Positions 1 through 64,000 of a stretch of DNA of 64,000 nt are shown in pieces. The stretch lies in NCBI GenBank assembly GCA_020881835.1, contig CP052876.1, positions 1,364,001 through 1,428,000 of the forward strand. Direction: 5' to 3'. Origin of the DNA: Kineosporiaceae bacterium SCSIO 59966 (GTDB taxonomy: Bacteria; Actinomycetota; Actinomycetes; Actinomycetales; SCSIO-59966). The notes under the pieces were generated by a model. That model ran no database searches. It was not told the DNA's origin and saw only the letters and a list, made by a program, of their open reading frames with translations. Every line of letters begins with the position of its first letter. The stretch's first letter is position 1. Made by a program: the position numbers and the translations under genes.

Positions 1-309
1 GTCGTCCAGCAGCACGACACCGGCGAGGTGCTCATGGTCGCGTGGATGGACGACGAGGCCCTGCACCGCACCCTGACCACCGGGCGGACCTGGTTCTGGA
101 GCCGCAGCCGCCAGCAGTACTGGCGCAAGGGGGACACCTCCGGCGCCGTCCAGCACGTGCGATCGGTGCACCTGGACTGCGACGGGGACGCGGTGCTCGT
201 GCGGGTCGAGCAGGTCGGCGCGGCCTGCCACACCGGCACCCGGAGCTGCTTCGACGGCCGGCGTCTCGACGCCCCCGGCCCGGACGACGCCGCCGGAGGC
301 GACCGGTGA
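1..309 (+). CDS. hisI: Phosphoribosyl-AMP cyclohydrolase, 5'-truncated by the window edge
   Basis: HisI opens the purine ring of phosphoribosyl-AMP, the third step of histidine synthesis, in the cytoplasm. The frame is open from base 1, so the N-terminus lies outside the window and about 102 residues remain. The acidic metal-binding cluster DCDGD (175-189) and the zinc cysteines of CHTGTRSCF near the C-terminus are both present, so the active site looks intact. The stop codon overlaps the GTG start of trpE, so the two genes are probably translationally coupled. A his-trp junction of this kind is common in Actinomycetota. Identity is secure; only the length is incomplete. Confidence 0.95.
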
Positions 310-1919
310 CCGGGCCGGGCGACGTCCCACTGGGCCAGGTGTGGCCGGACCTGCCCACGTTCCGGGAGCTGGCCACCGACCGGCGGGTGATCCCGGTCGT
401 GCGCCGGCTGCTCGCCGACGCCGAGACCCCGGTCGGCCTGTACCGCAAGCTGGCCGCGGACGGCCCGGGCACGTTCCTGCTGGAGTCCGCCGAGCACGGC
501 GGGGTGTGGTCGCGGTACTCGATCGTCGGCGTGCGGGCCGGGGCGGTGCTCACCGCCCGGGACGGGCAGGCGGTGTGGCTCGGTGAGCCGCCGGTCGGCG
601 TTCCCGTCGGCGGGCCCGTGCTCGACGCTCTCGCAGGCACCCTCGAGGCCCTCGCGACCCCACGGCTGGCCGGCCTGCCGCCGCTGACCGGGGGGATGGT
701 CGGCGCCGTCGCCTACGACGCCGTGCGGCACTGGGAGCGGATCGGGGACGACGCCCCGGACGAGCTCGACCTGCCCGACCTGTGCATGTCGCTGGCCACC
801 GACGTCGCGGTGCTCGACCACGCCGACGGGACCGTGCTGCTCGTCGCCAACGCGGTCAACCACGACGACACGGACGAGCGCGTCGACGAGGCCTGGCAGG
901 ACGCCGTCGCCCGGCTGCAGGCGATGACCCGCCGGCTCGCCGAACCGGCGCCCTCGACGGTCACCGGGTACGACCAGGCCGCGGAGCCGCGGCCGCGGCG
1001 GCGGACCTCCCGGGAGGACTACCTGGCCGCCGTCCGCACCGCCCAGCAGGCGATCCGGGACGGCGAGGCCTTCCAGGTCGTGGTCTCCCAGCGGTTCGAC
1101 GTCGACTGCCCGGCCGACGCCCTGGACGTCTACCGCTGCCTGCGCGCGTCCAACCCCAGCCCGTACATGTACCTCTACCGGGGACGCACCGCCGACGGCG
1201 AGGCGTTCGACGTCGTCGGCTCCAGCCCCGAGGCACTCGTCAAGGTCACCGGCGGCCAGCTGCTGGCCCACCCCATCGCCGGTACCCGGCCCCGCGGCGA
1301 GCACCCGGAGGAGGACGCCCGGCTGGCCGAGGACCTGCTCGGCGACGCCAAGGAGCGCGCCGAGCACCTCATGCTCGTCGACCTCGCCCGCAACGACCTG
1401 TCCCGGGTCGGCCAGCCGGGCAGTGTCGACGTCGTCGACTTCATGTCGGTGGAGCGGTACAGCCACGTCATGCACCTGGTGTCCACGGTGACCGCACGGC
1501 TGGAGCCCGGGTGCTCGGCGGTCGACGTGCTGCGGGCCGCGTTCCCCGCCGGGACCCTGTCCGGGGCGCCGAAGCCGCGGGCGATGCAGCTCATCGAGCA
1601 GCTCGAGCCGGTGCGACGTGGCGTCTACGGCGGGGTCGTCGGCTACCTCGACCTGGCCGGCGACGTCGACCTGGCCATCGCGATCCGCACGGCGGTGATC
1701 CGCCACGGTGTCGCCCACGTCCAGGCCGGGGCCGGCGTGGTCGCGGACTCGGTGCCCGAGCTCGAGGAGGCCGAGTGCCGGCACAAGGCCGCCGCCGTGC
1801 TGGCCGCGGTCGCCAGGGCGGCGACGATGGCACCGCCCGCGCCGTTGCCCGAACCGATGGCGGTGCCGGCCGGCGGGGCGCTCGGCGGGGCGGTCGGCGC
1901 CCCCGGGGACTCCAGGTGA
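306..1919 (+). CDS. trpE: Anthranilate synthase component I
   Basis: Makes anthranilate from chorismate, with ammonia supplied by a TrpG subunit that is not encoded in this window. The GTG at 306 overlaps the hisI stop and gives 537 residues, a normal TrpE length; longer in-frame readings run back through hisI. The feedback-inhibition motif LLES is at residues 58-61, so tryptophan inhibition is expected. The C-terminal chorismate-binding domain shows [21 protein letters not shown] and [10 protein letters not shown]. The last 30 residues are a low-complexity Ala/Pro/Gly tail. The stop overlaps the GTG of the next gene by four bases, so hisI, trpE and the membrane protein form one run. Confidence 0.96.
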
Positions 1920-2548
1920 ACGCGCCGGTCCGGACGCTGACCCGGGGCCGCGTCGTCCTGCTCGCCCTGCTGCTGGGCCTGGCCCTGCTGCTGGCGGCCG
2001 GCCGCCCGTGGCTGCACGCCGACCTCACCGGTCTGCTGGCCGGCACGCCCTCGGTCGCGGTCCCCGGGACGCAGGCCGCTCCGACGGTGCCCGCAGTCGC
2101 GCTGGTCGCGCTCGCCGCGGCCGCCGCCCTGAGCATCGCCGGGCGCGTCGGCCGGGTCGCGGCCGCGGTGGCGCTCAGCGCCGGCGGGGTGGCCGCTTCC
2201 GCCGCAGCCCTCGCCGCGGCGAACGACCCGGTCGCCCTGGCCTCCGCGGCCGTCGCCACCCGGACGGCCGGGGTACCACTGGCCGCCGAGCAGGTCACCG
2301 TGACGGCCTGGCCCGCCGTCGCGGCCGTCCTCGGGGCCCTGCTCGCCGTCCTCGGAGCGGTGGCGGCCGTCGCCGGCCGCGGGTGGGGCGGGGGACGCCG
2401 CTACGAGCCGGCCCAGCGGGCCCAGCCGGCCCAGGCGGCCCAGCCGGCCCAGTCCAGCGAGTCGCCCGAGCGGACGGCACCGGACGAGCGGAGCGGCGAG
2501 CCGGTCGACGACTGGGACGCCCTCACCCGCGGCGAGGACCCGACCTGA
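1916..2548 (+). CDS. Trp-operon-associated membrane protein (TIGR02234-like)
   Basis: A 210-residue integral membrane protein of the Trp_oprn_chp type, which in Actinomycetota regularly lies next to trpE or trpC; its function is not established. The GTG start overlaps the trpE stop (GTGA). Hydrophobic segments are visible at about residues 11-29, 58-78, 82-100 and 130-152. The charged cytoplasmic tail contains AQPAQ-type repeats and ends in acidic residues (DDWDALTRGEDPT). The family call rests on position beside trpE, length and topology rather than on a catalytic motif. Confidence 0.8.
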   Translation: MNAPVRTLTRGRVVLLALLLGLALLLAAGRPWLHADLTGLLAGTPSVAVPGTQAAPTVPAVALVALAAAAALSIAGRVGRVAAAVALSAGGVAASAAALAAANDPVALASAAVATRTAGVPLAAEQVTVTAWPAVAAVLGALLAVLGAVAAVAGRGWGGGRRYEPAQRAQPAQAAQPAQSSESPERTAPDERSGEPVDDWDALTRGEDPT

Positions 2549-2565
2549 CTGACACAATGCCAGTC

Positions 2566-2856
2566 ATGACGACGGACCCACAGTCTCCCCTTCGCCGGCA
2601 GACCACGCTCAGCAGCCACCAGGACAAGCCCGCCGGCGGCGGGCACGGCGGCCACGGCCACAGCCTGGCCGCGTGGGTCGCGGTGGCCGTCATGCTCGTC
2701 GGGTTCGCGGTGATGTCCTTCGCCGTCGTCGGGACGTCGGTGGGCTGGTTCGTCGGCGGTGTGGTCGTCACCGTCATCGGCGCGGTGCTCGGCAAGGTCC
2801 TCTCGGCGATGGGCTTCGGCGCCGGCGGGCGCGACGAGGGCGGCGGCGTGCGCTGA
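2566..2856 (+). CDS. Small HGxxPAAW-type membrane protein
   Basis: A 96-residue protein with a hydrophilic, glycine- and histidine-rich N-terminus followed by the family signature, here HGHSLAAW, and two adjacent hydrophobic helices (about residues 35-55 and 60-80). Members of this actinobacterial family sit between trpE and trpC and have no known function. Two in-frame ATGs are possible (2557 and 2566). The second is preferred because CACAAT at 2553-2558 would be a -10 box whose transcript starts at that ATG. A start at 2557 would overlap the -10 box. Confidence 0.8.
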   Translation: MTTDPQSPLRRQTTLSSHQDKPAGGGHGGHGHSLAAWVAVAVMLVGFAVMSFAVVGTSVGWFVGGVVVTVIGAVLGKVLSAMGFGAGGRDEGGGVR

Positions 2857-2916
2857 CCTCCGAGCGCACTGCCACAGGCCGGACTGCCAGAGGCCGGAGC
2901 GTCAGGGGCGGGACCG

Positions 2917-3522
2917 TCAGGGGTTGCCGAGCCGGTCCTCGATGCAGGCCTGCTGCTCCTCGCTGCTGAGGCTCGGGTCGGCGCAGTCCGCGATGCCCTG
3001 CCAGGTGTCGGACTGGAAGAACGTCAGCGCCACGACGGTCACCACGATCGACAGGACCAGCGCGATCGCCGACAGGACGATGCCGGTCAGGGCGACCCCG
3101 CCGTTGGTCGCCTCGCCGCGGCGGGCCTTGCCGCGGCCGACGACGCCCAGGACGATGCCGACGACCGCGAGCACCATCGCCACCACGTTCGCGAACGGGA
3201 TCCAGAACCCGAGCAGGGCCAGGATCCCGAGCACGAGCGCGGCCACGCCGGTGCCGTTGCTCGGTCCCGGCCCTGACCCGGTGTAGCCGCCCGGGCCCAG
3301 CGGGTACTGCTGGCCGTACTGCGACTGGCCGTACTGCGGGGGTGCCGGCTGGCCGTACTGCGGGGGCGCCCCGTACTGCGGCTGGCCGTACTGCGGCCCC
3401 CCGTACTGGCCCGGCTGGTACTGCGGCGGCTGGTCCGGCGCGGGCTGGTCCGGTGGCGGCCGGTACGGCTGCGGGTTGTCCGGCTGCTGGCCGTCCGGCT
3501 GCGGACCGTTCGGGGTGCTCAT
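2917..3522 (-). CDS. DUF4190 membrane protein with PQYGQ-rich N-terminus
   Basis: A 201-residue protein. The first 85 residues are Pro/Gln/Tyr/Gly-rich with repeated PQYGQ-like units and should be disordered and cytoplasmic. Two long hydrophobic segments follow, with the glycine-rich turn typical of DUF4190 ([17 protein letters not shown]) between them. A short C-terminal outer tail has two cysteines (DCADPS and QACIED) that could form a disulfide. It lies opposite to the trp genes. The -10 box TAGCGT (minus strand, 3529-3534) is six bases before the ATG, pointing to a leaderless transcript. Function is unknown. Confidence 0.8.
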
Positions 3523-3593
3523 CCCCCCACGCTAGCCGCCGAGGGCCCCGGGCGGCCGGGAACGACGCGGTGACGGCGTCTAGCATCGGTGCC

Positions 3594-4421
3594 GTGACCG
3601 TCCTCGACGACATCATCGCCGGCGTCCGGGAGGACCTCGCCGACCGCGAGCGGGCCGTCGACCTCGACCGGCTCAAGGAGCTCGCCCGCCGCGCCCCGGA
3701 GGCCCGGGACGCCGTGGCAGCCCTGCGGCCGGTGGACGACGACGGCGCCGGGCGGGTCGCGGTCATCGCCGAGGTCAAGCGGTCCAGTCCGAGCAAGGGT
3801 GCGCTGGCCGCCATCGGCGACCCGGCGGGGCTGGCCCGGGACTACGAGGCCGGCGGCGCCTCGGTGATCTCCGTGCTCACCGAGCGGCGACGGTTCGGCG
3901 GCACCCTGCAGGACCTCACCGACGTGCGGGCCGCGGTCGACGTGCCGGTGCTGCGCAAGGACTTCGTCGTCACCCCCTACCAGGTGTGGGAGGCCCGGGC
4001 CCACGGCGCGGACCTCGTCCTGCTCATCGTCGCGGCCCTCGACCAGCCCACGCTGGTGTCCCTCGTCGAGCGCGTGCACTCACTCGGCATGACCGCCCTG
4101 GTCGAGGTGCACGACGCGCACGAGGTGCGGCGTGCCCTCGACGCCGGCGCCCGGGTCATCGGCGTTAACGCCCGCGACCTGCGCACCCTGGAGGTCGACC
4201 GGTCGACGTTCGGCCGGCTCGCCGACCTCGTCCCGGACGACGTCGTCAAGGTGGCCGAGTCCGGCGTCCGGGGCCCGCACGACGTCCTGGAGTACGCCCG
4301 GGCCGGCGCCCACGCCGTCCTCGTCGGGGAGTGCCTCGTCACCGGCGGTGACCCGCGCGAGGCCGTCGCCGACCTCGTCGCCGCGGGCGCCCACCCCGCG
4401 CTGCGGACGGCGCGGCGGTGA
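3594..4421 (+). CDS. trpC: Indole-3-glycerol phosphate synthase
   Basis: Closes the indole ring of CdRP to give indole-3-glycerol phosphate, the substrate of TrpA. The 275-residue TIM barrel shows the core motifs [31 protein letters not shown] and VAESGV. The GTG at 3594 follows a TAGCAT -10 box (3581-3586) by seven bases, so the mRNA is probably leaderless; frames extending upstream run through that promoter. The stop overlaps the trpB GTG by four bases, starting a trpC-trpB-trpA-lgt operon. No trpD or trpF is in the window. Confidence 0.96.
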
Positions 4422-5689
4422 GCGCCGGGCTGTCCGGCGAGCGCGGACCGTACTTCGGCCAGTTCGGCGGCCGGTTCGTCCCCGAGGCGCTCATCGGCCC
4501 GCTGGCCGACCTCGAGCAGGCCTACGCCGAGGCCGTCGCCGACCCGGCGTTCACCGCCGAGCTCGACCGGCTGCACCGCACCTACACCGGGCGCCCGAGC
4601 ATCCTCACCGAGGTGCCCCGGTTCGCCGAGCATGCCGGCGGCGCCCGGATCCTGCTCAAGCGGGAGGACCTCAACCACACCGGCTCACACAAGATCAACA
4701 ACGTGCTCGGTCAGGCGCTGCTGACCCGGCGGATGGGCAAGCCGCGGATCATCGCCGAGACCGGTGCCGGCCAGCACGGGGTCGCCTCGGCCACCGCCGC
4801 CGCCCTGCTCGGCCTGGAGTGCGTCGTCTACATGGGCGAGGAGGACACCCGCCGCCAGGCGCTCAACGTGGCCCGGATGCGATTGCTCGGCGCGCAGGTC
4901 GTCCCGGTGACGACCGGTTCACGGACCCTCAAGGACGCCATCAACGAGGCCCTGCGGGACTGGGTGACCAACGTCGAGGACACCCACTACCTGCTGGGCA
5001 CCGTCGCCGGGCCGCACCCCTTCCCGGTGATGGTCCGCGACTTCCACCGAATCATCGGCGTCGAGGCCCGCGCCCAGGTGCTCGACCTCGTCGGCCGGCT
5101 CCCGGACGTCGTGGCCGCCTGCGTCGGCGGCGGGTCGAACGCGATCGGCATCTTCCACGCCTTCCTCGACGACCCCGGCGTCCGGCTGATCGGCTACGAG
5201 GCCGGTGGCGACGGCGTCGACACCGGGCGGCACGCCGCGAGCATCACCGCCCACCAGGTCGGCGTCCTGCACGGCGCCCGCTCGTACCTGCTCCAGGACG
5301 AGGACGGGCAGACCGTCGAGAGCCACTCCGTCTCCGCCGGGCTCGACTACCCCGGCGTCGGACCCGAGCACGCCTGGCTCGCGGACACCGGACGCGCCAG
5401 CTACGAGGCGGTCACCGACGCCGAGGCGATGGAGGCCGTCCAGCTGCTGTGCCGCACCGAGGGGATCATCCCGGCGATCGAGAGCGCGCACGCCCTGGCC
5501 GGAGCGCTGCGCGTCGGCCGCGAGCTCGGCCCGGACGGCGTCGTCCTGGTCAACCTCTCCGGCCGCGGCGACAAGGACGTCGACACCGCGGCCCGCTGGT
5601 TCGGCCTGGTCAGCGACGCCGACCTCGTCCAGTCCGAGGTGGCCCGGGCCGGGGACCCGGCCGAGCACGGCGAGGGGAGCGGCTGGTGA
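4418..5689 (+). CDS. trpB: Tryptophan synthase beta chain
   Basis: The PLP-dependent subunit that condenses indole with serine to give tryptophan. It has 423 residues, slightly longer than the usual 400. The PLP lysine lies in GSHKINN, the phosphate-cradle loop is GGGSNAIG, and the glycine-rich C-terminus ([10 protein letters not shown]) is intact. GTGA overlaps couple it to trpC upstream and trpA downstream, which fits equal production of the two subunits of the alpha2-beta2 complex. Confidence 0.97.
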
Positions 5690-6507
5690 GCGCGGACGGC
5701 GGCGGGCGCCGCAGCGGGCCCGCCATCGACGCCGCCACCGGCGCCGGCCGCGCCGCTCTCATCGGCTACCTCCCGGTCGGCTTCCCCGACCTGGCCACCT
5801 CCGTGACCGCCGCCCGGGCGATGGTGGCTGCCGGCGTGGACGTCGTCGAGCTGGGCCTGCCGTACTCCGACCCGGTGATGGACGGCCCGGTCATCCAGCA
5901 GGCCGCCGACGCCGCACTGCGCGGCGGCACCCGCACCCGCGACGTGCTCTCCGCGGTCGAGCAGGTCGCCGGCACCGGGGCGCCGGTGCTCGTGATGAGC
6001 TACTGGAACCCGGTGCTGCGGTACGGCGTCGAGGCGTTCGCCCGTGACCTCGCCGCGGCCGGCGGCGCCGGGCTGATCACCCCGGACCTCGTCCCGGAGG
6101 AGGCGGCGGACTGGGTCGCCGCCGCGGACGCCCACGACCTGGACCGGGTGTTCCTCGTCGCGCCGTCCTCGAGCCCGCAGCGACTGCGCATCACTGCGGC
6201 CGCCAGCCGCGGGTTCGTCTACGCCGCCTCGACGATGGGCGTCACCGGCGCCCGGGCCGCGGTCGGGACCGCCGCTGCCCGGCTCGTCGCGGACACCCGC
6301 GCCGCCGGGGCGCAGCGGGTCTGCGTCGGGCTCGGGGTGTCCACCGCCGACCAGGCGGCCGAGGTCGCCGCGTTCGCCGACGGCGTCATCGTCGGCTCCG
6401 CCCTCGTCACCCGGCTCGCCGACGGCGGACCGGACGCCGTCGCCGACCTCGCCGTCGACCTGTCCGCCGGTGTGCGCCGCCGGGCTGGAAAGGAGATCCC
6501 GTGCTGA
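5686..6507 (+). CDS. trpA: Tryptophan synthase alpha chain
   Basis: Cleaves indole-3-glycerol phosphate and channels the indole to TrpB. The 273-residue TIM barrel keeps the catalytic Glu and Asp in [14 protein letters not shown] and the loop STMGVTGAR. The GTG at 5686 overlaps the trpB stop by four bases; the open frame upstream is a shadow of trpB. The last codons overlap the lgt start and contain the lgt ribosome-binding site. Confidence 0.96.
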
Positions 6508-7370
6508 CCGGCATCCCCAGCCCGCCGGAGGCGGTCTGGTACCTCGGCCCGGTGCCGATCCGCGCGTACGCCCTGGCCATCATCGCCGGCATCGTCGTCG
6601 CCGTCTGGCTCGGTGAGCGCCGCTGGGTGGCCCGCGGCGGCGAGCCCGGCACGGTCGCCGACATCGCCGTGTGGGCGGTCCCGTTCGGGGTCGTCGGCGG
6701 CCGGCTCTACCACGTGGTGTCCAGCCCGGACGCCTACTTCGGTCCGGACGGCGACCCCGCCCGGATCATCCGGATCTGGGAGGGCGGCCTCGGCATCTGG
6801 GGGGCGGTCGCCCTGGGGGCCGTCGGGGCCGCGATCGGCGCCCGCCAGGCCGGCGTCCGGCTGGCGCCGCTGGCGGACGCGGTCGCCCCCGGCATCCTGC
6901 TCGCCCAGGCCGTCGGCCGGCTCGGCAACTGGTTCAACCAGGAGCTGTTCGGCCGGCCCACCGACCTGCCCTGGGGGCTGGAGATCGACCCCGAGCACCG
7001 GCCGGCCGGCTACGAGCAGGTCGCCACCTTCCACCCGACGTTCCTGTACGAGATGGTGTGGAACGTCGCCGCAGCCCTGCTGCTCATCTGGCTGGACCGC
7101 CGGTACCGGCTCGGGCACGGCCAGGTGTTCTGGGGCTACGTCGTCCTCTACACCCTGGGGCGGGTGTGGATCGAGGCGCTGCGGATCGACCCCGCCGAGC
7201 AGGTGCTCGGCCTGCGGCTCAACATCTGGACGTCGGTGCTGGTCGGCCTCGTCGGCGTCGTCGGCTTCGTCGTGAGCCGGCGCCGCCACGGCGCCCGCGG
7301 GCCGGACGGACCGGAGGCGGTCCGCCGGGACGCCGTCGCGGCACCCGCCGACGAGACGTCCGCATCCTGA
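6501..7370 (+). CDS. lgt: Prolipoprotein diacylglyceryl transferase
   Basis: An integral membrane enzyme that moves diacylglycerol onto the lipobox cysteine of prolipoproteins, such as the binding protein at 16.7 kb and the lipoprotein at 47.4 kb. In its 289 residues the Lgt signature [13 protein letters not shown] is intact, together with HPTFLYE and several membrane helices. The tail is charged. Start at GTG 6501, preceded by AAAGGAG at 6489-6495; it overlaps trpA by seven bases, an arrangement often seen in Actinomycetota. Confidence 0.95.
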
Positions 7371-7545
7371 GACCCGTTGCCCGCGTGGTGGTACTGCGGG
7401 GCGGGGACAGTCGTGTAAAGTTCCCGCCAAGCAACGGGGCCAGCGACGTCCCCACCCCTCTTCGGGAGCCGGTCGGCTCCCCGCCAACCCGGACGTCGAC
7501 GGTGCTCTTCCAGCCCTCGCCGGCGTCCCCTTCAGGATGGTGCTG
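7371..7545 (+). promoter_or_regulatory. gltB promoter and leader region
   Basis: A 175-base gap before gltB. TGTAAAGT at 7414-7421 contains an extended -10 (TAAAGT at 7416-7421), with no good -35 box. This gives a leader of about 115 bases containing a perfect 7-bp hairpin, GGGAGCC / GGCTCCC (7464-7470 and 7475-7481, loop GGTC). I could not assign the leader to a known riboswitch. Nitrogen control would be expected for this operon, but no clear GlnR box was seen. Confidence 0.4.
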
Positions 7546-10500
7546 ATGGACCTCTTGGTGCACGACGACCCGACCCGCTCCCCGGTCCGGCGGTTCTCCG
7601 CCCTCCCGCAGGCCCAGGGCCTGTACGACCCGGTCGCCGAGCGGGACGCCTGCGGGGTGGCCTTCGTCGCCACCCTGCGCGGCGAGGCCGGGCACGACGT
7701 CGTCGAGCACGCCCTCACCGCGCTGCGCAACCTCGACCACCGGGGTGCCGTCGGTGCCGAGGCGGACACCGGTGACGGCGCGGGCATCCTCACCCAGGTC
7801 CCCGACGCGTTCCTGCGCGAGGTGAGCGGCCTGGACCTGCCGGCGCGCGGCACCTACGCGGTCGGCACCGCCTTCCTGCCGGACGACGACGCCGAGGCCG
7901 CCGCCGCGGTGGCGGGGATCGAGCGGCTGGCCGACCAGGAGGACCTGCGGGTGATCGGGTGGCGCGACCTCCCGGTGGCCGCCGACCTCGTCGGCGCCGC
8001 CGCCCGCGCGTGCATGCCCCGGTTCCGCCAGGTGTTCGTCGCCGCCCGCCGGCTGCCGGTCCAGGGGATCGCGCTGGACCGGATGGCGTTCCGGCTGCGC
8101 AAGCGGGCCGAGCGCGAGCTCGGCGTGTACCTGCCCTCGCTGTCCTGCCGGACCCTGGTCTACAAGGGCATGCTGACGACCACCCAGCTCGAGCCGTTCT
8201 TCCCCGACCTGTCCGACCGGCGCTACGTCACCGAGCTGGCGCTCGTGCACTCGCGGTTCTCTACGAACACGTTCCCGTCGTGGCCGCTGGCGCACCCGTA
8301 CCGGTTCATCGCCCACAACGGTGAGATCAACACCGTCACCGGCAACCGCAACTGGATGCGGGCCCGGGAGTCGAGCCTGGCCAGCGACGTGATCCCCGGC
8401 GACCTCGCCGACCTCGCCCCGGTGTGCACCCCGGGGGCGAGCGACTCGGCGACCTTCGACGAGGTGCTCGAGCTGCTGCACCTCGGCGGGCGGTCGCTGC
8501 CGCACGCCGTCCTCATGATGATCCCCGAGGCCTGGGAGAACCACGAGCAGATGGACCCGGCCCGCCGGGCCTTCTACGAGTTCCACTCGATGGTCATGGA
8601 GCCGTGGGACGGCCCGGCCGCCGTGGCGTTCACCGACGGCACCGTCATCGGCGCGGTCCTGGACCGCAACGGCCTGCGCCCGGCCCGGTACGTCGTCACC
8701 GACGACGGCCTGGTCGTGCTGGCCTCCGAGACCGGCGTCCTGGACCTCGACCCCGCCCGGGTGGTGCGCCGCGGCCGGCTGCAGCCGGGCCGGATGTTCC
8801 TCGTCGACACCGCGCACGGGCGCATCGTCGACGACGACGAGGTCAAGGCCGAGCTGGCCGCCCAGCACCCGTACGACGAGTGGCTGCACGCCGGGGTGAT
8901 CCGCCTCGAGGACCTGCCCGAGCGTGAGCACGTCGCGCACACGCACTCCTCGGTCACCCGCCGCCAGCAGACCTTCGGGTACACCCAGGAGGAGCTGCGC
9001 GTCCTGCTGCGGCCGATGGCCGCCACCGGCGCCGAGCCGATCGGGTCGATGGGTACCGACACCCCGGTCGCCGTGCTGAGCGAACGGCCCCGGCTGCTGT
9101 TCGACTACTTCACCCAGCTGTTCGCCCAGGTCACCAACCCCCCGCTGGACGCGATCCGCGAGGAGCTCGTCACCTCGCTGGGCACCGTGCTGGGCCCGCA
9201 GCACAACCTCCTGGCCGCGGGACCGGCGCACTGCCGTCAGCTCGTGCTGCCGTTCCCGGTCATCGACAACGACGACCTCGCCAAGATCGTCCACATGAAC
9301 CGCGAGGGCGACCTGCCCGGCTACGCGACGCTGACCGTGCGGGGCCTGTACCCGGTGCACGAGGGCGCCGCCGGCCTCGCCCGCCGGCTGGACGAGATCT
9401 GCGCCGAGGTCTCCGCGGCGATCGCGGACGGCGTCCGGTTCGTCGTCCTGTCCGACCGCGACTCCGACGCGCAGTGGGCGCCGATCCCGTCGCTGCTGCT
9501 CACCGGCGCCGTCCACCACCACCTCATCCGGGAGCGCACCCGTACCCAGGTGGGCCTGCTCGTCGAGGCCGGGGACGTCCGCGAGGTGCACCACGTGGCG
9601 CTCCTGGTCGGGTACGGCGCCGGGGCGGTCAACCCGTACCTGGCGATGGAGTCCGTCGAGGACCTGGCCCGCAGCGGCCGGCTCGGCGACGTCACCCCCG
9701 AGCAGGCGGTCCGCAACCTCCTGCGAGCACTCGGCAAGGGTGTGCTCAAGGTGATGAGCAAGATGGGGGTGTCGACGGTGGCCTCCTACCGCGGCGCCCA
9801 GCTGTTCGAAGCCATCGGACTGGGGCCCGAGGTGGTCGACCGGTACTTCACCGGGACGACCAGCCGGCTCGGCGGCGTCGGCCTCGACGTCCTCGCCGAG
9901 GAGGTCCGCCGGCGGCACGCCACCGCGTACCCGGTCAGCGGCGTGAGCACCGCGCACCGCACCCTTGAGGTCGGCGGGGAGTACCAGTGGCGCCGCGAGG
10001 GCGAGCCGCACCTGTTCGACCCGGAGACGGTGTTCCGGCTCCAGCACGCCACCCGCGCCCGGCGCTACGACGTCTTCCGCGCCTACACCCGCCGGGTCGA
10101 CGACCAGTCCCGCCGGCTGATGACCCTGCGCGGGCTGCTCCAGCCCGTCACCGGCCGCGAGCCCGTGCCGGTCGAGGAGGTCGAGCCGGTGTCCTCGATC
10201 GTCCGGCGCTTCTCCACCGGCGCGATGAGCTACGGGTCCGTGTCCGCCGAGGCGCACGAGACCCTCGCCGTCGCGATGAACCGGCTCGGCGGCCGGTCCA
10301 ACACCGGCGAGGGCGGCGAGGACGTCGAGCGGCTGCTCGACCCGGCCCGCCGGTCGGCCGTCAAGCAGGTCGCCTCCGGCCGGTTCGGCGTGACCAGCGC
10401 CTACCTCACCTACGCCGACGACCTCCAGATCAAGATGGCGCAGGGCGCCAAGCCGGGGGAGGGCGGCCAGCTGCCCGGGCCGAAGGTGTACCCGTGGATC

Positions 10501-12135
10501 GCCCGCACCCGGCACTCCACAGCGGGGGTCGGGCTCATCTCGCCGCCGCCGCACCACGACATCTACTCCATCGAGGACCTGGCCCAGCTCATCCACGACC
10601 TCAAGAACGCCAACCCCGCCGCCCGGGTGCACGTCAAGCTCGTCTCCGAGGTCGGCGTGGGCACCGTCGCGGCCGGGGTCAGCAAGGCGCACGCGGACGT
10701 CGTCCTCATCAGCGGGCACGACGGCGGCACCGGGGCGAGCCCGCTCACGTCCCTCAAGCACGCCGGGGCGCCGTGGGAGCTGGGTCTGGCCGAGACCCAG
10801 CAGACGCTGCTGCTCAACGGCCTGCGGGACCGGATCGTCGTCCAGGTCGACGGTCAGCTCAAGACCGGTCGGGACGTGCTCATCGCCGCCCTGCTCGGCG
10901 CCGAGGAGTACGGCTTCGCCAGCGCCCCCCTCGTCGTCAGCGGCTGCGTCATGATGCGCGTCTGCCACCTCGACACCTGCCCGGTCGGGATCGCGACCCA
11001 GAACCCCGAGCTGCGGGCCCGGTTCAGCGGCCGGCCAGAGTTCGTCGAGACGTTCTTCGAGTACCTCGCCCAGGAGGTCCGCGAGCACCTCGCCGCGCTC
11101 GGGCTGCGCAGCCTCGACGAGGCGATCGGCCGGGTGGACCTGCTCGACACCCGCGCCGCCGTCGAGCACTGGAAGGCGGCCGGCCTCGACCTCGCCCCGG
11201 TGCTGCACCTGCCCGACCTGCCCGAGGGCACCCCGCTGCGCCAGACCGTGCCCCAGGACCACGGCCTGGCCAAGGCGCTGGACAACCAGCTCATCGCCCT
11301 GGCCGCCGACGCCCTGGAACGCGCCGAGCCGGTGCGCATCGACCTGCCGGTGCGCAACGTCAACCGGACGGTCGGCACCATGCTCGGCCACGAGGTGACC
11401 CGCCGGTACGGGCCCGACGGCCTGGCGGACGGCACGATCCAGGTCAGCCTGCGCGGCTCGGCCGGGCAGTCGCTCGGGGCGTTCCTGCCCCGGGGGATCA
11501 CCCTGCGGCTCGAGGGGGACGCCAACGACTACGTCGGCAAGGGCCTGTCCGGCGGCCGGGTCGTCGTCCGACCGGACCCGGCAGCGCCGTACCCGGCCGA
11601 GCGCAACACGGTGGCGGGCAACGTCATCGGGTACGGGGCCACCTCCGGGGAGCTCTTCCTGCGCGGGGTCGTCGGCGAGCGGTTCTGCGTCCGGAACTCC
11701 GGCGCCACCGCGGTCGTCGAGGGGGTCGGCGACCACGCCTGCGAGTACATGACCGGCGGCACCGTGCTCGTGCTCGGCCCCACCGGCCGCAACGTCGGCG
11801 CCGGGATGTCCGGCGGCACCGCCTACGTGCTCGACCTCGACCCGGGCCGGGTCAACCCGCAGGCGCTCGCGGCGGGCGAGCTGCTGCTCGACCCGCTCGA
11901 CGACGACGACCTCGCCGTCGTCGAGGACCTGCTGCGCCGTCACCACGAGGAGACCGGCTCCCCGGTCGCCGCCCGGCTGCTCGCGGACCTCCCCGGCTGC
12001 CGCGGCCGGTTCACCCGCGTGCTCCCGCGCGAGTACGCCCGCGTCCGCGCCGTCCGCGCGGCCGCCGCCGCCGAAGGACTCGACCCCGACGGCGACGTCG
12101 CCTGGTCCCGGATCCTGGAGGACACCCGTGGCTGA
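7546..12135 (+). CDS. gltB: Glutamate synthase, large subunit
   Basis: The large subunit of NADPH-type GOGAT: it frees ammonia from glutamine, tunnels it, and makes glutamate from 2-oxoglutarate. The 1529 residues match the family. In order: a class II amidotransferase domain whose Cys in ERDACGVAF (about residue 36) becomes the N-terminus after propeptide removal; the central domain; the FMN barrel with [13 protein letters not shown]; the 3Fe-4S cysteines in [12 protein letters not shown]; and the C-terminal glycine-rich beta helix. ATG 7546 is preferred over 7537 because AGGA at 7534-7537 is a proper ribosome-binding site for it. It overlaps gltD by eight bases. Confidence 0.97.
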
Positions 12136-13600
12136 CCCCCGAGGCTTCCTGACCTGGCGCGAGCGCGAGCTGCCGCCCCGCCGCCCGGTCCCGGTGCGCA
12201 TCCGGGACTGGCGCGAGGTGCAGGGCGAGCAGCCCGAGGAGCAGCTGCGGCGTCAGGCCGGCCGGTGCATGGACTGCGGCATCCCGTTCTGCCACCACGG
12301 CTGCCCGCTGGGGAACCTCATCCCGGAGTGGAACGACCTGACCTGGCGCGGCGACGACCGGGAGGCCGTCGAGCGGCTGCACGCCACGAACAACTTCCCG
12401 GAGTTCACCGGACGGCTGTGCCCCGCGCCGTGCGAGACCGCCTGCGTGCTGGGGATCAACCAGCCGCCGGTCACCATCAAGCAGGTCGAGGTGTCGATCG
12501 CCGACACCGCGTGGGAACGCGGCTGGGTGCAGCCCCAGCCCCCCGAGCGGCTGTCCGGGCGGACGGTCGCCGTCGTCGGGTCGGGTCCCGCGGGCCTGGC
12601 CGCCGCCCAGCAGCTCACCCGCGCCGGGCACACCGTCGTCGTCCTGGAGCGGGCCGACCGCGTCGGCGGGCTGCTGAGGTACGGCATCCCCGAGTTCAAG
12701 ATGGAGAAGCGGCACCTCGACCGCCGGATCGACCAGATGCTGGCCGAGGGCACCCGGTTCCGCACCGGTGTCGTCGTCGGCGGCGACGCCCCCGGTGACC
12801 TCAGCGGACGGCAGCTGCTCGACCGCTACGACGCCGTCGTCCTGGCGGTGGGGGCGACCGCCCGCCGGGACCTGCCGGTCCCCGGCCGGGACCTCGCCGG
12901 GGTGCTGCAGGCGATGGAGTACCTGCCGCCGGCCAACCGCGCCGCGCTCGGCGAGGACCCCCCGGACCTCGTGTCGGCGGCGGGCAAGGACGTCGTCATC
13001 ATCGGCGGCGGCGACACCGGCGCAGACTGCCTCGGCACCGCCCTGCGCCAGGGTGCCCGCTCGGTGACCCAGCTGGAGATCATGCCGCGTCCGCCGCAGG
13101 AGCGCCCAGCGGACCAGCCGTGGCCCACCTACCCGATGACGTTCCGGGTCTCCAGCGCCCACGAGGAGGGCGGCCGGCGGGAGTACGCCGTGTCCACCAC
13201 CGAGCTCGTCGACGACGGCACCGGGGCGGTCGGGGCGCTGCGACTGGTGGAGGTCCGCCGGGGCGCCGGCGGGTTCGAGCCCGTACCTGGCACGGAGCGG
13301 GAGATCCCCGCCCAGCTGGTCCTGCTCGCCCTGGGCTTCACCGGCCCGGAGCGCTCCGGACTGCTCGACCAGCTCGGCGTCGAGCTCGACGAGCGCGGCG
13401 CGATCCGGCGCGACGAGTCCTTCGCGTCCACCCGGCCAGGGGTCTTCGTGGCCGGCGACGCCGGTCGCGGGCAGTCGCTCATCGTCTGGGCGATCGCCGA
13501 GGGGCGCGCCTGCGCCGCCGCCGTGGACACCTGGCTCACCGGCCGGCCCTCGCAGCTGCCGGCACCGGTCCGGCCGACGGACCGCCCGCTGAGCGTGTGA
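12128..13600 (+). CDS. gltD: Glutamate synthase, small subunit
   Basis: Passes electrons from NADPH through FAD and iron-sulfur clusters to GltB. It has 490 residues. The N-terminal cysteine motifs [17 protein letters not shown] and [12 protein letters not shown] bind the clusters. The FAD site is [10 protein letters not shown] and the NADPH site GGGDTGADC. The GTG at 12128 overlaps the end of gltB, so the two subunits are co-translated. Confidence 0.97.
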
Positions 13601-13611
13601 CCGACCGGGCC

Positions 13612-13623
13612 TAGGGTTGGGGC
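13612..13623 (+). promoter_or_regulatory. -10 box of a leaderless pyk promoter
   Basis: TAGGGT at 13612-13617 lies six bases before the pyk ATG, so the transcript should begin at or next to the start codon. No ribosome-binding site is present between them. No convincing -35 box is seen. Confidence 0.55.
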
Positions 13624-15069
13624 ATGCGCCGCGCCAAGATCGTCTGCACGCTGGGCCCTGCCACCTCCAGCCCCGAGCAGGTCCGTGCCCTGGTCGAGGC
13701 CGGGATGGACTTCGCCCGGCTCAACCTCAGCCACGGGGACTACGCCGACCACGAGCGCTCGTACCTCAACGTGCGCCGGGCCAGCGACGAGACGGGCCGG
13801 GCGGTGGGCATCCTGGCCGACCTCCAGGGCCCGAAGATCCGGCTCGGGCGGTTCGCCGACGGCCCGCACGAGCTCGCCGCCGGGGACACCTTCACGATCA
13901 CCACCGAGGACGTCGTCGGCACCCCCGAGGTCGTCTCCACCACCTACCGCGGCCTGTCCGGGGACGTCGCTCCCGGGGACGCCGTCCTCGTCGACGACGG
14001 CCGGGTCGCCCTGCGGGTCACCGCCGTCGACGGGCCGCGCGTCGTCACCGAGGTGGAGGTGCCCGGCCCGGTGTCGAACAACAAGGGCATCAACCTGCCC
14101 GGCGTCGCGGTCAGCGTGCCGGCGCTGTCGGACAAGGACGCGCAGGACCTGCGCTGGGCGCTGCGGCGCGGCGTCGACATGGTCGCGCTGTCCTTCGTCC
14201 GGCGGGCCGAGGACGTCGAGGACGTGCGCCGGATCATGACCGAGGAGGGGGTGTTCGTCCCGGTCCTGGCGAAGATCGAGAAGCCGCAGGCGGTGGACAA
14301 CCTCGCCGAGATCGTCGCTGCCTTCGACGGGATCATGGTCGCCCGCGGTGACCTCGGCGTCGAGCTGCCGCTCGAGCAGGTGCCGCTCGTGCAGAAGCGG
14401 GCCGTCGAGCTCGCCCGGCGCAACGCCAAGCCGGTCATCGTCGCCACCCAGATGCTCGAGTCCATGATCAGCAGCCCACGGCCGACCCGGGCGGAGGCGT
14501 CGGACTGCGCCAACGCCGTGCTCGACGGCGCCGACGCGCTCATGCTGTCGGGGGAGACCAGCGTGGGCCGCTACCCCGTCGAGGCGGTGCGCACGATGGC
14601 CCGCATCATCGAGAACACCGAGGAGCACGGCCTGGAGCGGATCGTGCCGCTGGGCACCCGGCCGCACACCACCGGCGGTGCCGTGACCTGGGCCGCCCGG
14701 GAGGTCGGCGAGCTGCTCGACGTCCGCTACCTGGTGACGTTCACGCAGTCCGGGGACTCCGCACGCCGGATGTCCCGGTTGCGCTCACGGATCCCGGTGC
14801 TGGCGTTCACCCCGGAGCCGGCGGTCCGTTCCCAGCTCGCGCTGACGTGGGGGATCGAGACGTTCCTCGTCCCGCCCGTGCGGCACACCGACGAGATGGT
14901 CCGCCAGGTCGACCAGGCGCTGCTGTCGATCGGCCGGCTCGAGCGCGGGGAGTCCGTCGTCATCGTCGCCGGCTCCCCGCCCGGCGTGCCGGGGTCGACG
15001 AACGCGATGCGGATCCACCGGATGGGCGCGGCCGTAGACGGCGTGGCACCGGCCTACCGGGAGCCGTGA
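13624..15069 (+). CDS. pyk: Pyruvate kinase
   Basis: The last step of glycolysis: phosphoenolpyruvate plus ADP to pyruvate plus ATP. It has 481 residues. The catalytic signature is VLAKIEKPQAV, followed by the metal-binding MVARGDLGVELP; the substrate-binding ATQMLESM is also present, with the regulatory C-terminal domain after about residue 350. ATG 13624 directly follows a leaderless-type promoter. An 18-bp hairpin made from the downstream repeat family (15242-15284) could end the transcript. Confidence 0.97.
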   Translation: MRRAKIVCTLGPATSSPEQVRALVEAGMDFARLNLSHGDYADHERSYLNVRRASDETGRAVGILADLQGPKIRLGRFADGPHELAAGDTFTITTEDVVGTPEVVSTTYRGLSGDVAPGDAVLVDDGRVALRVTAVDGPRVVTEVEVPGPVSNNKGINLPGVAVSVPALSDKDAQDLRWALRRGVDMVALSFVRRAEDVEDVRRIMTEEGVFVPVLAKIEKPQAVDNLAEIVAAFDGIMVARGDLGVELPLEQVPLVQKRAVELARRNAKPVIVATQMLESMISSPRPTRAEASDCANAVLDGADALMLSGETSVGRYPVEAVRTMARIIENTEEHGLERIVPLGTRPHTTGGAVTWAAREVGELLDVRYLVTFTQSGDSARRMSRLRSRIPVLAFTPEPAVRSQLALTWGIETFLVPPVRHTDEMVRQVDQALLSIGRLERGESVVIVAGSPPGVPGSTNAMRIHRMGAAVDGVAPAYREP

Positions 15070-15119
15070 CCGGCGGCTGCCACCACCGTCCCCGTCGTCG
15101 TCCTCACTCCGCCCCTCTC

Positions 15120-15260
15120 GGTGATCATGCAATCCCGCCACCCACCCCCTTGTCGGTGATCATGCAATCCCGCCACCCTGTGACACCCTCTTGTCGGTGA
15201 TCATGCAATCCCGCCACCCTCTGACACCCCCTTGTCGGTGATCATGCAATCCCGCCACCC
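15120..15260 (+). repeat. Forward array of four copies of the TGATCATGCAATCCCGCCAC repeat
   Basis: Full 24-base cores, GG followed by TGATCATGCAATCCCGCCAC and CC, start at 15120, 15155, 15196 and 15237 (spacings 35, 41 and 41). The linkers are also related (CTSTGACACCC followed by CTTGTC), so this is a decaying tandem array. The linkers carry no variable spacers, and there are no cas genes. Confidence 0.93.
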
Positions 15261-15284
15261 CGAGCAGGTGGCGGGCTTGCATGA
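15242..15284 (+). terminator. 18-bp hairpin formed by two opposed repeat cores
   Basis: The fourth forward core (15242-15259) pairs with a degenerate reverse core (15267-15284) over 18 bp with a single mismatch and a 7-base loop. It is the first strong hairpin after pyk and could act as a terminator, although no T-run follows. It also shows that opposed cores can form a REPIN-like structure. Confidence 0.5.
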
Positions 15285-15404
15285 ACGCCTCATGGCCTTG
15301 GTGGGCCACTCCGGAGCATGACAATGCGCCGTAGGCGCCCTGGCAGCTCGCGTCGGGTCATGGGCCTCCACCCACACACAATGCTGCGTTCCGCACAGCT
15401 TTGT

Positions 15405-15435
15405 CGGCGTGTCGCGCCACCAACCCAGCACTCTG
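15405..15435 (-). repeat. 31-base motif shared with 22505-22535
   Basis: Matches the reverse complement of 22505-22535 at 30 of 31 bases (CAGAGTGCTGGGTTGG followed by a GCGCGACACGCCG part). In both places it follows a repeat core in the same relative orientation. It is therefore part of a composite element rather than a chance match. Confidence 0.85.
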
Positions 15436-15490
15436 CGGGTGTGCGCCACCCTGGGTGCGAGGAGCGGTTGGCAACACTGGGCGACCGGGT

Positions 15491-15740
15491 GGGTGGCGGG
15501 ATTGCATGATCACCGAGGGGGTGACAGGGCGTGGGGTGGCCAGCCCAGGGTGGCGGGATTGCATGATCACCGAGGGGGTGACAGGGCGTGGGGTGGCCAG
15601 CCCAGGGTGGCGGGATTGCATGATCACCGAGGGGGTGACAGGGCGCGGGGTGCCCAGCCCAGGGTGGCGGGATTGCATGATCACCGAGGGGTGACAGGGC
15701 GCGGGGTGCCCAGCCCAGGGTGGCGGGATTGCATGATCAC
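15491..15740 (-). repeat. Reverse array of five copies, 57-base tandem unit
   Basis: The core in reverse orientation (GGGTGGCGGGATTGCATGAT onward) starts at 15491, 15548, 15605, 15662 and 15718, with periods 57, 57, 57 and 56. The intervening 33 bases are almost identical between units, differing by small changes such as GTGGGGTGGCC versus GCGGGGTGCCC. The fifth unit ends just after the core. The near identity suggests recent tandem amplification. Confidence 0.95.
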
Positions 15741-15750
15741 GAGCAGGGTT

Positions 15751-15816
15751 TTCTCGTACCAACAGGGGGTTCTCGTACCAACCGGTGGGTGCTCGTACCG
15801 TGGGCGGGCTCGTGCC
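15751..15816. repeat. Short direct repeats CTCGTACC next to tRNA-Leu
   Basis: Units containing CTCGTACC start at 15753, 15772 and 15792, and a variant CTCGTGCC at 15809 runs into the tRNA 3' end (spacings 19, 20 and 17). Two units share the longer TTCTCGTACCAAC. They lie immediately downstream of the tRNA on its own strand. Role unknown. Confidence 0.7.
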
Positions 15817-15896
15817 GGGTGCGGGACTCGAACCCGCATGTCCTCGCGGACGGCGCATTTTGAGTGCGCTGCCTATGCCAATTCGGCTAACCCGGC
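15813..15896 (-). tRNA. tRNA-Leu (anticodon CAA)
   Basis: Reading the minus strand, the acceptor stem GCCGGGT pairs with ACCCGGC, followed by discriminator A. The anticodon stem GCGCA/TGCGC encloses the loop CTCAAAA, giving anticodon CAA, which reads UUG. A long variable arm (CGTCCGCGAGGACA) and the T arm GCGGGTTCGAGTCCCGC are present, as expected for a class II tRNA. Length is 84 bases; CCA is not encoded. Confidence 0.96.
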
Positions 15897-15926
15897 CCAC
15901 CGGCCCGCGACGGGCCGGCGACTCAC

Positions 15927-15939
15927 TAGGCTACCGGCC
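15927..15939 (+). promoter_or_regulatory. Divergent -10 boxes for pdtaR and tRNA-Leu
   Basis: CTAGGCTA at 15926-15933 reads as TAGGCT on the plus strand, seven bases before the GTG at 15940. On the minus strand it reads as TAGCCT, about 30 bases before the tRNA. The regulator is probably leaderless and shares its promoter region with the tRNA. Confidence 0.5.
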
Positions 15940-16530
15940 GTGGCCCAGCCCGAGACCGTCCGCCGCCGGGTCGTCGTCGCCGAGGACGAGGCGATCATCC
16001 GGCTCGACGTCGTGGAGATCCTGCGGGAGGCCGGCTTCGACGTCGTCGGTGAGGCCGGTGACGGGGAGGCTGCGGTGCAGCTGGCCGAGGAGCTGCGCCC
16101 CGATCTCGTCGTCCTGGACGTCAAGATGCCCGGCCTGGACGGGATCACCGCGGCCGAGCGGATCGGCCGGGCCGGGGTCGCTCCCGTCGTGCTGCTCACC
16201 GCCTTCTCCCAGCAGGAGCTCGTCGAACGGGCCCGCGACGCCGGGGCGATGGCCTACGTCGTCAAGCCGTTCTCGGCGGCCGACCTGCTGCCGGCGGTGG
16301 AGATCGCGCTGAGTCGCCACGCCGAGATCCGCGCCCTAGAGCGGGAGGTGGCCGACCTCGCCGAGCGGTTCGAGACCCGCAAGCAGGTGGAGCGGGCCAA
16401 GGGCGTGCTCATGCGCCGGACCGGCCTGAGCGAGCCGGAGGCATTCCGGTGGATCCAGAAGGCGTCGATGGACCGCCGGCTCAGCATGCGGGAGGTCGCC
16501 GACGCGGTGCTGGCCCAGATGGCGGACTGA
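15940..16530 (+). CDS. pdtaR: ANTAR-domain response regulator (PdtaR-like)
   Basis: A two-component regulator that acts on RNA instead of DNA: phosphorylation of the receiver lets the ANTAR domain bind paired hairpins and prevent termination. The 196 residues show a receiver with the acidic pair E15-D16, phospho-acceptor D60 (VVLDVKMPG), T87 and K109. After a coiled linker comes the ANTAR domain, about 130-190, with QVERAKGVLMRR and AFRWIQKASM. The cognate kinase PdtaS is not in the window. GTG 15940 fits the -10 box upstream; longer frames run through the tRNA. Confidence 0.92.
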   Translation: MAQPETVRRRVVVAEDEAIIRLDVVEILREAGFDVVGEAGDGEAAVQLAEELRPDLVVLDVKMPGLDGITAAERIGRAGVAPVVLLTAFSQQELVERARDAGAMAYVVKPFSAADLLPAVEIALSRHAEIRALEREVADLAERFETRKQVERAKGVLMRRTGLSEPEAFRWIQKASMDRRLSMREVADAVLAQMAD

Positions 16531-16540
16531 CGACCTGAAC

Positions 16541-16557
16541 GGGGGCCACTGGCTCCC
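16541..16557 (+). terminator. Weak hairpin after pdtaR
   Basis: GGGGGCC and GGCTCCC pair over seven positions, with one G-T wobble and a 3-base loop, ten bases after the pdtaR stop. There is no T-run, so the assignment is tentative. Confidence 0.35.
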
Positions 16558-16716
16558 GAAATCGGACACTCGGGCCGGCCCAGGTCACGAGTCGACAACG
16601 ACGTGACCTCGAACACGTGGCAGGGGTCCCCACGGAGGGGCCGCTGGACTAGGTTCCGACCACCGACATCGGTCCGGGGCCCCCGTGGGTTCCCCGTGCT
16701 TCTAAGGAGACGCTCC

Positions 16717-18024
16717 ATGATCCGACCCTCGCGCGCCTGGCGCACCGCTGCGGTGCTGGGCGTGGCCAGTCTGACGCTGGCCGCCTGCGGCGGTAACGGC
16801 GACGAGCCGGCCGACGACACGACCGCCACCCCGACCGGCGACACCACCGAGACCGAGACGTCCGCCGAGACGGACGCCCCGGCGGCCAGCGGTGACGGCA
16901 CCCTCACCATCGGCACGCTGCTCCCGCAGACCGGAAACCTCTCGTTCCTCGGCCCACCGGAGTTCGCCGGCGTCGAGCTCGCCGTCCAGGAGATCAACGA
17001 GGCCGGCGGCGTCCTCGGCCAGGACGTGCAGAAGTTCGACTCGGACTCCGGCGACACCTCGACGGACATCGCCTCGCAGTCCGTCGAGCGGCTGCTCAGC
17101 CAGGACGTCGACGTCATCGTCGGCGCCGCGTCGTCCGGGGTGTCCTTCACCGTCATCGACCGGATCACCGGTGCCGGCGTCCTGCAGATCTCGCCGGCGA
17201 ACACCTCCCCGGACTTCACCACCTACGACGACGACAACCTCTACTTCCGCACCGCGCCCTCCGACGTGCTCCAGGGCCGGGTGATGGGCGAGCTGCTCAT
17301 CGAGGACGGGTACCTCGACGTCGGCATCATGGCCCTCGACGACCCGTACGGCACTGGTCTGGCCGACAACATCGAGATGTCGGTCCAGGACGGCGGCGGC
17401 ACCGTCGTCGACAAGATCATCTACAACCCGCAGGCGGCGAACTTCTCCGCCGAGGTGGGCCAGATGGCGGCGGCGAACCCCGAGGCGATCGTGCTCGTCG
17501 GCTTCGACGAGACGAAGAAGATCGTCCCCGAGCTCATCGCCCAGGGGATCGGGCCGCAGGACGTCCCGCTGTACCTCGTCGACGGCAACACCGCCGACTA
17601 CAGCAACGACTTCGACCCCGGCACGCTGACCGGGGTCAAGGGCACCCTGCCCGGGGCCGAGGTCACCGACGAGTTCCGCAACCGGCTGCTCGAGGTTGAC
17701 TCCACGCTCACCGTGTTCAGCTACGGGCCGGAGTCCTACGACGCCACGATCATCACCGCGCTCGCGGCGATCGCGGCCGGTGACGACAGCGGCCCGTCCA
17801 TCGCCAGCAAGATGGTGGACGTCACCAGCGGCGGCGAGAAGTGCACCACGTTCGCGGAGTGCGCGGAGCTGCTCGAGGCCGGCGAGGACATCGACTACGA
17901 CGGTGTCAGCGGCCCGATCGAGTTCGACGAGAACGGCGACCCGACCGAGGCCACCATCGGCATCTACGAGTACGCGGAGGACAACACCTACAGCGCGATC
18001 GACTTCCGGTTCGGGCAGATCTGA
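16717..18024 (+). CDS. Branched-chain amino-acid type ABC transporter, lipoprotein substrate-binding protein
   Basis: A periplasmic-binding-protein type I (LivJ/LivK, Peripla_BP_6) lipoprotein of 435 residues. It captures a small substrate outside the membrane for the LivHMGF-like complex at 18.1-22.2 kb. The signal peptide ends in the lipobox LAAC, and an acidic, Thr-rich linker of about 40 residues follows. The binding domain begins at LTIGTLLPQTG, with VIVGAASSGV and ALDDPYGTGLA typical of the fold. ATG 16717 has AAGGAGA at 16704-16710. It faces the other transporter genes across a shared terminator. The actual substrate cannot be read from the sequence. Confidence 0.9.
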   Translation: MIRPSRAWRTAAVLGVASLTLAACGGNGDEPADDTTATPTGDTTETETSAETDAPAASGDGTLTIGTLLPQTGNLSFLGPPEFAGVELAVQEINEAGGVLGQDVQKFDSDSGDTSTDIASQSVERLLSQDVDVIVGAASSGVSFTVIDRITGAGVLQISPANTSPDFTTYDDDNLYFRTAPSDVLQGRVMGELLIEDGYLDVGIMALDDPYGTGLADNIEMSVQDGGGTVVDKIIYNPQAANFSAEVGQMAAANPEAIVLVGFDETKKIVPELIAQGIGPQDVPLYLVDGNTADYSNDFDPGTLTGVKGTLPGAEVTDEFRNRLLEVDSTLTVFSYGPESYDATIITALAAIAAGDDSGPSIASKMVDVTSGGEKCTTFAECAELLEAGEDIDYDGVSGPIEFDENGDPTEATIGIYEYAEDNTYSAIDFRFGQI

Positions 18025-18051
18025 CCCGAGCTGACGTCGTCCGCACGACGA

Positions 18052-18083
18052 GGAGGGGCCCGGCCGGTCGGCCGGGCCCCTCC
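18052..18083. terminator. Bidirectional terminator between the binding-protein gene and livF
   Basis: A perfect 14-bp inverted repeat, 18052-18065 with 18070-18083, around the loop GGTC. It lies between two converging genes and should end transcription from both sides. Confidence 0.85.
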
Positions 18084-18097
18084 CGCGTCTGCAGCCG

Positions 18098-18877
18098 TCA
18101 GGCCGTGGCGAGGGTGCCGAGGTACAGCTCGATCACCTTCGGGTCGTTCGCGAGGTCCCGGCCGGTGCCGGTGTAGGCGTTGCGGCCCTGGTCCATCACG
18201 TAGCCGCGGTCGGCGATCTGCAGGCAGCGCCGGGCGTTCTGCTCCACCATGACGATCGAGACACCGGCCCGGTTGATCTGCTTGGTGCGGATGAAGACCT
18301 CGTCCTGCATGATCGGGGACAGGCCGGCGGACGGCTCGTCGAGCAGCAGCACGGACGGCTCCATCATCAGGGCCCGACTCATCGCGACCATCTGCCGCTC
18401 GCCGCCGGACAGTGACCCGGCACGCTGGTTGCGTCGGTCGCCCAGGGTGGGGAACAACGAGGTGACGAAGTCGAAGCGCTCCTTGAACCGCTTCGGCTTC
18501 TGGTACAGACCCATCTCGAGGTTCTCCTGGATGGTCAGCGAGGGGAACACGTTGTTCGTCTGCGGGACGAAGCCGACGCCCTTGGCGACGAGCTTGTTCG
18601 CCTTGAGGTTCGTGATGTCCTCGCCGCGCAGGGTCACCGTGCCCGAGCCGATCTTCACCAGCCCGAACAGCGCCTTGAGCAGCGTCGACTTGCCGGCGCC
18701 GTTGGGCCCGATGACGCCGACGAGCTCGCCCTCGCGGCAGTACAGGTCCGCGCCGTTGAGGATGTTGACGCCCGGCAGGTACCCGGCGACGAGGTCGTCG
18801 GCGCGCAGCAGTGCGCCCTGCGCGGCGGCGAGGTGCTCGCTGCGGTCCACGGAGGTGCTGTCCTGGGGTGCGCTCAC
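18098..18877 (-). CDS. livF: ABC transporter ATPase, LivF type
   Basis: One of the two ATPases of the branched-chain amino-acid type importer. The 259 residues show Walker A GPNGAGKST, the Q loop FVPQTNN, signature LSGGERQM, Walker B VLLLDEPS and the switch MVEQN. GTG 18877 overlaps the livG stop by four bases. An upstream open frame belongs to livG in another reading. It is the last gene of livH-livM-livG-livF and ends at the shared terminator. Confidence 0.93.
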   Translation of the reverse strand: MSAPQDSTSVDRSEHLAAAQGALLRADDLVAGYLPGVNILNGADLYCREGELVGVIGPNGAGKSTLLKALFGLVKIGSGTVTLRGEDITNLKANKLVAKGVGFVPQTNNVFPSLTIQENLEMGLYQKPKRFKERFDFVTSLFPTLGDRRNQRAGSLSGGERQMVAMSRALMMEPSVLLLDEPSAGLSPIMQDEVFIRTKQINRAGVSIVMVEQNARRCLQIADRGYVMDQGRNAYTGTGRDLANDPKVIELYLGTLATA

Positions 18878-19821
18878 GGCTGCTCCTGACGGTTCGTGCG
18901 GTCGGTGCGGGCTGCCTCGATCCTCGCCTCCGCCTCGGCCAGCACCTGCTGCTCCTCCTCCTCGGTGAGGGGGGCGTCGTGGTGGCTGCCGAGGTAGGCG
19001 TCGATGACGGCCTGGTCGGACATCACGGCGTCCGGCGGGCCCTCGGCGACCACCTTGCCCTGGGCCATGACGATCACCCAGTCGGAGATGTCCCGGACCA
19101 TGTCCATGTCGTGCTCGACGAAGAGCACGGTCATGCCCTGCTCGCGCAGGTCCTTGACGTGACCGAGCAGGGACTGGGTGAGAGCCGGGTTCACTCCGGC
19201 CATCGGCTCGTCCAGCATGACCATCTCGGGGTCGCTCATCAGCGCCCGGGCCATCTCCAGGAGCTTGCGCTGACCGCCGGACAGGCTCCCGGCGAAGTCG
19301 TCGCGCTTGGTGTCCAGGCTGAACCGGGCAAGGATCTCCTCGGCCCGCCGGGTGATCGACTCCTCCTGGGAGCGCCACAGCGGGGCGAACATCGCCGCCC
19401 ACAGCCGCTCGCCGCTCTGGCCGGTGGCGCCGAGGCGCATGTTCTCCATCACGGTCAGCCGGGACAGCGCCTTGGTCAGCTGGAAGGTGCGGACCATCCC
19501 GCCCCGGGCCACCTTGTGAGCCGGGACGCCGGCGAGCTTGCGCCCGTTGAACGTCCAGTCCCCGCGGTTCGGCCGGTCGAAGCCGGTGAGCAGGTTGAAG
19601 AACGTCGTCTTGCCCGCCCCGTTCGGCCCGATGAGGGCGGTGATGGCGCCGCGCTGGATCTCGACGTGCTCGACGTCCACGGCGGTGAGCCCGCCGAAGG
19701 CGCGCAGGACGTGGTCGGCGACGAGGATCGGGTCCGGCTTGGGCGCGCCGGGGACCCGAGGCACGTCGGCCAGGGCCCGGGTCGCGGCCTCCTTGCGGGA
19801 CGTCGTCTGGTCAGCGGGCAT
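18874..19821 (-). CDS. livG: ABC transporter ATPase, LivG type
   Basis: The partner ATPase of LivF. Within 315 residues are Walker A GPNGAGKTT, the LivG-typical FQLTKALSRLTVMEN, signature LSGGQRKL, Walker B MVMLDEPM and the switch FVEHDMD. It is longer than the usual 255 because of a 30-residue N-terminal lead and an acidic C-terminal tail after about residue 280 (LTEEEEQQVLAEAE), which looks helical. It overlaps livM by 11 bases. Confidence 0.92.
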   Translation of the reverse strand: MPADQTTSRKEAATRALADVPRVPGAPKPDPILVADHVLRAFGGLTAVDVEHVEIQRGAITALIGPNGAGKTTFFNLLTGFDRPNRGDWTFNGRKLAGVPAHKVARGGMVRTFQLTKALSRLTVMENMRLGATGQSGERLWAAMFAPLWRSQEESITRRAEEILARFSLDTKRDDFAGSLSGGQRKLLEMARALMSDPEMVMLDEPMAGVNPALTQSLLGHVKDLREQGMTVLFVEHDMDMVRDISDWVIVMAQGKVVAEGPPDAVMSDQAVIDAYLGSHHDAPLTEEEEQQVLAEAEARIEAARTDRTNRQEQP

Positions 19822-20803
19822 CGATCGCGAGCTCCCTCTTGTCGCCGAAGATCCCCTGTGGGCGGAAGATCATGAGCAGCATGAGCGCCAGCCCCACGAG
19901 CATGAACCGGACCTGGCCCACCTGGGTACCGGTCATGATCACACTGGGGATGTACCCGGCCGAGACGGCCTGGTTGAGGATGTTGTCGGTCAGCGACAGC
20001 ACCACCCAGAAGATGGCGGCGCCGACGATCGGCCCGAGCACGCGGGCGGCACCACCGAGCAGCAGCACCGTGTAGGCGAAGAACGTGAACTCGGTGCCGT
20101 ACAGGTCCGGTTGCACGGCGGCCCGGCCGAGGGCGAAGACGAACCCGGCGAGGGCGCCGATGATGCCGCCGATGACGAGCGCCTGGAGCTTGTAGGCGAA
20201 GACGTTCTTGCCGAGGCTGCGCACCGCGTCCTCGTCCTCCCGGATGCCCTTGAGGACGCGTCCCCACGGGCTGCGCATGAGCGCCCACACCACGAGGGAG
20301 CTGATGACCACCAGTGCCCAGCCGACGATGAGGATCCAGCTGAGCCGCTCACTGAACCGCCACGGCCCGAACCCGTAGGTGCCCGGGGACAGCGGGTTGA
20401 GGTCGTAGAAGCCGTCGGAGAACCCGGTCAGCCCGGTGGAGCCACCGGTGTACTCACGCAGGCTGCTCGAGCGGACCGTGATGCGCACGATCTCGGCGGT
20501 GGCGATGGTCGCGATCGCCAGGTAGTCCGCCCGCAGCCGCAGCGTCGGGATACCGAGCAGCAGGGCCAGGATCGCGGCCGCGACGAGGCCCACGACGAGC
20601 CCCAGCCAGAACGGCAGCCCGACGATGGTGACCGTGATCGCCAGGCCGTAGGCGCCGAGCGCCACGAACGCGGCCTGCCCGAAGTTCAGCAGCCCGGCGT
20701 AGCCGAAGTGCACGTTGAGGCCGATCGCGGCCAGTCCGTAGATGATCGTCTCCAGCCCGATCATCGAGCGGGCGGCGTTGGTGAGGATGTTTGCCCAGTC
20801 CAC
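19811..20803 (-). CDS. livM: ABC transporter permease, LivM type
   Basis: A 330-residue inner-membrane permease with about nine hydrophobic helices. The BPD_transp_2 motif region is GIPTLRLRADYLAIATIA, and the cytoplasmic loop SPWGRVLKGIREDEDAV, where the ATPase docks, is typical of LivM. GTG 20803 has an AAAGGGAG ribosome-binding site upstream. It lies 38 bases after livH. Confidence 0.93.
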   Translation of the reverse strand: MDWANILTNAARSMIGLETIIYGLAAIGLNVHFGYAGLLNFGQAAFVALGAYGLAITVTIVGLPFWLGLVVGLVAAAILALLLGIPTLRLRADYLAIATIATAEIVRITVRSSSLREYTGGSTGLTGFSDGFYDLNPLSPGTYGFGPWRFSERLSWILIVGWALVVISSLVVWALMRSPWGRVLKGIREDEDAVRSLGKNVFAYKLQALVIGGIIGALAGFVFALGRAAVQPDLYGTEFTFFAYTVLLLGGAARVLGPIVGAAIFWVVLSLTDNILNQAVSAGYIPSVIMTGTQVGQVRFMLVGLALMLLMIFRPQGIFGDKRELAIDAR

Positions 20804-20841
20804 GGTTCAGGACTCCCTTTCGCAGCGCCTGCTGAGCCCGC

Positions 20842-22212
20842 TCAGCCGACTCGCTCGGCCCGGCCCAGGATGCCCTGGGGCCGGAACAGCAGGACGAGGA
20901 TGAGGACGGCGAGGGCGCCCACGTTCTTCAGCTCGGTCGGGATGACCAGGGTGCTCACCTCGATGAACACCCCGACGATGATCGCCCCGAACAGGGCGCC
21001 GAACGCGGTGCCGAGCCCGCCGAGGACGACGGCGGCGAAGACGAGCAGCAGGATCTGCAGGCCCATCATGAAGCTGACCTGCTGGGCGAGCCCGAGCAGG
21101 ACGCCGGACAGCCCGGCCAGGGCCGTGCCACCCACCCACACGGTCCGGATGACCCGGTCGACGTCGATGCCCGAGGAGGCGGCCAGTGCCGGGTTGTCCG
21201 CGACGGCGCGGGTGGCCTTGCCCAGCCGGGTGCGCAGCAGTGCCACGCCGACGGCGATGATGACGACGAGCGCGATCCCCATGCTGATCCAGTCGATCGG
21301 CCGCAGGGTCACCGGGCCGAACGCGACACCGGCCTGGCCCCGGTAGTCGGTGTAGCTCTTCGTCTGCCCGCCGGCCAGGTAGAGGAAGAAGTAGCGCAGC
21401 AGGATCGCCAGGCCGATGGACACGATCATCATGGCGATCAGTCCGGTGCCGCGGTTGCGCAGCGGGCCCCACAGCAGCCGGTCGTTGAGGTACCCGAAGA
21501 TCCCGGCGGCGATCACGGTGAGCACCGTGGCCCAGATGAGGTGGATGCCCAGCACCGCGTTGAAGAAGTAGGCGGTGAGCGCCCCGAAGGTGACGAGCTC
21601 GCCGTGGGCGAAGTTCGTCAGCCCCGTGGTGCCGAAGATGAGCGACAGCCCGATCGCGGCCAGGGCGATGATGAGGCCGAACCGCAGCCCGCTGACGGTG
21701 AGCTGGGCGACCCGTTGCAGCTGGTCGCCGCCGGCCGCCGCCGTGGCCTCCCCGCCCTCGCCGACCCGGAAGGCCACCGTGCGGGGACTGCCGACGTTGA
21801 CGGTCGTGGCGATCGGGTTCTGGCGTGGTGCCAGGCCCTCGGCCACCGTGGCGAGGGACTCCTCGTCGACAAACACCTCGTAGTCGCCGGCCTCCGGCAC
21901 CGGGATCTCCGCGATCCCCGAGTCGTCGGTGGTGCCGGCCCCGATCTCGGCGCCCTCCTGCTCGACCCGGACGTCGACGCCGGCGAGGTCCTCGCCGTCC
22001 TCGGTCCGGACGCGGACCCGGATCAGCTCCCCGTCGCCGTCCCCGGTACCGGCGGCGAGGTGGGTGGGGGCGCCGGCCGAGGGTTCGGGGGCGGCTGCGG
22101 ACGCGGTCGCCGTCCCCGCCAGCAGCGTCCCGACGGCGACGGCCAGGCCGATCAGTGCCGTGACGAGCAGGCGGAGCCGGAGCACGGCGGATCGGTGGAG
22201 GGCGTGGTGCAC
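20842..22212 (-). CDS. livH: ABC transporter permease, LivH type, with added extracellular N-terminal domain
   Basis: At 456 residues it is about 160 longer than an ordinary LivH. Residues 1-40 are a signal peptide-like segment. Residues about 62-152 look like a small beta-sandwich of the carboxypeptidase-regulatory or Ig-like kind (RVRTEDGEDLAGVDVRVEQE, then GDYEVFVD). The permease proper starts near residue 168 and has IFGTTGLTNFAHGE and about eight helices. GTG 22212 is chosen because GGAGG lies eight bases upstream, and a -10 box (TATGCT, 22290-22295 minus) lies within the longer frame. UrtB-type urea permeases also carry N-terminal extensions, so a urea-like substrate is an alternative. 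Confidence 0.88.
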   Translation of the reverse strand: MHHALHRSAVLRLRLLVTALIGLAVAVGTLLAGTATASAAAPEPSAGAPTHLAAGTGDGDGELIRVRVRTEDGEDLAGVDVRVEQEGAEIGAGTTDDSGIAEIPVPEAGDYEVFVDEESLATVAEGLAPRQNPIATTVNVGSPRTVAFRVGEGGEATAAAGGDQLQRVAQLTVSGLRFGLIIALAAIGLSLIFGTTGLTNFAHGELVTFGALTAYFFNAVLGIHLIWATVLTVIAAGIFGYLNDRLLWGPLRNRGTGLIAMMIVSIGLAILLRYFFLYLAGGQTKSYTDYRGQAGVAFGPVTLRPIDWISMGIALVVIIAVGVALLRTRLGKATRAVADNPALAASSGIDVDRVIRTVWVGGTALAGLSGVLLGLAQQVSFMMGLQILLLVFAAVVLGGLGTAFGALFGAIIVGVFIEVSTLVIPTELKNVGALAVLILVLLFRPQGILGRAERVG

Positions 22213-22289
22213 TCCGGTACCTCCGGTCGGTGGTGCGAGACGCCGAGGCCGACTCTGCTCGGTCGACGGACCCCGCAGGGGCGGGCGTG

Positions 22290-22360
22290 AGCATAGCCAC
22301 ACTGCGACGCTGCGGAAGGGTGTCGACGCGGTGAACGTGACGTCAGGACCTGACTGTCAC
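22290..22360 (-). promoter_or_regulatory. livH promoter and possible operator
   Basis: Minus strand -10 TATGCT (22290-22295), about 78 bases before the GTG. About 40 bases further upstream, 22337-22360 is a 24-base inverted repeat, GTGAC-N-TCAGG facing CCTGA-NN-GTCAC, a plausible binding site for a dimeric regulator. The regulator is unknown. Confidence 0.4.
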
Positions 22361-22461
22361 CGTCTCGTTACACAGACGCGGACACAGAGCCCGCCGCCGA
22401 AACACCGTGTTGACCGACTTGTCCCGTAACCCCCTCACTCACCCCATCGCTCACCCCCTTC

Positions 22462-22535
22462 GTGATCATGCAATCCCGCCACCCTGCACGACGCGCCGTA
22501 CTCACAGAGTGCTGGGTTGGCGGCGCGACACGCCG
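22462..22535 (+). repeat. Composite intergenic repeat, repeat core plus 31-base motif
   Basis: A core copy at 22462-22484 is followed after 20 bases by the 31-base motif (22505-22535). Further on, AGCCAGCATTCTG resembles a segment at the matching place in the 15.4 kb copy. The order is the same in both loci, so the mobile or amplified unit is probably about 110-140 bases long. Confidence 0.8.
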
Positions 22536-22577
22536 GCCAGGCGGGGGCGAAGCCAGCATTCTGCGAGCAGGGCCACG

Positions 22578-22642
22578 CCGCCGACCGCCGACCGCCGACC
22601 GCCGACCGGCGACTGTCGACCGGCGACTGTCGACTGTCGACC
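22578..22642. repeat. Short tandem repeats of CCGACCG and GACTGTCGACCGGC
   Basis: About four 7-base CCGACCG units run into two or three GACTGTCGACC units just after the DUF554 stop. It is non-coding; replication slippage is the simplest explanation. Confidence 0.75.
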
Positions 22643-22645
22643 GGG

Positions 22646-23431
22646 TCACCCCGCTCGGGCGACGACCTCGACGAGCAGCGGGGCGACGAGCAGCGCCGGC
22701 AGCAGGTCGCCGACCGGCACGTCACGCAGTCGCAGCAGCCGGATCGCGACGCCGACCAGCAGCAGGCCCCCCGTCGCGGTGAGGGCCGAGACGTGCGCGT
22801 CCGGCAGGACGTCGCCGAGCAGGAAGCCGACGAGGGTCAGCCCGCCCTGGACGACGGCGACGGTGAGCGCCGAGGCCATCACCCCGACGCCGAGGGACGC
22901 CGCGAACGCCACCGAGGCGAAGCCGTCGAGGACGGACTTCAGCGCCAGCTGGTCGATCCCGAGCCCGAGGCCGTCGGACAGCGAGCCGAGGATGGTCAGC
23001 GGACCGACGACGAACAGCAGCGACGCGGTGAGGAAGCCCTGGACGAACCGCTCCCGGCGCTCGGCGGTGTCGGCGTCGCCGGGGAGGTGGCCGCCGGCCG
23101 CGCGGGGCCGACCCCCGAACCGGCGCTGCAGAACGGCCCCAAGTGCCCGCAACCGGTCCTCGACGCGGACCAGCGAGCCGACGATGCCGCCGATGAGGAC
23201 AGCCCCGAGCACGATGAGCACAGGGGCGGAGTCGCCGACCTGGGCGGCGAGCCCGGCGTCCAGGACCGCGGCCGCGTTCAGCGCGGCGACGAGCAGCGTG
23301 ACCAGGCCGAGGCCGTCGGTGACGACGTCCCGGGTCTGCTGCGGCAGCCGGTGGCCGAGGAGCAGGCCGAGGGTGGACCCGACGAGCACGGCCGCCACGT
23401 TGATCACGGTGCCGAGCCCGATCACGGTCAC
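22646..23431 (-). CDS. DUF554 membrane protein (YdfK/YqgA type)
   Basis: A 261-residue inner-membrane protein, helical throughout, with the family pattern GTVINVAAVLVGSTLGLLLG at the N-terminus and a conserved FVQGFLTASLLFVVGP helix. A polar loop (about residues 95-125) separates two halves. Its biochemical role is unknown. It is divergent from the acetyltransferase, with 115 bases between them in which I see no clear promoter. GTG start at 23431. Confidence 0.85.
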   Translation of the reverse strand: MTVIGLGTVINVAAVLVGSTLGLLLGHRLPQQTRDVVTDGLGLVTLLVAALNAAAVLDAGLAAQVGDSAPVLIVLGAVLIGGIVGSLVRVEDRLRALGAVLQRRFGGRPRAAGGHLPGDADTAERRERFVQGFLTASLLFVVGPLTILGSLSDGLGLGIDQLALKSVLDGFASVAFAASLGVGVMASALTVAVVQGGLTLVGFLLGDVLPDAHVSALTATGGLLLVGVAIRLLRLRDVPVGDLLPALLVAPLLVEVVARAG

Positions 23432-23546
23432 CTCCGTCGTCGCGCCGGGCGGCTCTTCCGTCCGGGGCAGGGGCCGACGTACCCTCCGGGGTCGGCGCCG
23501 GGCATCCTAGGGGCGCGCTGGAGGAGGAGGAGGAGGAGGCGAGGAC

Positions 23547-24125
23547 ATGCCCCGCAGCACCGTGGAGGTCGGTCGAGCCGTCCCCGAGGACGTCGACCTG
23601 CTGCTCACCCTGGTCCGGCAGGCCCGGGACCCGGACCAGCAGCCATCGCGGGAGGACTCCGCGGCGTACCGGTCCCGGATGCGCTCGGCGCTGAGCCGGC
23701 CCGACGTCTCGGTGTACCTCGCCCGCTGCGGCGGCGACCCGGTGGGCGTCGTCGTGCTGCGGCTGGGGGAGACGGTTCCCCTCACCGGCCAGGAGGCCGT
23801 GCACGTCGACCAGCTCTACGTCGACCCGCGCTGGCGCCGGCGCGGGGTGGCCCGCCAGCTCCTCGCCGTCGCCGCGAACGCCGCCGAGCACTTCGGCGCC
23901 GGCGACATCGTCTGCTCGACCCCTCCCGGCGCCCGGGACGCCCAGCGCTTTCTCGCCCGGCTCGGGTTCACCCCGCTCGCCGTCCAGCGGGTGGTGCCGC
24001 TGGCGACGCTGCGCCGGCGCCTCGCCGGGGAGGGCGTCGGCCGCCGCCGCACGGGTGCTGAGCTCGTCCTGGCCCGTCGCCGACGGGAGGCCGCGCAGCG
24101 CCCGGTGACGGCCGCCGCCGGCTGA
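23547..24125 (+). CDS. GNAT family N-acetyltransferase
   Basis: A 192-residue acetyl-CoA-dependent transferase; the substrate is unknown. The acetyl-CoA binding motif A is VDQLYVDPRWRRRGVARQLL (about residues 89-108), followed by the C-terminal FLARLGFTPL strand-turn. The last 30 residues are a basic tail. The ribosome-binding site is unusually rich: GGAGGAGGAGGAGGAGG-type repeats at about 23519-23540 precede the ATG. Confidence 0.85.
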   Translation: MPRSTVEVGRAVPEDVDLLLTLVRQARDPDQQPSREDSAAYRSRMRSALSRPDVSVYLARCGGDPVGVVVLRLGETVPLTGQEAVHVDQLYVDPRWRRRGVARQLLAVAANAAEHFGAGDIVCSTPPGARDAQRFLARLGFTPLAVQRVVPLATLRRRLAGEGVGRRRTGAELVLARRRREAAQRPVTAAAG

Positions 24126-24165
24126 GTGGTCCCGGTCAGGCGGGCGCGGGTCAGGCGGGTGCGAC

Positions 24166-24564
24166 TCAGACGGGCGGGGCGTCCCGCAGGGCGCAGGTGA
24201 TCCGGCTGGTGCAGACCCGCCGGTCCTGCTCGTCGGTGACGACCACCTCGAAGCAGGCGCTCGTCCGGCCGGCCGACAGCCGCGTCGCCGTCCCGGTCAC
24301 CACGCCGTCTCGCACGGCCCGGTGGTGGGTGGCGTTGATGTCGACGCCCACCGCGACCCGGCCCTCCCCGGCGGTCAGCGCCGCGCCGACGGACCCCAGC
24401 GTCTCGGCGAGCACGACGGAGGCGCCGCCGTGCAGCAGGCCGTAGGGCTGGGTGTTGCCGGAGACCGGCATCGTGCCCCGCACCCGCTCGGGGGTGGCCT
24501 CGACCAGCTCGATGCCGAGGCGCTGGGCCAGGGGTCCGACCGCGGACCCGGCTGTGTCGCTCAT
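24166..24564 (-). CDS. Hotdog-fold thioesterase (PaaI/EntH type)
   Basis: A 132-residue single hotdog domain. The helix GLLHGGASVVLAETLGS carries the catalytic Glu, and VGVDINATHHRAV is the usual strand-loop. Such proteins hydrolyse acyl-CoA, for example DHNA-CoA in menaquinone synthesis or stray phenylacetyl-type thioesters; context does not decide. It is divergent from polA, with start codons 19 bases apart and -10 boxes overlapping in CCCTAGGG. Confidence 0.88.
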   Translation of the reverse strand: MSDTAGSAVGPLAQRLGIELVEATPERVRGTMPVSGNTQPYGLLHGGASVVLAETLGSVGAALTAGEGRVAVGVDINATHHRAVRDGVVTGTATRLSAGRTSACFEVVVTDEQDRRVCTSRITCALRDAPPV

Positions 24565-24583
24565 GAGCCCTAGGGTGACAGCC

Positions 24584-27274
24584 GTGAGCGAGGCGAGGAC
24601 CCCCGGGGCGCCCCCCCGGCTGCTGCTGGTCGACGGGCACTCGATGGCCTACCGGGCCTTCTACGCCCTGCCGGTGGAGAACTTCTCCACGTCCACCGGG
24701 CAGGTGACGAACGCCGTCTACGGGTTCACCTCCATGCTCATCAACGTGCTGCGGGACGAGCGGCCCACCCACGTTGCCGTCGCCTTCGACGTCTCCCGCG
24801 ACACCTTCCGGAGTACCGAGTTCACCGACTACAAGGCGACCCGGGCCAGCTCGCCGCAGGAGTTCGCCGGCCAGGTCGCCCTGATCCAGGAGGTGCTCGC
24901 CGCACTGCGGATCCCGGTCGTCACCAAGGAGGGGTACGAGGCCGACGACGTCATCGGCACCCTGGCCACCCAGGCGCGCCGCCAGGGCATGGAGGTGCTC
25001 ATCTCCACCGGGGACCGGGACGCCTTTCAGCTCGTCGACGAGGGCACGACGGTCCTGTACCCGGTCCGCGGTGTCTCCGAGCTGTGGCGGATGACCCCCG
25101 CCGCGGTCCAGGAGCGCTACGGCGTGCCGCCGGCGCTGTACCCCGACCTCGCCGCCCTCGTCGGCGAGAGCAGTGACAACCTGGCGGGCGTGCCCGGCGT
25201 CGGCCCGAAGACGGCCGCCAAGTGGCTCACCACCTACGGCGACCTGGACGGCGTCATCGCCCACGTCGACGAGATCAAGGGCAAGGCGGGGCAGAGCCTG
25301 CGCGACCACCTCGACCTCGTGCTGCGCAACCGGCGGCTCAACGCGCTGGTCTGCGACCTCGACCTGCCGGTGACCGTCGACGACCTCGCCGTGCGGGCCT
25401 GGGACCGCGACGAGGTGCACCAGGTGTTCGACGGCCTGGAGTTCCGGGTGCTCCGCGACCGGCTGTTCGCCACGCTGTCCGCTCCCGAGCCAGAGGCCGA
25501 GGCCGGGTTCGCCGTCGACGTCGCCCGGCCGGCCGGCGCCGAGCTCGGCGAGTGGCTGGCCCGGTACGCCACCGACCGCACCGGTCTCTGCGTGCTCGGG
25601 ACGTGGGGAGCCGGGCACGGCGACGCGACCGGGCTCGCCCTGGCCGCCGGCGACGGCGCGGCCGCCTTCGTCGACCTCACCGACGTCGACCCGGACGCCG
25701 AACGGGCACTGGCCGAGTGGCTCGCCGACCCGCAGCGGCCCAAGGTGCTCCACGACGCCAAGGGACCCCTGCACGCCCTCGCCGGCCGCGGGCTGCCCCT
25801 CGCCGGGCTCGTCGACGACACCGCCCTGACCGCCTACCTGTGCCGGCCGGACCAGCGCAGCTACGACCTGGCCGACCTCGCCGTCCGGCACCTCAAGCGC
25901 GAGCTGCGCGCCGAGGAGCAGGAGGATTCCGGCCAGCTCACCCTCGACACCGGGGACCGGCCGGACGAGGGAGACGCCGCCTGCGTGCGGGCGGCCGCGG
26001 TGCTCGAGCTGTCCGCCGTCCTGGGCCGCGAGCTCGACGAGCGCGGGGGCCGGCGCCTGCTCACCGAGCTCGAGCTGCCGCTCGTCGCCGTGCTCGCCGA
26101 GATGGAGCGCACCGGTATCGCCGTGGACGTCGAGCGGCTGCGCGCCCTCGAGCAGGAGTTCGCCGTCGTCGTCGCCGGTGCCGCTCAGGAGGCGTACGCG
26201 GTCATCGGCCGCGAGGTGAACCTGGGCTCGCCCAAGCAGCTGCAGGAGGTGCTGTTCGACCAGCTCGGGATGCCCCGCACGAAGCGCACCAAGACCGGCT
26301 GGACGACGGACGCGGAGGCCCTGCAGGACCTCTACGTCCGCACCGAGCACCCCTTCCTCCTGCACCTGCTGCGCCACCGGGACGCCAGCCGGCTCCGGCA
26401 GACGGTCGAGGGGCTGCTCAAGACCGTCGCGGACGACGGCCGGATCCACACCACGTACCAGCAGACGATCGCGGCGACCGGACGGCTCAGCTCCACGGAC
26501 CCCAACCTGCAGAACATCCCGATCCGCACCGAGGAGGGGCGCCGGATCCGGGAGGCCTTCGTCGTCGGCGAGGGCTTCGAGTGCCTGCTCACCGCCGACT
26601 ACAGCCAGATCGAGATGCGGATCATGGCCCACCTGTCCGGTGACGAGGGGCTGATCGAGGCGTTCCGCTCCGGTGAGGACCTGCACCGCTTCGTCGGGTC
26701 CCGGGTTTTCGGGGTGGCGCCGGAGGAGGTCACCCCGCAGATGCGCGCGAAGATCAAGGCGATGTCCTACGGGCTGGCCTACGGGCTGTCCGCCTTCGGG
26801 CTGTCCCGCCAGCTCACCGTCCCGGTCGAGGAGGCCCGGGGGCTCATGGAGGACTACTTCGCCCGCTTCGGCGGAGTGCGGGACTACCTGCGCGGGGTCG
26901 TCGAGGAGGCCCGGCGCACCGGTTACACCGAGACGATCCTCGGCCGTCGCCGCTACCTGCCCGACCTCGTCAGCGACAACCGGCAGCGCCGGGAGATGGC
27001 CGAGCGGATGGCGCTCAACGCGCCGATCCAGGGCTCGGCCGCCGACGTCATCAAGGTCGCCATGCTCGGCGTCGACCGGGCGCTGCGCGAGGAGGGGCTG
27101 CGTTCGCGGATGCTGCTGCAGGTGCACGACGAGCTCGTCCTGGAGGTCGCACCCGGCGAGCGGGATCGCCTCGAGGCCCTGGTCCGCCGCCAGATGGCGG
27201 GCGCCGCCGACCTGTCCGTGCCGCTCGAGGTGTCCGTCGGCATCGGCACCTCCTGGCACGAGGCGGGTCACTGA
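24584..27274 (+). CDS. polA: DNA polymerase I
   Basis: An 896-residue repair and Okazaki-fragment polymerase. The 5'-3' nuclease domain fills about residues 1-300 (LLLVDGHSMAYRAFYALP, then GVPGVGPKTAAKW). The middle domain has lost the first exonuclease motif: GLCVLGTWG stands where D-x-E is needed. Proofreading is therefore probably absent, as in other actinobacterial PolA. The polymerase domain has motif A DYSQIEMRIMAHL, motif B RAKIKAMSYGLAYGLSAFG and motif C LLQVHDELVLEV. GTG 24584 follows the -10 box TAGGGT (24571-24576) by seven bases. Confidence 0.96.
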   Translation: MSEARTPGAPPRLLLVDGHSMAYRAFYALPVENFSTSTGQVTNAVYGFTSMLINVLRDERPTHVAVAFDVSRDTFRSTEFTDYKATRASSPQEFAGQVALIQEVLAALRIPVVTKEGYEADDVIGTLATQARRQGMEVLISTGDRDAFQLVDEGTTVLYPVRGVSELWRMTPAAVQERYGVPPALYPDLAALVGESSDNLAGVPGVGPKTAAKWLTTYGDLDGVIAHVDEIKGKAGQSLRDHLDLVLRNRRLNALVCDLDLPVTVDDLAVRAWDRDEVHQVFDGLEFRVLRDRLFATLSAPEPEAEAGFAVDVARPAGAELGEWLARYATDRTGLCVLGTWGAGHGDATGLALAAGDGAAAFVDLTDVDPDAERALAEWLADPQRPKVLHDAKGPLHALAGRGLPLAGLVDDTALTAYLCRPDQRSYDLADLAVRHLKRELRAEEQEDSGQLTLDTGDRPDEGDAACVRAAAVLELSAVLGRELDERGGRRLLTELELPLVAVLAEMERTGIAVDVERLRALEQEFAVVVAGAAQEAYAVIGREVNLGSPKQLQEVLFDQLGMPRTKRTKTGWTTDAEALQDLYVRTEHPFLLHLLRHRDASRLRQTVEGLLKTVADDGRIHTTYQQTIAATGRLSSTDPNLQNIPIRTEEGRRIREAFVVGEGFECLLTADYSQIEMRIMAHLSGDEGLIEAFRSGEDLHRFVGSRVFGVAPEEVTPQMRAKIKAMSYGLAYGLSAFGLSRQLTVPVEEARGLMEDYFARFGGVRDYLRGVVEEARRTGYTETILGRRRYLPDLVSDNRQRREMAERMALNAPIQGSAADVIKVAMLGVDRALREEGLRSRMLLQVHDELVLEVAPGERDRLEALVRRQMAGAADLSVPLEVSVGIGTSWHEAGH

Positions 27275-27292
27275 CTCCCGGGTCGTCAGGTT

Positions 27293-27316
27293 CCCGGGGT
27301 GGCCAGTGACCCCGGG
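27293..27316. terminator. Bidirectional hairpin between polA and the methyltransferase gene
   Basis: CCCGGGGT (27293-27300) pairs perfectly with ACCCCGGG (27309-27316). It lies between two converging genes. Confidence 0.65.
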
Positions 27317-27319
27317 GGG

Positions 27320-28150
27320 TCAGCGCCGGTCGGTGACCAGGACGGCCGTGCCCGGCAGCAGCCGGCCGCGGGTCGGGCTCCAGCCACCCCAGACGTGCTC
27401 GTGCCCGGGCGGCCACGGCGGCTCGACGAGGTCGACGAGGTCGAACCCGGCCCCGACCACGAGCCGTACCCAGTCCCCGAGCGTCCGGTGGTACTCGGCG
27501 TACAGCACGGTGCCGTCCGCGGCCACCTCGGCGTACGGCGTCCGGTCGAAGTACGAGCGGACGGCGGTCAGTCCCCCGGGCCCGGGGTCGTCGGGGAACG
27601 CCCACCGGACGGGATGGGTCACCGAGAACACCCAGCGCCCGGCCGGGCGCAGCACCCGGTGCACCTCGGCGAGCACGCCGGCGGCGTCCGCGACGAACGG
27701 CAGCGCGCCGTAGGCGGAGAACGCCACGTCGACGGACCCGTCCGCCAGCGGCAGCCGCCCGGCGTCCGCCTGCACCACCGGCACCCCGACGCCGGCCCGG
27801 GCGTCCAGCTCCCGGCTGCGCGCCAGCATCCCCGCGGACACGTCGACACCGAGCACCAGCGCACCACGGGCCGCCGCCCAGCGGGCGCCCTGAGCCGCTC
27901 CGCAGCCGACCTCGAGCAGCCGGCGGCCGGTGACGTCGCCGAGCAGGCCTGCGTCGTCCTCGTCCAGCCCCTCCGGGCCCCAGCGCAGGCGGGCGTCCCC
28001 GAGGAACGCGCCGTGCTCGGCGAGGTAGGCGCCGGACTGCTCGTCCCACCAGCGGCGGGTGCCCCGGCCCGCGGCGTCCGGGTCCACCGGCAGGTACCCG
28101 GCCCGGGCGAGGCGGGCGGCGGCGGGCAGGTCGGTCGGGGGAGTGCTCAC
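27320..28150 (-). CDS. Class I SAM-dependent methyltransferase
   Basis: A 276-residue methyltransferase. The SAM-binding motif I is LLEVGCGAAQGARWAAARG, the acidic residue after strand 2 is in LGVDVSAGMLARS, and motif IV-like VDVAFSAYGALPFV follows. The N-terminus (GTRRWWDEQSGAYLAEHG) is typical of a widespread actinobacterial group with no known substrate. The GTG start is six bases from CACACT on the minus strand, a possible leaderless promoter. It converges on polA. Confidence 0.87.
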   Translation of the reverse strand: MSTPPTDLPAAARLARAGYLPVDPDAAGRGTRRWWDEQSGAYLAEHGAFLGDARLRWGPEGLDEDDAGLLGDVTGRRLLEVGCGAAQGARWAAARGALVLGVDVSAGMLARSRELDARAGVGVPVVQADAGRLPLADGSVDVAFSAYGALPFVADAAGVLAEVHRVLRPAGRWVFSVTHPVRWAFPDDPGPGGLTAVRSYFDRTPYAEVAADGTVLYAEYHRTLGDWVRLVVGAGFDLVDLVEPPWPPGHEHVWGGWSPTRGRLLPGTAVLVTDRR

Positions 28151-28167
28151 CGGACCAGTGTGGGCTT

Positions 28168-28196
28168 TTGACCGGCCCCTGGTCCGGCAGTAGGCT
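28168..28196 (+). promoter_or_regulatory. rpsA promoter
   Basis: TTGACC (28168-28173), 17 bases, TAGGCT (28191-28196): the best match to a sigma-70-type promoter in the window. It gives a leader of about 90 bases before the rpsA ATG, enough for autoregulation by S1, although no structure is obvious. Confidence 0.75.
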
Positions 28197-28292
28197 GGCT
28201 GAGCGCGTGTCGTGTGCGCGGGTTACTCCTGCGCACCTCCTCCCGCACCGTCCCTGCCCCTTCCAACCAGTCCGTATCGGAGCCCCTACTAC

Positions 28293-29789
28293 ATGACCGC
28301 CACCACCGAGCAGTCGACCACCCCGCAGGTCGCCGTCAACGACATCGGCTCGAGCGAAGACTTCCTCGCCGCCATCGACGCGACCATCAAGTACTTCAAC
28401 GACGGGGACATCGTCTCCGGCCAGATCGTCAAGGTCGACCGTGACGAGGTCCTGCTCGACATCGGGTACAAGACCGAGGGCGTGATCCCCTCCCGCGAGC
28501 TGTCGATCAAGCACGACGTGGACCCCTCCGAGGTGGTCCAGGTCGGCGACGAGGTCGAGGCCCTCGTCCTCCAGAAGGAGGACAAGGAGGGGCGTCTCAT
28601 CCTGTCCAAGAAGCGCGCGCAGTACGAGCGGGCCTGGGGCACGATCGAGAAGATCAAGGAAGAGGACGGCGTCGTCACCGGCACCGTCATCGAGGTCGTC
28701 AAGGGCGGCCTCATCCTCGACATCGGCCTGCGGGGCTTCCTGCCGGCGTCGCTGGTCGAGATGCGGCGGGTCCGGGACCTGCAGCCGTACGTCGGCCAGG
28801 AGCTCGAGGCGAAGATCATCGAGCTGGACAAGAACCGCAACAACGTCGTGCTGTCCCGCCGGGCCTGGCTCGAGCAGACCCAGTCCGCGGTCCGGCAGAA
28901 CTTCCTGCAGACCCTGCAGAAGGGCCAGGTCCGCACCGGCGTCGTGTCGTCGATCGTCAACTTCGGGGCGTTCGTCGACCTCGGCGGCGTCGACGGTCTC
29001 GTGCACGTGTCCGAGCTGTCCTGGAAGCACATCGACCACCCGAGCGAGGTCGTGGAGGTGGGCCAGGAGGTCACCGTCGAGGTCCTCGACGTCGACATGG
29101 ACCGTGAGCGGGTCTCCCTGTCCCTCAAGGCGACGATGGAGGACCCGTGGCAGCAGTTCGCCCGGACCCACGCCATCGGCCAGGTCGTCCCGGGCAAGGT
29201 CACCAAGCTCGTCCCGTTCGGCGCGTTCGTCCGGGTCGAGGACGGCATCGAGGGTCTCGTGCACATCTCCGAGCTGGCGGTGCGGCACGTGGAGGTCCCC
29301 GAGCAGGTCGTCCAGGTGAACGACGAGATCTTCGTCAAGGTCATCGACATCGACCTCGAGCGTCGCCGGATCTCGCTGTCGCTCAAGCAGGCCAACGAGG
29401 GCGTCGACCTGACCTCCGAGGACTTCGACCCGTCGCTGTACGGCATGGCGCAGGAGTACGACGAGGCCGGCAACTACAAGTACCCCGAGGGCTTTGACCC
29501 GGAGACCAACGAGTGGCTCGAGGGGTACGAGACCCAGCGCGAGGAGTGGGAGCGGCAGTACGCCGAGGCCCACGCCCGCTGGGAGGCCCACAAGAAGCAG
29601 GTCGAGGCCGCCGCCAACGCCGAGGCCGAGGCGCAGAACGAGACGAAGACCTCGTACTCCTCCGAGGGCTCGGCGCCCGCGCCGGCCCCGAGCGCCGGGC
29701 CGACTCCGGCGGCCCCCGCCAACGAGGGCACGCTGGCCTCCGACGAGGCGCTCGCTGCGCTGCGGGAGAAGCTGACCGGCAACGGCTGA
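28293..29789 (+). CDS. rpsA: 30S ribosomal protein S1
   Basis: An RNA-binding ribosomal protein of 498 residues with four S1 (OB-fold) domains at about 33-105, 120-190, 205-275 and 290-362 (cores such as VLLDIGYKTEGVIP, LILDIGLRGFLPAS and GAFVDLGGVDGLVHVSELSW). Four domains is the actinobacterial form. The C-terminal 130 residues are acidic, then Ala/Pro-rich, and contain an EEWERQYAEAHARWEAHKKQ helix. ATG 28293 is the first good start after the promoter. Confidence 0.96.
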   Translation: MTATTEQSTTPQVAVNDIGSSEDFLAAIDATIKYFNDGDIVSGQIVKVDRDEVLLDIGYKTEGVIPSRELSIKHDVDPSEVVQVGDEVEALVLQKEDKEGRLILSKKRAQYERAWGTIEKIKEEDGVVTGTVIEVVKGGLILDIGLRGFLPASLVEMRRVRDLQPYVGQELEAKIIELDKNRNNVVLSRRAWLEQTQSAVRQNFLQTLQKGQVRTGVVSSIVNFGAFVDLGGVDGLVHVSELSWKHIDHPSEVVEVGQEVTVEVLDVDMDRERVSLSLKATMEDPWQQFARTHAIGQVVPGKVTKLVPFGAFVRVEDGIEGLVHISELAVRHVEVPEQVVQVNDEIFVKVIDIDLERRRISLSLKQANEGVDLTSEDFDPSLYGMAQEYDEAGNYKYPEGFDPETNEWLEGYETQREEWERQYAEAHARWEAHKKQVEAAANAEAEAQNETKTSYSSEGSAPAPAPSAGPTPAAPANEGTLASDEALAALREKLTGNG

Positions 29790-29804
29790 TCCCTCCGCTG
29801 TCCC

Positions 29805-29840
29805 GACGGGGCCCGGTACCGCGAGGTGCCGGGCCCCGTC
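29805..29840 (+). terminator. rpsA terminator
   Basis: 16-bp stem, 29805-29820 with 29825-29840, one G-T wobble, loop GCGA. It lies between rpsA and the convergent ligase gene and may serve both. Confidence 0.85.
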
Positions 29841-29873
29841 GCCGTCTCGGGCTCTGTCACCGTCCCGGCTCGG

Positions 29874-31268
29874 TCACCGGGGCGGCGGCGCCGCACCGGT
29901 CAGCCGGTCCGCGAGCTCCAGACGGCGGACCTTCCCGCTGGAGGTCCGGGGCAGGTCCCGCTCGTCGAGGACGTGGACGTCCTTGGGACGTCGCGCGGGG
30001 GGCAGGTGCTCACGGGCGAACGCCGTCACGTCGCCGGCCGTGGCGGGGGACCGGTCCGTCGGGACGACGACCGCCTCCAGCCGCTGACCCCACCGCTCGT
30101 CCGGCACGCCGACGACGACCACCTCCCGGACGCCGGGACACCGGGACAGCACCCGCTCCACCTCGAGCGGGTAGACGTTGACCCCGCCGGTGATGACGAG
30201 ATCCTCCCGTCGTCCGGTGAGGTAGAGGAACCCGTCGGCGTCCAGGCGGCCGTGGTCCCCGACCGTGAACGCGGGACCAGCCGGGGTGTGCCGCCACGCC
30301 TGCGCCGTCCGCTCGGGGTCGCCCCAGTAGCTGAACCGGGCCCAGGGCGGCACCGCGCACCAGATGGTGCCGTCCGCGTCGACCGACAGGGTCCGTCCGG
30401 CGCGGGCCCGCCCCACGGTGCCCGGTCGCTCCAGCCACTGCGCCGCCGGGCAGGCGGTGAACTGACCCTCGGTGGCACCGTAGAACTCCCACACCGGCTC
30501 GGTGCCGACGACGTCGATCAGCCAGCGCCGCACCGGGTCCGGGCACGGGGCCCCGGCGTGCGCGACGAGCCGGAAGCCGCGCAGCGCCTCGCGCACCGGG
30601 CCGGGGTCGGTGACGGCGCGCTCGTGCAGCCGTTGCAGCTGGGCGGGCGCGGTGAACAGGGTGGTGGGCCGGTGCTGCCGGCACGCCTGCAGGAAGCCGT
30701 CCACGGTGAACCGGCCGGGGACCACCACCGACCCTCCGGCGTACAGCGTGGCGAGGGCGAACCGCAGCGGCGCCGAGTGGTGCAGCGGGGAGACGACCAG
30801 GTGCACGTCGGCCGGGCCGAGCCCCCACTGCTCGATCTCCTCGCCCCACAGCCGCCGGGCGTCGTCCTGCGTCAGGAGCCCGCTCCACACGCCCTTGCGC
30901 CGGCCGGTGGTCCCGGAGGTGTAGTGCATCGGGCGGGCGAGGGGGACGGGGGACAGCGGAAGGGGCGACGCGGTCGACGGCACGGCCGGGTGCTCGCCGG
31001 CGCGGACGAGCCCGGCCAGGTCGTCCCCGTCCCGGACGACGAGGGCCGGGTCGGCGTCCGCCAGCACCTCGGCCAGCTCGTCCGCCGGCGTCCCGGGGTC
31101 GAGCACCACCGGCACGACCCCGGCCCGTAGCGCCGCGAGGGCCACGGCGACCAGGGCGGGCGACCCGGGGACGACGAGCGCGACCCGGTCCCCGCGGCGC
31201 ACTCCGGCGGCGTGCAGGGCGCTGGCGACATGGCCGGCCACGGCATCCGCCTGCGCCGCGGTCACCAC
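29874..31268 (-). CDS. AMP-forming acyl-CoA ligase, o-succinylbenzoate-CoA-ligase-like
   Basis: Activates a carboxylic acid as acyl-AMP and then acyl-CoA. About 464 residues, short for the ANL superfamily. Motifs: MHYTSGTTGRRKGVWSG (P-loop), FYGATEGQ, GDHGRLDADGFLYLTGR, GGVNVYPLEVE and the lysine in SSGKVRR. MenE or a fatty-acid ligase are both possible. The start is uncertain. GTG 31268 has GGAGG eight bases upstream, but GTGs at 31283 and 31307 lie in a tandem repeat coding VEVG units. The longest frame (to 31373) runs into a copy of the intergenic repeat and is not credible. Confidence 0.78.
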   Translation of the reverse strand: MVTAAQADAVAGHVASALHAAGVRRGDRVALVVPGSPALVAVALAALRAGVVPVVLDPGTPADELAEVLADADPALVVRDGDDLAGLVRAGEHPAVPSTASPLPLSPVPLARPMHYTSGTTGRRKGVWSGLLTQDDARRLWGEEIEQWGLGPADVHLVVSPLHHSAPLRFALATLYAGGSVVVPGRFTVDGFLQACRQHRPTTLFTAPAQLQRLHERAVTDPGPVREALRGFRLVAHAGAPCPDPVRRWLIDVVGTEPVWEFYGATEGQFTACPAAQWLERPGTVGRARAGRTLSVDADGTIWCAVPPWARFSYWGDPERTAQAWRHTPAGPAFTVGDHGRLDADGFLYLTGRREDLVITGGVNVYPLEVERVLSRCPGVREVVVVGVPDERWGQRLEAVVVPTDRSPATAGDVTAFAREHLPPARRPKDVHVLDERDLPRTSSGKVRRLELADRLTGAAPPPR

Positions 31269-31310
31269 GTCGCCGACCTCCACGCCGACCTCCGCGCCGA
31301 CCTCCACGCC
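31269..31310 (-). repeat. 12-base tandem repeat at the ligase start
   Basis: GACCTCCACGCC-type units occur three to four times on the plus strand at about 31276-31311. Read on the minus strand they give alternating VEVG and GTG codons, which is why the start of the ligase gene is hard to fix. Confidence 0.7.
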
Positions 31311-31351
31311 GGCATGCTGCCACGCTCCACGGCCCCGCGCCCAACCCCCTT

Positions 31352-31375
31352 GGTGATCATGCAATCCCGCCACCC
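31352..31375 (+). repeat. Intergenic repeat core left of the IS element
   Basis: A complete copy of the core preceded by CCAACCCCCTT. Removing the insertion sequence would bring the next core (33106) to 47 bases downstream, the spacing expected for this repeat's tandem arrays (35-57 bases elsewhere). Confidence 0.92.
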
Positions 31376-31496
31376 CGGGCTGCCCGCGCTCAACCCCTTC
31401 GTAGTAATGGCGTTCTGGGAGGGGGTTCGCATAGAACGTCCTCCTGTGTACACGTCTCGGGCTTGGTGTCCCAACGCGATGAACAGGAGGACGTCC

Positions 31497-32843
31497 ATGG
31501 GTAATGGTACGGGTTTGACTCGGGGTGATCGGCGGCGTAACGAGCGGCGGGCCCGGCTGCGTGCGGCGGTGCCGGCGTCGGCTGCGGTGGTGGGGGTTGA
31601 TCTGGGGGAGGACACCCAGATGGTGGTGGTCACTGACCGGGACTGCCGGGTGCTGGCCCGGCGGGTGTTCAAGGGCAAGGCGTGGGAGCTGGGGCCGGTC
31701 CTGGACTGGGCGGTGCAGCAGGCTGCGCGGGCCGGGTTCACGGCGGTGACGTTGGCGTGTGAGCCGACCGGGTCACGGTGGATGGCGGTGCAGGACGCCG
31801 CCTTCGAGCGGGACCTGCTGGTGGTGTGTGTGCAGCCGCTGGCCGCGGCCCGGGCCCGGGAGGAGGAGGACTACACCCGGGACAAGTCCGACTACAAGGA
31901 TGCGGTGCTGATCGCCCGGTTGGCCGGTGAGCTGCGCTGCTACGTCCCCGAACGTGTGGAGGAGCAGTGGGCGGTGCTGCGGCACCTCGGTCGCCGTCGT
32001 GGTGAGCTGATCACCCGGTCGACCCGGGCGGTGCTGCAGCTGCGTGACCTGCTCGCGGTGGGCTGGCCCACGGTCCTGACGGCGGCGAGCAAGCCGTTCG
32101 AGTCGATGACCTGGCAGGCGTCGGTGGCGGTGGTGCTGGACCGCTGCAACGGTGACCCGGCCCGGCTGCGGCGGATGGGCCTGGCCCGGTTCACCGACGC
32201 GGTGCGCCGTGAGCTGCCTCGTTGGGGTGGGCGCAAGATCCGCCGCCGGATCGTCGAGGGCGTGTTCGCCGCCCTCAACGACACCACCGGCGCGGTGGCC
32301 CGCCAGCGCGCCGGGGCGCTCAAACGCGCCGCCTGGGCGGTGGATGACCTGCGCGCCGCCCGCGCCCAGCAGCAGACCGTCGAGCAGGAGATGCTCACCG
32401 CCGTGGACGCCCTGGGCCTGAGTGACCCGCTGGCCTCGATCCCCGGGCTGTCCCTGCCGGCTGCCGCGCAGATCCTCGCCGAGGCCGGTGACCCGACCCG
32501 CTTCGACAGCGCACGGTCCCTGGTCAAGCACGCCGGGCTGAACCCGGTGGAGAACACCTCGGCCACCTTCCGCGGCCGCACCCGCACCTCCAAACGCGGC
32601 CGCCCCGGGCTGCGGCTGGCCGCCTGGCGTGCCACCTGGACGGTGATCCGGCACAACCCGGTCCTGGCCGCCCGCCACGCCCACCTGACCAGCCGCCAGC
32701 ACAACCGGCTCACCCGCGCACAGGCCCACGTGGCCTGCGCCACGACCCTGCTGCGCTGGATCTACGCCGTCACCACCACCGGGCAGCGCTGGGACCCCCG
32801 GATCGCCGCCGGCCCCACCACCGAGGCCCCCATGGCCGCCTGA
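31497..32843 (+). CDS. IS110-family transposase (DEDD plus serine recombinase)
   Basis: 448 residues. The N-terminal RuvC-like domain has D35 (VVGVDLGED), E89 (LACEPTGSRW) and D132/D135 (DKSDYKDAVLIARL). A coiled region lies at about 265-300. The C-terminal Transposase_20 domain has LASIPGLSLPAAAQILAEAG, KHAGLNPVEN and the serine at about 365 in TSKRGRPGLR. All catalytic residues are present. ATG 31497 is preceded by AGGAGG at 31485-31490. It cuts and rejoins DNA without a long terminal repeat; in this family target and donor are chosen by an RNA from the element's non-coding end. Confidence 0.96.
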   Translation: MGNGTGLTRGDRRRNERRARLRAAVPASAAVVGVDLGEDTQMVVVTDRDCRVLARRVFKGKAWELGPVLDWAVQQAARAGFTAVTLACEPTGSRWMAVQDAAFERDLLVVCVQPLAAARAREEEDYTRDKSDYKDAVLIARLAGELRCYVPERVEEQWAVLRHLGRRRGELITRSTRAVLQLRDLLAVGWPTVLTAASKPFESMTWQASVAVVLDRCNGDPARLRRMGLARFTDAVRRELPRWGGRKIRRRIVEGVFAALNDTTGAVARQRAGALKRAAWAVDDLRAARAQQQTVEQEMLTAVDALGLSDPLASIPGLSLPAAAQILAEAGDPTRFDSARSLVKHAGLNPVENTSATFRGRTRTSKRGRPGLRLAAWRATWTVIRHNPVLAARHAHLTSRQHNRLTRAQAHVACATTLLRWIYAVTTTGQRWDPRIAAGPTTEAPMAA

Positions 32844-32864
32844 CCAGCACACCCGCCGACCCCG

Positions 32865-33020
32865 GCGGGGCGAGCTCGCACCTTCGTAGAGGGGAAACCC
32901 TTCCACCTCGATGATCACCATGAGCAGCCCCGCCAGGCCGCCAGGGAACCTCACAAGCTCGCTTGAACGCTGTTGGGACCCCAAGCCCACTTGCCAGCTA
33001 CGTAGAGACGAGGAACCCGA
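32865..33020 (+). ncRNA. Candidate bridge RNA of the IS110-family element
   Basis: Two loop-like blocks lie in the order known for bridge RNAs. Target block: AAACCCT (32895-32901) resembles left flank AACCCCT (31392-31398), 6 of 7. ATGATCACCA (32911-32920) is the exact complement of right flank TGGTGATCAT (33105-33114). GGGG (32891-32894) and CCCC (32928-32931) could close the block. Donor block: CTTGAACGCT (32962-32971) matches the element's right end CTCTTACGCT (33096-33105) at 7 of 10, including ACGCT. CTACGTAG (32998-33005) matches the complement of CTTCGTAG (31397-31404) at 7 of 8. CTCG/CGAG (32958-32961, 33009-33012) closes it and TTGGG/CCCAA forms an apical hairpin. Ends are estimated. 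Confidence 0.7.
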
Positions 33021-33105
33021 CCCCGGCCACCCCCCCGGCGGGGACCCCACACACCACCAACAAGATCAACACGACCCAAGACCTTGACGTGAAACCTCTT
33101 ACGCT

Positions 33106-33129
33106 GGTGATCATGCAATCCCGCCACCC
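33106..33129 (+). repeat. Intergenic repeat core right of the IS element
   Basis: A complete core directly abutting the right end of the element; its upstream half-unit is at 31381-31398 on the other side. Its first bases are the predicted right target. Confidence 0.9.
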
Positions 33130-33170
33130 GGCTCTAGAACGCATGTTCGACTGTGGCGTACGCTCACGTC

Positions 33171-33809
33171 ATGCCGGCCCTGCTGCAGACCTCGTTGCTC
33201 GACGGCCTCGCCAGCTCGGAGGGGCCCGCGCTCGGTGACCTGCGCGCCCTGCGCCGCACCGAGCTCGGGCGTGGTGCCTGGGTCGACGTCCTGCCCGGCT
33301 GGGTGTCCGGCTCCGACGACGTGTTCGTGGACCTCGTCACTGGTGTGCCGTGGCGGGAGGAGCAGCGCCGGATGTACGACCGGGTCGTCGAGGTGCCGCG
33401 GCTGCTGTGCTGGTACGGCGAGGGCGCCGCGCTGCCGGCCCCGGTGCTGGCCGAGGCGCGGGACCGGCTGTCGGCGCACTACGCCGCCGAGCTGGGGGAG
33501 CCGCTGCGCACCGCCGGCCTGTGCTACTACCGCGACGGCCGGGACAGCGTGGCCTGGCACGGGGACCGGATCGGCCGCGGCCGCACCAGCGACACGGTGG
33601 TGGCCATCATCTCCTTCGGGGCGCCGCGGCGGCTGCTGCTGCGCCCCACCGGGGGCGGTGGCGCCACCCACGGCTTCGCCCTCGGCCACGGGGACCTGCT
33701 CGTCATGGGCGGGTCGTGCCAGCGGACCTGGGAGCACGCGGTCCCCAAGACGGCGTCACCGGTCGGGCCGCGGATCAGCGTCCAGCTCCGGCCCCGCGGC
33801 GTCCGCTGA
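33171..33809 (+). CDS. AlkB-like 2-oxoglutarate/Fe(II) dioxygenase
   Basis: A 212-residue protein of the AlkB family, which oxidatively removes alkyl groups from nucleic acid bases. The iron ligands are H130 and D132 (AWHGDRIG) and H189 (TWEHAVPK). The 2-oxoglutarate arginines are in RISVQLRPR (R201, R207). YYRDGRDSVAWHGD is the family's nucleotide-recognition strand. ATG 33171 follows TACGCT (33159-33164) by six bases, so it is probably leaderless. Its promoter starts only 30 bases after the repeat next to the IS element. Confidence 0.88.
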   Translation: MPALLQTSLLDGLASSEGPALGDLRALRRTELGRGAWVDVLPGWVSGSDDVFVDLVTGVPWREEQRRMYDRVVEVPRLLCWYGEGAALPAPVLAEARDRLSAHYAAELGEPLRTAGLCYYRDGRDSVAWHGDRIGRGRTSDTVVAIISFGAPRRLLLRPTGGGGATHGFALGHGDLLVMGGSCQRTWEHAVPKTASPVGPRISVQLRPRGVR

Positions 33810-33833
33810 GCCGCCGGGCCTACCCTGGCCGGC

Positions 33834-34766
33834 GTGCTGCGAGTGGGACTGACCGGGGGGACCGGGGCCGGCAAGTCCTCCGTCGCCCGACGGCTCAGCG
33901 AGCTGGGTGCCGTCGTCGTGGACGCCGACGCCCTGGCCCGGGAGGTCCTCGCGCCCGGGTCCGAGGGGCTGGCGGCGGTGGTCGCCGAGTTCGGCCCCGA
34001 GGTGCTGGACGGCGACGGCGGGCTCGACCGAGCGGCCCTGGCGCGGGTGGTCTTCGCCGACGCCGACCGCCGGGCCGCCCTCGAGCGCATCACCCACCCC
34101 CGGATCGCCGCCCTCACCGCACAACAGGTGGCGGCGGCGCCCGCGGACGCCGTCGTCGTCCACGACGTCCCGCTGCTCGTCGAGAAGGGGATGGGCGCCG
34201 GCTACCACCTCGTCGTCGTCGTGCACGCTCCCGCTGCCGAGCGGGTGCGCCGGCTGGTGGCGCACCGGGGGATGACCGCCGAGGACGCGTGGTCACGGGT
34301 GCGGGCCCAGGCGAGTGACGACGAGCGCCGGGCGGCCGCGGACGTGTGGCTGGACAACTCCGGGACGCCGGCCGACCTCGCTGCGGCGGTGGACGACCTG
34401 TGGCGCGCACGGCTGGTGCCGTACGAGGAGAACGTCCGCCTCGGACGCCCGGCGCCCGGGTGGGCCGACGGCGGGACGGGCCAACGGCCGGACGCGGGAG
34501 CCGGTGCCCGGGTGGCGGCCCGGGTCGCGCACGCGGTGCGAGCGGTGCTGCCGGACGCGGAGGTCCGGGTGGACGCCGCCGCCCCGCTGACCGTCGTGGT
34601 CCGCGGCGGCGTGGCCGCGGGCTCACCGGACGACGCGGCGCTCGCCGCGGCCCTTCGCGCGGCAGGGTTCCCCCCGGTGGCCGAGGGGGTGCACGCCTCG
34701 GCGGACCCCGGACTGCCGGCGCGGGTGCTGCTGGCGCGGCTCCCCGGTGCGGCGGCTTACCGTTGA
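33834..34766 (+). CDS. coaE: Dephospho-CoA kinase with unusual C-terminal extension
   Basis: The last step of coenzyme A synthesis. Residues 1-200 are the kinase: Walker A GLTGGTGAGKSS, VVDADALAREVL, DVPLLVEKGM and the lid LVAHRGMTAEDAWSRV. Residues about 200-310 are an Ala/Gly/Arg-rich extension (GARVAARVAHAVRAVLPDAEVRVDAAAPL). Many actinobacterial CoaE proteins carry a GrpB-like domain here; this one shows no clear GrpB motif. GTG 33834 is seven bases after TACCCT (33821-33826). It is followed closely by uvrB. Confidence 0.93.
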   Translation: MLRVGLTGGTGAGKSSVARRLSELGAVVVDADALAREVLAPGSEGLAAVVAEFGPEVLDGDGGLDRAALARVVFADADRRAALERITHPRIAALTAQQVAAAPADAVVVHDVPLLVEKGMGAGYHLVVVVHAPAAERVRRLVAHRGMTAEDAWSRVRAQASDDERRAAADVWLDNSGTPADLAAAVDDLWRARLVPYEENVRLGRPAPGWADGGTGQRPDAGAGARVAARVAHAVRAVLPDAEVRVDAAAPLTVVVRGGVAAGSPDDAALAAALRAAGFPPVAEGVHASADPGLPARVLLARLPGAAAYR

Positions 34767-34769
34767 CCC

Positions 34770-36875
<2,106 letters not shown>

Positions 36876-36885
36876 CGGTGAGCGG

Positions 36886-36919
36886 CCCGAGGGGCGCATC
36901 CCGGCATCTCGGGTAGAGT
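36886..36919 (+). promoter_or_regulatory. terC operon promoter region
   Basis: TAGAGT at 36914-36919 is a -10 box nine bases before the riboswitch. CCCGAG (36886-36891) can pair with CTCGGG (36908-36913) just upstream, a possible uvrB terminator that overlaps this promoter. Confidence 0.45.
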
Positions 36920-36927
36920 GGCAGCAC

Positions 36928-37025
36928 TCGGAGGGGAGTATCCCCATCGCAGTGCCCTCGTCATCCCGGTGTCTGCCACGGCGCCCGGGGGCACGGTCCG
37001 TCCCATGGGCGGGAGAGACCTCCGG
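36928..37025 (+). ncRNA. yybP-ykoY manganese riboswitch
   Basis: The closing stem CGGAGG (36929-36934) pairs with CCTCCG (37019-37024). The two conserved internal elements of this class are present: GGGGAGTA directly after the 5' strand, and GAGAGACC directly before the 3' strand. It sits upstream of two terC genes, the class's usual partners. Mn2+ binding would allow expression. The mode (transcription or translation) cannot be decided; GC-rich sequence 37031-37050 could be the expression platform. Confidence 0.87.
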
Positions 37026-37081
37026 TTGCTGTCCGCGCGCGGCGCCGCGTGCCCGACCGAGCTCCGGAGACCGATGTCCTG

Positions 37082-38092
37082 ATGTCCATGACCTGGTGGC
37101 TGTCCACCGTCGCCGTCGTCATCGCCCTGCTCGTCCTCGACTTCGTCGTCGCTGCACGGCGTCCGCACCACGTCGGCATGCGGGAGGCGGCGATCTGGTC
37201 GACGTTCTACATCGCCGTCGCCATTCTCTTCGGGATCTTCTTCTGGGTCGTCGCGGGGTCGCAGCAGGGCACCGAGTACTTCACCGGCTACGTCGTCGAG
37301 AAGAGCCTGTCGGTCGACAACCTCTTCGTCTTCGTGATCATCATGGCGAAGTTCTCGGTGCCGGACGTGCTGCAGCAGCGGGTCCTGCTGTTCGGCATCG
37401 CCGCAGCCCTCGTGCTGCGCGTCATCTTCATCGCCCTCGGCGCGGCGGCCCTCAGCGCCTTCTCCTGGGTGTTCGTGATCTTCGGTCTGTTCCTCATCTA
37501 CACCGCGGTCCAGCTGTACCGGAACCGCGACGAGGACCCCGAGGCGGGGGACAACCCCGTGCTGCGGTGGGTGCAGAACCACCTTCCGGCGACCGACGAC
37601 TACCAGGGCACCAAGCTCGTCGTGCGGCAGAACGGGCGTCGTGTGATCACGCCGCTGTTCATCGTGTTCGTGGCGATCGCCAGCACCGACGTGCTGTTCG
37701 CCCTGGACTCCATCCCGGCGGTGTTCGGCATCACCCAGGACCCGTTCATCGTGTTCGCCGCCAACGCGTTCGCCCTGCTCGGCCTGCGCGCCCTGTACTT
37801 CCTCATCCACGGGCTGCTCGACCGGCTCGTCTACCTGTCGACCGGCCTGTCCGTCATCCTCGGCTTCATCGGCGTCAAGCTCATCCTCACGTTCCTGCAC
37901 GAGGACGTGAACGAGGCGATTCCGCACGTGCCGACGGAGGTCTCCCTCGTCGTCATCCTCGGCGTCCTGGCCGTCACCACCGTGGCGAGCCTGCTGCGGG
38001 TCCGCAGCCACCCCGAGGAGCGGGCCCACGCCGGGCGGGTGCTCGGCGGCGAGCACGAAGACGCCCCGAAGCCGCCGGCCCGGGACCGCTGA
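37082..38092 (+). CDS. TerC-family membrane protein (probable metal ion exporter)
   Basis: 336 residues, about nine helices. The TerC/Alx signature SLSVDNLFVFVIIM is at about residues 76-90, with the second acidic motif ASTDVLFALDSIPAVFGITQ. Relatives export or balance Mn2+ and load it into secreted proteins; the riboswitch upstream supports this. ATG 37082 (MSMTWW) has GGAGA at 37066-37070; a GTG at 37049 would give an 11-residue longer product. Four bases separate its stop from the next terC gene. Confidence 0.92.
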   Translation: MSMTWWLSTVAVVIALLVLDFVVAARRPHHVGMREAAIWSTFYIAVAILFGIFFWVVAGSQQGTEYFTGYVVEKSLSVDNLFVFVIIMAKFSVPDVLQQRVLLFGIAAALVLRVIFIALGAAALSAFSWVFVIFGLFLIYTAVQLYRNRDEDPEAGDNPVLRWVQNHLPATDDYQGTKLVVRQNGRRVITPLFIVFVAIASTDVLFALDSIPAVFGITQDPFIVFAANAFALLGLRALYFLIHGLLDRLVYLSTGLSVILGFIGVKLILTFLHEDVNEAIPHVPTEVSLVVILGVLAVTTVASLLRVRSHPEERAHAGRVLGGEHEDAPKPPARDR

Positions 38093-38096
38093 GCCG

Positions 38097-39140
38097 GTGA
38101 CCCTGCCCGTCTGGTTCGAGGTCGCCACCTTCGCCGGGATCAGTCTGCTGCTGCTCGCCGACCTGCTGATCGTCGCCCGGCGGCCGCACGAGCCGTCCAT
38201 GCGGGAGTCCACCGTGTGGGTGAGCGTGTACGTCGTCCTGGCCCTGCTCTTCGGCCTGGTGATGCTGGCGTTCGGCGGCGGCCAGGCCGCCGGCGAGTTC
38301 TACGCAGGCTGGCTCACCGAGTACAGCCTGTCGGTCGACAACCTCTTCGTCTTCGTGATCATCATGGCGAGGTTCGCCGTGCCCCGGCGCAACCAGCAGC
38401 AGGTGCTGATGATCGGCATCATCATGGCGCTGGTGCTGCGCGGGATCTTCATCCTCGTCGGCGCCGCCGCCATCAACCAGTTCGCGTGGCTGTTCTGGAT
38501 CTTCGGCGGCTTCCTCATCTACACCGCGGTCACCCTCGCCCGGCACTCCGAGGCGGAGGAGGACGAGTTCCAGGAGAACGTCGTGATCCGGCGGCTTCGC
38601 ACGGTGCTGCCGATGCACTCGGAGTACGACGGCGCCAAGATCCGAACCGTCGTCGACGGGCGGCGCCTGTTCACGCCGATGGTCGTCGTCCTCGTCGCGA
38701 TCGCCACCACCGACCTGCTGTTCGCGCTCGACTCGATCCCGGCGATCTTCGGGCTCACCCAGGATCCGTTCATCGTGTTCACGGCGAACGTGTTCGCGCT
38801 CATGGGTCTGCGGCAGCTGTACTTCCTGCTCGGCGGGCTGCTCGACCGGCTGGTCTACCTGTCCAAGGGGCTGGCGGTGATCCTGGGCTTCATCGGCGTG
38901 AAGCTCATGCTGCAGGCCCTGCACGAGAACACGCTGCCGTTCATCAACGGCGGGCAGCCCGTGCGCTCCGTCCCCGAGGTGCCGATCTGGCTGTCCCTGG
39001 GCGTCATCCTCGCCACGCTGGCGGTCGCCACCGTCGCCAGCCTGGCCCGTACCCGGGCGGTCGATGCCGAGGCGCCGGCCCGGCAGCGGGACGAGCTGGC
39101 CCCCGAGAACGTCGGCGGGGAGCCGCCCGACGAGGGGTGA
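38097..39140 (+). CDS. Second TerC-family membrane protein
   Basis: 347 residues, a tandem paralogue of the preceding gene. It has the same signature (SLSVDNLFVFVIIMARF) and acidic motif (TTDLLFALDSIPAIFGLTQ), but differs in the loop at about 145-185 and has a hydrophilic tail rich in Glu and Ala. The two arose by duplication and are co-transcribed under the same riboswitch. They may work as a pair or handle different cargo. Confidence 0.92.
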   Translation: MTLPVWFEVATFAGISLLLLADLLIVARRPHEPSMRESTVWVSVYVVLALLFGLVMLAFGGGQAAGEFYAGWLTEYSLSVDNLFVFVIIMARFAVPRRNQQQVLMIGIIMALVLRGIFILVGAAAINQFAWLFWIFGGFLIYTAVTLARHSEAEEDEFQENVVIRRLRTVLPMHSEYDGAKIRTVVDGRRLFTPMVVVLVAIATTDLLFALDSIPAIFGLTQDPFIVFTANVFALMGLRQLYFLLGGLLDRLVYLSKGLAVILGFIGVKLMLQALHENTLPFINGGQPVRSVPEVPIWLSLGVILATLAVATVASLARTRAVDAEAPARQRDELAPENVGGEPPDEG

Positions 39141-39149
39141 GCGGCAGTC

Positions 39150-39791
39150 TCACCAGCCCCGCTCGCGCCACTCGCTCAGGTGCGGCCGCTCGGTGCCGAG
39201 CGTGGTCGCCGCCCCGTGCCCCGGGTGGACGACGGTGTCGTCAGGCAGGACGTCGAACACCCGCCGCTCGACGTCGTCCATCAGCGAGGTGAACCGGACG
39301 GCGTCACCGCCGGTGTTCCCGACCCCGCCCGGGAACAGGCTGTCCCCGCTGAACAGGTGCGTGGACCCGTCCCGGCCCCGGTGCACCAGAGCGACCGATC
39401 CCGGGGTGTGCCCACGCAGGTGGATGACGTCCAGGTCCACCTCCCCGACCCGGACGACGTCCCCGTGCCGGAGCAGGACGTCCACCGGCACCGGCAGGTC
39501 CGGGGCGTCGTCCTCGCCGGCGGCGGTGCGTGCGCCCGTCGCGGCGACGACCTCGGCGAGGGCCCGGTGGTGGTCCCAGTGCCCGTGCGTGGTGACCACG
39601 GTGTCGAGCCGTCCGGTCGGGGAGCCCTCCCGGACCAGCGCCAGCAGCGCCTCGGCATCGTCCGCGGCGTCGACGAGCAGCTGCTCGCCGGTGCTGCGGC
39701 ACGTCAGCAGGTAGCAGTTGTTGTCCATCTCCGACACGCTGGTCCGCCGGATCGTCAGCGAACCCGTCTCGATGACCTCGTCCGCGGGCAT
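39150..39791 (-). CDS. Metallo-beta-lactamase-fold hydrolase, glyoxalase II-like
   Basis: A 213-residue MBL-fold hydrolase. The metal motif is H69-x-H71-x-D73-H74 (THGHWDHH), followed by HLRGHTPGS, FSGDSLF and HPGHG, so both metal sites look complete. NNCYLL near the N-terminus is common in hydroxyacylglutathione-hydrolase-like and persulfide dioxygenase-like members; thiol esters of mycothiol are a plausible substrate. ATG is seven bases after TAGCGT (minus, 39799-39804). Confidence 0.87.
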   Translation of the reverse strand: MPADEVIETGSLTIRRTSVSEMDNNCYLLTCRSTGEQLLVDAADDAEALLALVREGSPTGRLDTVVTTHGHWDHHRALAEVVAATGARTAAGEDDAPDLPVPVDVLLRHGDVVRVGEVDLDVIHLRGHTPGSVALVHRGRDGSTHLFSGDSLFPGGVGNTGGDAVRFTSLMDDVERRVFDVLPDDTVVHPGHGAATTLGTERPHLSEWRERGW

Positions 39792-39815
39792 GGCCCCGAC
39801 GCTAGACCAGCGCGC

Positions 39816-41612
39816 TCACCGCTGCATCGTGTGCCGGCCCGCCTGGTCGAGGGCGTCCGCGGCCCGCACCAGGGCCAGGTGCGACAGCGCCTGCGGCACG
39901 TTGCCGAGCTGGCGGCCGAGCGCGGGGGCGTACTCCTCGGACAGCAGGCCCAGGTCGTTGCGCAGCCCCAGCAGCCGATCCATCAGCGCCCGGGCGTCCT
40001 CGATCCGGCCGCTGAGCGCGTACTGCTCGACCAGCCAGAACGAGCAGGCCAGGAACGGGTTCTCCCCTGGTGGCAGCCCGTCCACGCCGGTCTCGGTCCG
40101 GTACCGCAGCAGCAGCCCGTCGACCATGAGGTCCTCCTCGATGGCCGCGACCGTGCCGAGCATCCGGTCGTCGTCCGGGCGGCAGAACCCGACCTGGGGC
40201 AGCTGCAGCAGCGACGCGTCGACGGTCTTCCCCCCGTAGTACTGGGTGTAGGTGCCGCGCTGCCGGTCGAAGCCCTCCGTCTCGATCCGGTCCCGGACCC
40301 GCTCGCGCAGATCCTCCCAGCGCTCGGCGTCGCCGTCCAGCCCGTGCTCCCGGACGGCGCGAACCCCCCGGTCGAGGGCGGCCCAGACCATCACCTGGGA
40401 GTGGGTGAAGTGCCGCAGCGGGCCGCGGATCTCCCAGATCCCGTGGTCCGGGTCCTCCCAGCGCTCACCGACGTACCGCAGCAGCTCGCGCTGCAGCGGC
40501 CAGGAGAACTCGCTCTCGGTGAGCCCCTCCCGGCGGGCCCGGTCGAGGGCCACCATGACCTCCCCGAGGACGTCGGCCTGGTACTGGTCGTAGGCGCCGT
40601 TGCCGACCCGCACCGGGCGGGAGGACTCGTAGCCCGGCAGCCAGTCGAGCTCGGCCTCGGCGAGCTCCCGCTCCCCGGCGATGCCGTACATGATCTGCAC
40701 CTGCTCCGGGGAGCCGGCGATCGCCCGCAGCAGCCAGTCCCGCCACTGGCACACCTCGTCGTGGTAGCCGTGCGACAGCAACGCCTCGATCGTCAGCGCG
40801 GCGTCCCGCAGCCACGAGTACCGGTAGTCCCAGTTCCGCTGCCCGCCGAGCTCCTCCGGCAGCGAGGTCGTCGCGGCCGCGACGATGCCGCCGGTGTCCG
40901 CGTGGGTGAGGCCCCGCAGCACCAGCAGGGACCGGGTTACCGCCTCCTCGTACGGCCCCTCGCAGCTGCTCTGGGCGGCCCACTCCTCCCAGCGCCGCAC
41001 CGTCTCCTCGACCCGGGACACCGGGTCCAAGCGCTCCGGCGCCGGCCGGTGGGACGGGAACCACGTCAGCACGTAGTCGACCCGCTCGCCGGCGCGAACG
41101 GTGACCTCGCCGACGTGCCGGTGGTCGGCGCGCGAGGGCAGCGGCCCGCCCCGCAGCAGCACGGCGTCCGGGCCGGCGGTGGCGAGCAGCCCCTCGCCGT
41201 GCCCGTCGTCCTCCACCCGGCGCACCCAGGGCAGGTACCGGCCGTAGCCGAACCGCAGGACGAGCTCGTTGCGCAGCGTCACCTCGCCCTCGAGGCCCTC
41301 GACGCTGCGGACGACGTCGGCGCGTCCGTCAGCGACCGGCATGGCGTCCACCACCCGGACGACGCCGTCCGGCGTCCGCCAGGTGGTCTCCAGCACGAAG
41401 GAGGCCCCGACGTAGCGCCGGGACGCCGAGACGTCGTCGCCGACGGGGGACAGCAGCCAGCGGCCGTGCCCGCTGTCACCGAGCAGCGCCGCGAACACCG
41501 ACGGGCTGTCGAACCGCGGCAGGCACAGCCAGTCGATGCTGCCGTCGATCCCCACCAGGGCGCCGGTGTGGCCGTCGCCGATGAACGCGTAGTCCTCGAT
41601 CCGCAGAGCCAT
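39816..41612 (-). CDS. GH15-family glucosidase, probable trehalase
   Basis: 598 residues. The N-terminal beta-sandwich starts with IEDYAFIGDGHTGALVG. The (alpha/alpha)6 barrel carries GGQRNWDYRYSWLRDA (catalytic-site signature), HGIWEIRG with the likely general acid Glu, and LLSEEYAP with the second Glu. This pattern is that of actinobacterial GH15 trehalases rather than starch glucoamylases. There is no signal peptide, so it acts inside the cell, splitting trehalose to glucose. ATG is six bases after CAGGAT (minus, 41619-41624). It is divergent from the adjacent G6PDH, 50 bases away. Confidence 0.86.
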   Translation of the reverse strand: MALRIEDYAFIGDGHTGALVGIDGSIDWLCLPRFDSPSVFAALLGDSGHGRWLLSPVGDDVSASRRYVGASFVLETTWRTPDGVVRVVDAMPVADGRADVVRSVEGLEGEVTLRNELVLRFGYGRYLPWVRRVEDDGHGEGLLATAGPDAVLLRGGPLPSRADHRHVGEVTVRAGERVDYVLTWFPSHRPAPERLDPVSRVEETVRRWEEWAAQSSCEGPYEEAVTRSLLVLRGLTHADTGGIVAAATTSLPEELGGQRNWDYRYSWLRDAALTIEALLSHGYHDEVCQWRDWLLRAIAGSPEQVQIMYGIAGERELAEAELDWLPGYESSRPVRVGNGAYDQYQADVLGEVMVALDRARREGLTESEFSWPLQRELLRYVGERWEDPDHGIWEIRGPLRHFTHSQVMVWAALDRGVRAVREHGLDGDAERWEDLRERVRDRIETEGFDRQRGTYTQYYGGKTVDASLLQLPQVGFCRPDDDRMLGTVAAIEEDLMVDGLLLRYRTETGVDGLPPGENPFLACSFWLVEQYALSGRIEDARALMDRLLGLRNDLGLLSEEYAPALGRQLGNVPQALSHLALVRAADALDQAGRHTMQR

Positions 41613-41662
41613 CCCCCCATCCTGCCCGTGCGTCCAGAGCGCCGCCGCGGCAGGCTGAGCGG

Positions 41663-43153
41663 GTGACCGCGATCTCCGAGACCGACGCCGACGTCCGCGA
41701 CCACCGACCCGGGGCGAGGGCCCCGCACGCCGAACCCGTCCGCAGCCTGCTGGTCCTGGGCGCCAGCGGGGACCTCGCCGGCCGGCTCCTGCTGCCGGGC
41801 CTGGCCCGGCTGCTGGCCAGCGGACGGGCGCACGACGTCCAGCTCGTCGGCTCCGGGGTCGACGACTGGGACGACGACCGCTGGCGGGCCCGGCTGCGGG
41901 AGTCCTTCGCGGCCGCCCCGAGCATCGAGGTCGCGCCGCAGGAGCGGACGGCCGCCCCGCCGGACGCCCCCGGCGCGGCGACGCTGCGCCGGCTCGAGCG
42001 GGAGTCGGTGTACCGGCAGGCCGACGTCACCCGCGCCGAGGACCTGCGCGGGCTGCTCGCGCTGTGCGAGCAGCCCGTGGCGATCTACTTCGCCCTGCCA
42101 CCGGCGGTCACCGAACGGGCGTGCGAGGCCCTGCTGGAGATCGGCGTCCCACCCGGTACCCGGCTGGTGCTGGAGAAGCCGTTCGGCACCGACAGTGCCT
42201 CGGCCCGGCGCCTCAACGACCTCGTCGCCCGCATCGTGCCGGAGGACCAGGTGCACCGGGTCGACCACTTCCTCGGCAAGCACACGGTGCTCAACGTCCT
42301 GGGGTTCCGGTTCGCCAACCGGCTGTTCGAGCCGCTGTGGAACGCCACCCACATCGACCGGGTGGACATCGTCTACGACGAGTCCCTGGCCCTGGAGGAC
42401 CGGGCGCGCTACTACGACGGCGCCGGGGCCCTGCGGGACATGGTGCAGAGCCACCTGCTGCAGGTCCTCGCCGTGCTCGCCATGGACCCGCCGGCCACGA
42501 TGCAGGCCCGTGACGTCCGGGACCGCAAGGCGGAGGTGCTGCGGGCGACCCGGGCCGGGGAGGACGTCACCCGGCACAGCCGGCGAGCCCGCTACACCGC
42601 CGGCCGGGTCGGGGACCGCGACCTGCCCGCCTACGTCGACGAGCCCGGCGTCGACCCCGCCCGCGGCACCGAGACCCTCGCCGAGGTCACCTGCTTCATC
42701 GACAACTGGCGGTGGAAGGGCGTGCCCTTCCGGCTGCGCTCCGGCAAGGCCCTCGGCAACCCGCGCAAGGAGGCCGTCATCACGTTCAAGCCGGTGCCGC
42801 ACCTGCCGACCGGCCTGCACGGGACCTCGACCCCGGCCCGGCTGCGGATCGGGTTCGGCCCGGACTGCCTGCACCTCGAGCTCGACGTCAACGGCCCCGG
42901 GGACCCGCGCGAGCTGGAGCGGGTCGAGCTCAGCACCGAGTTCGGCGCCCCGGAGCTGCCCGCCTACGGGGAGGTGCTCGCCGGCGTCCTGGACGCCGAC
43001 CCGTTGCTGTCGGTCCGCGGGGACGTCGCCGAGGAGCTCTGGCGGATCGTCACCCCGGTGCTCGAGGCGTGGGAGGCCGGTGAGGTGCCGCTGGAGGAGT
43101 ACGCCGCCGGCAGCCAGGGGCCGGGGTGGACCACCGACTTCCCGGAGTGCTGA
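41663..43153 (+). CDS. Glucose-6-phosphate dehydrogenase paralogue
   Basis: 496 residues. The NADP site is VLGASGDLAGRLLLPGL, the substrate-binding motif is RVDHFLGKHTVLN (the standard zwf product at 61.8 kb has RIDHYLGKE), and EKPFGTD, ARYYDGAGALRDMVQ and WRWKGVPFRLRSGKAL follow. It is a real G6PDH-family enzyme but diverged. There is no opcA nearby. Neighbouring a trehalase-like gene, it may take glucose 6-phosphate made from trehalose, but that is inference. GTG 41663 is six bases after CAGGCT (41651-41656). Confidence 0.88.
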   Translation: MTAISETDADVRDHRPGARAPHAEPVRSLLVLGASGDLAGRLLLPGLARLLASGRAHDVQLVGSGVDDWDDDRWRARLRESFAAAPSIEVAPQERTAAPPDAPGAATLRRLERESVYRQADVTRAEDLRGLLALCEQPVAIYFALPPAVTERACEALLEIGVPPGTRLVLEKPFGTDSASARRLNDLVARIVPEDQVHRVDHFLGKHTVLNVLGFRFANRLFEPLWNATHIDRVDIVYDESLALEDRARYYDGAGALRDMVQSHLLQVLAVLAMDPPATMQARDVRDRKAEVLRATRAGEDVTRHSRRARYTAGRVGDRDLPAYVDEPGVDPARGTETLAEVTCFIDNWRWKGVPFRLRSGKALGNPRKEAVITFKPVPHLPTGLHGTSTPARLRIGFGPDCLHLELDVNGPGDPRELERVELSTEFGAPELPAYGEVLAGVLDADPLLSVRGDVAEELWRIVTPVLEAWEAGEVPLEEYAAGSQGPGWTTDFPEC

Positions 43154-43154
43154 G

Positions 43155-43832
43155 TCAGCCCCAGCTCGGGACGGGGGGCAGCGGGCCTGGGGAGGTCAGG
43201 GCCGCGCCGTCCTCACGGCCGGTCAGCCAGCCGAGCAGGGCGGCCGGGTCGCCGTGGACCCCGACCGCCCGGGGGTCCACCCCGGTCCGCTGCACCGCCT
43301 CCACCAGCCCCCGGGCCACCACGGGCCCGGGGAGGTCGGCGAACCGTCGCCCGGTGCCGAGGTCGACGTGGTGGTAGGCGACCTCGCGGATCCGGTTCCA
43401 CAGCACGTCCGCCGCCGGTATCGGGTGCCCCTGGGCCGCCGGTCCGGGCCGGACCTCGACGTCCCGGCGGTCCACCGGCAGCTCGGCCGCCGCGGCGAGG
43501 AACCGCTCGGCGCTGGACTCGACGTCCGCCTCGAGGTCGGCCGGGGCGAGCCGGGTGCCGGCCTCGATCTCGGCGTCCCGCTGCTCGCGGTCGGCGTACA
43601 TCGGCCGGGCCTGCCCGGTCCGGGCCCAGGTGAGCAGGTTGACCAGGGCGTCGGCGTTGCGGGCCACGTGCGCGAGGACGTGCGCCCGGGTCCAGCCGGG
43701 CAGCAGGGACGGCGCGGCCAGGCCGGCGGCGTCCAGGGTGCGGACGTCGTCGAGCAGGTCGTCGGTGAGAGCGGCCAGCAGCCCGACCGCCTCGTCGTAG
43801 GTGGCGGGGTCGTCGAGCCGGGACAGGTCCAT
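43155..43832 (-). CDS. Maleylpyruvate isomerase-family (mycothiol-dependent DinB-type) protein
   Basis: 225 residues of the MDMPI_N/DinB-like four-helix type. [23 protein letters not shown] carries metal-ligand histidines, and [14 protein letters not shown] has the further His pair. Family members are zinc enzymes using mycothiol, the actinobacterial thiol. The substrate is unknown; maleylpyruvate isomerase is only the founding member. ATG 43832 follows TACCGT (minus, 43840-43845) by seven bases; an upstream GTG would lie inside the promoter. Its stop is one base from that of the G6PDH paralogue. Confidence 0.83.
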
Positions 43833-43870
43833 GGCGGGCACGGTAGCCCGCGCCACCTACCATGGGGCGA
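43833..43870. promoter_or_regulatory. 38-base divergent promoter region of uvrA
   Basis: TACCAT (43858-43863, plus) is seven bases before the uvrA GTG. TACCGT (43840-43845, minus) is seven bases before the MDMPI-family ATG. Two opposed leaderless promoters thus fit in 38 bases, each with its -35 region over or near the other gene. Confidence 0.55.
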
Positions 43871-46837
<2,967 letters not shown>

Positions 46838-46848
46838 GCCGCGCAAAG

Positions 46849-47052
46849 GGCCTGCTCCACCGGACTACCCCGGTGTCTCGCGGCTACGCGCGTGTCGGGT
46901 TCTCGGAAGGGACGGTGCGGTGGAGACAATGGGACAATGAGGAAGTGAGGGCCGTCTCTTGTCGGGCGAAGCCTTCCCGAGTAGCGTTCTGAGCACTCTT
47001 CGAGTCCGAGGAGGGGGTTACCTCCCCAAGAGGTTGGCGTCGGGGGTCTACG
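46849..47052 (+). promoter_or_regulatory. Cassette promoter and leader
   Basis: 204 bases without a gene. TTGTCG (46959-46964), 17 bases, TAGCGT (46982-46987) is a good promoter giving a leader of about 58 bases. In the leader GGAGG (47010-47014) can pair with CCTCC (47021-47025). Unlike the host genes, this operon is leadered. No repressor site was recognised. Confidence 0.6.
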
Positions 47053-47355
47053 ATGCGAAAGCCGCTCATCGCGCTTGTCACAGCTGCAGCTGTGACCTCC
47101 ACCTCGAGCCCTGCATGGGCGGTGGAGGAAAGTGGAACGCTGTACTGTCCAGAGATCTTCCAGACGGAGACTGCCCGGGCGAGGGCTTACGGGTACCTGG
47201 GCCTCCGCGGCCCAGGCGATTCCTCCTATACGTACTACTACGGTGATGGTTGGTACGTCCGCGAGAACACCGGGCCTGGCGGGTACTGGCGAGCCTACAA
47301 CAACGGCCCGGGCGGGATGGACAACGGCGGTACGTACGCATACTGCCGCAACTGA
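47053..47355 (+). CDS. Small secreted protein of unknown function, first gene of exporter cassette
   Basis: 100 residues. A signal peptide (MRKPLIALVTAAAV...) ends at AWA, cleaved near residue 23. The mature 77 residues are rich in Gly, Tyr, Asn and Trp, with two cysteines near its ends (LYCPE and AYCRN) that could form one disulfide. The middle has DSSYTYYYGDGWYV and GPGGYWRAYNNGPGG. Such a peptide ahead of a MacAB-like exporter suggests a secreted toxin, bacteriocin or signal, as in lactococcin 972 loci, but I see no clear match to that family. Third codon positions are less GC-rich than in neighbouring genes. Confidence 0.7.
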   Translation: MRKPLIALVTAAAVTSTSSPAWAVEESGTLYCPEIFQTETARARAYGYLGLRGPGDSSYTYYYGDGWYVRENTGPGGYWRAYNNGPGGMDNGGTYAYCRN

Positions 47356-47933
47356 TGTGCCAGTTCGGACGTGGTTACGGCGCCATAGCCCTGCCGCTCG
47401 CGTTGCTGGTCGCACTGACTGCGTGTGGCACCACCCCGCCAGGTAGGGGGTTGTCTACGAACAGTGCCTCCGCTGAGCCTCGTGCGACGACCACCGCTTC
47501 GCAGCAGCCTGACCGAGCCGCGGAGCACCAGAGTGCCATGGAGCATCTCGACCGCTTCATGTCCTGTCTGCAGGAGCAGGGCTGGACGGTAACCTCAACC
47601 GAGGACGGCTTCGAGGTGGATGTGTCTCAAGGCAAGGAGAAGGCGTTTCAGGCGAGCGAAGCGGTGTGCAAGGAGCGAGTGGGTGACTTCCCGACTCCAG
47701 CCCCGCCCACGGAGCAGGAGATCGAAGGCCTCTATGCCTTGAACCTGAAGGCGGTGCAGTGCCTGAAGGAGCAGGGAATCACCGTAGAACCTCCGCCGTC
47801 CTTGGAGCTGTACGCCCAGCAGTATCGGCAAAGCCTTCAGGGCGGGCCCGCGCCGTGGTCCCCGTACGCGAACGTGGAGAACCTGGCGGCCGTTGAGGGG
47901 GCATGTCCTCAGCCCCAGCTCGAGGACCTGTGA
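47355..47933 (+). CDS. Lipoprotein of unknown function
   Basis: 192 residues. The signal peptide has lipobox LTAC, with C24 as the lipid site. After a Ser/Thr-rich linker come two related blocks, FMSCLQEQGW (about 69) and AVQCLKEQGI (about 140). Each begins a segment of 40-60 residues with a further Cys (EAVCKERVG, EGACPQP), so two disulfide-linked repeats are likely. ATG shares one base with the previous stop (TGATG), giving translational coupling. It may bind, or protect the cell against, the small secreted protein; this is inference. Confidence 0.72.
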   Translation: MCQFGRGYGAIALPLALLVALTACGTTPPGRGLSTNSASAEPRATTTASQQPDRAAEHQSAMEHLDRFMSCLQEQGWTVTSTEDGFEVDVSQGKEKAFQASEAVCKERVGDFPTPAPPTEQEIEGLYALNLKAVQCLKEQGITVEPPPSLELYAQQYRQSLQGGPAPWSPYANVENLAAVEGACPQPQLEDL

Positions 47934-48985
47934 CCCCGAGGAACCGCCGAGTCCTGCACGGCGTCGTGGTGGTGACGGCGGCTGTCGCGTTGCTCGGCCT
48001 GGGGTGGTGGGCAGGTCGCACGGCTCTGCAGCCGCCCAGGGATCCGCTGGTCGCCGCGCAACCCGTGACGGTCCCGGTGGAAGTGGAGACGGTCGGTCGG
48101 TCACTGACTCTCTCCGCGACGGCGCGGTGGCGACCGGTGAGGACCGTGCTGGCGGTCCGACCCGGTGTCGTCACCGGCGCGGGGACGGTCGACGACGTCG
48201 CCGACTCGGGGGACGTCCTGCTCCAGCTCGATCTCCTCCCCGTCGTGGTGGTGGCCGGAGAGGTCCCCGCCTTCCGAGACCTGCAGCGAGGGGTGCGCGG
48301 GCCGGACGTCCAGCAGCTCCAGGAGTTCCTGGACGGGGCTGGTTTCGATGTCGACGACGAGGAGGGGGAGTTCTCCGATGGGACCGAGCAGGCGGTCCGG
48401 GCGTGGCAGCGGGCACTGGGCCAGGAAGCTACCGGTGTCGTGCCGTACGGGGCGCTGGTCTTTGTTCCGGAGCTGCCGGCTCGGGTGCGGATTGCGGCCA
48501 GCGTCGCCCAACCGGTGGCACCCGGTGACCTGTTGGCCGAGGTCCTGGCACCCACGCCCGACTTCGTCGTCCCGGTCACCGACGAGCAGAGCGCTCTCAT
48601 CCCGCCGTCGACGGCGGTTGCCGTCACAGCCGGGGACGGGCAGACTTGGCAGGCGCGGACCGCTGACGTGGTTGAGACCGAGGACGGCGGACAGGGCCTG
48701 CGTCTGGTCGGAGCGGACGGGTCCGGCGTCTGCGCCGGATCGTGCGACCAGGTGCCGCGGGACACCGCGAGCACCTGGCGCGCAGAGATCCTTCTCGTGC
48801 CGGAGTCCACGGGGCCTGCGGTGCCGGTCGCCGCCGTCCGTACCGGTGCGGACGGCCGACGGTTCGTGCGCACCATCGACGGGACCGAGATCGATGTCGA
48901 GGTCGTCGCCACGGCGAACGGACTGGCCGTGGTGGACGGCGTGGATGCGGGCACAGAGGTCGTCCTACCAGGGAGGCCGGAGTGA
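47903..48985 (+). CDS. MacA-like membrane fusion protein with peptidoglycan-binding domain
   Basis: 360 residues. One membrane helix (about 18-37) is followed by an outer part with a barrel-sandwich hybrid split by a peptidoglycan-binding domain at about 124-175 (LQRGVRGPDVQQLQEFLDGAG, then TEQAVRAWQRALG). Two cysteines in VCAGSCDQV may pair. It would link the ABC exporter to the wall. The start is uncertain: ATG 47903 overlaps the lipoprotein by 31 bases, while GTG 47930 gives the four-base overlap usual here. The domain call is good; the cargo is unknown. Confidence 0.8.
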   Translation: MSSAPARGPVTPRNRRVLHGVVVVTAAVALLGLGWWAGRTALQPPRDPLVAAQPVTVPVEVETVGRSLTLSATARWRPVRTVLAVRPGVVTGAGTVDDVADSGDVLLQLDLLPVVVVAGEVPAFRDLQRGVRGPDVQQLQEFLDGAGFDVDDEEGEFSDGTEQAVRAWQRALGQEATGVVPYGALVFVPELPARVRIAASVAQPVAPGDLLAEVLAPTPDFVVPVTDEQSALIPPSTAVAVTAGDGQTWQARTADVVETEDGGQGLRLVGADGSGVCAGSCDQVPRDTASTWRAEILLVPESTGPAVPVAAVRTGADGRRFVRTIDGTEIDVEVVATANGLAVVDGVDAGTEVVLPGRPE

Positions 48986-49617
48986 TCGCGCTGCGCGGGG
49001 TGGACTTCACGTACGGTTCCAGTCCGCCGGTTCTCCGGGACATCGACCTGGACATTCCCGAGGGTCGGATCACGGCCATCACCGGACCGTCCGGCCGGGG
49101 CAAGTCGACGCTCCTGTTCATCGCCGGCCTGTTGCTGCGGCCGACCGGAGGGCAGGTGGTCGTGGGCGGTACGGACGTCGCCAGGCTCCCGGACCGAGCT
49201 CGGTCGCGGATCCGCGGACGGCTGATCGGCTTCGTGTTCCAAGACGCCGCGCTGGACGCCAGCCGCTCGGTCCTCGACAACGTGATCGAGAGCACGGACT
49301 ACAGCGGAGCGTCACGGCGTCAGGCGTCAGACCGTGCCCGGGCGCTGTTGGCTGACCTCGGTGTCCAGGTGGACACCCGGCGCCGACCTGTGCAGATCTC
49401 GGGTGGCCAGGCACAGCGGGTTGCAGTCTGCCGGGCACTGCTGCCCGAGCCTGCGGTCATCCTCGCCGACGAGCCGACGGGCAATCTCGACGAGGAGTCG
49501 GCGCGGGCCGTGATGCACCAGCTGAGAGCCGAAGCCGATCGTGGTGTCGCCGTTGCTGTCGCCACGCATGACGACAGGGTGATCCGTGCGTGTGACTCGC
49601 GCTTCGATCTCTCCTGA
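48982..49617 (+). CDS. MacB/LolD-type ABC transporter ATPase
   Basis: 211 residues. Walker A GPSGRGKST (with K41), a Q loop in FVFQDAALD, signature ISGGQAQRVAVCRAL, Walker B VILADEPTGNLD and a switch His in VATHDDR. The pattern and length are those of MacB, LolD and FtsE ATPases that pair with FtsX-type permeases. GTG 48982 overlaps the preceding stop by four bases. It overlaps the permease by 32 bases. Confidence 0.9.
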   Translation: MIALRGVDFTYGSSPPVLRDIDLDIPEGRITAITGPSGRGKSTLLFIAGLLLRPTGGQVVVGGTDVARLPDRARSRIRGRLIGFVFQDAALDASRSVLDNVIESTDYSGASRRQASDRARALLADLGVQVDTRRRPVQISGGQAQRVAVCRALLPEPAVILADEPTGNLDEESARAVMHQLRAEADRGVAVAVATHDDRVIRACDSRFDLS

Positions 49618-50716
49618 GCCGTCCGGTGCCGGGCTGGTCCGGCTGCTCGGCGCCGCGGCGCGGATCGCCACGAGCCAGCGTGTTCTCAGCCTCGCCATCG
49701 GGCTCATCAGCGCCGGCGTGGTGGTGACGACCCTGGCGACCGCGGGACGCGTGGTGAGCGCCGAGCGCGCCGTCCTCGAGAGGATCGACGACGCCGACGT
49801 GACCGTGATCCAGGTGGTGGACGACGAGGGTGGCGCCGGACTCGACGCCGTAACGGTGCGACGCCTCGAGTCGATGAGCACTGTGGCGTGGGTGGTGGGG
49901 CTGGGTCCGGTAGAAGACGTTCGCCCGTCCGGCCTACCAGGTGCCGAACCGGTTCCAGCTCGGTACGTGGTCGGCTCCTCGCCGGCCCTGCGGCTGCCCC
50001 CGGACTCCGGCTTCCGCCCCCAGGCGGTCGTCGGCGACGCGAGCCGCGACCGGCTGGGCCTGGTCGACTCCTCAGGTGCCGTCGACCTGACCAGTGGGGT
50101 CCAGCTGCCCGTCGTCGGCACGTTCACAGCCTCCCCGCCGTTGTCGTCGCTGCGAGAGCTCGTGCTCATCGTCGAGCCGTCATGGACCGGTCCGCTGCGG
50201 CGAATCCACGTGCAGGTCCGGAACCCGGAGGACGTGCTCGTCACTGCGGAAGCGGTGCAGGCAGTCCTTGGTGACGGTGACAACGCTGCGGCACGAGTCG
50301 AGGTGGCGCAGGACCTCGCCCTGGTTCGCGCTGCTGTCCAGGGCGAGCTCGGGGGAACCGGACGCGCCACAGTGCTCCAGACGCTCGCGGCCGGCCTGCT
50401 CCTGGCGACCTTGACCATCTTCGCCGGCCTCCAGGGCCGTCGGCGGGACTTCGGTCGTCGACGCGCTCTCGGAGCCACCAGGGTCCAGCTCACCGGCGTG
50501 GTCGTCCTGCACGTCCTCCTCGCGGCCGTCCCGGGCGCACTGCTGGGCGCGGTCGGAGGCTCGGTGGCCGTCGTGGCGCTGTCCGGGTCGGGGCCCGGGT
50601 GGCAGTATCCCGTTGCCGTGGCGCTGCTGACCGTCGCCGCGATGGTGCTGGCTGCGGCACTTCCCGCGGTGACCGCCGCGTGGCGCGACCCCGTAGCGGC
50701 CTTGCGTGTGCCGTGA
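49586..50716 (+). CDS. FtsX/MacB-type ABC transporter permease
   Basis: 376 residues. One helix at about 34-54, then a large outer domain of about 220 residues (VTVIQVVDDEGG to VRAAVQGELGG), then three C-terminal helices around RRRDFGRRRALGATRVQLTG, the FtsX-family coupling loop. This is the MacB topology: a mechanotransmission exporter rather than a channel for small solutes. It completes the cassette and ends 16 bases before the second 42-base repeat. Confidence 0.86.
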   Translation: MRVTRASISPEPSGAGLVRLLGAAARIATSQRVLSLAIGLISAGVVVTTLATAGRVVSAERAVLERIDDADVTVIQVVDDEGGAGLDAVTVRRLESMSTVAWVVGLGPVEDVRPSGLPGAEPVPARYVVGSSPALRLPPDSGFRPQAVVGDASRDRLGLVDSSGAVDLTSGVQLPVVGTFTASPPLSSLRELVLIVEPSWTGPLRRIHVQVRNPEDVLVTAEAVQAVLGDGDNAAARVEVAQDLALVRAAVQGELGGTGRATVLQTLAAGLLLATLTIFAGLQGRRRDFGRRRALGATRVQLTGVVVLHVLLAAVPGALLGAVGGSVAVVALSGSGPGWQYPVAVALLTVAAMVLAAALPAVTAAWRDPVAALRVP

Positions 50717-50732
50717 CGGCCGGCGGGTCCCC

Positions 50733-50774
50733 GGTACGGCGCTCCGGTCGCACGGCGAGCTGAGCCGTGCAGAG
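50733..50774 (+). repeat. Right copy of the 42-base direct repeat
   Basis: Resembles the uvrA 3' end, including codons for PVRRSGRTA and an in-phase TGA, but here it is not attached to a gene. It marks the other edge of the cassette. Bases 50775-50905 beyond it hold no gene; GGGCGTTTGCACGCCC (50782-50797) is a small hairpin. Confidence 0.85.
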
Positions 50775-50905
50775 CCCCTGGCGGGCGTTTGCACGCCCTG
50801 CACGGGCGTGCTACCCAGGAACGCGGAGGCGCGTCGCGTCGTTCGCACCGGCGCTGCCGGCAGGTAGTGGGTCAACCGGACACCGACGAGATCAGGGAGC
50901 AAGTC

Positions 50906-51292
50906 ATGCGGTACGACGAGTTCCTGGCCCAGGTGCGCGACCGAGGCAGCTACGCCGACCAGGCGGAGGCGGAGCGGGTCACCCGCACGGTGCTCGACCT
51001 GCTCGGGGAGCGGCTCGCCGGCGGTGAGGCCAAGGACCTGGCGTCCCAGCTCCCGGCGGAACTCCAGGACTCCCTGCTGAGCGCTGCCGACAGCGCAGAG
51101 GGGTACGGCGTCGAGGAGTTCCTCCGCCGACTGGCGCAACGCCTCGACGCGACCGAGGAGACGGCGCGGTGGGACGCCAGCGCGGTGCTCACCACGGTCG
51201 CCGACGCCATCAGCGGCGGTGAGCTCAACCAGGTGCTCTCGCAGCTGCCGAGCACCTACGCGGAGCTGTTCGGCAAGCCCGAGCTGGCCTGA
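50906..51292 (+). CDS. DUF2267 protein
   Basis: 128 residues, helical, soluble. It starts MRYDEFLAQV and has the paired pattern VLDLLGERLAGGEAKDLASQ and VADAISGGELNQVLSQLP, the internal duplication seen in DUF2267. Function is unknown; members are small cytosolic proteins sometimes linked to stress. ATG 50906 has AGGGAG at 50894-50899. Confidence 0.85.
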   Translation: MRYDEFLAQVRDRGSYADQAEAERVTRTVLDLLGERLAGGEAKDLASQLPAELQDSLLSAADSAEGYGVEEFLRRLAQRLDATEETARWDASAVLTTVADAISGGELNQVLSQLPSTYAELFGKPELA

Positions 51293-51311
51293 GAACCCCC
51301 ACGGACGGGCT

Positions 51312-51347
51312 GCGGGACGCCGGCCGGCGGCAGCCGGCGCGTCCCGC
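51312..51347 (+). terminator. Terminator before uvrC
   Basis: GCGGGACGC (51312-51320) pairs with GCGTCCCGC (51339-51347), with a further CGGC/GCCG inside. It is followed by TCCTTA, which also leads into the uvrC -10 box. Confidence 0.7.
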
Positions 51348-51351
51348 TCCT

Positions 51352-51363
51352 TAGGCTGGGTCC
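51352..51363 (+). promoter_or_regulatory. -10 box of a leaderless uvrC promoter
   Basis: TAGGCT (51352-51357), six bases before GTG 51364, with no ribosome-binding site between. Confidence 0.55.
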
Positions 51364-53295
51364 GTGGCCGACCCGTCGACGTACCGCCCGAAGCCGGGCG
51401 AGATCCCCGACGAGCCCGGCGTGTACCGGTTCACCGACGCCGCCGGGCGGGTGATCTACGTCGGCAAGGCGAAGAGCCTGCGCCAACGGCTCAACAGCTA
51501 CTTCGCCGACGTGGCCTCGCTGCACCCGCGCACCCAGCAGATGGTCACCACGGCGACCGCCGTCCAGTGGACCGTCGTGGCCACCGAGGTGGAGGCCCTC
51601 CAGCTCGAGTACTCCTGGATCAAGGAGTTCGACCCGCGCTTCAACGTCAGGTACCGGGACGACAAGTCCTACCCGTACCTGGCCGTCACGATGGGGGAGG
51701 AGTTCCCCCGGGTCCAGGTGATGCGCGGACGCAAGAGGCCCGGCACCCGCTACTTCGGCCCGTACGCGCACGCGTGGGCGATCCGGGAGACCGTCGACCT
51801 GCTGCTGCGGGTGTTCCCGGTCCGCACCTGCTCGGCGGGGGTGTTCAAGCGCGCCGGCCAGGTGGGCCGGCCGTGCCTGCTCGGGTACATCGACAAGTGC
51901 TCCGCGCCCTGTGTCGGGTCGATCAGCCCCGAGGACCACCGGGCCCTCGCCGAGGACTTCTGCGACTTCATGGCCGGGTCGACCGGCCGCTTCGTCCACC
52001 GGCTCGAGCGGGAGATGCGCCAGGCCGCCGCCGACCTCGACTTCGAGCGGGCCGCCCGGCTGCGCGACGACGTCGAGGCCCTGCGCCGGGCGATCGAGAA
52101 GAACGCCGTCGTCCTGCCGGACGCCACCGACGCCGACGTCTTCGCCCTCGCCGAGGACGAGCTCGAGGCCGCCGTCCAGGTCTTCCACGTGCGCGGCGGC
52201 CGGGTCCGCGGCCAGCGCGGCTGGGTGGTGGAGAAGGTGGAGGACCTCAGCACCGGCGAGCTCGTCGAGCACCTGCTCCAGCAGGTCTACGGGGACGCCG
52301 CGGACGCCGTCCCGCGGGAGGTCCTCGTCCCCGAGCTGCCGCCGGACCTGGCGGAGGTGACCGCCTGGCTGACCGGCCTGCGTGGCGGGCGCGTCGACGT
52401 CCGGGTGCCGCAGCGGGGCGACAAGCGCGCCCTCGCCCAGACCGTGCAGCGCAACGCCACCCAGGCCCTCGCCCTGCACAAGACCCGGCGCGCCGGGGAC
52501 CTCACCACCCGCAGCCAGGCGCTGCAGGAGATCCAGGACGCTCTCGGGCTCGCCGACGCCCCGCTGCGGATCGAGTGCTTCGACGTGTCCAACCTGCAGG
52601 GCACCGAGGTGGTCGCCTCGATGGTCGTGTTCGAGGACGGCCTGCCCCGCAAGTCCGAGTACCGGCGGTTCGCCGTCCGCGGGACCGGCGGCCAGGACGA
52701 CGTCGCCGCCGTGCACGAGGTGATCGGCCGCCGGTTCCGTCGCTACCTCGACGAGCGGGTGGAGTCCGGGGAGCTCGTCGCGGAGGGCGAGCAGGGCCGT
52801 CGGTTCGCCTACCCGCCCAGCCTCGTCGTCGTCGACGGCGGGCAGCCGCAGGTCGCCGCGGCCGCCCGGGCGCTGGAGGAGCTCGGCGTCACCGACGTCG
52901 CCCTGTGCGGCCTGGCCAAGCGGCTCGAGGAGGTGTGGCTGCCCGGTGAGGACCACCCGGTCGTGCTGCCGCGCACCAGCCAGGGCCTCTACCTGCTGCA
53001 GCGGGTGCGCGACGAGGCCCACCGGTTCGCCATCACCTACCACCGGCAACGGCGCAGCTCGGCGATGACCCGCAGCGTGCTGGACGACGTCCCCGGCCTG
53101 GGCCCGGCGCGGCGTGCCGCGCTGCTCAAGCGGTTCGGCTCGCTCAAGCGGCTGCGCGCCGCCACCGCGGAGGAGATCGCCACGGTGCCCGGCATCGGAC
53201 CGGCCACCGCGCAGGCCGTCGTCGACGCGCTGCGGGAGCCGGCGGGGGCCGCTCCCGCGGTCAACCTCGCCACCGGCGAGGTGCTCGAGGGCTGA
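51364..53295 (+). CDS. uvrC: Excinuclease ABC subunit C
   Basis: 643-residue dual nuclease that cuts on both sides of a UvrB-bound lesion. The GIY-YIG nuclease is at the N-terminus ([19 protein letters not shown]), with the four cysteines of [10 protein letters not shown] and [13 protein letters not shown]. The UVR motif is [20 protein letters not shown]. The RNase H-like nuclease has [12 protein letters not shown] and VVVDGG. Two helix-hairpin-helix motifs close the protein ([13 protein letters not shown] and [12 protein letters not shown]). It starts the conserved run uvrC-rapZ-yvcK-whiA. Confidence 0.97.
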
Positions 53296-53324
53296 GCGGC
53301 CCACCGGCTGCCATCATGGGCGCC

Positions 53325-54257
53325 GTGACGAGCCCGACGCCCGACCCGCCGCCCGTGCAGCACGCCGAGCAGCAGGGTGAGCAGCTGCCCGACGTCACCG
53401 GCCCGGAGATCCTCATCATCACCGGGATGTCCGGGGCCGGTCGGACGACCGCCGCGAACGTGCTCGAGGACCTCGGCTGGTACGTGGTGGACAACCTGCC
53501 GCCGCAGATGCTCGCGCCGCTGGCCCTGCTGGCCGCCCGGGCCGGCGGCAAGGTTCCCCGGGTCGCCGTCGTCGTCGACGTCCGGGGGCGCACCTTCTTC
53601 ACCGACCTCACCGAGTCCCTCGCCGAACTGCGCCGGCGGGCGATCGACCTGCGGGTGCTGTTCCTCGACGCCAACGACGAGACCCTCGTCCGCCGGTTCG
53701 AGTCCGTCCGGCGACCGCACCCGCTGCAGGCGGACGGCCGGATCCTCGACGGCATCGCCCGCGAGCGGGAGCTGCTCGGGGACCTGCACGCCACCGCCGA
53801 CGTCGTCGTGGACACCAGCGCCCTCAACGTCCACGAGCTCGGGGCGAAGATCTCGGAGCTGTTCGCCGAGCCGCAGGCCTCCGGGCTGCGGGTCACGGTC
53901 ATGTCGTTCGGGTTCAAGTACGGCCTGCCGGTCGACTCCGACCACGTCGTCGACGTCCGGTTCCTGCCGAACCCGCACTGGATCCCCGAGCTCGAGCCGT
54001 TCACCGGGCAGGACGAGAAGGTCGCCGACTTCGTGCTGAGCCGGCCCGGCGCCGCGGAGTTCGTCGACCGGTACGTCGCCGCGCTCGAACCGGTGATGGC
54101 GGGGTACCGCCGGGAGAACCGGCACTACGTCACCATCGCCATCGGGTGCACCGGCGGCAAGCACCGGTCCGTGGCGCTCAGCGAGGAGATCGCGCGGCGC
54201 CTCGCGGCCACCGGCGTCCGAGCCCGCGCCGTGCACCGTGACCTGGGGCGCGAGTGA
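53325..54257 (+). CDS. rapZ: RapZ/YvcJ-family nucleotide-binding protein
   Basis: 310 residues. In Escherichia coli RapZ guides RNase E to a small RNA; the role in Actinomycetota is less clear. The P-loop reads [10 protein letters not shown] with Arg in place of the usual Lys, a variant I recall from other actinobacterial homologues. WYVVDNLPP and the C-terminal domain ([31 protein letters not shown]) are complete. GTG 53325 is chosen because CATCAT (53312-53317) is seven bases upstream; ATG 53316 would lie in that box. It overlaps yvcK by four bases. Confidence 0.92.
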
Positions 54258-55219
54258 GGCCGTCGCCGCGCGTCGTCGCGCTCGGCGGCGGGCACGGGCT
54301 GGCCGCCTCGCTGCAGGCGCTGCGCCACCTCACCGACCGGCTCACCGCCGTCGTCACCGTCGCCGACGACGGTGGCTCCAGTGGGCGGCTGCGCCGCGAG
54401 CTCGACGTGCTGCCGCCAGGGGACCTGCGGATGGCGCTGTCCGCGCTGTGCGACGACGGGGAGTGGGGGCGCACCTGGCGGGACGTGCTGCAGCACCGGT
54501 TCCGCAGCGACGGCGGCCTGGACGACCACGCCGTCGGCAACCTGCTCATCGTCGCCCTGTGGGACCTGCTGGGGGACCCCGTCGCCGGCCTGGACTGGGT
54601 GGCCCGGCTGCTCGGGGCCCGCGGGCGGGTGCTGCCGATGGCGCTCGTCCCGCTCGACATCGAGGCGGACGTGACCGGCCTGGACCCCGACCACCCGGAC
54701 GACGTCCACGTCGTGCGCGGGCAGGTCGCCGTCGCCACCACGCGCGGCCGGGTGGTCGGGCTGCGGCTCACCCCGGCCGAGCCGCCGTCCTGCCCCGAGG
54801 CCCTCGACGCCGTCCGCGACGCCGACTGGGTGGTCCTCGGTCCCGGCTCGTGGTTCACCAGCGTCACCCCGCACCTGCTCGTCCCCGACCTGGCCGCCGC
54901 GCTGACCACGACCCGGGCCCGGCGCTGCGTCGTGCTCAACCTCGAGGCGGACGCCGGGGAGACCGCCGGGCTCACCGCACAGGAGCACGTGGAGGCGCTG
55001 CGTGCGCACGCACCGGCGATGCGGCTGGACGTCGTGCTCGCCGACCCCACCGCGGTGGACGACGTGGACGCGCTGGCCGCCGCTGTCGCCGCGGCCGGCG
55101 GCCGCCTGGTGCTGCGTCAGGTCAGCCTCGGCGACGGGACCGCCCGGCACGACCCGCTGCGGCTGGCCGCCGCGTTCCGGGACGTCTTCGACGGGGTGCT
55201 CGGGGACGTCGGCACGTGA
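54254..55219 (+). CDS. yvcK: YvcK/CofD-like protein (gluconeogenesis factor family)
   Basis: 321 residues, Rossmann-like. The nucleotide-binding start is [17 protein letters not shown], with [23 protein letters not shown] and [15 protein letters not shown]. In Bacillus YvcK binds UDP-GlcNAc and links carbon status to cell-wall synthesis; the homologue in Mycobacterium (CuvA) does the same. It is fused by a four-base overlap to rapZ and followed by whiA, the conserved actinobacterial order. Confidence 0.93.
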
Positions 55220-55241
55220 GCGCGGTGGCAGGATGTCCGCC

Positions 55242-56222
55242 ATGGCGCTGACCGCACAGGTGAAGGACGAGCTCAGCCGCCTCGATGTCACCCGGACCTG
55301 CTGCCGCAAGGCGGAGGTGTCGTCGCTGCTGCGGTTCGCCGGCGGGTTGCACATCGTCTCCGGCCGGGTGGTCGTCGAGGCCGAGCTCGACACCGGGGTG
55401 GCGGCGCGCAGGCTGCGCAAGGACGTCGCCGAGGTGTTCGGCAAGACCAGCGAGATGCTCGTGGTCTCCGGCGGCGGGCTGCGCCGTGGCTCCCGGTACG
55501 TCGTCCGGGTCGTGCGCGAGGGCGAGGCCCTGGCCCACCAGACCGGGCTGCTCGACCCGCGCGGCCGGCCCGTGCGCGGACTGCCGCCGCAGGTCGTGTC
55601 CGGGGCCACCTGCGACGCCGAGGCGGCCTGGCGCGGCGCCTTTCTCGCGCACGGCTCGCTGACCGAGCCTGGTCGCTCCTCCGCCCTGGAGATCACCTGC
55701 CCCGGCCCGGAGGCGGCCCTCGCGCTCGTCGGTGCCGCCCGGCGGCTCGGCATCCCGGCCAAGGCCCGCGACGTCCGGGGCGTCGACCGGGTCGTCATCC
55801 GGGACGGCGACGCGATCGGCGCGATGCTGACCCGGCTCGGCGCCCACGACGCGGTGCTGACCTGGGAGGAGCGACGGATGCGCCGGGAGGTCCGGGCGAC
55901 CGCGAACCGGCTGGCGAACTTCGACGACGCGAACCTGCGCCGCTCGGCGCGGGCCGCGGTGGCCGCCGGCGCCCGGGTGGAGCGGGCCCTGGAGATCCTC
56001 GGGGACGAGGTGCCCGAGCACCTCCAGGCCGCCGGACGGCTCCGGCTCCAGCACCGGCAGGCGTCGCTGGAGGAGCTCGGCCAGCTGGCCGACCCGCCGA
56101 TGACCAAGGACGCCGTCGCCGGCCGGATCCGCCGGCTGCTCGCCATGGCCGACCGCCGGGCCGCCGAGCTCGGCGTCCCCGGCACGGACGCGAGCATCAC
56201 CCCGGACATGCTCGAGGGGTGA
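55242..56222 (+). CDS. whiA: WhiA-family DNA-binding regulator
   Basis: 326 residues. An N-terminal LAGLIDADG-like fold ([11 protein letters not shown] in the second half) is joined to a C-terminal helix-turn-helix ([24 protein letters not shown]). WhiA controls sporulation genes in Streptomyces and division or chromosome organisation elsewhere. ATG 55242 gives the canonical [14 protein letters not shown] start and is seven bases after CAGGAT (55229-55234); ATG 55233 lies inside that box. Confidence 0.94.
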
Positions 56223-56282
56223 CCAACGGCCCACCAGGGGGGACCGAGGACCTCTGGTGAGCGTCGACCTGCGGGTATCCCC

Positions 56283-57362
<1,080 letters not shown>

Positions 57363-57378
57363 CCCAGGGGCCCAGGGC

Positions 57379-58569
57379 GTGAAGACCATCGACGACCTCG
57401 GCGACCTGCGCGGGCGGCGCGTCCTCGTGCGCAGCGACCTCAACGTGCCGCTCGACGGGACGACCATCACCGACGACGGCCGGATCCGGGCGTCGCTGCC
57501 GACCTGGCAGCGACTGCTCGGGGCCGGCGCACGGGTGGTCGTCGTCGCCCACCTCGGCCGGCCGAAGGGTGCACCGGACGAGCGGTACTCGCTGCGGCCC
57601 GTGCACGAGCGGGTGACCGAGCTGCTGCCCGGCACGACCGTCCGGTTCGCCGGCGACACCGTCGGGGAGCAGGCCCGCACGGCCGTCGCCGCCCTGCGCG
57701 ACGGTGAGCTGCTGCTGCTGGAGAACCTGCGGTTCAACCCGGGGGAGACGAGCAAGGACGACGACGAGCGCGGCGCGTTCGCCGACCAGCTCGCCGCCCT
57801 GGCCGACGTCTACGTCTCCGACGGGTTCGGTGTCGTGCACCGCAAGCAGGCCAGCGTCTACGACGTCGCACAGCGGCTGCCGCACGCCGCGGGCGGACTC
57901 GTGCTCGCCGAGGTGGAGGTGCTGCGGCGGCTGACCGAGGACCCGCAGCGGCCCTACGTCGTCGTCCTCGGTGGCGCGAAGGTCTCCGACAAGCTCGGTG
58001 TCATCGAGAACCTGCTCGGTACCGCCGACCGGATCCTCGTCGGTGGCGGCATGGCCTTCACCTTCCTCGCCGCGCAGGGCCACGAGGTCGGCTCGAGCCT
58101 GCTGGAGGCCGACCAGGTGGACGTCGTGCGCGGCTACCTCGAGACGGCGAGCGAGCGCGGCGTGGAGTTCGTGCTGCCCACCGACGTCGTCGCGGCGACC
58201 GCGTTCAGCGCGGACGCCGAGCACGAGGTGGTCCCGGCCGACGCGATCCCGGCCGACCGGATCGGCCTGGACATCGGCCCCCGGTCGGCGTCCGAGTTCG
58301 CCCGGCACGTCGGCGAGGCCCGCACCGTGTTCTGGAACGGGCCGATGGGCGCGTTCGAGATGGCGCCGTACGCCGAGGGCACCCGGGCGCTGGCCGAGGC
58401 GCTGGCCCGCTCCGAGGCGTTCAGCGTGGTCGGCGGCGGGGACTCCGCCGCCGCCGTGCGGCTGCTCGGGTTCTCCGACGACGACTTCGGGCACATCTCC
58501 ACCGGCGGCGGTGCGAGCCTGGAGTACCTCGAGGGCAAGACGCTGCCCGGGCTGGAGGTGCTCGCCTGA
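57379..58569 (+). CDS. pgk: Phosphoglycerate kinase
   Basis: 396 residues. Two-domain kinase with [13 protein letters not shown] and AHLGRPKG (phosphoglycerate site), [31 protein letters not shown] and GGGDSAAAV (nucleotide site). It gives ATP and 3-phosphoglycerate. GTG 57379 is 16 bases after gap; GGGG stretches before it are the only candidate ribosome-binding site. The stop shares one base with the tpiA ATG. Confidence 0.97.
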
Positions 58570-59381
58570 TGGCCGTCACCCGGACCCCGCTGATGGCGGG
58601 GAACTGGAAGATGAACCTCGACCACCTCCAGGCGACCCACCTGGTGCAGAAGCTCGCCTGGACCCTGCAGGACGCCAAGCACGACGTCGCCGAGGTCGAG
58701 GTGGCCGTGCTGCCGCCGTTCACGGACCTGCGCTCGGTGCAGACGCTCGTCGACGGCGACCGGCTCGCCGTCCGGTACGGGGCGCAGGACTGCTCCCCGT
58801 ACGACGAGGGCGCCTACACCGGTGACGTCTCCGCCCGGATGCTGGCCCGGCTGGGCTGCACCTACGTCGTGGTCGGGCACAGCGAGCGCCGCCAGCACCA
58901 CCACGAGGACGACGCCCTCGTCGGCGCCAAGGCGCACGCCGCGCTCCGGCACGGCCTGACCCCGATCGTCTGCCTCGGTGAGGACCTCGCCGTCCGCCAG
59001 GAGCAGCGGCACGTCGAGCACTGCACTGGTTCCCTCGACGGCGTCCTGGACGCGCTGGTCGCGGCGGGCGCGACCGAGGAGCAGCTCGTCGGTCTCGTCG
59101 TGGCCTACGAGCCGGTCTGGGCGATCGGCACCGGTGAGGTCGCCTCCCCGCAGGACGCCCAGGAGGTCTGCGCAGCGTTGCGCGGGCGGCTGGCCGAACG
59201 CCACGGCGACGCCGTGGCCCAGGGCGTGCGGGTGCTGTACGGCGGGTCGGTGAAGTCCGGGAACGTCGCGTCGATCATGGCCCAGCCGGACGTCGACGGG
59301 GCGCTGGTCGGTGGGGCGAGCCTGGACGCCGAGGAGTTCGCTGCGATCTGCCGCTACCGGCATCACCAGGTCGGCCTGTGA
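58569..59381 (+). CDS. tpiA: Triose-phosphate isomerase
   Basis: 270 residues. TIM barrel with MAGNWKMN (K14), catalytic His in VVVGHSERR, catalytic Glu in [11 protein letters not shown] and phosphate loop [13 protein letters not shown] 58569 overlaps the pgk stop (TGATG). It completes the lower-glycolysis operon. Confidence 0.97.
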
Positions 59382-59393
59382 CGCCGGAGCACG

Positions 59394-59399
59394 TATCCT
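59394..59399 (+). promoter_or_regulatory. -10 box before secG
   Basis: TATCCT, giving a short leader of about 33 bases with GAAAGG before the GTG. secG can thus be expressed apart from the glycolytic genes. Confidence 0.5.
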
Positions 59400-59439
59400 G
59401 TCCGGCGTCCGGACCGACCGACGGCTCGAAAGGCCCGCT

Positions 59440-59691
59440 GTGACCGCTCTGCGCATCACCCTCCAGGTGCTGCTCGCCCTGACCAGCCTGTTCCTCGTGC
59501 TGCTGATCCTCATGCACAAGGGACGCGGCGGCGGTCTGTCGGACATGTTCGGTGGCGGGATGTCCTCCGGGGCGGCGAGCTCCGGTGTCGCGGAGCGCAA
59601 CCTCAACCGGTTCACCATCGGGGTGGCCGTCGTCTGGTCCGTGGTGATCGTGCTGCTCGGCGTCATCGAGCGGTTCTTCCCGCAGGGCTGA
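59440..59691 (+). CDS. secG: Preprotein translocase subunit SecG
   Basis: 83 residues. Two membrane helices (about 4-24 and 60-78) around a Gly-rich cytosolic loop with HKGRGGGLSDMFGGG, the SecG hallmark. It assists SecYE in protein export. GTG 59440 gives the usual length. Its place after tpiA is conserved in Actinomycetota. Confidence 0.94.
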   Translation: MTALRITLQVLLALTSLFLVLLILMHKGRGGGLSDMFGGGMSSGAASSGVAERNLNRFTIGVAVVWSVVIVLLGVIERFFPQG

Positions 59692-59722
59692 CCGGGGCCA
59701 GGACGCCGGGCACGGCAGGTAC

Positions 59723-59762
59723 CACGAGCACGACGAGGACGACGAGCACGACGAGCACGACA
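59723..59762 (+). repeat. ACGACGAGC-type short tandem repeats before rbpA
   Basis: Alternating CACGACGAG and GACGACGAG units run for about 40 bases up to the rbpA ribosome-binding site (GGGAGCGAGGA). It is low-complexity, and no promoter box is visible in it. Confidence 0.6.
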
Positions 59763-59776
59763 GGGAGCGAGGAACG

Positions 59777-60127
59777 GTGGCTGGTGGCAACGCGATCCGG
59801 GGGAGCCGGGTCGGAGCAGGCCCGATGGGTGAGGCCGAGCGGGGCGAGGCCGCCCCGCGGTTCTTCGTCTCGTACTGGTGCGCGAACCAGCACGAGACGC
59901 GACCCAGCTTCGCCGAGGAGGAGGGGCTGCAGGTCCCCGAGACCTGGGACTGCCCGCGCTGCGGCTTCCCCGCCGGCCAGGACCGGGACAACCCACCGGC
60001 GCCGCCGCGCAACGAGCCCTACAAGACCCACCTCGCGTACGTGAAGGAGCGTCGCAGCGACGCCGACGGCGAGGCCATCCTCGCCGAGGCCCTCGAGGCG
60101 CTGCGCGCCAAGCGGATCGTCCGCTAG
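59777..60127 (+). CDS. rbpA: RNA polymerase-binding protein RbpA
   Basis: 116 residues. An actinobacterial transcription factor that binds sigma and stabilises the open promoter complex. The basic N-terminal tail (GNAIRGSRVGAGP) is followed by the core with cysteines in YWCANQHET and WDCPRCGFP that bind zinc. The C-terminal sigma-interaction helix is EAILAEALEALRAKR. GTG 59777; the length matches the family. Confidence 0.95.
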   Translation: MAGGNAIRGSRVGAGPMGEAERGEAAPRFFVSYWCANQHETRPSFAEEEGLQVPETWDCPRCGFPAGQDRDNPPAPPRNEPYKTHLAYVKERRSDADGEAILAEALEALRAKRIVR

Positions 60128-60152
60128 CAGCCGGCGTTAGCAGCCAGCCCGG

Positions 60153-60929
60153 TCAGCCGGCGAGGTCACCGGGCAGCCCACCGGCCGCGGCGCGGTCGAG
60201 CAGCCACAGCGTCCGGCGCCGCCCGCGCGGACCGGCCGCGGGCACCTGCACCCGCCCCGCACCGCTGAGCGCCATCGTCACCGCGGGTGCCTTGTCGGCA
60301 CCGGACACGACGAACCAGACCTCCTGCGCGGCGTCCAGCGCGGGGAAGGTCAGGGACACCCGCGTCGGCGGGGGCTTCGGCGCCCCGTGCACGCCGACGA
60401 CCGTCCGCTGCGTCTCGTGCACGGCCGGGTGCTCAGGGAACAGCGAGGCGCAGTGCCCGTCCGGCCCGACCCCGAGGAGCACGACGTCGAACGCCGGTAC
60501 GTCGGCGGGGTCCTCCGGCCGGCTGACCGCCCGCAGCTCCTCGGCGTAGCGGGCGGCCGCGGCCTCGACGTCCTCGCGGGGCTCGTCGTCGGAGGCGGGG
60601 ACCGGGTGGACCCGCGCCGGGTCGAGGTCGAGCCGGTCGAGCAGGGCGCGACGGGCCTGGGTCTCGTTGCGGTCGGCGTGCCCGGCCGGCAGGTACCGCT
60701 CGTCGCCCCACCACAGGTGCACCCGGCGCCAGTCGACGGCGTCCCGGGCCGGTGAGCCGGCGACCTCGGCGAGCACCCGGGTACCCATGCTCCCGCCGGT
60801 CAGCACGAGGTGCGCCTCCCCCTGGGAGGTGACGGCGTCGACGAGGCGGGTGACCAGCCGGGCGGCCGCTGCCGCGGCCAGCACGTCGGCGCCGGGGTGC
60901 ACGACGACCGTCGGCGGGCTCGGGTTCAC
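60153..60929 (-). CDS. pgl: 6-phosphogluconolactonase
   Basis: 258 residues. Hydrolyses the lactone made by G6PDH. It shows LVLTGGSMGTRVL, the catalytic-site motif WWGDERYLP and LGVGPDGHCASLFPEHP. The start overlaps opcA by four bases. It is the last gene of pgi-zwf-opcA-pgl and converges on rbpA, with only 25 bases between stops. Confidence 0.94.
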   Translation of the reverse strand: MNPSPPTVVVHPGADVLAAAAAARLVTRLVDAVTSQGEAHLVLTGGSMGTRVLAEVAGSPARDAVDWRRVHLWWGDERYLPAGHADRNETQARRALLDRLDLDPARVHPVPASDDEPREDVEAAAARYAEELRAVSRPEDPADVPAFDVVLLGVGPDGHCASLFPEHPAVHETQRTVVGVHGAPKPPPTRVSLTFPALDAAQEVWFVVSGADKAPAVTMALSGAGRVQVPAAGPRGRRRTLWLLDRAAAGGLPGDLAG

Positions 60930-61840
60930 AGGACCTCCTCCAGGCCACGGGTCAGCACCTGGCCGTAGACGTCGTCAGGGTGCAGCCGGCGCAGCTCCTC
61001 GGCGAGGCAGTCGCTGTCACTGCGGCGGGGCAGGGAGACCCGCTGGTCGGGTCGGCCGGGGTGGGTCAGCACGGCGACGTCCCCCTGGCCCCGCTCGATC
61101 GCGACCGGGCCGGTCGGGCGGTCGAGGCGAACCGCCTCCAGCCCGTTGCCGCGCCCGGTGCGGACCCGGCGCACCGGGCAGCGCAGCCGGGAGCCGAGCC
61201 AGGCGGCGAGCAGGTCCGCGCTCGGGCTGTCGCTGGCCCCGGTGACGGTGACCCGCTCCACCGGCTCGAACGGCGGCTGGTCGAGCGCGGCGACGAGCAG
61301 CGCCCGCCACAGCGTCACCCGGGTCCAGGCCAGGTCGGTGTCACCGGGGGTGTAGCCCGCGGCCAGGCGACGCAGCGCGGCCCCGGGTCGGGCGGCGGTG
61401 GCGGCGTCGGTGATCCGCCGCTGGGCCATCGCCCCGACCTGGTCCGCCGCGGGCCGGTCCGGGGGCGGGCCCGGCCACCAGGCCACGACCGGGGCGTCGG
61501 GCAGCAGCAGCGGGACGACGAGGGCGTCGAGGTGGTCGCCCACCTGGCCGTAGGTGCGCAGCACGACGACCTCGCTGGCGCCGGCGTCCCCGCCGACCCG
61601 CAGCTGGCCGTCGAGACGGTCCGAGCCGCGCCGGGTTCCCCGGGACAGCACGATGACCCGGCACGGGTGCTCCCGCGAGGCGTCGTTCGCGGCCCGCACG
61701 GCGCCCTCGACACCGTGCTCGTCGGTCGGGACGACGAGGGTCAGCACCCGGCCCAGCGCCACCGCCCCGCCGCGGTCGCGCAGCTCGACCAGCGCCCGGG
61801 CGACGGCGCCGGTGGTCGTCTGCGGCAGGTCGACGATCAC
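60926..61840 (-). CDS. opcA: Glucose-6-phosphate dehydrogenase assembly protein OpcA
   Basis: 304 residues. OpcA is needed for full G6PDH activity in cyanobacteria and Actinomycetota. Visible are the N-terminal ALVELRDRGG helix, TLVVPTDEHGVEGAV, and a central VVAWWPGPPPDRPAADQ typical of the family. It is linked by four-base overlaps to zwf and pgl. Confidence 0.92.
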   Translation of the reverse strand: MIVDLPQTTTGAVARALVELRDRGGAVALGRVLTLVVPTDEHGVEGAVRAANDASREHPCRVIVLSRGTRRGSDRLDGQLRVGGDAGASEVVVLRTYGQVGDHLDALVVPLLLPDAPVVAWWPGPPPDRPAADQVGAMAQRRITDAATAARPGAALRRLAAGYTPGDTDLAWTRVTLWRALLVAALDQPPFEPVERVTVTGASDSPSADLLAAWLGSRLRCPVRRVRTGRGNGLEAVRLDRPTGPVAIERGQGDVAVLTHPGRPDQRVSLPRRSDSDCLAEELRRLHPDDVYGQVLTRGLEEVL

Positions 61841-63378
61841 GGGCGCCGCCAGGCACGCCCGTCACGGGCCATCATCCGGTCGGCGGAGGCCGGTCCCCAG
61901 CTGCCGGCGGGGTAGTCCTCCGGCTCCCCGCGGCGTTCCCAGTGCCGGATCACCGGGTCGAGGATCTGCCAGGACAGCTCGACCTCCCGGTGCCGAGGGA
62001 ACAGTGGGGGCTCGCCGAGCAGCACGTCCAGGAGCAGCCGCTCGTAGGCCTCCGGTGAGGACTCGGTGAACGAGTGCCCGTAGCCGAAGTCCATCGTCAC
62101 GTCCCGGACCTCCATCGCCGTCCCGGGCACCTTGGAGCCGAACCGGATCGTCACCCCCTCGTCCGGCTGCACCCGGATGACCAGCGCGTTCTCCCCGAGC
62201 TCCTCGGTGGCGGTGTGCTCGAACGGCAGGTGGGGGGCCCGCTTGAAGACCACAGCGATCTCCGTCACCCGGCGGCCGAGCCGCTTGCCGGTCCGCAGGT
62301 AGAACGGCACCCCGGCCCAGCGCCGGGTGTCGACGGTGAGGGTCAGCGCGGCGTAGGTCTCGGTCCTCGACCCGTCCGGGACGCCGTCCTCCTCCAGGTA
62401 CCCGCGGACCTGCTCACCGCCCTGCCAGCCGGCCGCGTAGCGGCCTCGGGCGGTGCCGCGGGACAGGTCCGGGGGCAGCCGGACGGCGGAGAGCACCTTC
62501 TCCTTCTCCGCCCGCAGGTCCTGGGCGTCGAACGACACCGGCTCCTCCATCGCGGTGAGCGCCAGCAGCTGGAGCAGGTGGTTCTGGATGACGTCCCGGG
62601 CTGCGCCGATGCCGTCGTAGTAGCCGGCCCGCCCGCCGATCCCGATGTCCTCCGCCATCGTGATCTGCACGTGGTCGACGTAGTGGGCGTTCCAGACCGG
62701 CTCGAACAGCTGGTTGGCGAACCGCAGCGCCAGCAGGTTCTGCACCGTCTCCTTGCCGAGGTAGTGGTCGATTCGGAACACGGCGTCCGGCGGGAACACC
62801 GACTCGACCACCTCGTTGAGCTCTCGGGCGCTGGCCAGGTCGTGACCGAAGGGCTTCTCCACCACGACCCGGCGCCACTGGCCCCGCACCGGTGTCGACA
62901 GCCCGGACGCCGCGAGCCGGCGGGTGACCTCGGCGAAGTACCGGGGCGGCACGGAGAGGTAGAACGCGTGGTTGCCGCCGGTGCCGCGCTCGGCGTCCAG
63001 CTCGGCGACGGTGCGCGCCAGCCGTTCGTAGGACTCGTCGTCGTCCAGCTCGCCCGGCACGAACCGCAGGCCCTCGCAGAGCTGCTGCCAGACGCTCTCG
63101 GAGAACGGCGTCCGGGCGTTGTCCCGCACGGCGTCGTGGACCACCTCGGCGAAGTCCTGGTCCGCCCACTGCCGGCGGGCGAAGCCGACGAGGCCGAACC
63201 CGGGGGGCAGCAGGCCGCGGTTGGCGAGGTCGTAGACGGCAGGCAGCAGCTTCGAGCGGGCCAGGTCACCGGTGACGCCGAACAGGACCAGGCTCGACGG
63301 GCCGGCGATGCGGGGGAGCCGCTTGTCCCGGGGGTCGCGAAGCGGGTTGCGGCCCGGGGCGACCCGGGCCGGGCTCAC
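61837..63378 (-). CDS. zwf: Glucose-6-phosphate dehydrogenase
   Basis: 513 residues. The main G6PDH by context: in the operon with pgi, opcA and pgl. NADP site FGVTGDLARSKLLP, catalytic-site signature RIDHYLGKETVQN, EKPFGHD and RWAGVPFYLRTGKRL. GTG 63378 overlaps the pgi stop by four bases; the longer open frame upstream is a shadow of pgi. About one-third identical by eye to the paralogue at 41.7 kb. Confidence 0.96.
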   Translation of the reverse strand: MSPARVAPGRNPLRDPRDKRLPRIAGPSSLVLFGVTGDLARSKLLPAVYDLANRGLLPPGFGLVGFARRQWADQDFAEVVHDAVRDNARTPFSESVWQQLCEGLRFVPGELDDDESYERLARTVAELDAERGTGGNHAFYLSVPPRYFAEVTRRLAASGLSTPVRGQWRRVVVEKPFGHDLASARELNEVVESVFPPDAVFRIDHYLGKETVQNLLALRFANQLFEPVWNAHYVDHVQITMAEDIGIGGRAGYYDGIGAARDVIQNHLLQLLALTAMEEPVSFDAQDLRAEKEKVLSAVRLPPDLSRGTARGRYAAGWQGGEQVRGYLEEDGVPDGSRTETYAALTLTVDTRRWAGVPFYLRTGKRLGRRVTEIAVVFKRAPHLPFEHTATEELGENALVIRVQPDEGVTIRFGSKVPGTAMEVRDVTMDFGYGHSFTESSPEAYERLLLDVLLGEPPLFPRHREVELSWQILDPVIRHWERRGEPEDYPAGSWGPASADRMMARDGRAWRRP

Positions 63379-64000
63379 CCGCCGCCCAGCAGCGTCCGGA
63401 CCCGGTCGAGGGCCGCGGGGGTGGTGGCGTGCAGGCGCAGCACCGGGCGGCCGGCGGCGGCGAGCACGTCGGCGTCCCCGGCGGCCTGGGCGGCGATCAG
63501 CTCGCCGAAGGTGAACGGCAGCCCGGGGACGGGCAGGTCCTCCGGCACGCCGGAGGTGACCTGCAGGTAGCACCCGGTCGCCGGGCCGCCCTTGTGGTAC
63601 TGGCCCGTGGAGTGCAGGAACCGCGGCCCGTACCCGAACGTCACCGGCCGCCCGGTGCGGGCCGCCAGGGCGTCCCGGACGGCGTCCAGGCCGGTGCCGC
63701 CCTCGCGGTCCACGTACGCCATCACCGCCAGGTAGCCGCGCTCGGTGTCGAGCCGGGACAGCAGGGCGGCCAGCGCGCCGTCGAGGTCCTCCACCCCGTC
63801 GAGCAGGCCGCCGCTGCCGCGCACCTCGACACCGTCCTCGGTCAGCGCCGGCGGCGCCGGCGCGGGCCGGGAGTCGAGCAGGCCGCGGGCGGCCTGCTTG
63901 GCGGACTCGACGTCGGGCTGGTCGAACGGGTTGACCCCGAGCAGCCGGCCGGCCACCGCCGTGGCGTACTCCCACAGCAGCAGCTGCGCGCCCAGCGGGC
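63375..64000 (-). CDS. pgi: Glucose-6-phosphate isomerase, C-terminal part
   Basis: About 208 C-terminal residues; the gene continues past the window end. AQLLLWEYATAVAGRLLGVNPFDQPDVESAK is split here over bases 63990 to about 63900 and marks the actinobacterial-type Pgi. RFLHSTGQYHKGGP follows, with the His-containing active-site segment. Interconverts glucose and fructose 6-phosphate and precedes zwf, supplying its substrate. The family assignment is good for a fragment. Confidence 0.88.
   Translation of the reverse strand, partial: PLGAQLLLWEYATAVAGRLLGVNPFDQPDVESAKQAARGLLDSRPAPAPPALTEDGVEVRGSGGLLDGVEDLDGALAALLSRLDTERGYLAVMAYVDREGGTGLDAVRDALAARTGRPVTFGYGPRFLHSTGQYHKGGPATGCYLQVTSGVPEDLPVPGLPFTFGELIAAQAAGDADVLAAAGRPVLRLHATTPAALDRVRTLLGGG

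What the first reader, a model, noticed from the sequence alone, without database searches (positions are those of the whole stretch)
32865..33020. Putative bridge RNA whose target guide is complementary to the genome's own repeat
Four segments in the non-coding right end of the IS110-family element match the two target flanks and the two element ends, in the order left target, right target, left donor, right donor. The right-target guide ATGATCACCA (32911-32920) is a perfect 10-base complement of the flank. The left-target segment matches at 6 of 7, and the donor segments at 7 of 10 and 7 of 8. CTCG/CGAG and GGGG/CCCC close the two loops. Bridge RNAs are known in this family; this element and its programming for a repeat are read here. 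It sits downstream of the transposase, as in IS1111-type members.
Basis: partly seen in the sequence, partly recalled or inferred. Interest (0 to 1): 0.86.

Follow-up and report, generated by a model that had tools for sequence, protein, structure and literature searches.

The report
Insertion element's RNA guide targets repeats
A small jumping DNA element in this actinobacterium carries a two-loop RNA whose guide letters match a 23-letter sequence repeated hundreds of times in the same genome, and comparison with about 40 relatives shows that guide and landing site change together, so the RNA almost certainly tells the element where to insert.

Summary
The finding is real. The stretch downstream of the transposase is a bridge RNA (seekRNA) of an IS110-family element that sits in seven copies in this genome, all in the same 336-404-copy repeat. 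Over 42 related elements the right-target guide matches its own right flank at 4.6 of 5 non-core bases, against 2.2 when guides and flanks are shuffled (0 of 20,000 shuffles as high). The left-target and left-donor guides and the core also covary. A covariance model built without the window finds 32856-33036 at 81 bits.

The left-target guide is CACCTTC-GT (32879-32887). The element does not look IS1111-type: no long subterminal repeats, a 448-aa transposase, IS110-type guide order. A downstream RNA with IS110 order departs from the two published layouts, although IS110 members with a downstream non-coding region had been noted.

The core is always NT. Its T is the first base of a -10-like box that, with TTGAC in the right end, would make a promoter only in the excised circle.

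The parts
31401..33106 (+). Whole insertion element, 1706 bp (counted with one copy of the GT core, at the left)
   Evidence: Five copies 100% identical over 1706 bp, two of 1708 bp; ends set by the core dinucleotide that is equal at both ends in 39 of 39 relatives
31394..31400 (+). Left target, CCCCTTC
   Evidence: Left flank; in all seven copies it ends in TTC or CTC
31401..31402 (+). Core dinucleotide GT, left copy
31402..31407 (+). TAGTAA, the -10-like half of a promoter that exists only in the excised circle; its first T is the core T
   Evidence: TTGAC plus TAnnnA-type hexamer at 17-18 nt across the virtual circle junction in the relatives with both ends; consensus match, no transcription data
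31497..32843 (+). Transposase gene, 448 aa, DEDD_Tnp_IS110 plus Transposase_20
   Evidence: Pfam PF01548 and PF02371; E89, D132, D135 and S355 line up with IS621 in phmmer, D35 conserved among relatives
32856..33036 (+). Bridge RNA region (match to a covariance model built without the window)
   Evidence: 81.2 bits, E 4e-15; the same in all seven copies and nowhere else in the genome; true RNA ends unknown
32867..32871 (+). 5' strand of the stem closing the target loop (GGGGC)
   Evidence: 99% of cells paired, with compensatory changes
32879..32887 (+). Left-target guide CACCTTC-GT (same sense as the left flank plus core)
   Evidence: Positions -1 to -4 match the own flank in 32-34 of 37 elements, core 42 of 42
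32889..32909 (+). Hairpin GAGG...CCTC between the two target guides
   Evidence: Two of four pairs with two-sided changes, 94% of cells paired
32911..32918 (+). Right-target guide ATGATC-AC (reverse complement of core plus right flank)
   Evidence: Own-flank match 4.6 of 5 non-core bases against 2.2 shuffled
32927..32931 (+). 3' strand of the stem closing the target loop (GCCCC)
32967..32972 (+). Left-donor guide ACGCTG (same as the element's right end 33101-33106)
   Evidence: 5.5 of 6 against 4.9 shuffled
32975..32988 (+). Hairpin GGG...CCC between the donor guides
   Evidence: All cells paired, compensatory changes
32998..33001 (+). Right-donor guide CT-AC (complement of core GT plus AG of the left end)
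   Evidence: Core complement matches in 41 of 42 elements: CTAC, CTAG or CTAT for cores GT, CT, AT
33084..33089 (+). TTGACG, the -35-like half of the circle-junction promoter
33107..33108 (+). Core dinucleotide GT, right copy
33107..33129 (+). Target repeat GTGATCATGCAATCCCGCCACCC cut by the element (right target plus core)
   Evidence: 336 exact 19-mers in the genome, 404 of the 21-mer with up to one mismatch, none in 394 other genomes of the class
31353..31375 (+). A second, uncut copy of the same repeat just left of the element

Best explanation
An IS110-family element of 1706 bp whose bridge RNA, encoded downstream of the transposase, has a target loop written for the host genome's own repeat. 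In the excised circle the joined ends would make a promoter (TTGAC from the right end, TAGTAA from the left end) that transcribes transposase and RNA together. [quoted passage not shown] the donor loop pairs ACGCTG and CT-AC with the two joined element ends. Recombination at the shared GT core then inserts the circle at the 5' edge of a repeat in fixed orientation. Shown here: sequence, boundaries, structure and guide-flank covariation. Inferred from IS621 and ISEc11 work: transcription, processing, pairing and recombination.
For: Seven copies, five of them identical, all at the repeat. 42 relatives: right-target guide 4.62 of 5 against 2.24 shuffled, left-target guide 4.19 against 2.86, left-donor guide 5.50 against 4.92, each 0 of 20,000 shuffles; core equal at both ends 39 of 39 and in LTG, RTG, RDG in 42, 41 and 41 of 42. 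With one element per distinct guide the right and left target results hold (4.68 against 1.91, n=22; 3.88 against 2.07, n=16). Leave-window-out model 81 bits. Two-loop structure with 56 two-sided compensatory cells against 16 shuffled; slid controls fall from 98.5% to under 58% paired. All seven insertions have TTC or CTC before the core although only 92 of 336 repeats do, about 1e-4 if sites were picked without regard to the left side. Circle-junction promoter pattern in relatives.
Against: No RNA reads and no activity data. Guide slots and end patterns were found partly by eye and then listed by hand, though each slot is fixed by neighbouring conserved motifs and every listed string was checked to be in its locus. 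The shuffles do not remove all relatedness among elements. The core position of the left-donor guide does not match (TT for GT). A few relatives match poorly on the left (L053, L057, L071).
Confidence: 0.95

Rival explanations
1. The transposase recognises the repeat by itself as protein; the complementarity in the non-coding end is left over from capture of a piece of the repeat.
For: IS3, IS4, IS256 and IS5 elements reach REP sequences without a known guide RNA (PMC1525189).
Against: Guides differ between elements in step with their flanks, including the core in five places; guides sit at fixed places in a conserved two-loop fold.
Confidence: 0.03
2. The repeat is carried by the element: insertion leaves a copy, so the association says nothing about targeting.
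For: A copy of the repeat abuts the right end of every insertion, and an uncut copy lies just left of several.
Against: Hundreds of repeats lie far from any copy of the element (7 copies against 336 exact repeats); relatives in other genomes have other flanks.
Confidence: 0.01
3. The conserved stretch is a structural or regulatory RNA of the element (transcript end, antisense control) and the guide matches are incidental.
For: Antisense and sense small RNAs regulate the transposase of ISPpu9, another REP-targeting IS110 element (PMC8450116, abstract).
Against: Guide-flank covariation has no reason under this view. A regulatory role beside guiding is not excluded.
Confidence: 0.01

Closest known systems
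IS621 bridge RNA (IS110 group; PMC11208160)
   Same: Two internal-loop domains in the order LTG, RTG, LDG, RDG; guides include the core; dinucleotide core; natural targets in an intergenic repeat (REP)
   Different: RNA downstream of the transposase here, upstream in IS621; about 4-5 bases left and 5 right of the core here, 7 left and 2 right in the 11-bp IS621 target; transposase 448 aa against 328 aa in the solved IS621 chain
ISPa11, ISEc11, ISKpn4 seekRNAs (IS1111 family; PMC11187229)
   Same: Non-coding region with the guide RNA downstream of the transposase; ISPa11 also targets a genome repeat (REP)
   Different: Published order there is top-strand match before bottom-strand match; here bottom-strand match first; no long subterminal inverted repeats; transposase 330-350 aa there
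IS110-family members with a downstream non-coding region (noted in PMC11187229, text on Fig. 1b)
   Same: Location of the long non-coding region
   Different: Their guides are not described in the text read here; whether this clade is among them could not be checked because figures are not held
IS110-family elements in REP sequences (ISPpu9, ISPpu10, ISRm19, ISPa11; PMC1525189)
   Same: All copies inside a high-copy intergenic repeat
   Different: Other hosts and another repeat; that study predates guide RNAs

Membership tests
IS110 family (IS110 + IS1111) with bridge RNA | DEDD transposase with Transposase_20 C-terminal domain | tested here: met
   PF01548 E 2e-18 and PF02371 E 3e-22; match to IS621 with E, D, D, S in register
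IS110 family (IS110 + IS1111) with bridge RNA | Non-coding RNA with target and donor loops complementary to flanks and ends | tested here: met
IS110 family (IS110 + IS1111) with bridge RNA | RNA bound to the transposase and needed for recombination | not testable with these tools
   Needs RNA sequencing and an assay
IS110 family (IS110 + IS1111) with bridge RNA | Promoter formed at the circle junction | tested here: inconclusive
   TTGAC and TAGTAA-type boxes at 17-18 nt across the virtual junction in the relatives examined; consensus match only
IS1111 group | Subterminal inverted repeats of 7-17 bp | tested here: not met
   Longest inverted match between ends 8 with one mismatch, shuffled mean 8.0
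IS1111 group | Non-coding region downstream of tnp | tested here: met
   RNA at 32856-33036 after the stop at 32843
IS1111 group | Top-strand guide before bottom-strand guide | tested here: not met
   Bottom-strand (left-target) guide at 32879, top-strand (right-target) guide at 32911; criterion from PMC11187229
IS1111 group | Transposase of 330-350 aa related across its length | tested here: not met
   448 aa; only 83 aa align with IS4321 (334 aa), against 414 aa with an IS117-type protein; the tree has long branches and is weak
IS110 group | Bottom-strand guide before top-strand guide, short or no STIR | tested here: met
IS110 group | Non-coding region upstream of tnp | tested here: not met
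   Downstream here and in the relatives read; the published scheme admits exceptions

The most novel reading that the evidence does not exclude
A third bridge-RNA layout: a mainly actinobacterial IS110 clade with the RNA moved behind the transposase but the IS110 guide order kept, a right-weighted target (about 4-5 + core + 5), and naturally varied cores (AT, GT, CT) held to NT because the core T is the first base of the circle-junction -10 box.
Probability: 0.5. Interest if true: 0.6.

Novelty: new variant of a known kind. Interest (0 to 1): 0.5.

Why it matters
It gives a natural, ready-made set of reprogrammed bridge RNAs: 22 distinct right-target guides and three cores with known sites, in hosts other than Proteobacteria. 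The NT rule for the core is a testable constraint on which cores such recombinases may naturally use, and the downstream-RNA, IS110-order layout is an intermediate for the proposed move of the bridge RNA between element ends. For this genome it explains why seven copies sit harmlessly in a repeat with several hundred landing sites.

Tried and rejected
First boundary choice with core YT or CT next to GGTGATC was dropped: left and right cores disagreed in the AT-core relatives; moving the core to GT (CT, AT) made all of them agree. The segment AAACCCTT (32895-32902) was considered as left-target guide and rejected in favour of CACCTTC-GT, which lies at the place that covaries in relatives. A protein search of genome contigs and viral contigs with the single protein found nothing; an alignment did. 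Rfam has no such family. A tree to place the clade among IS110 and IS1111 is weak because of long branches. A pattern for the central module between repeat arrays was too strict to count it.

Full report
The sequence. The element's DNA finds seven long matches in the genome and more than a hundred short ones, the latter all to the repeat that forms the right flank. Cut at the ends found below, five copies are identical over 1706 bp and two are 1708 bp long; the right flank is GTGATCATGCA(A/G)TCCCGCCACC in all seven, and the left flank ends in TTC or CTC. The gene at 31497-32843 is a DEDD transposase with PF01548 and PF02371; the solved structures it matches are IS621 and, more weakly, ISCro4.

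The repeat. The 19-mer GTGATCATGCAATCCCGCC occurs 336 times, 168 on each strand; the 21-mer with up to one mismatch 404 times, and not once in 394 other genomes of the class. No other genome of the same family is held, so how far the repeat reaches among close relatives is unknown. Only 23 bp are conserved; before them lies a C-rich, variable stretch ending in G or C.

Relatives. One protein query found nothing in genome contigs. A class-wide search gave four other genomes with relatives and an alignment search 64 named loci, nearly all Actinomycetota with one Deinococcota MAG. Behind their transposase stop codons lies the same kind of stretch, and in front of them a recognisable left end.

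Boundaries. Lining up left and right ends shows a dinucleotide that is the same at both ends of each element: AT in 23, GT in 11, CT in 8 of the 42 elements by the right end, with left equal to right in 39 of 39 elements that have both ends. For the window it is GT, so the uncut target is CCCCTTC-GT-GATCATGCAATCCC. Uncut repeats with just this context exist: CTTCGTGATCATGC occurs 48 times and YTCGTGATCATGCAATCCCGCC 92 times.

Guides. The right-target guide, placed by the conserved C(A/C)NG(A/G)GC that follows it, pairs with positions +1 to +5 of the own right flank in 42, 42, 41, 34 and 35 of 42 elements, and not beyond. The left-target guide matches positions -1 to -4 in 33, 33, 34 and 32 of 37, with -5 in 23. 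Shuffling which flank goes with which guide lowers the match from 4.62 to 2.24 of 5 (right) and from 4.19 to 2.86 of 5 (left), with no shuffle of 20,000 as high; with one element per distinct guide it is 4.68 against 1.91 (n=22) and 3.88 against 2.07 (n=16). The left-donor guide gives 5.50 against 4.92 of 6. The core is written correctly in the left-target guide in 42, the right-target guide in 41 and the right-donor guide in 41 of 42 (all). Shuffling does not remove relatedness, but guide changes across 22 distinct sequences, each matching its own flank, are hard to get otherwise. In this genome the left guide also seems to matter: all seven insertions have YTC before the core, against 92 of 336 repeats, a chance near 1e-4.

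Structure. RNAalifold on 31 sequences gives a target loop (stem GGGGC/GCCCC and CYC/GRG, apical GAGG/CCUC) and a donor loop (CUCG/UAGAG, hairpin GGG/CCC) with the four guides in the single-stranded places. Pair counts: 98.5% of cells paired, 56 two-sided compensatory cells against 16 in shuffles; sliding the partners drops pairing to below 58%. A model made from the 30 relatives without the window finds 32856-33036 at 81 bits, E 4e-15, next best 9 bits, and in the genome exactly the seven copies. Rfam has no matching family.

Circle promoter. Joining right end to left end on paper puts TTGAC and a TAGTAA, TAGAAA, TAGGAA or TAATAA-like hexamer at 17-18 nt in the relatives with both ends. The hexamer's first T is the second core base, which is T in all 42. 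That would explain why the core is always NT. This is inference from a consensus; a junction promoter as such is described for the family (PMC11187229), and IS621 was tested with GT, AT and TT cores besides CT (PMC11208160).

Comparison with the known. IS621: same guide order, RNA upstream. IS1111 seekRNAs: RNA downstream, but top-strand match first, long subterminal inverted repeats and a shorter transposase. Here: RNA downstream, bottom-strand match first, no inverted repeat longer than chance, 448 aa, and better full-length similarity to IS117 than to IS4321 (weak). IS110-type members with a downstream non-coding region were already noted as exceptions, so the layout is not unheard of; a description of their guides was not found in the texts read. 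REP-like repeats as landing sites of IS110 elements have been known since 2006 and for IS621 and ISPa11 with guide RNAs.

What is shown and what is not. Shown: the sequence, the boundaries, the fold and the covariation between guides and flanks. Inferred: that the RNA is transcribed and processed, binds the transposase and directs recombination, and that the junction promoter works.

Noticed in passing
window 15121-15258 (+), 15493-15740 (-), 22462-22482 (+); L010, L016-L024, L027, L028: The target repeat comes in inward-facing arrays (+ copies, then - copies) around a further conserved module (CACAGAATGCTGGGTTGGTGGCGCGACACGCC...CAGCATTCTGTG). One such unit folds at -238 kcal/mol, z -14. A BIME-like composite, seen in no other of the 394 class genomes by its repeat; function unknown.
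   Followed up: partly
window 15069-15812: One repeat array pair lies between an ORF that ends at 15069 (+) and a tRNA-Leu gene at 15812-15896 (-), that is, between converging genes.
   Followed up: no
G000 contig C1, seven element copies: All seven copies lie on the + strand of the contig although the repeat is 168 to 168 by strand; chance 1 in 64, cause unknown.
   Followed up: no
L045 and L089: Two places in one Amycolatopsis genome hold near-identical ends and RNA of a relative, with the right flanks alike only for the first about 28 bases.
   Followed up: no
L036, L049-L055, L058-L070 and others: The AT-core relatives keep nearly one left-target guide (GCGGC-AT; L065 GCGTC-AT with the flank changed alike) while their right-target guides vary, as if the right guide were the freely changing one.
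   Followed up: partly
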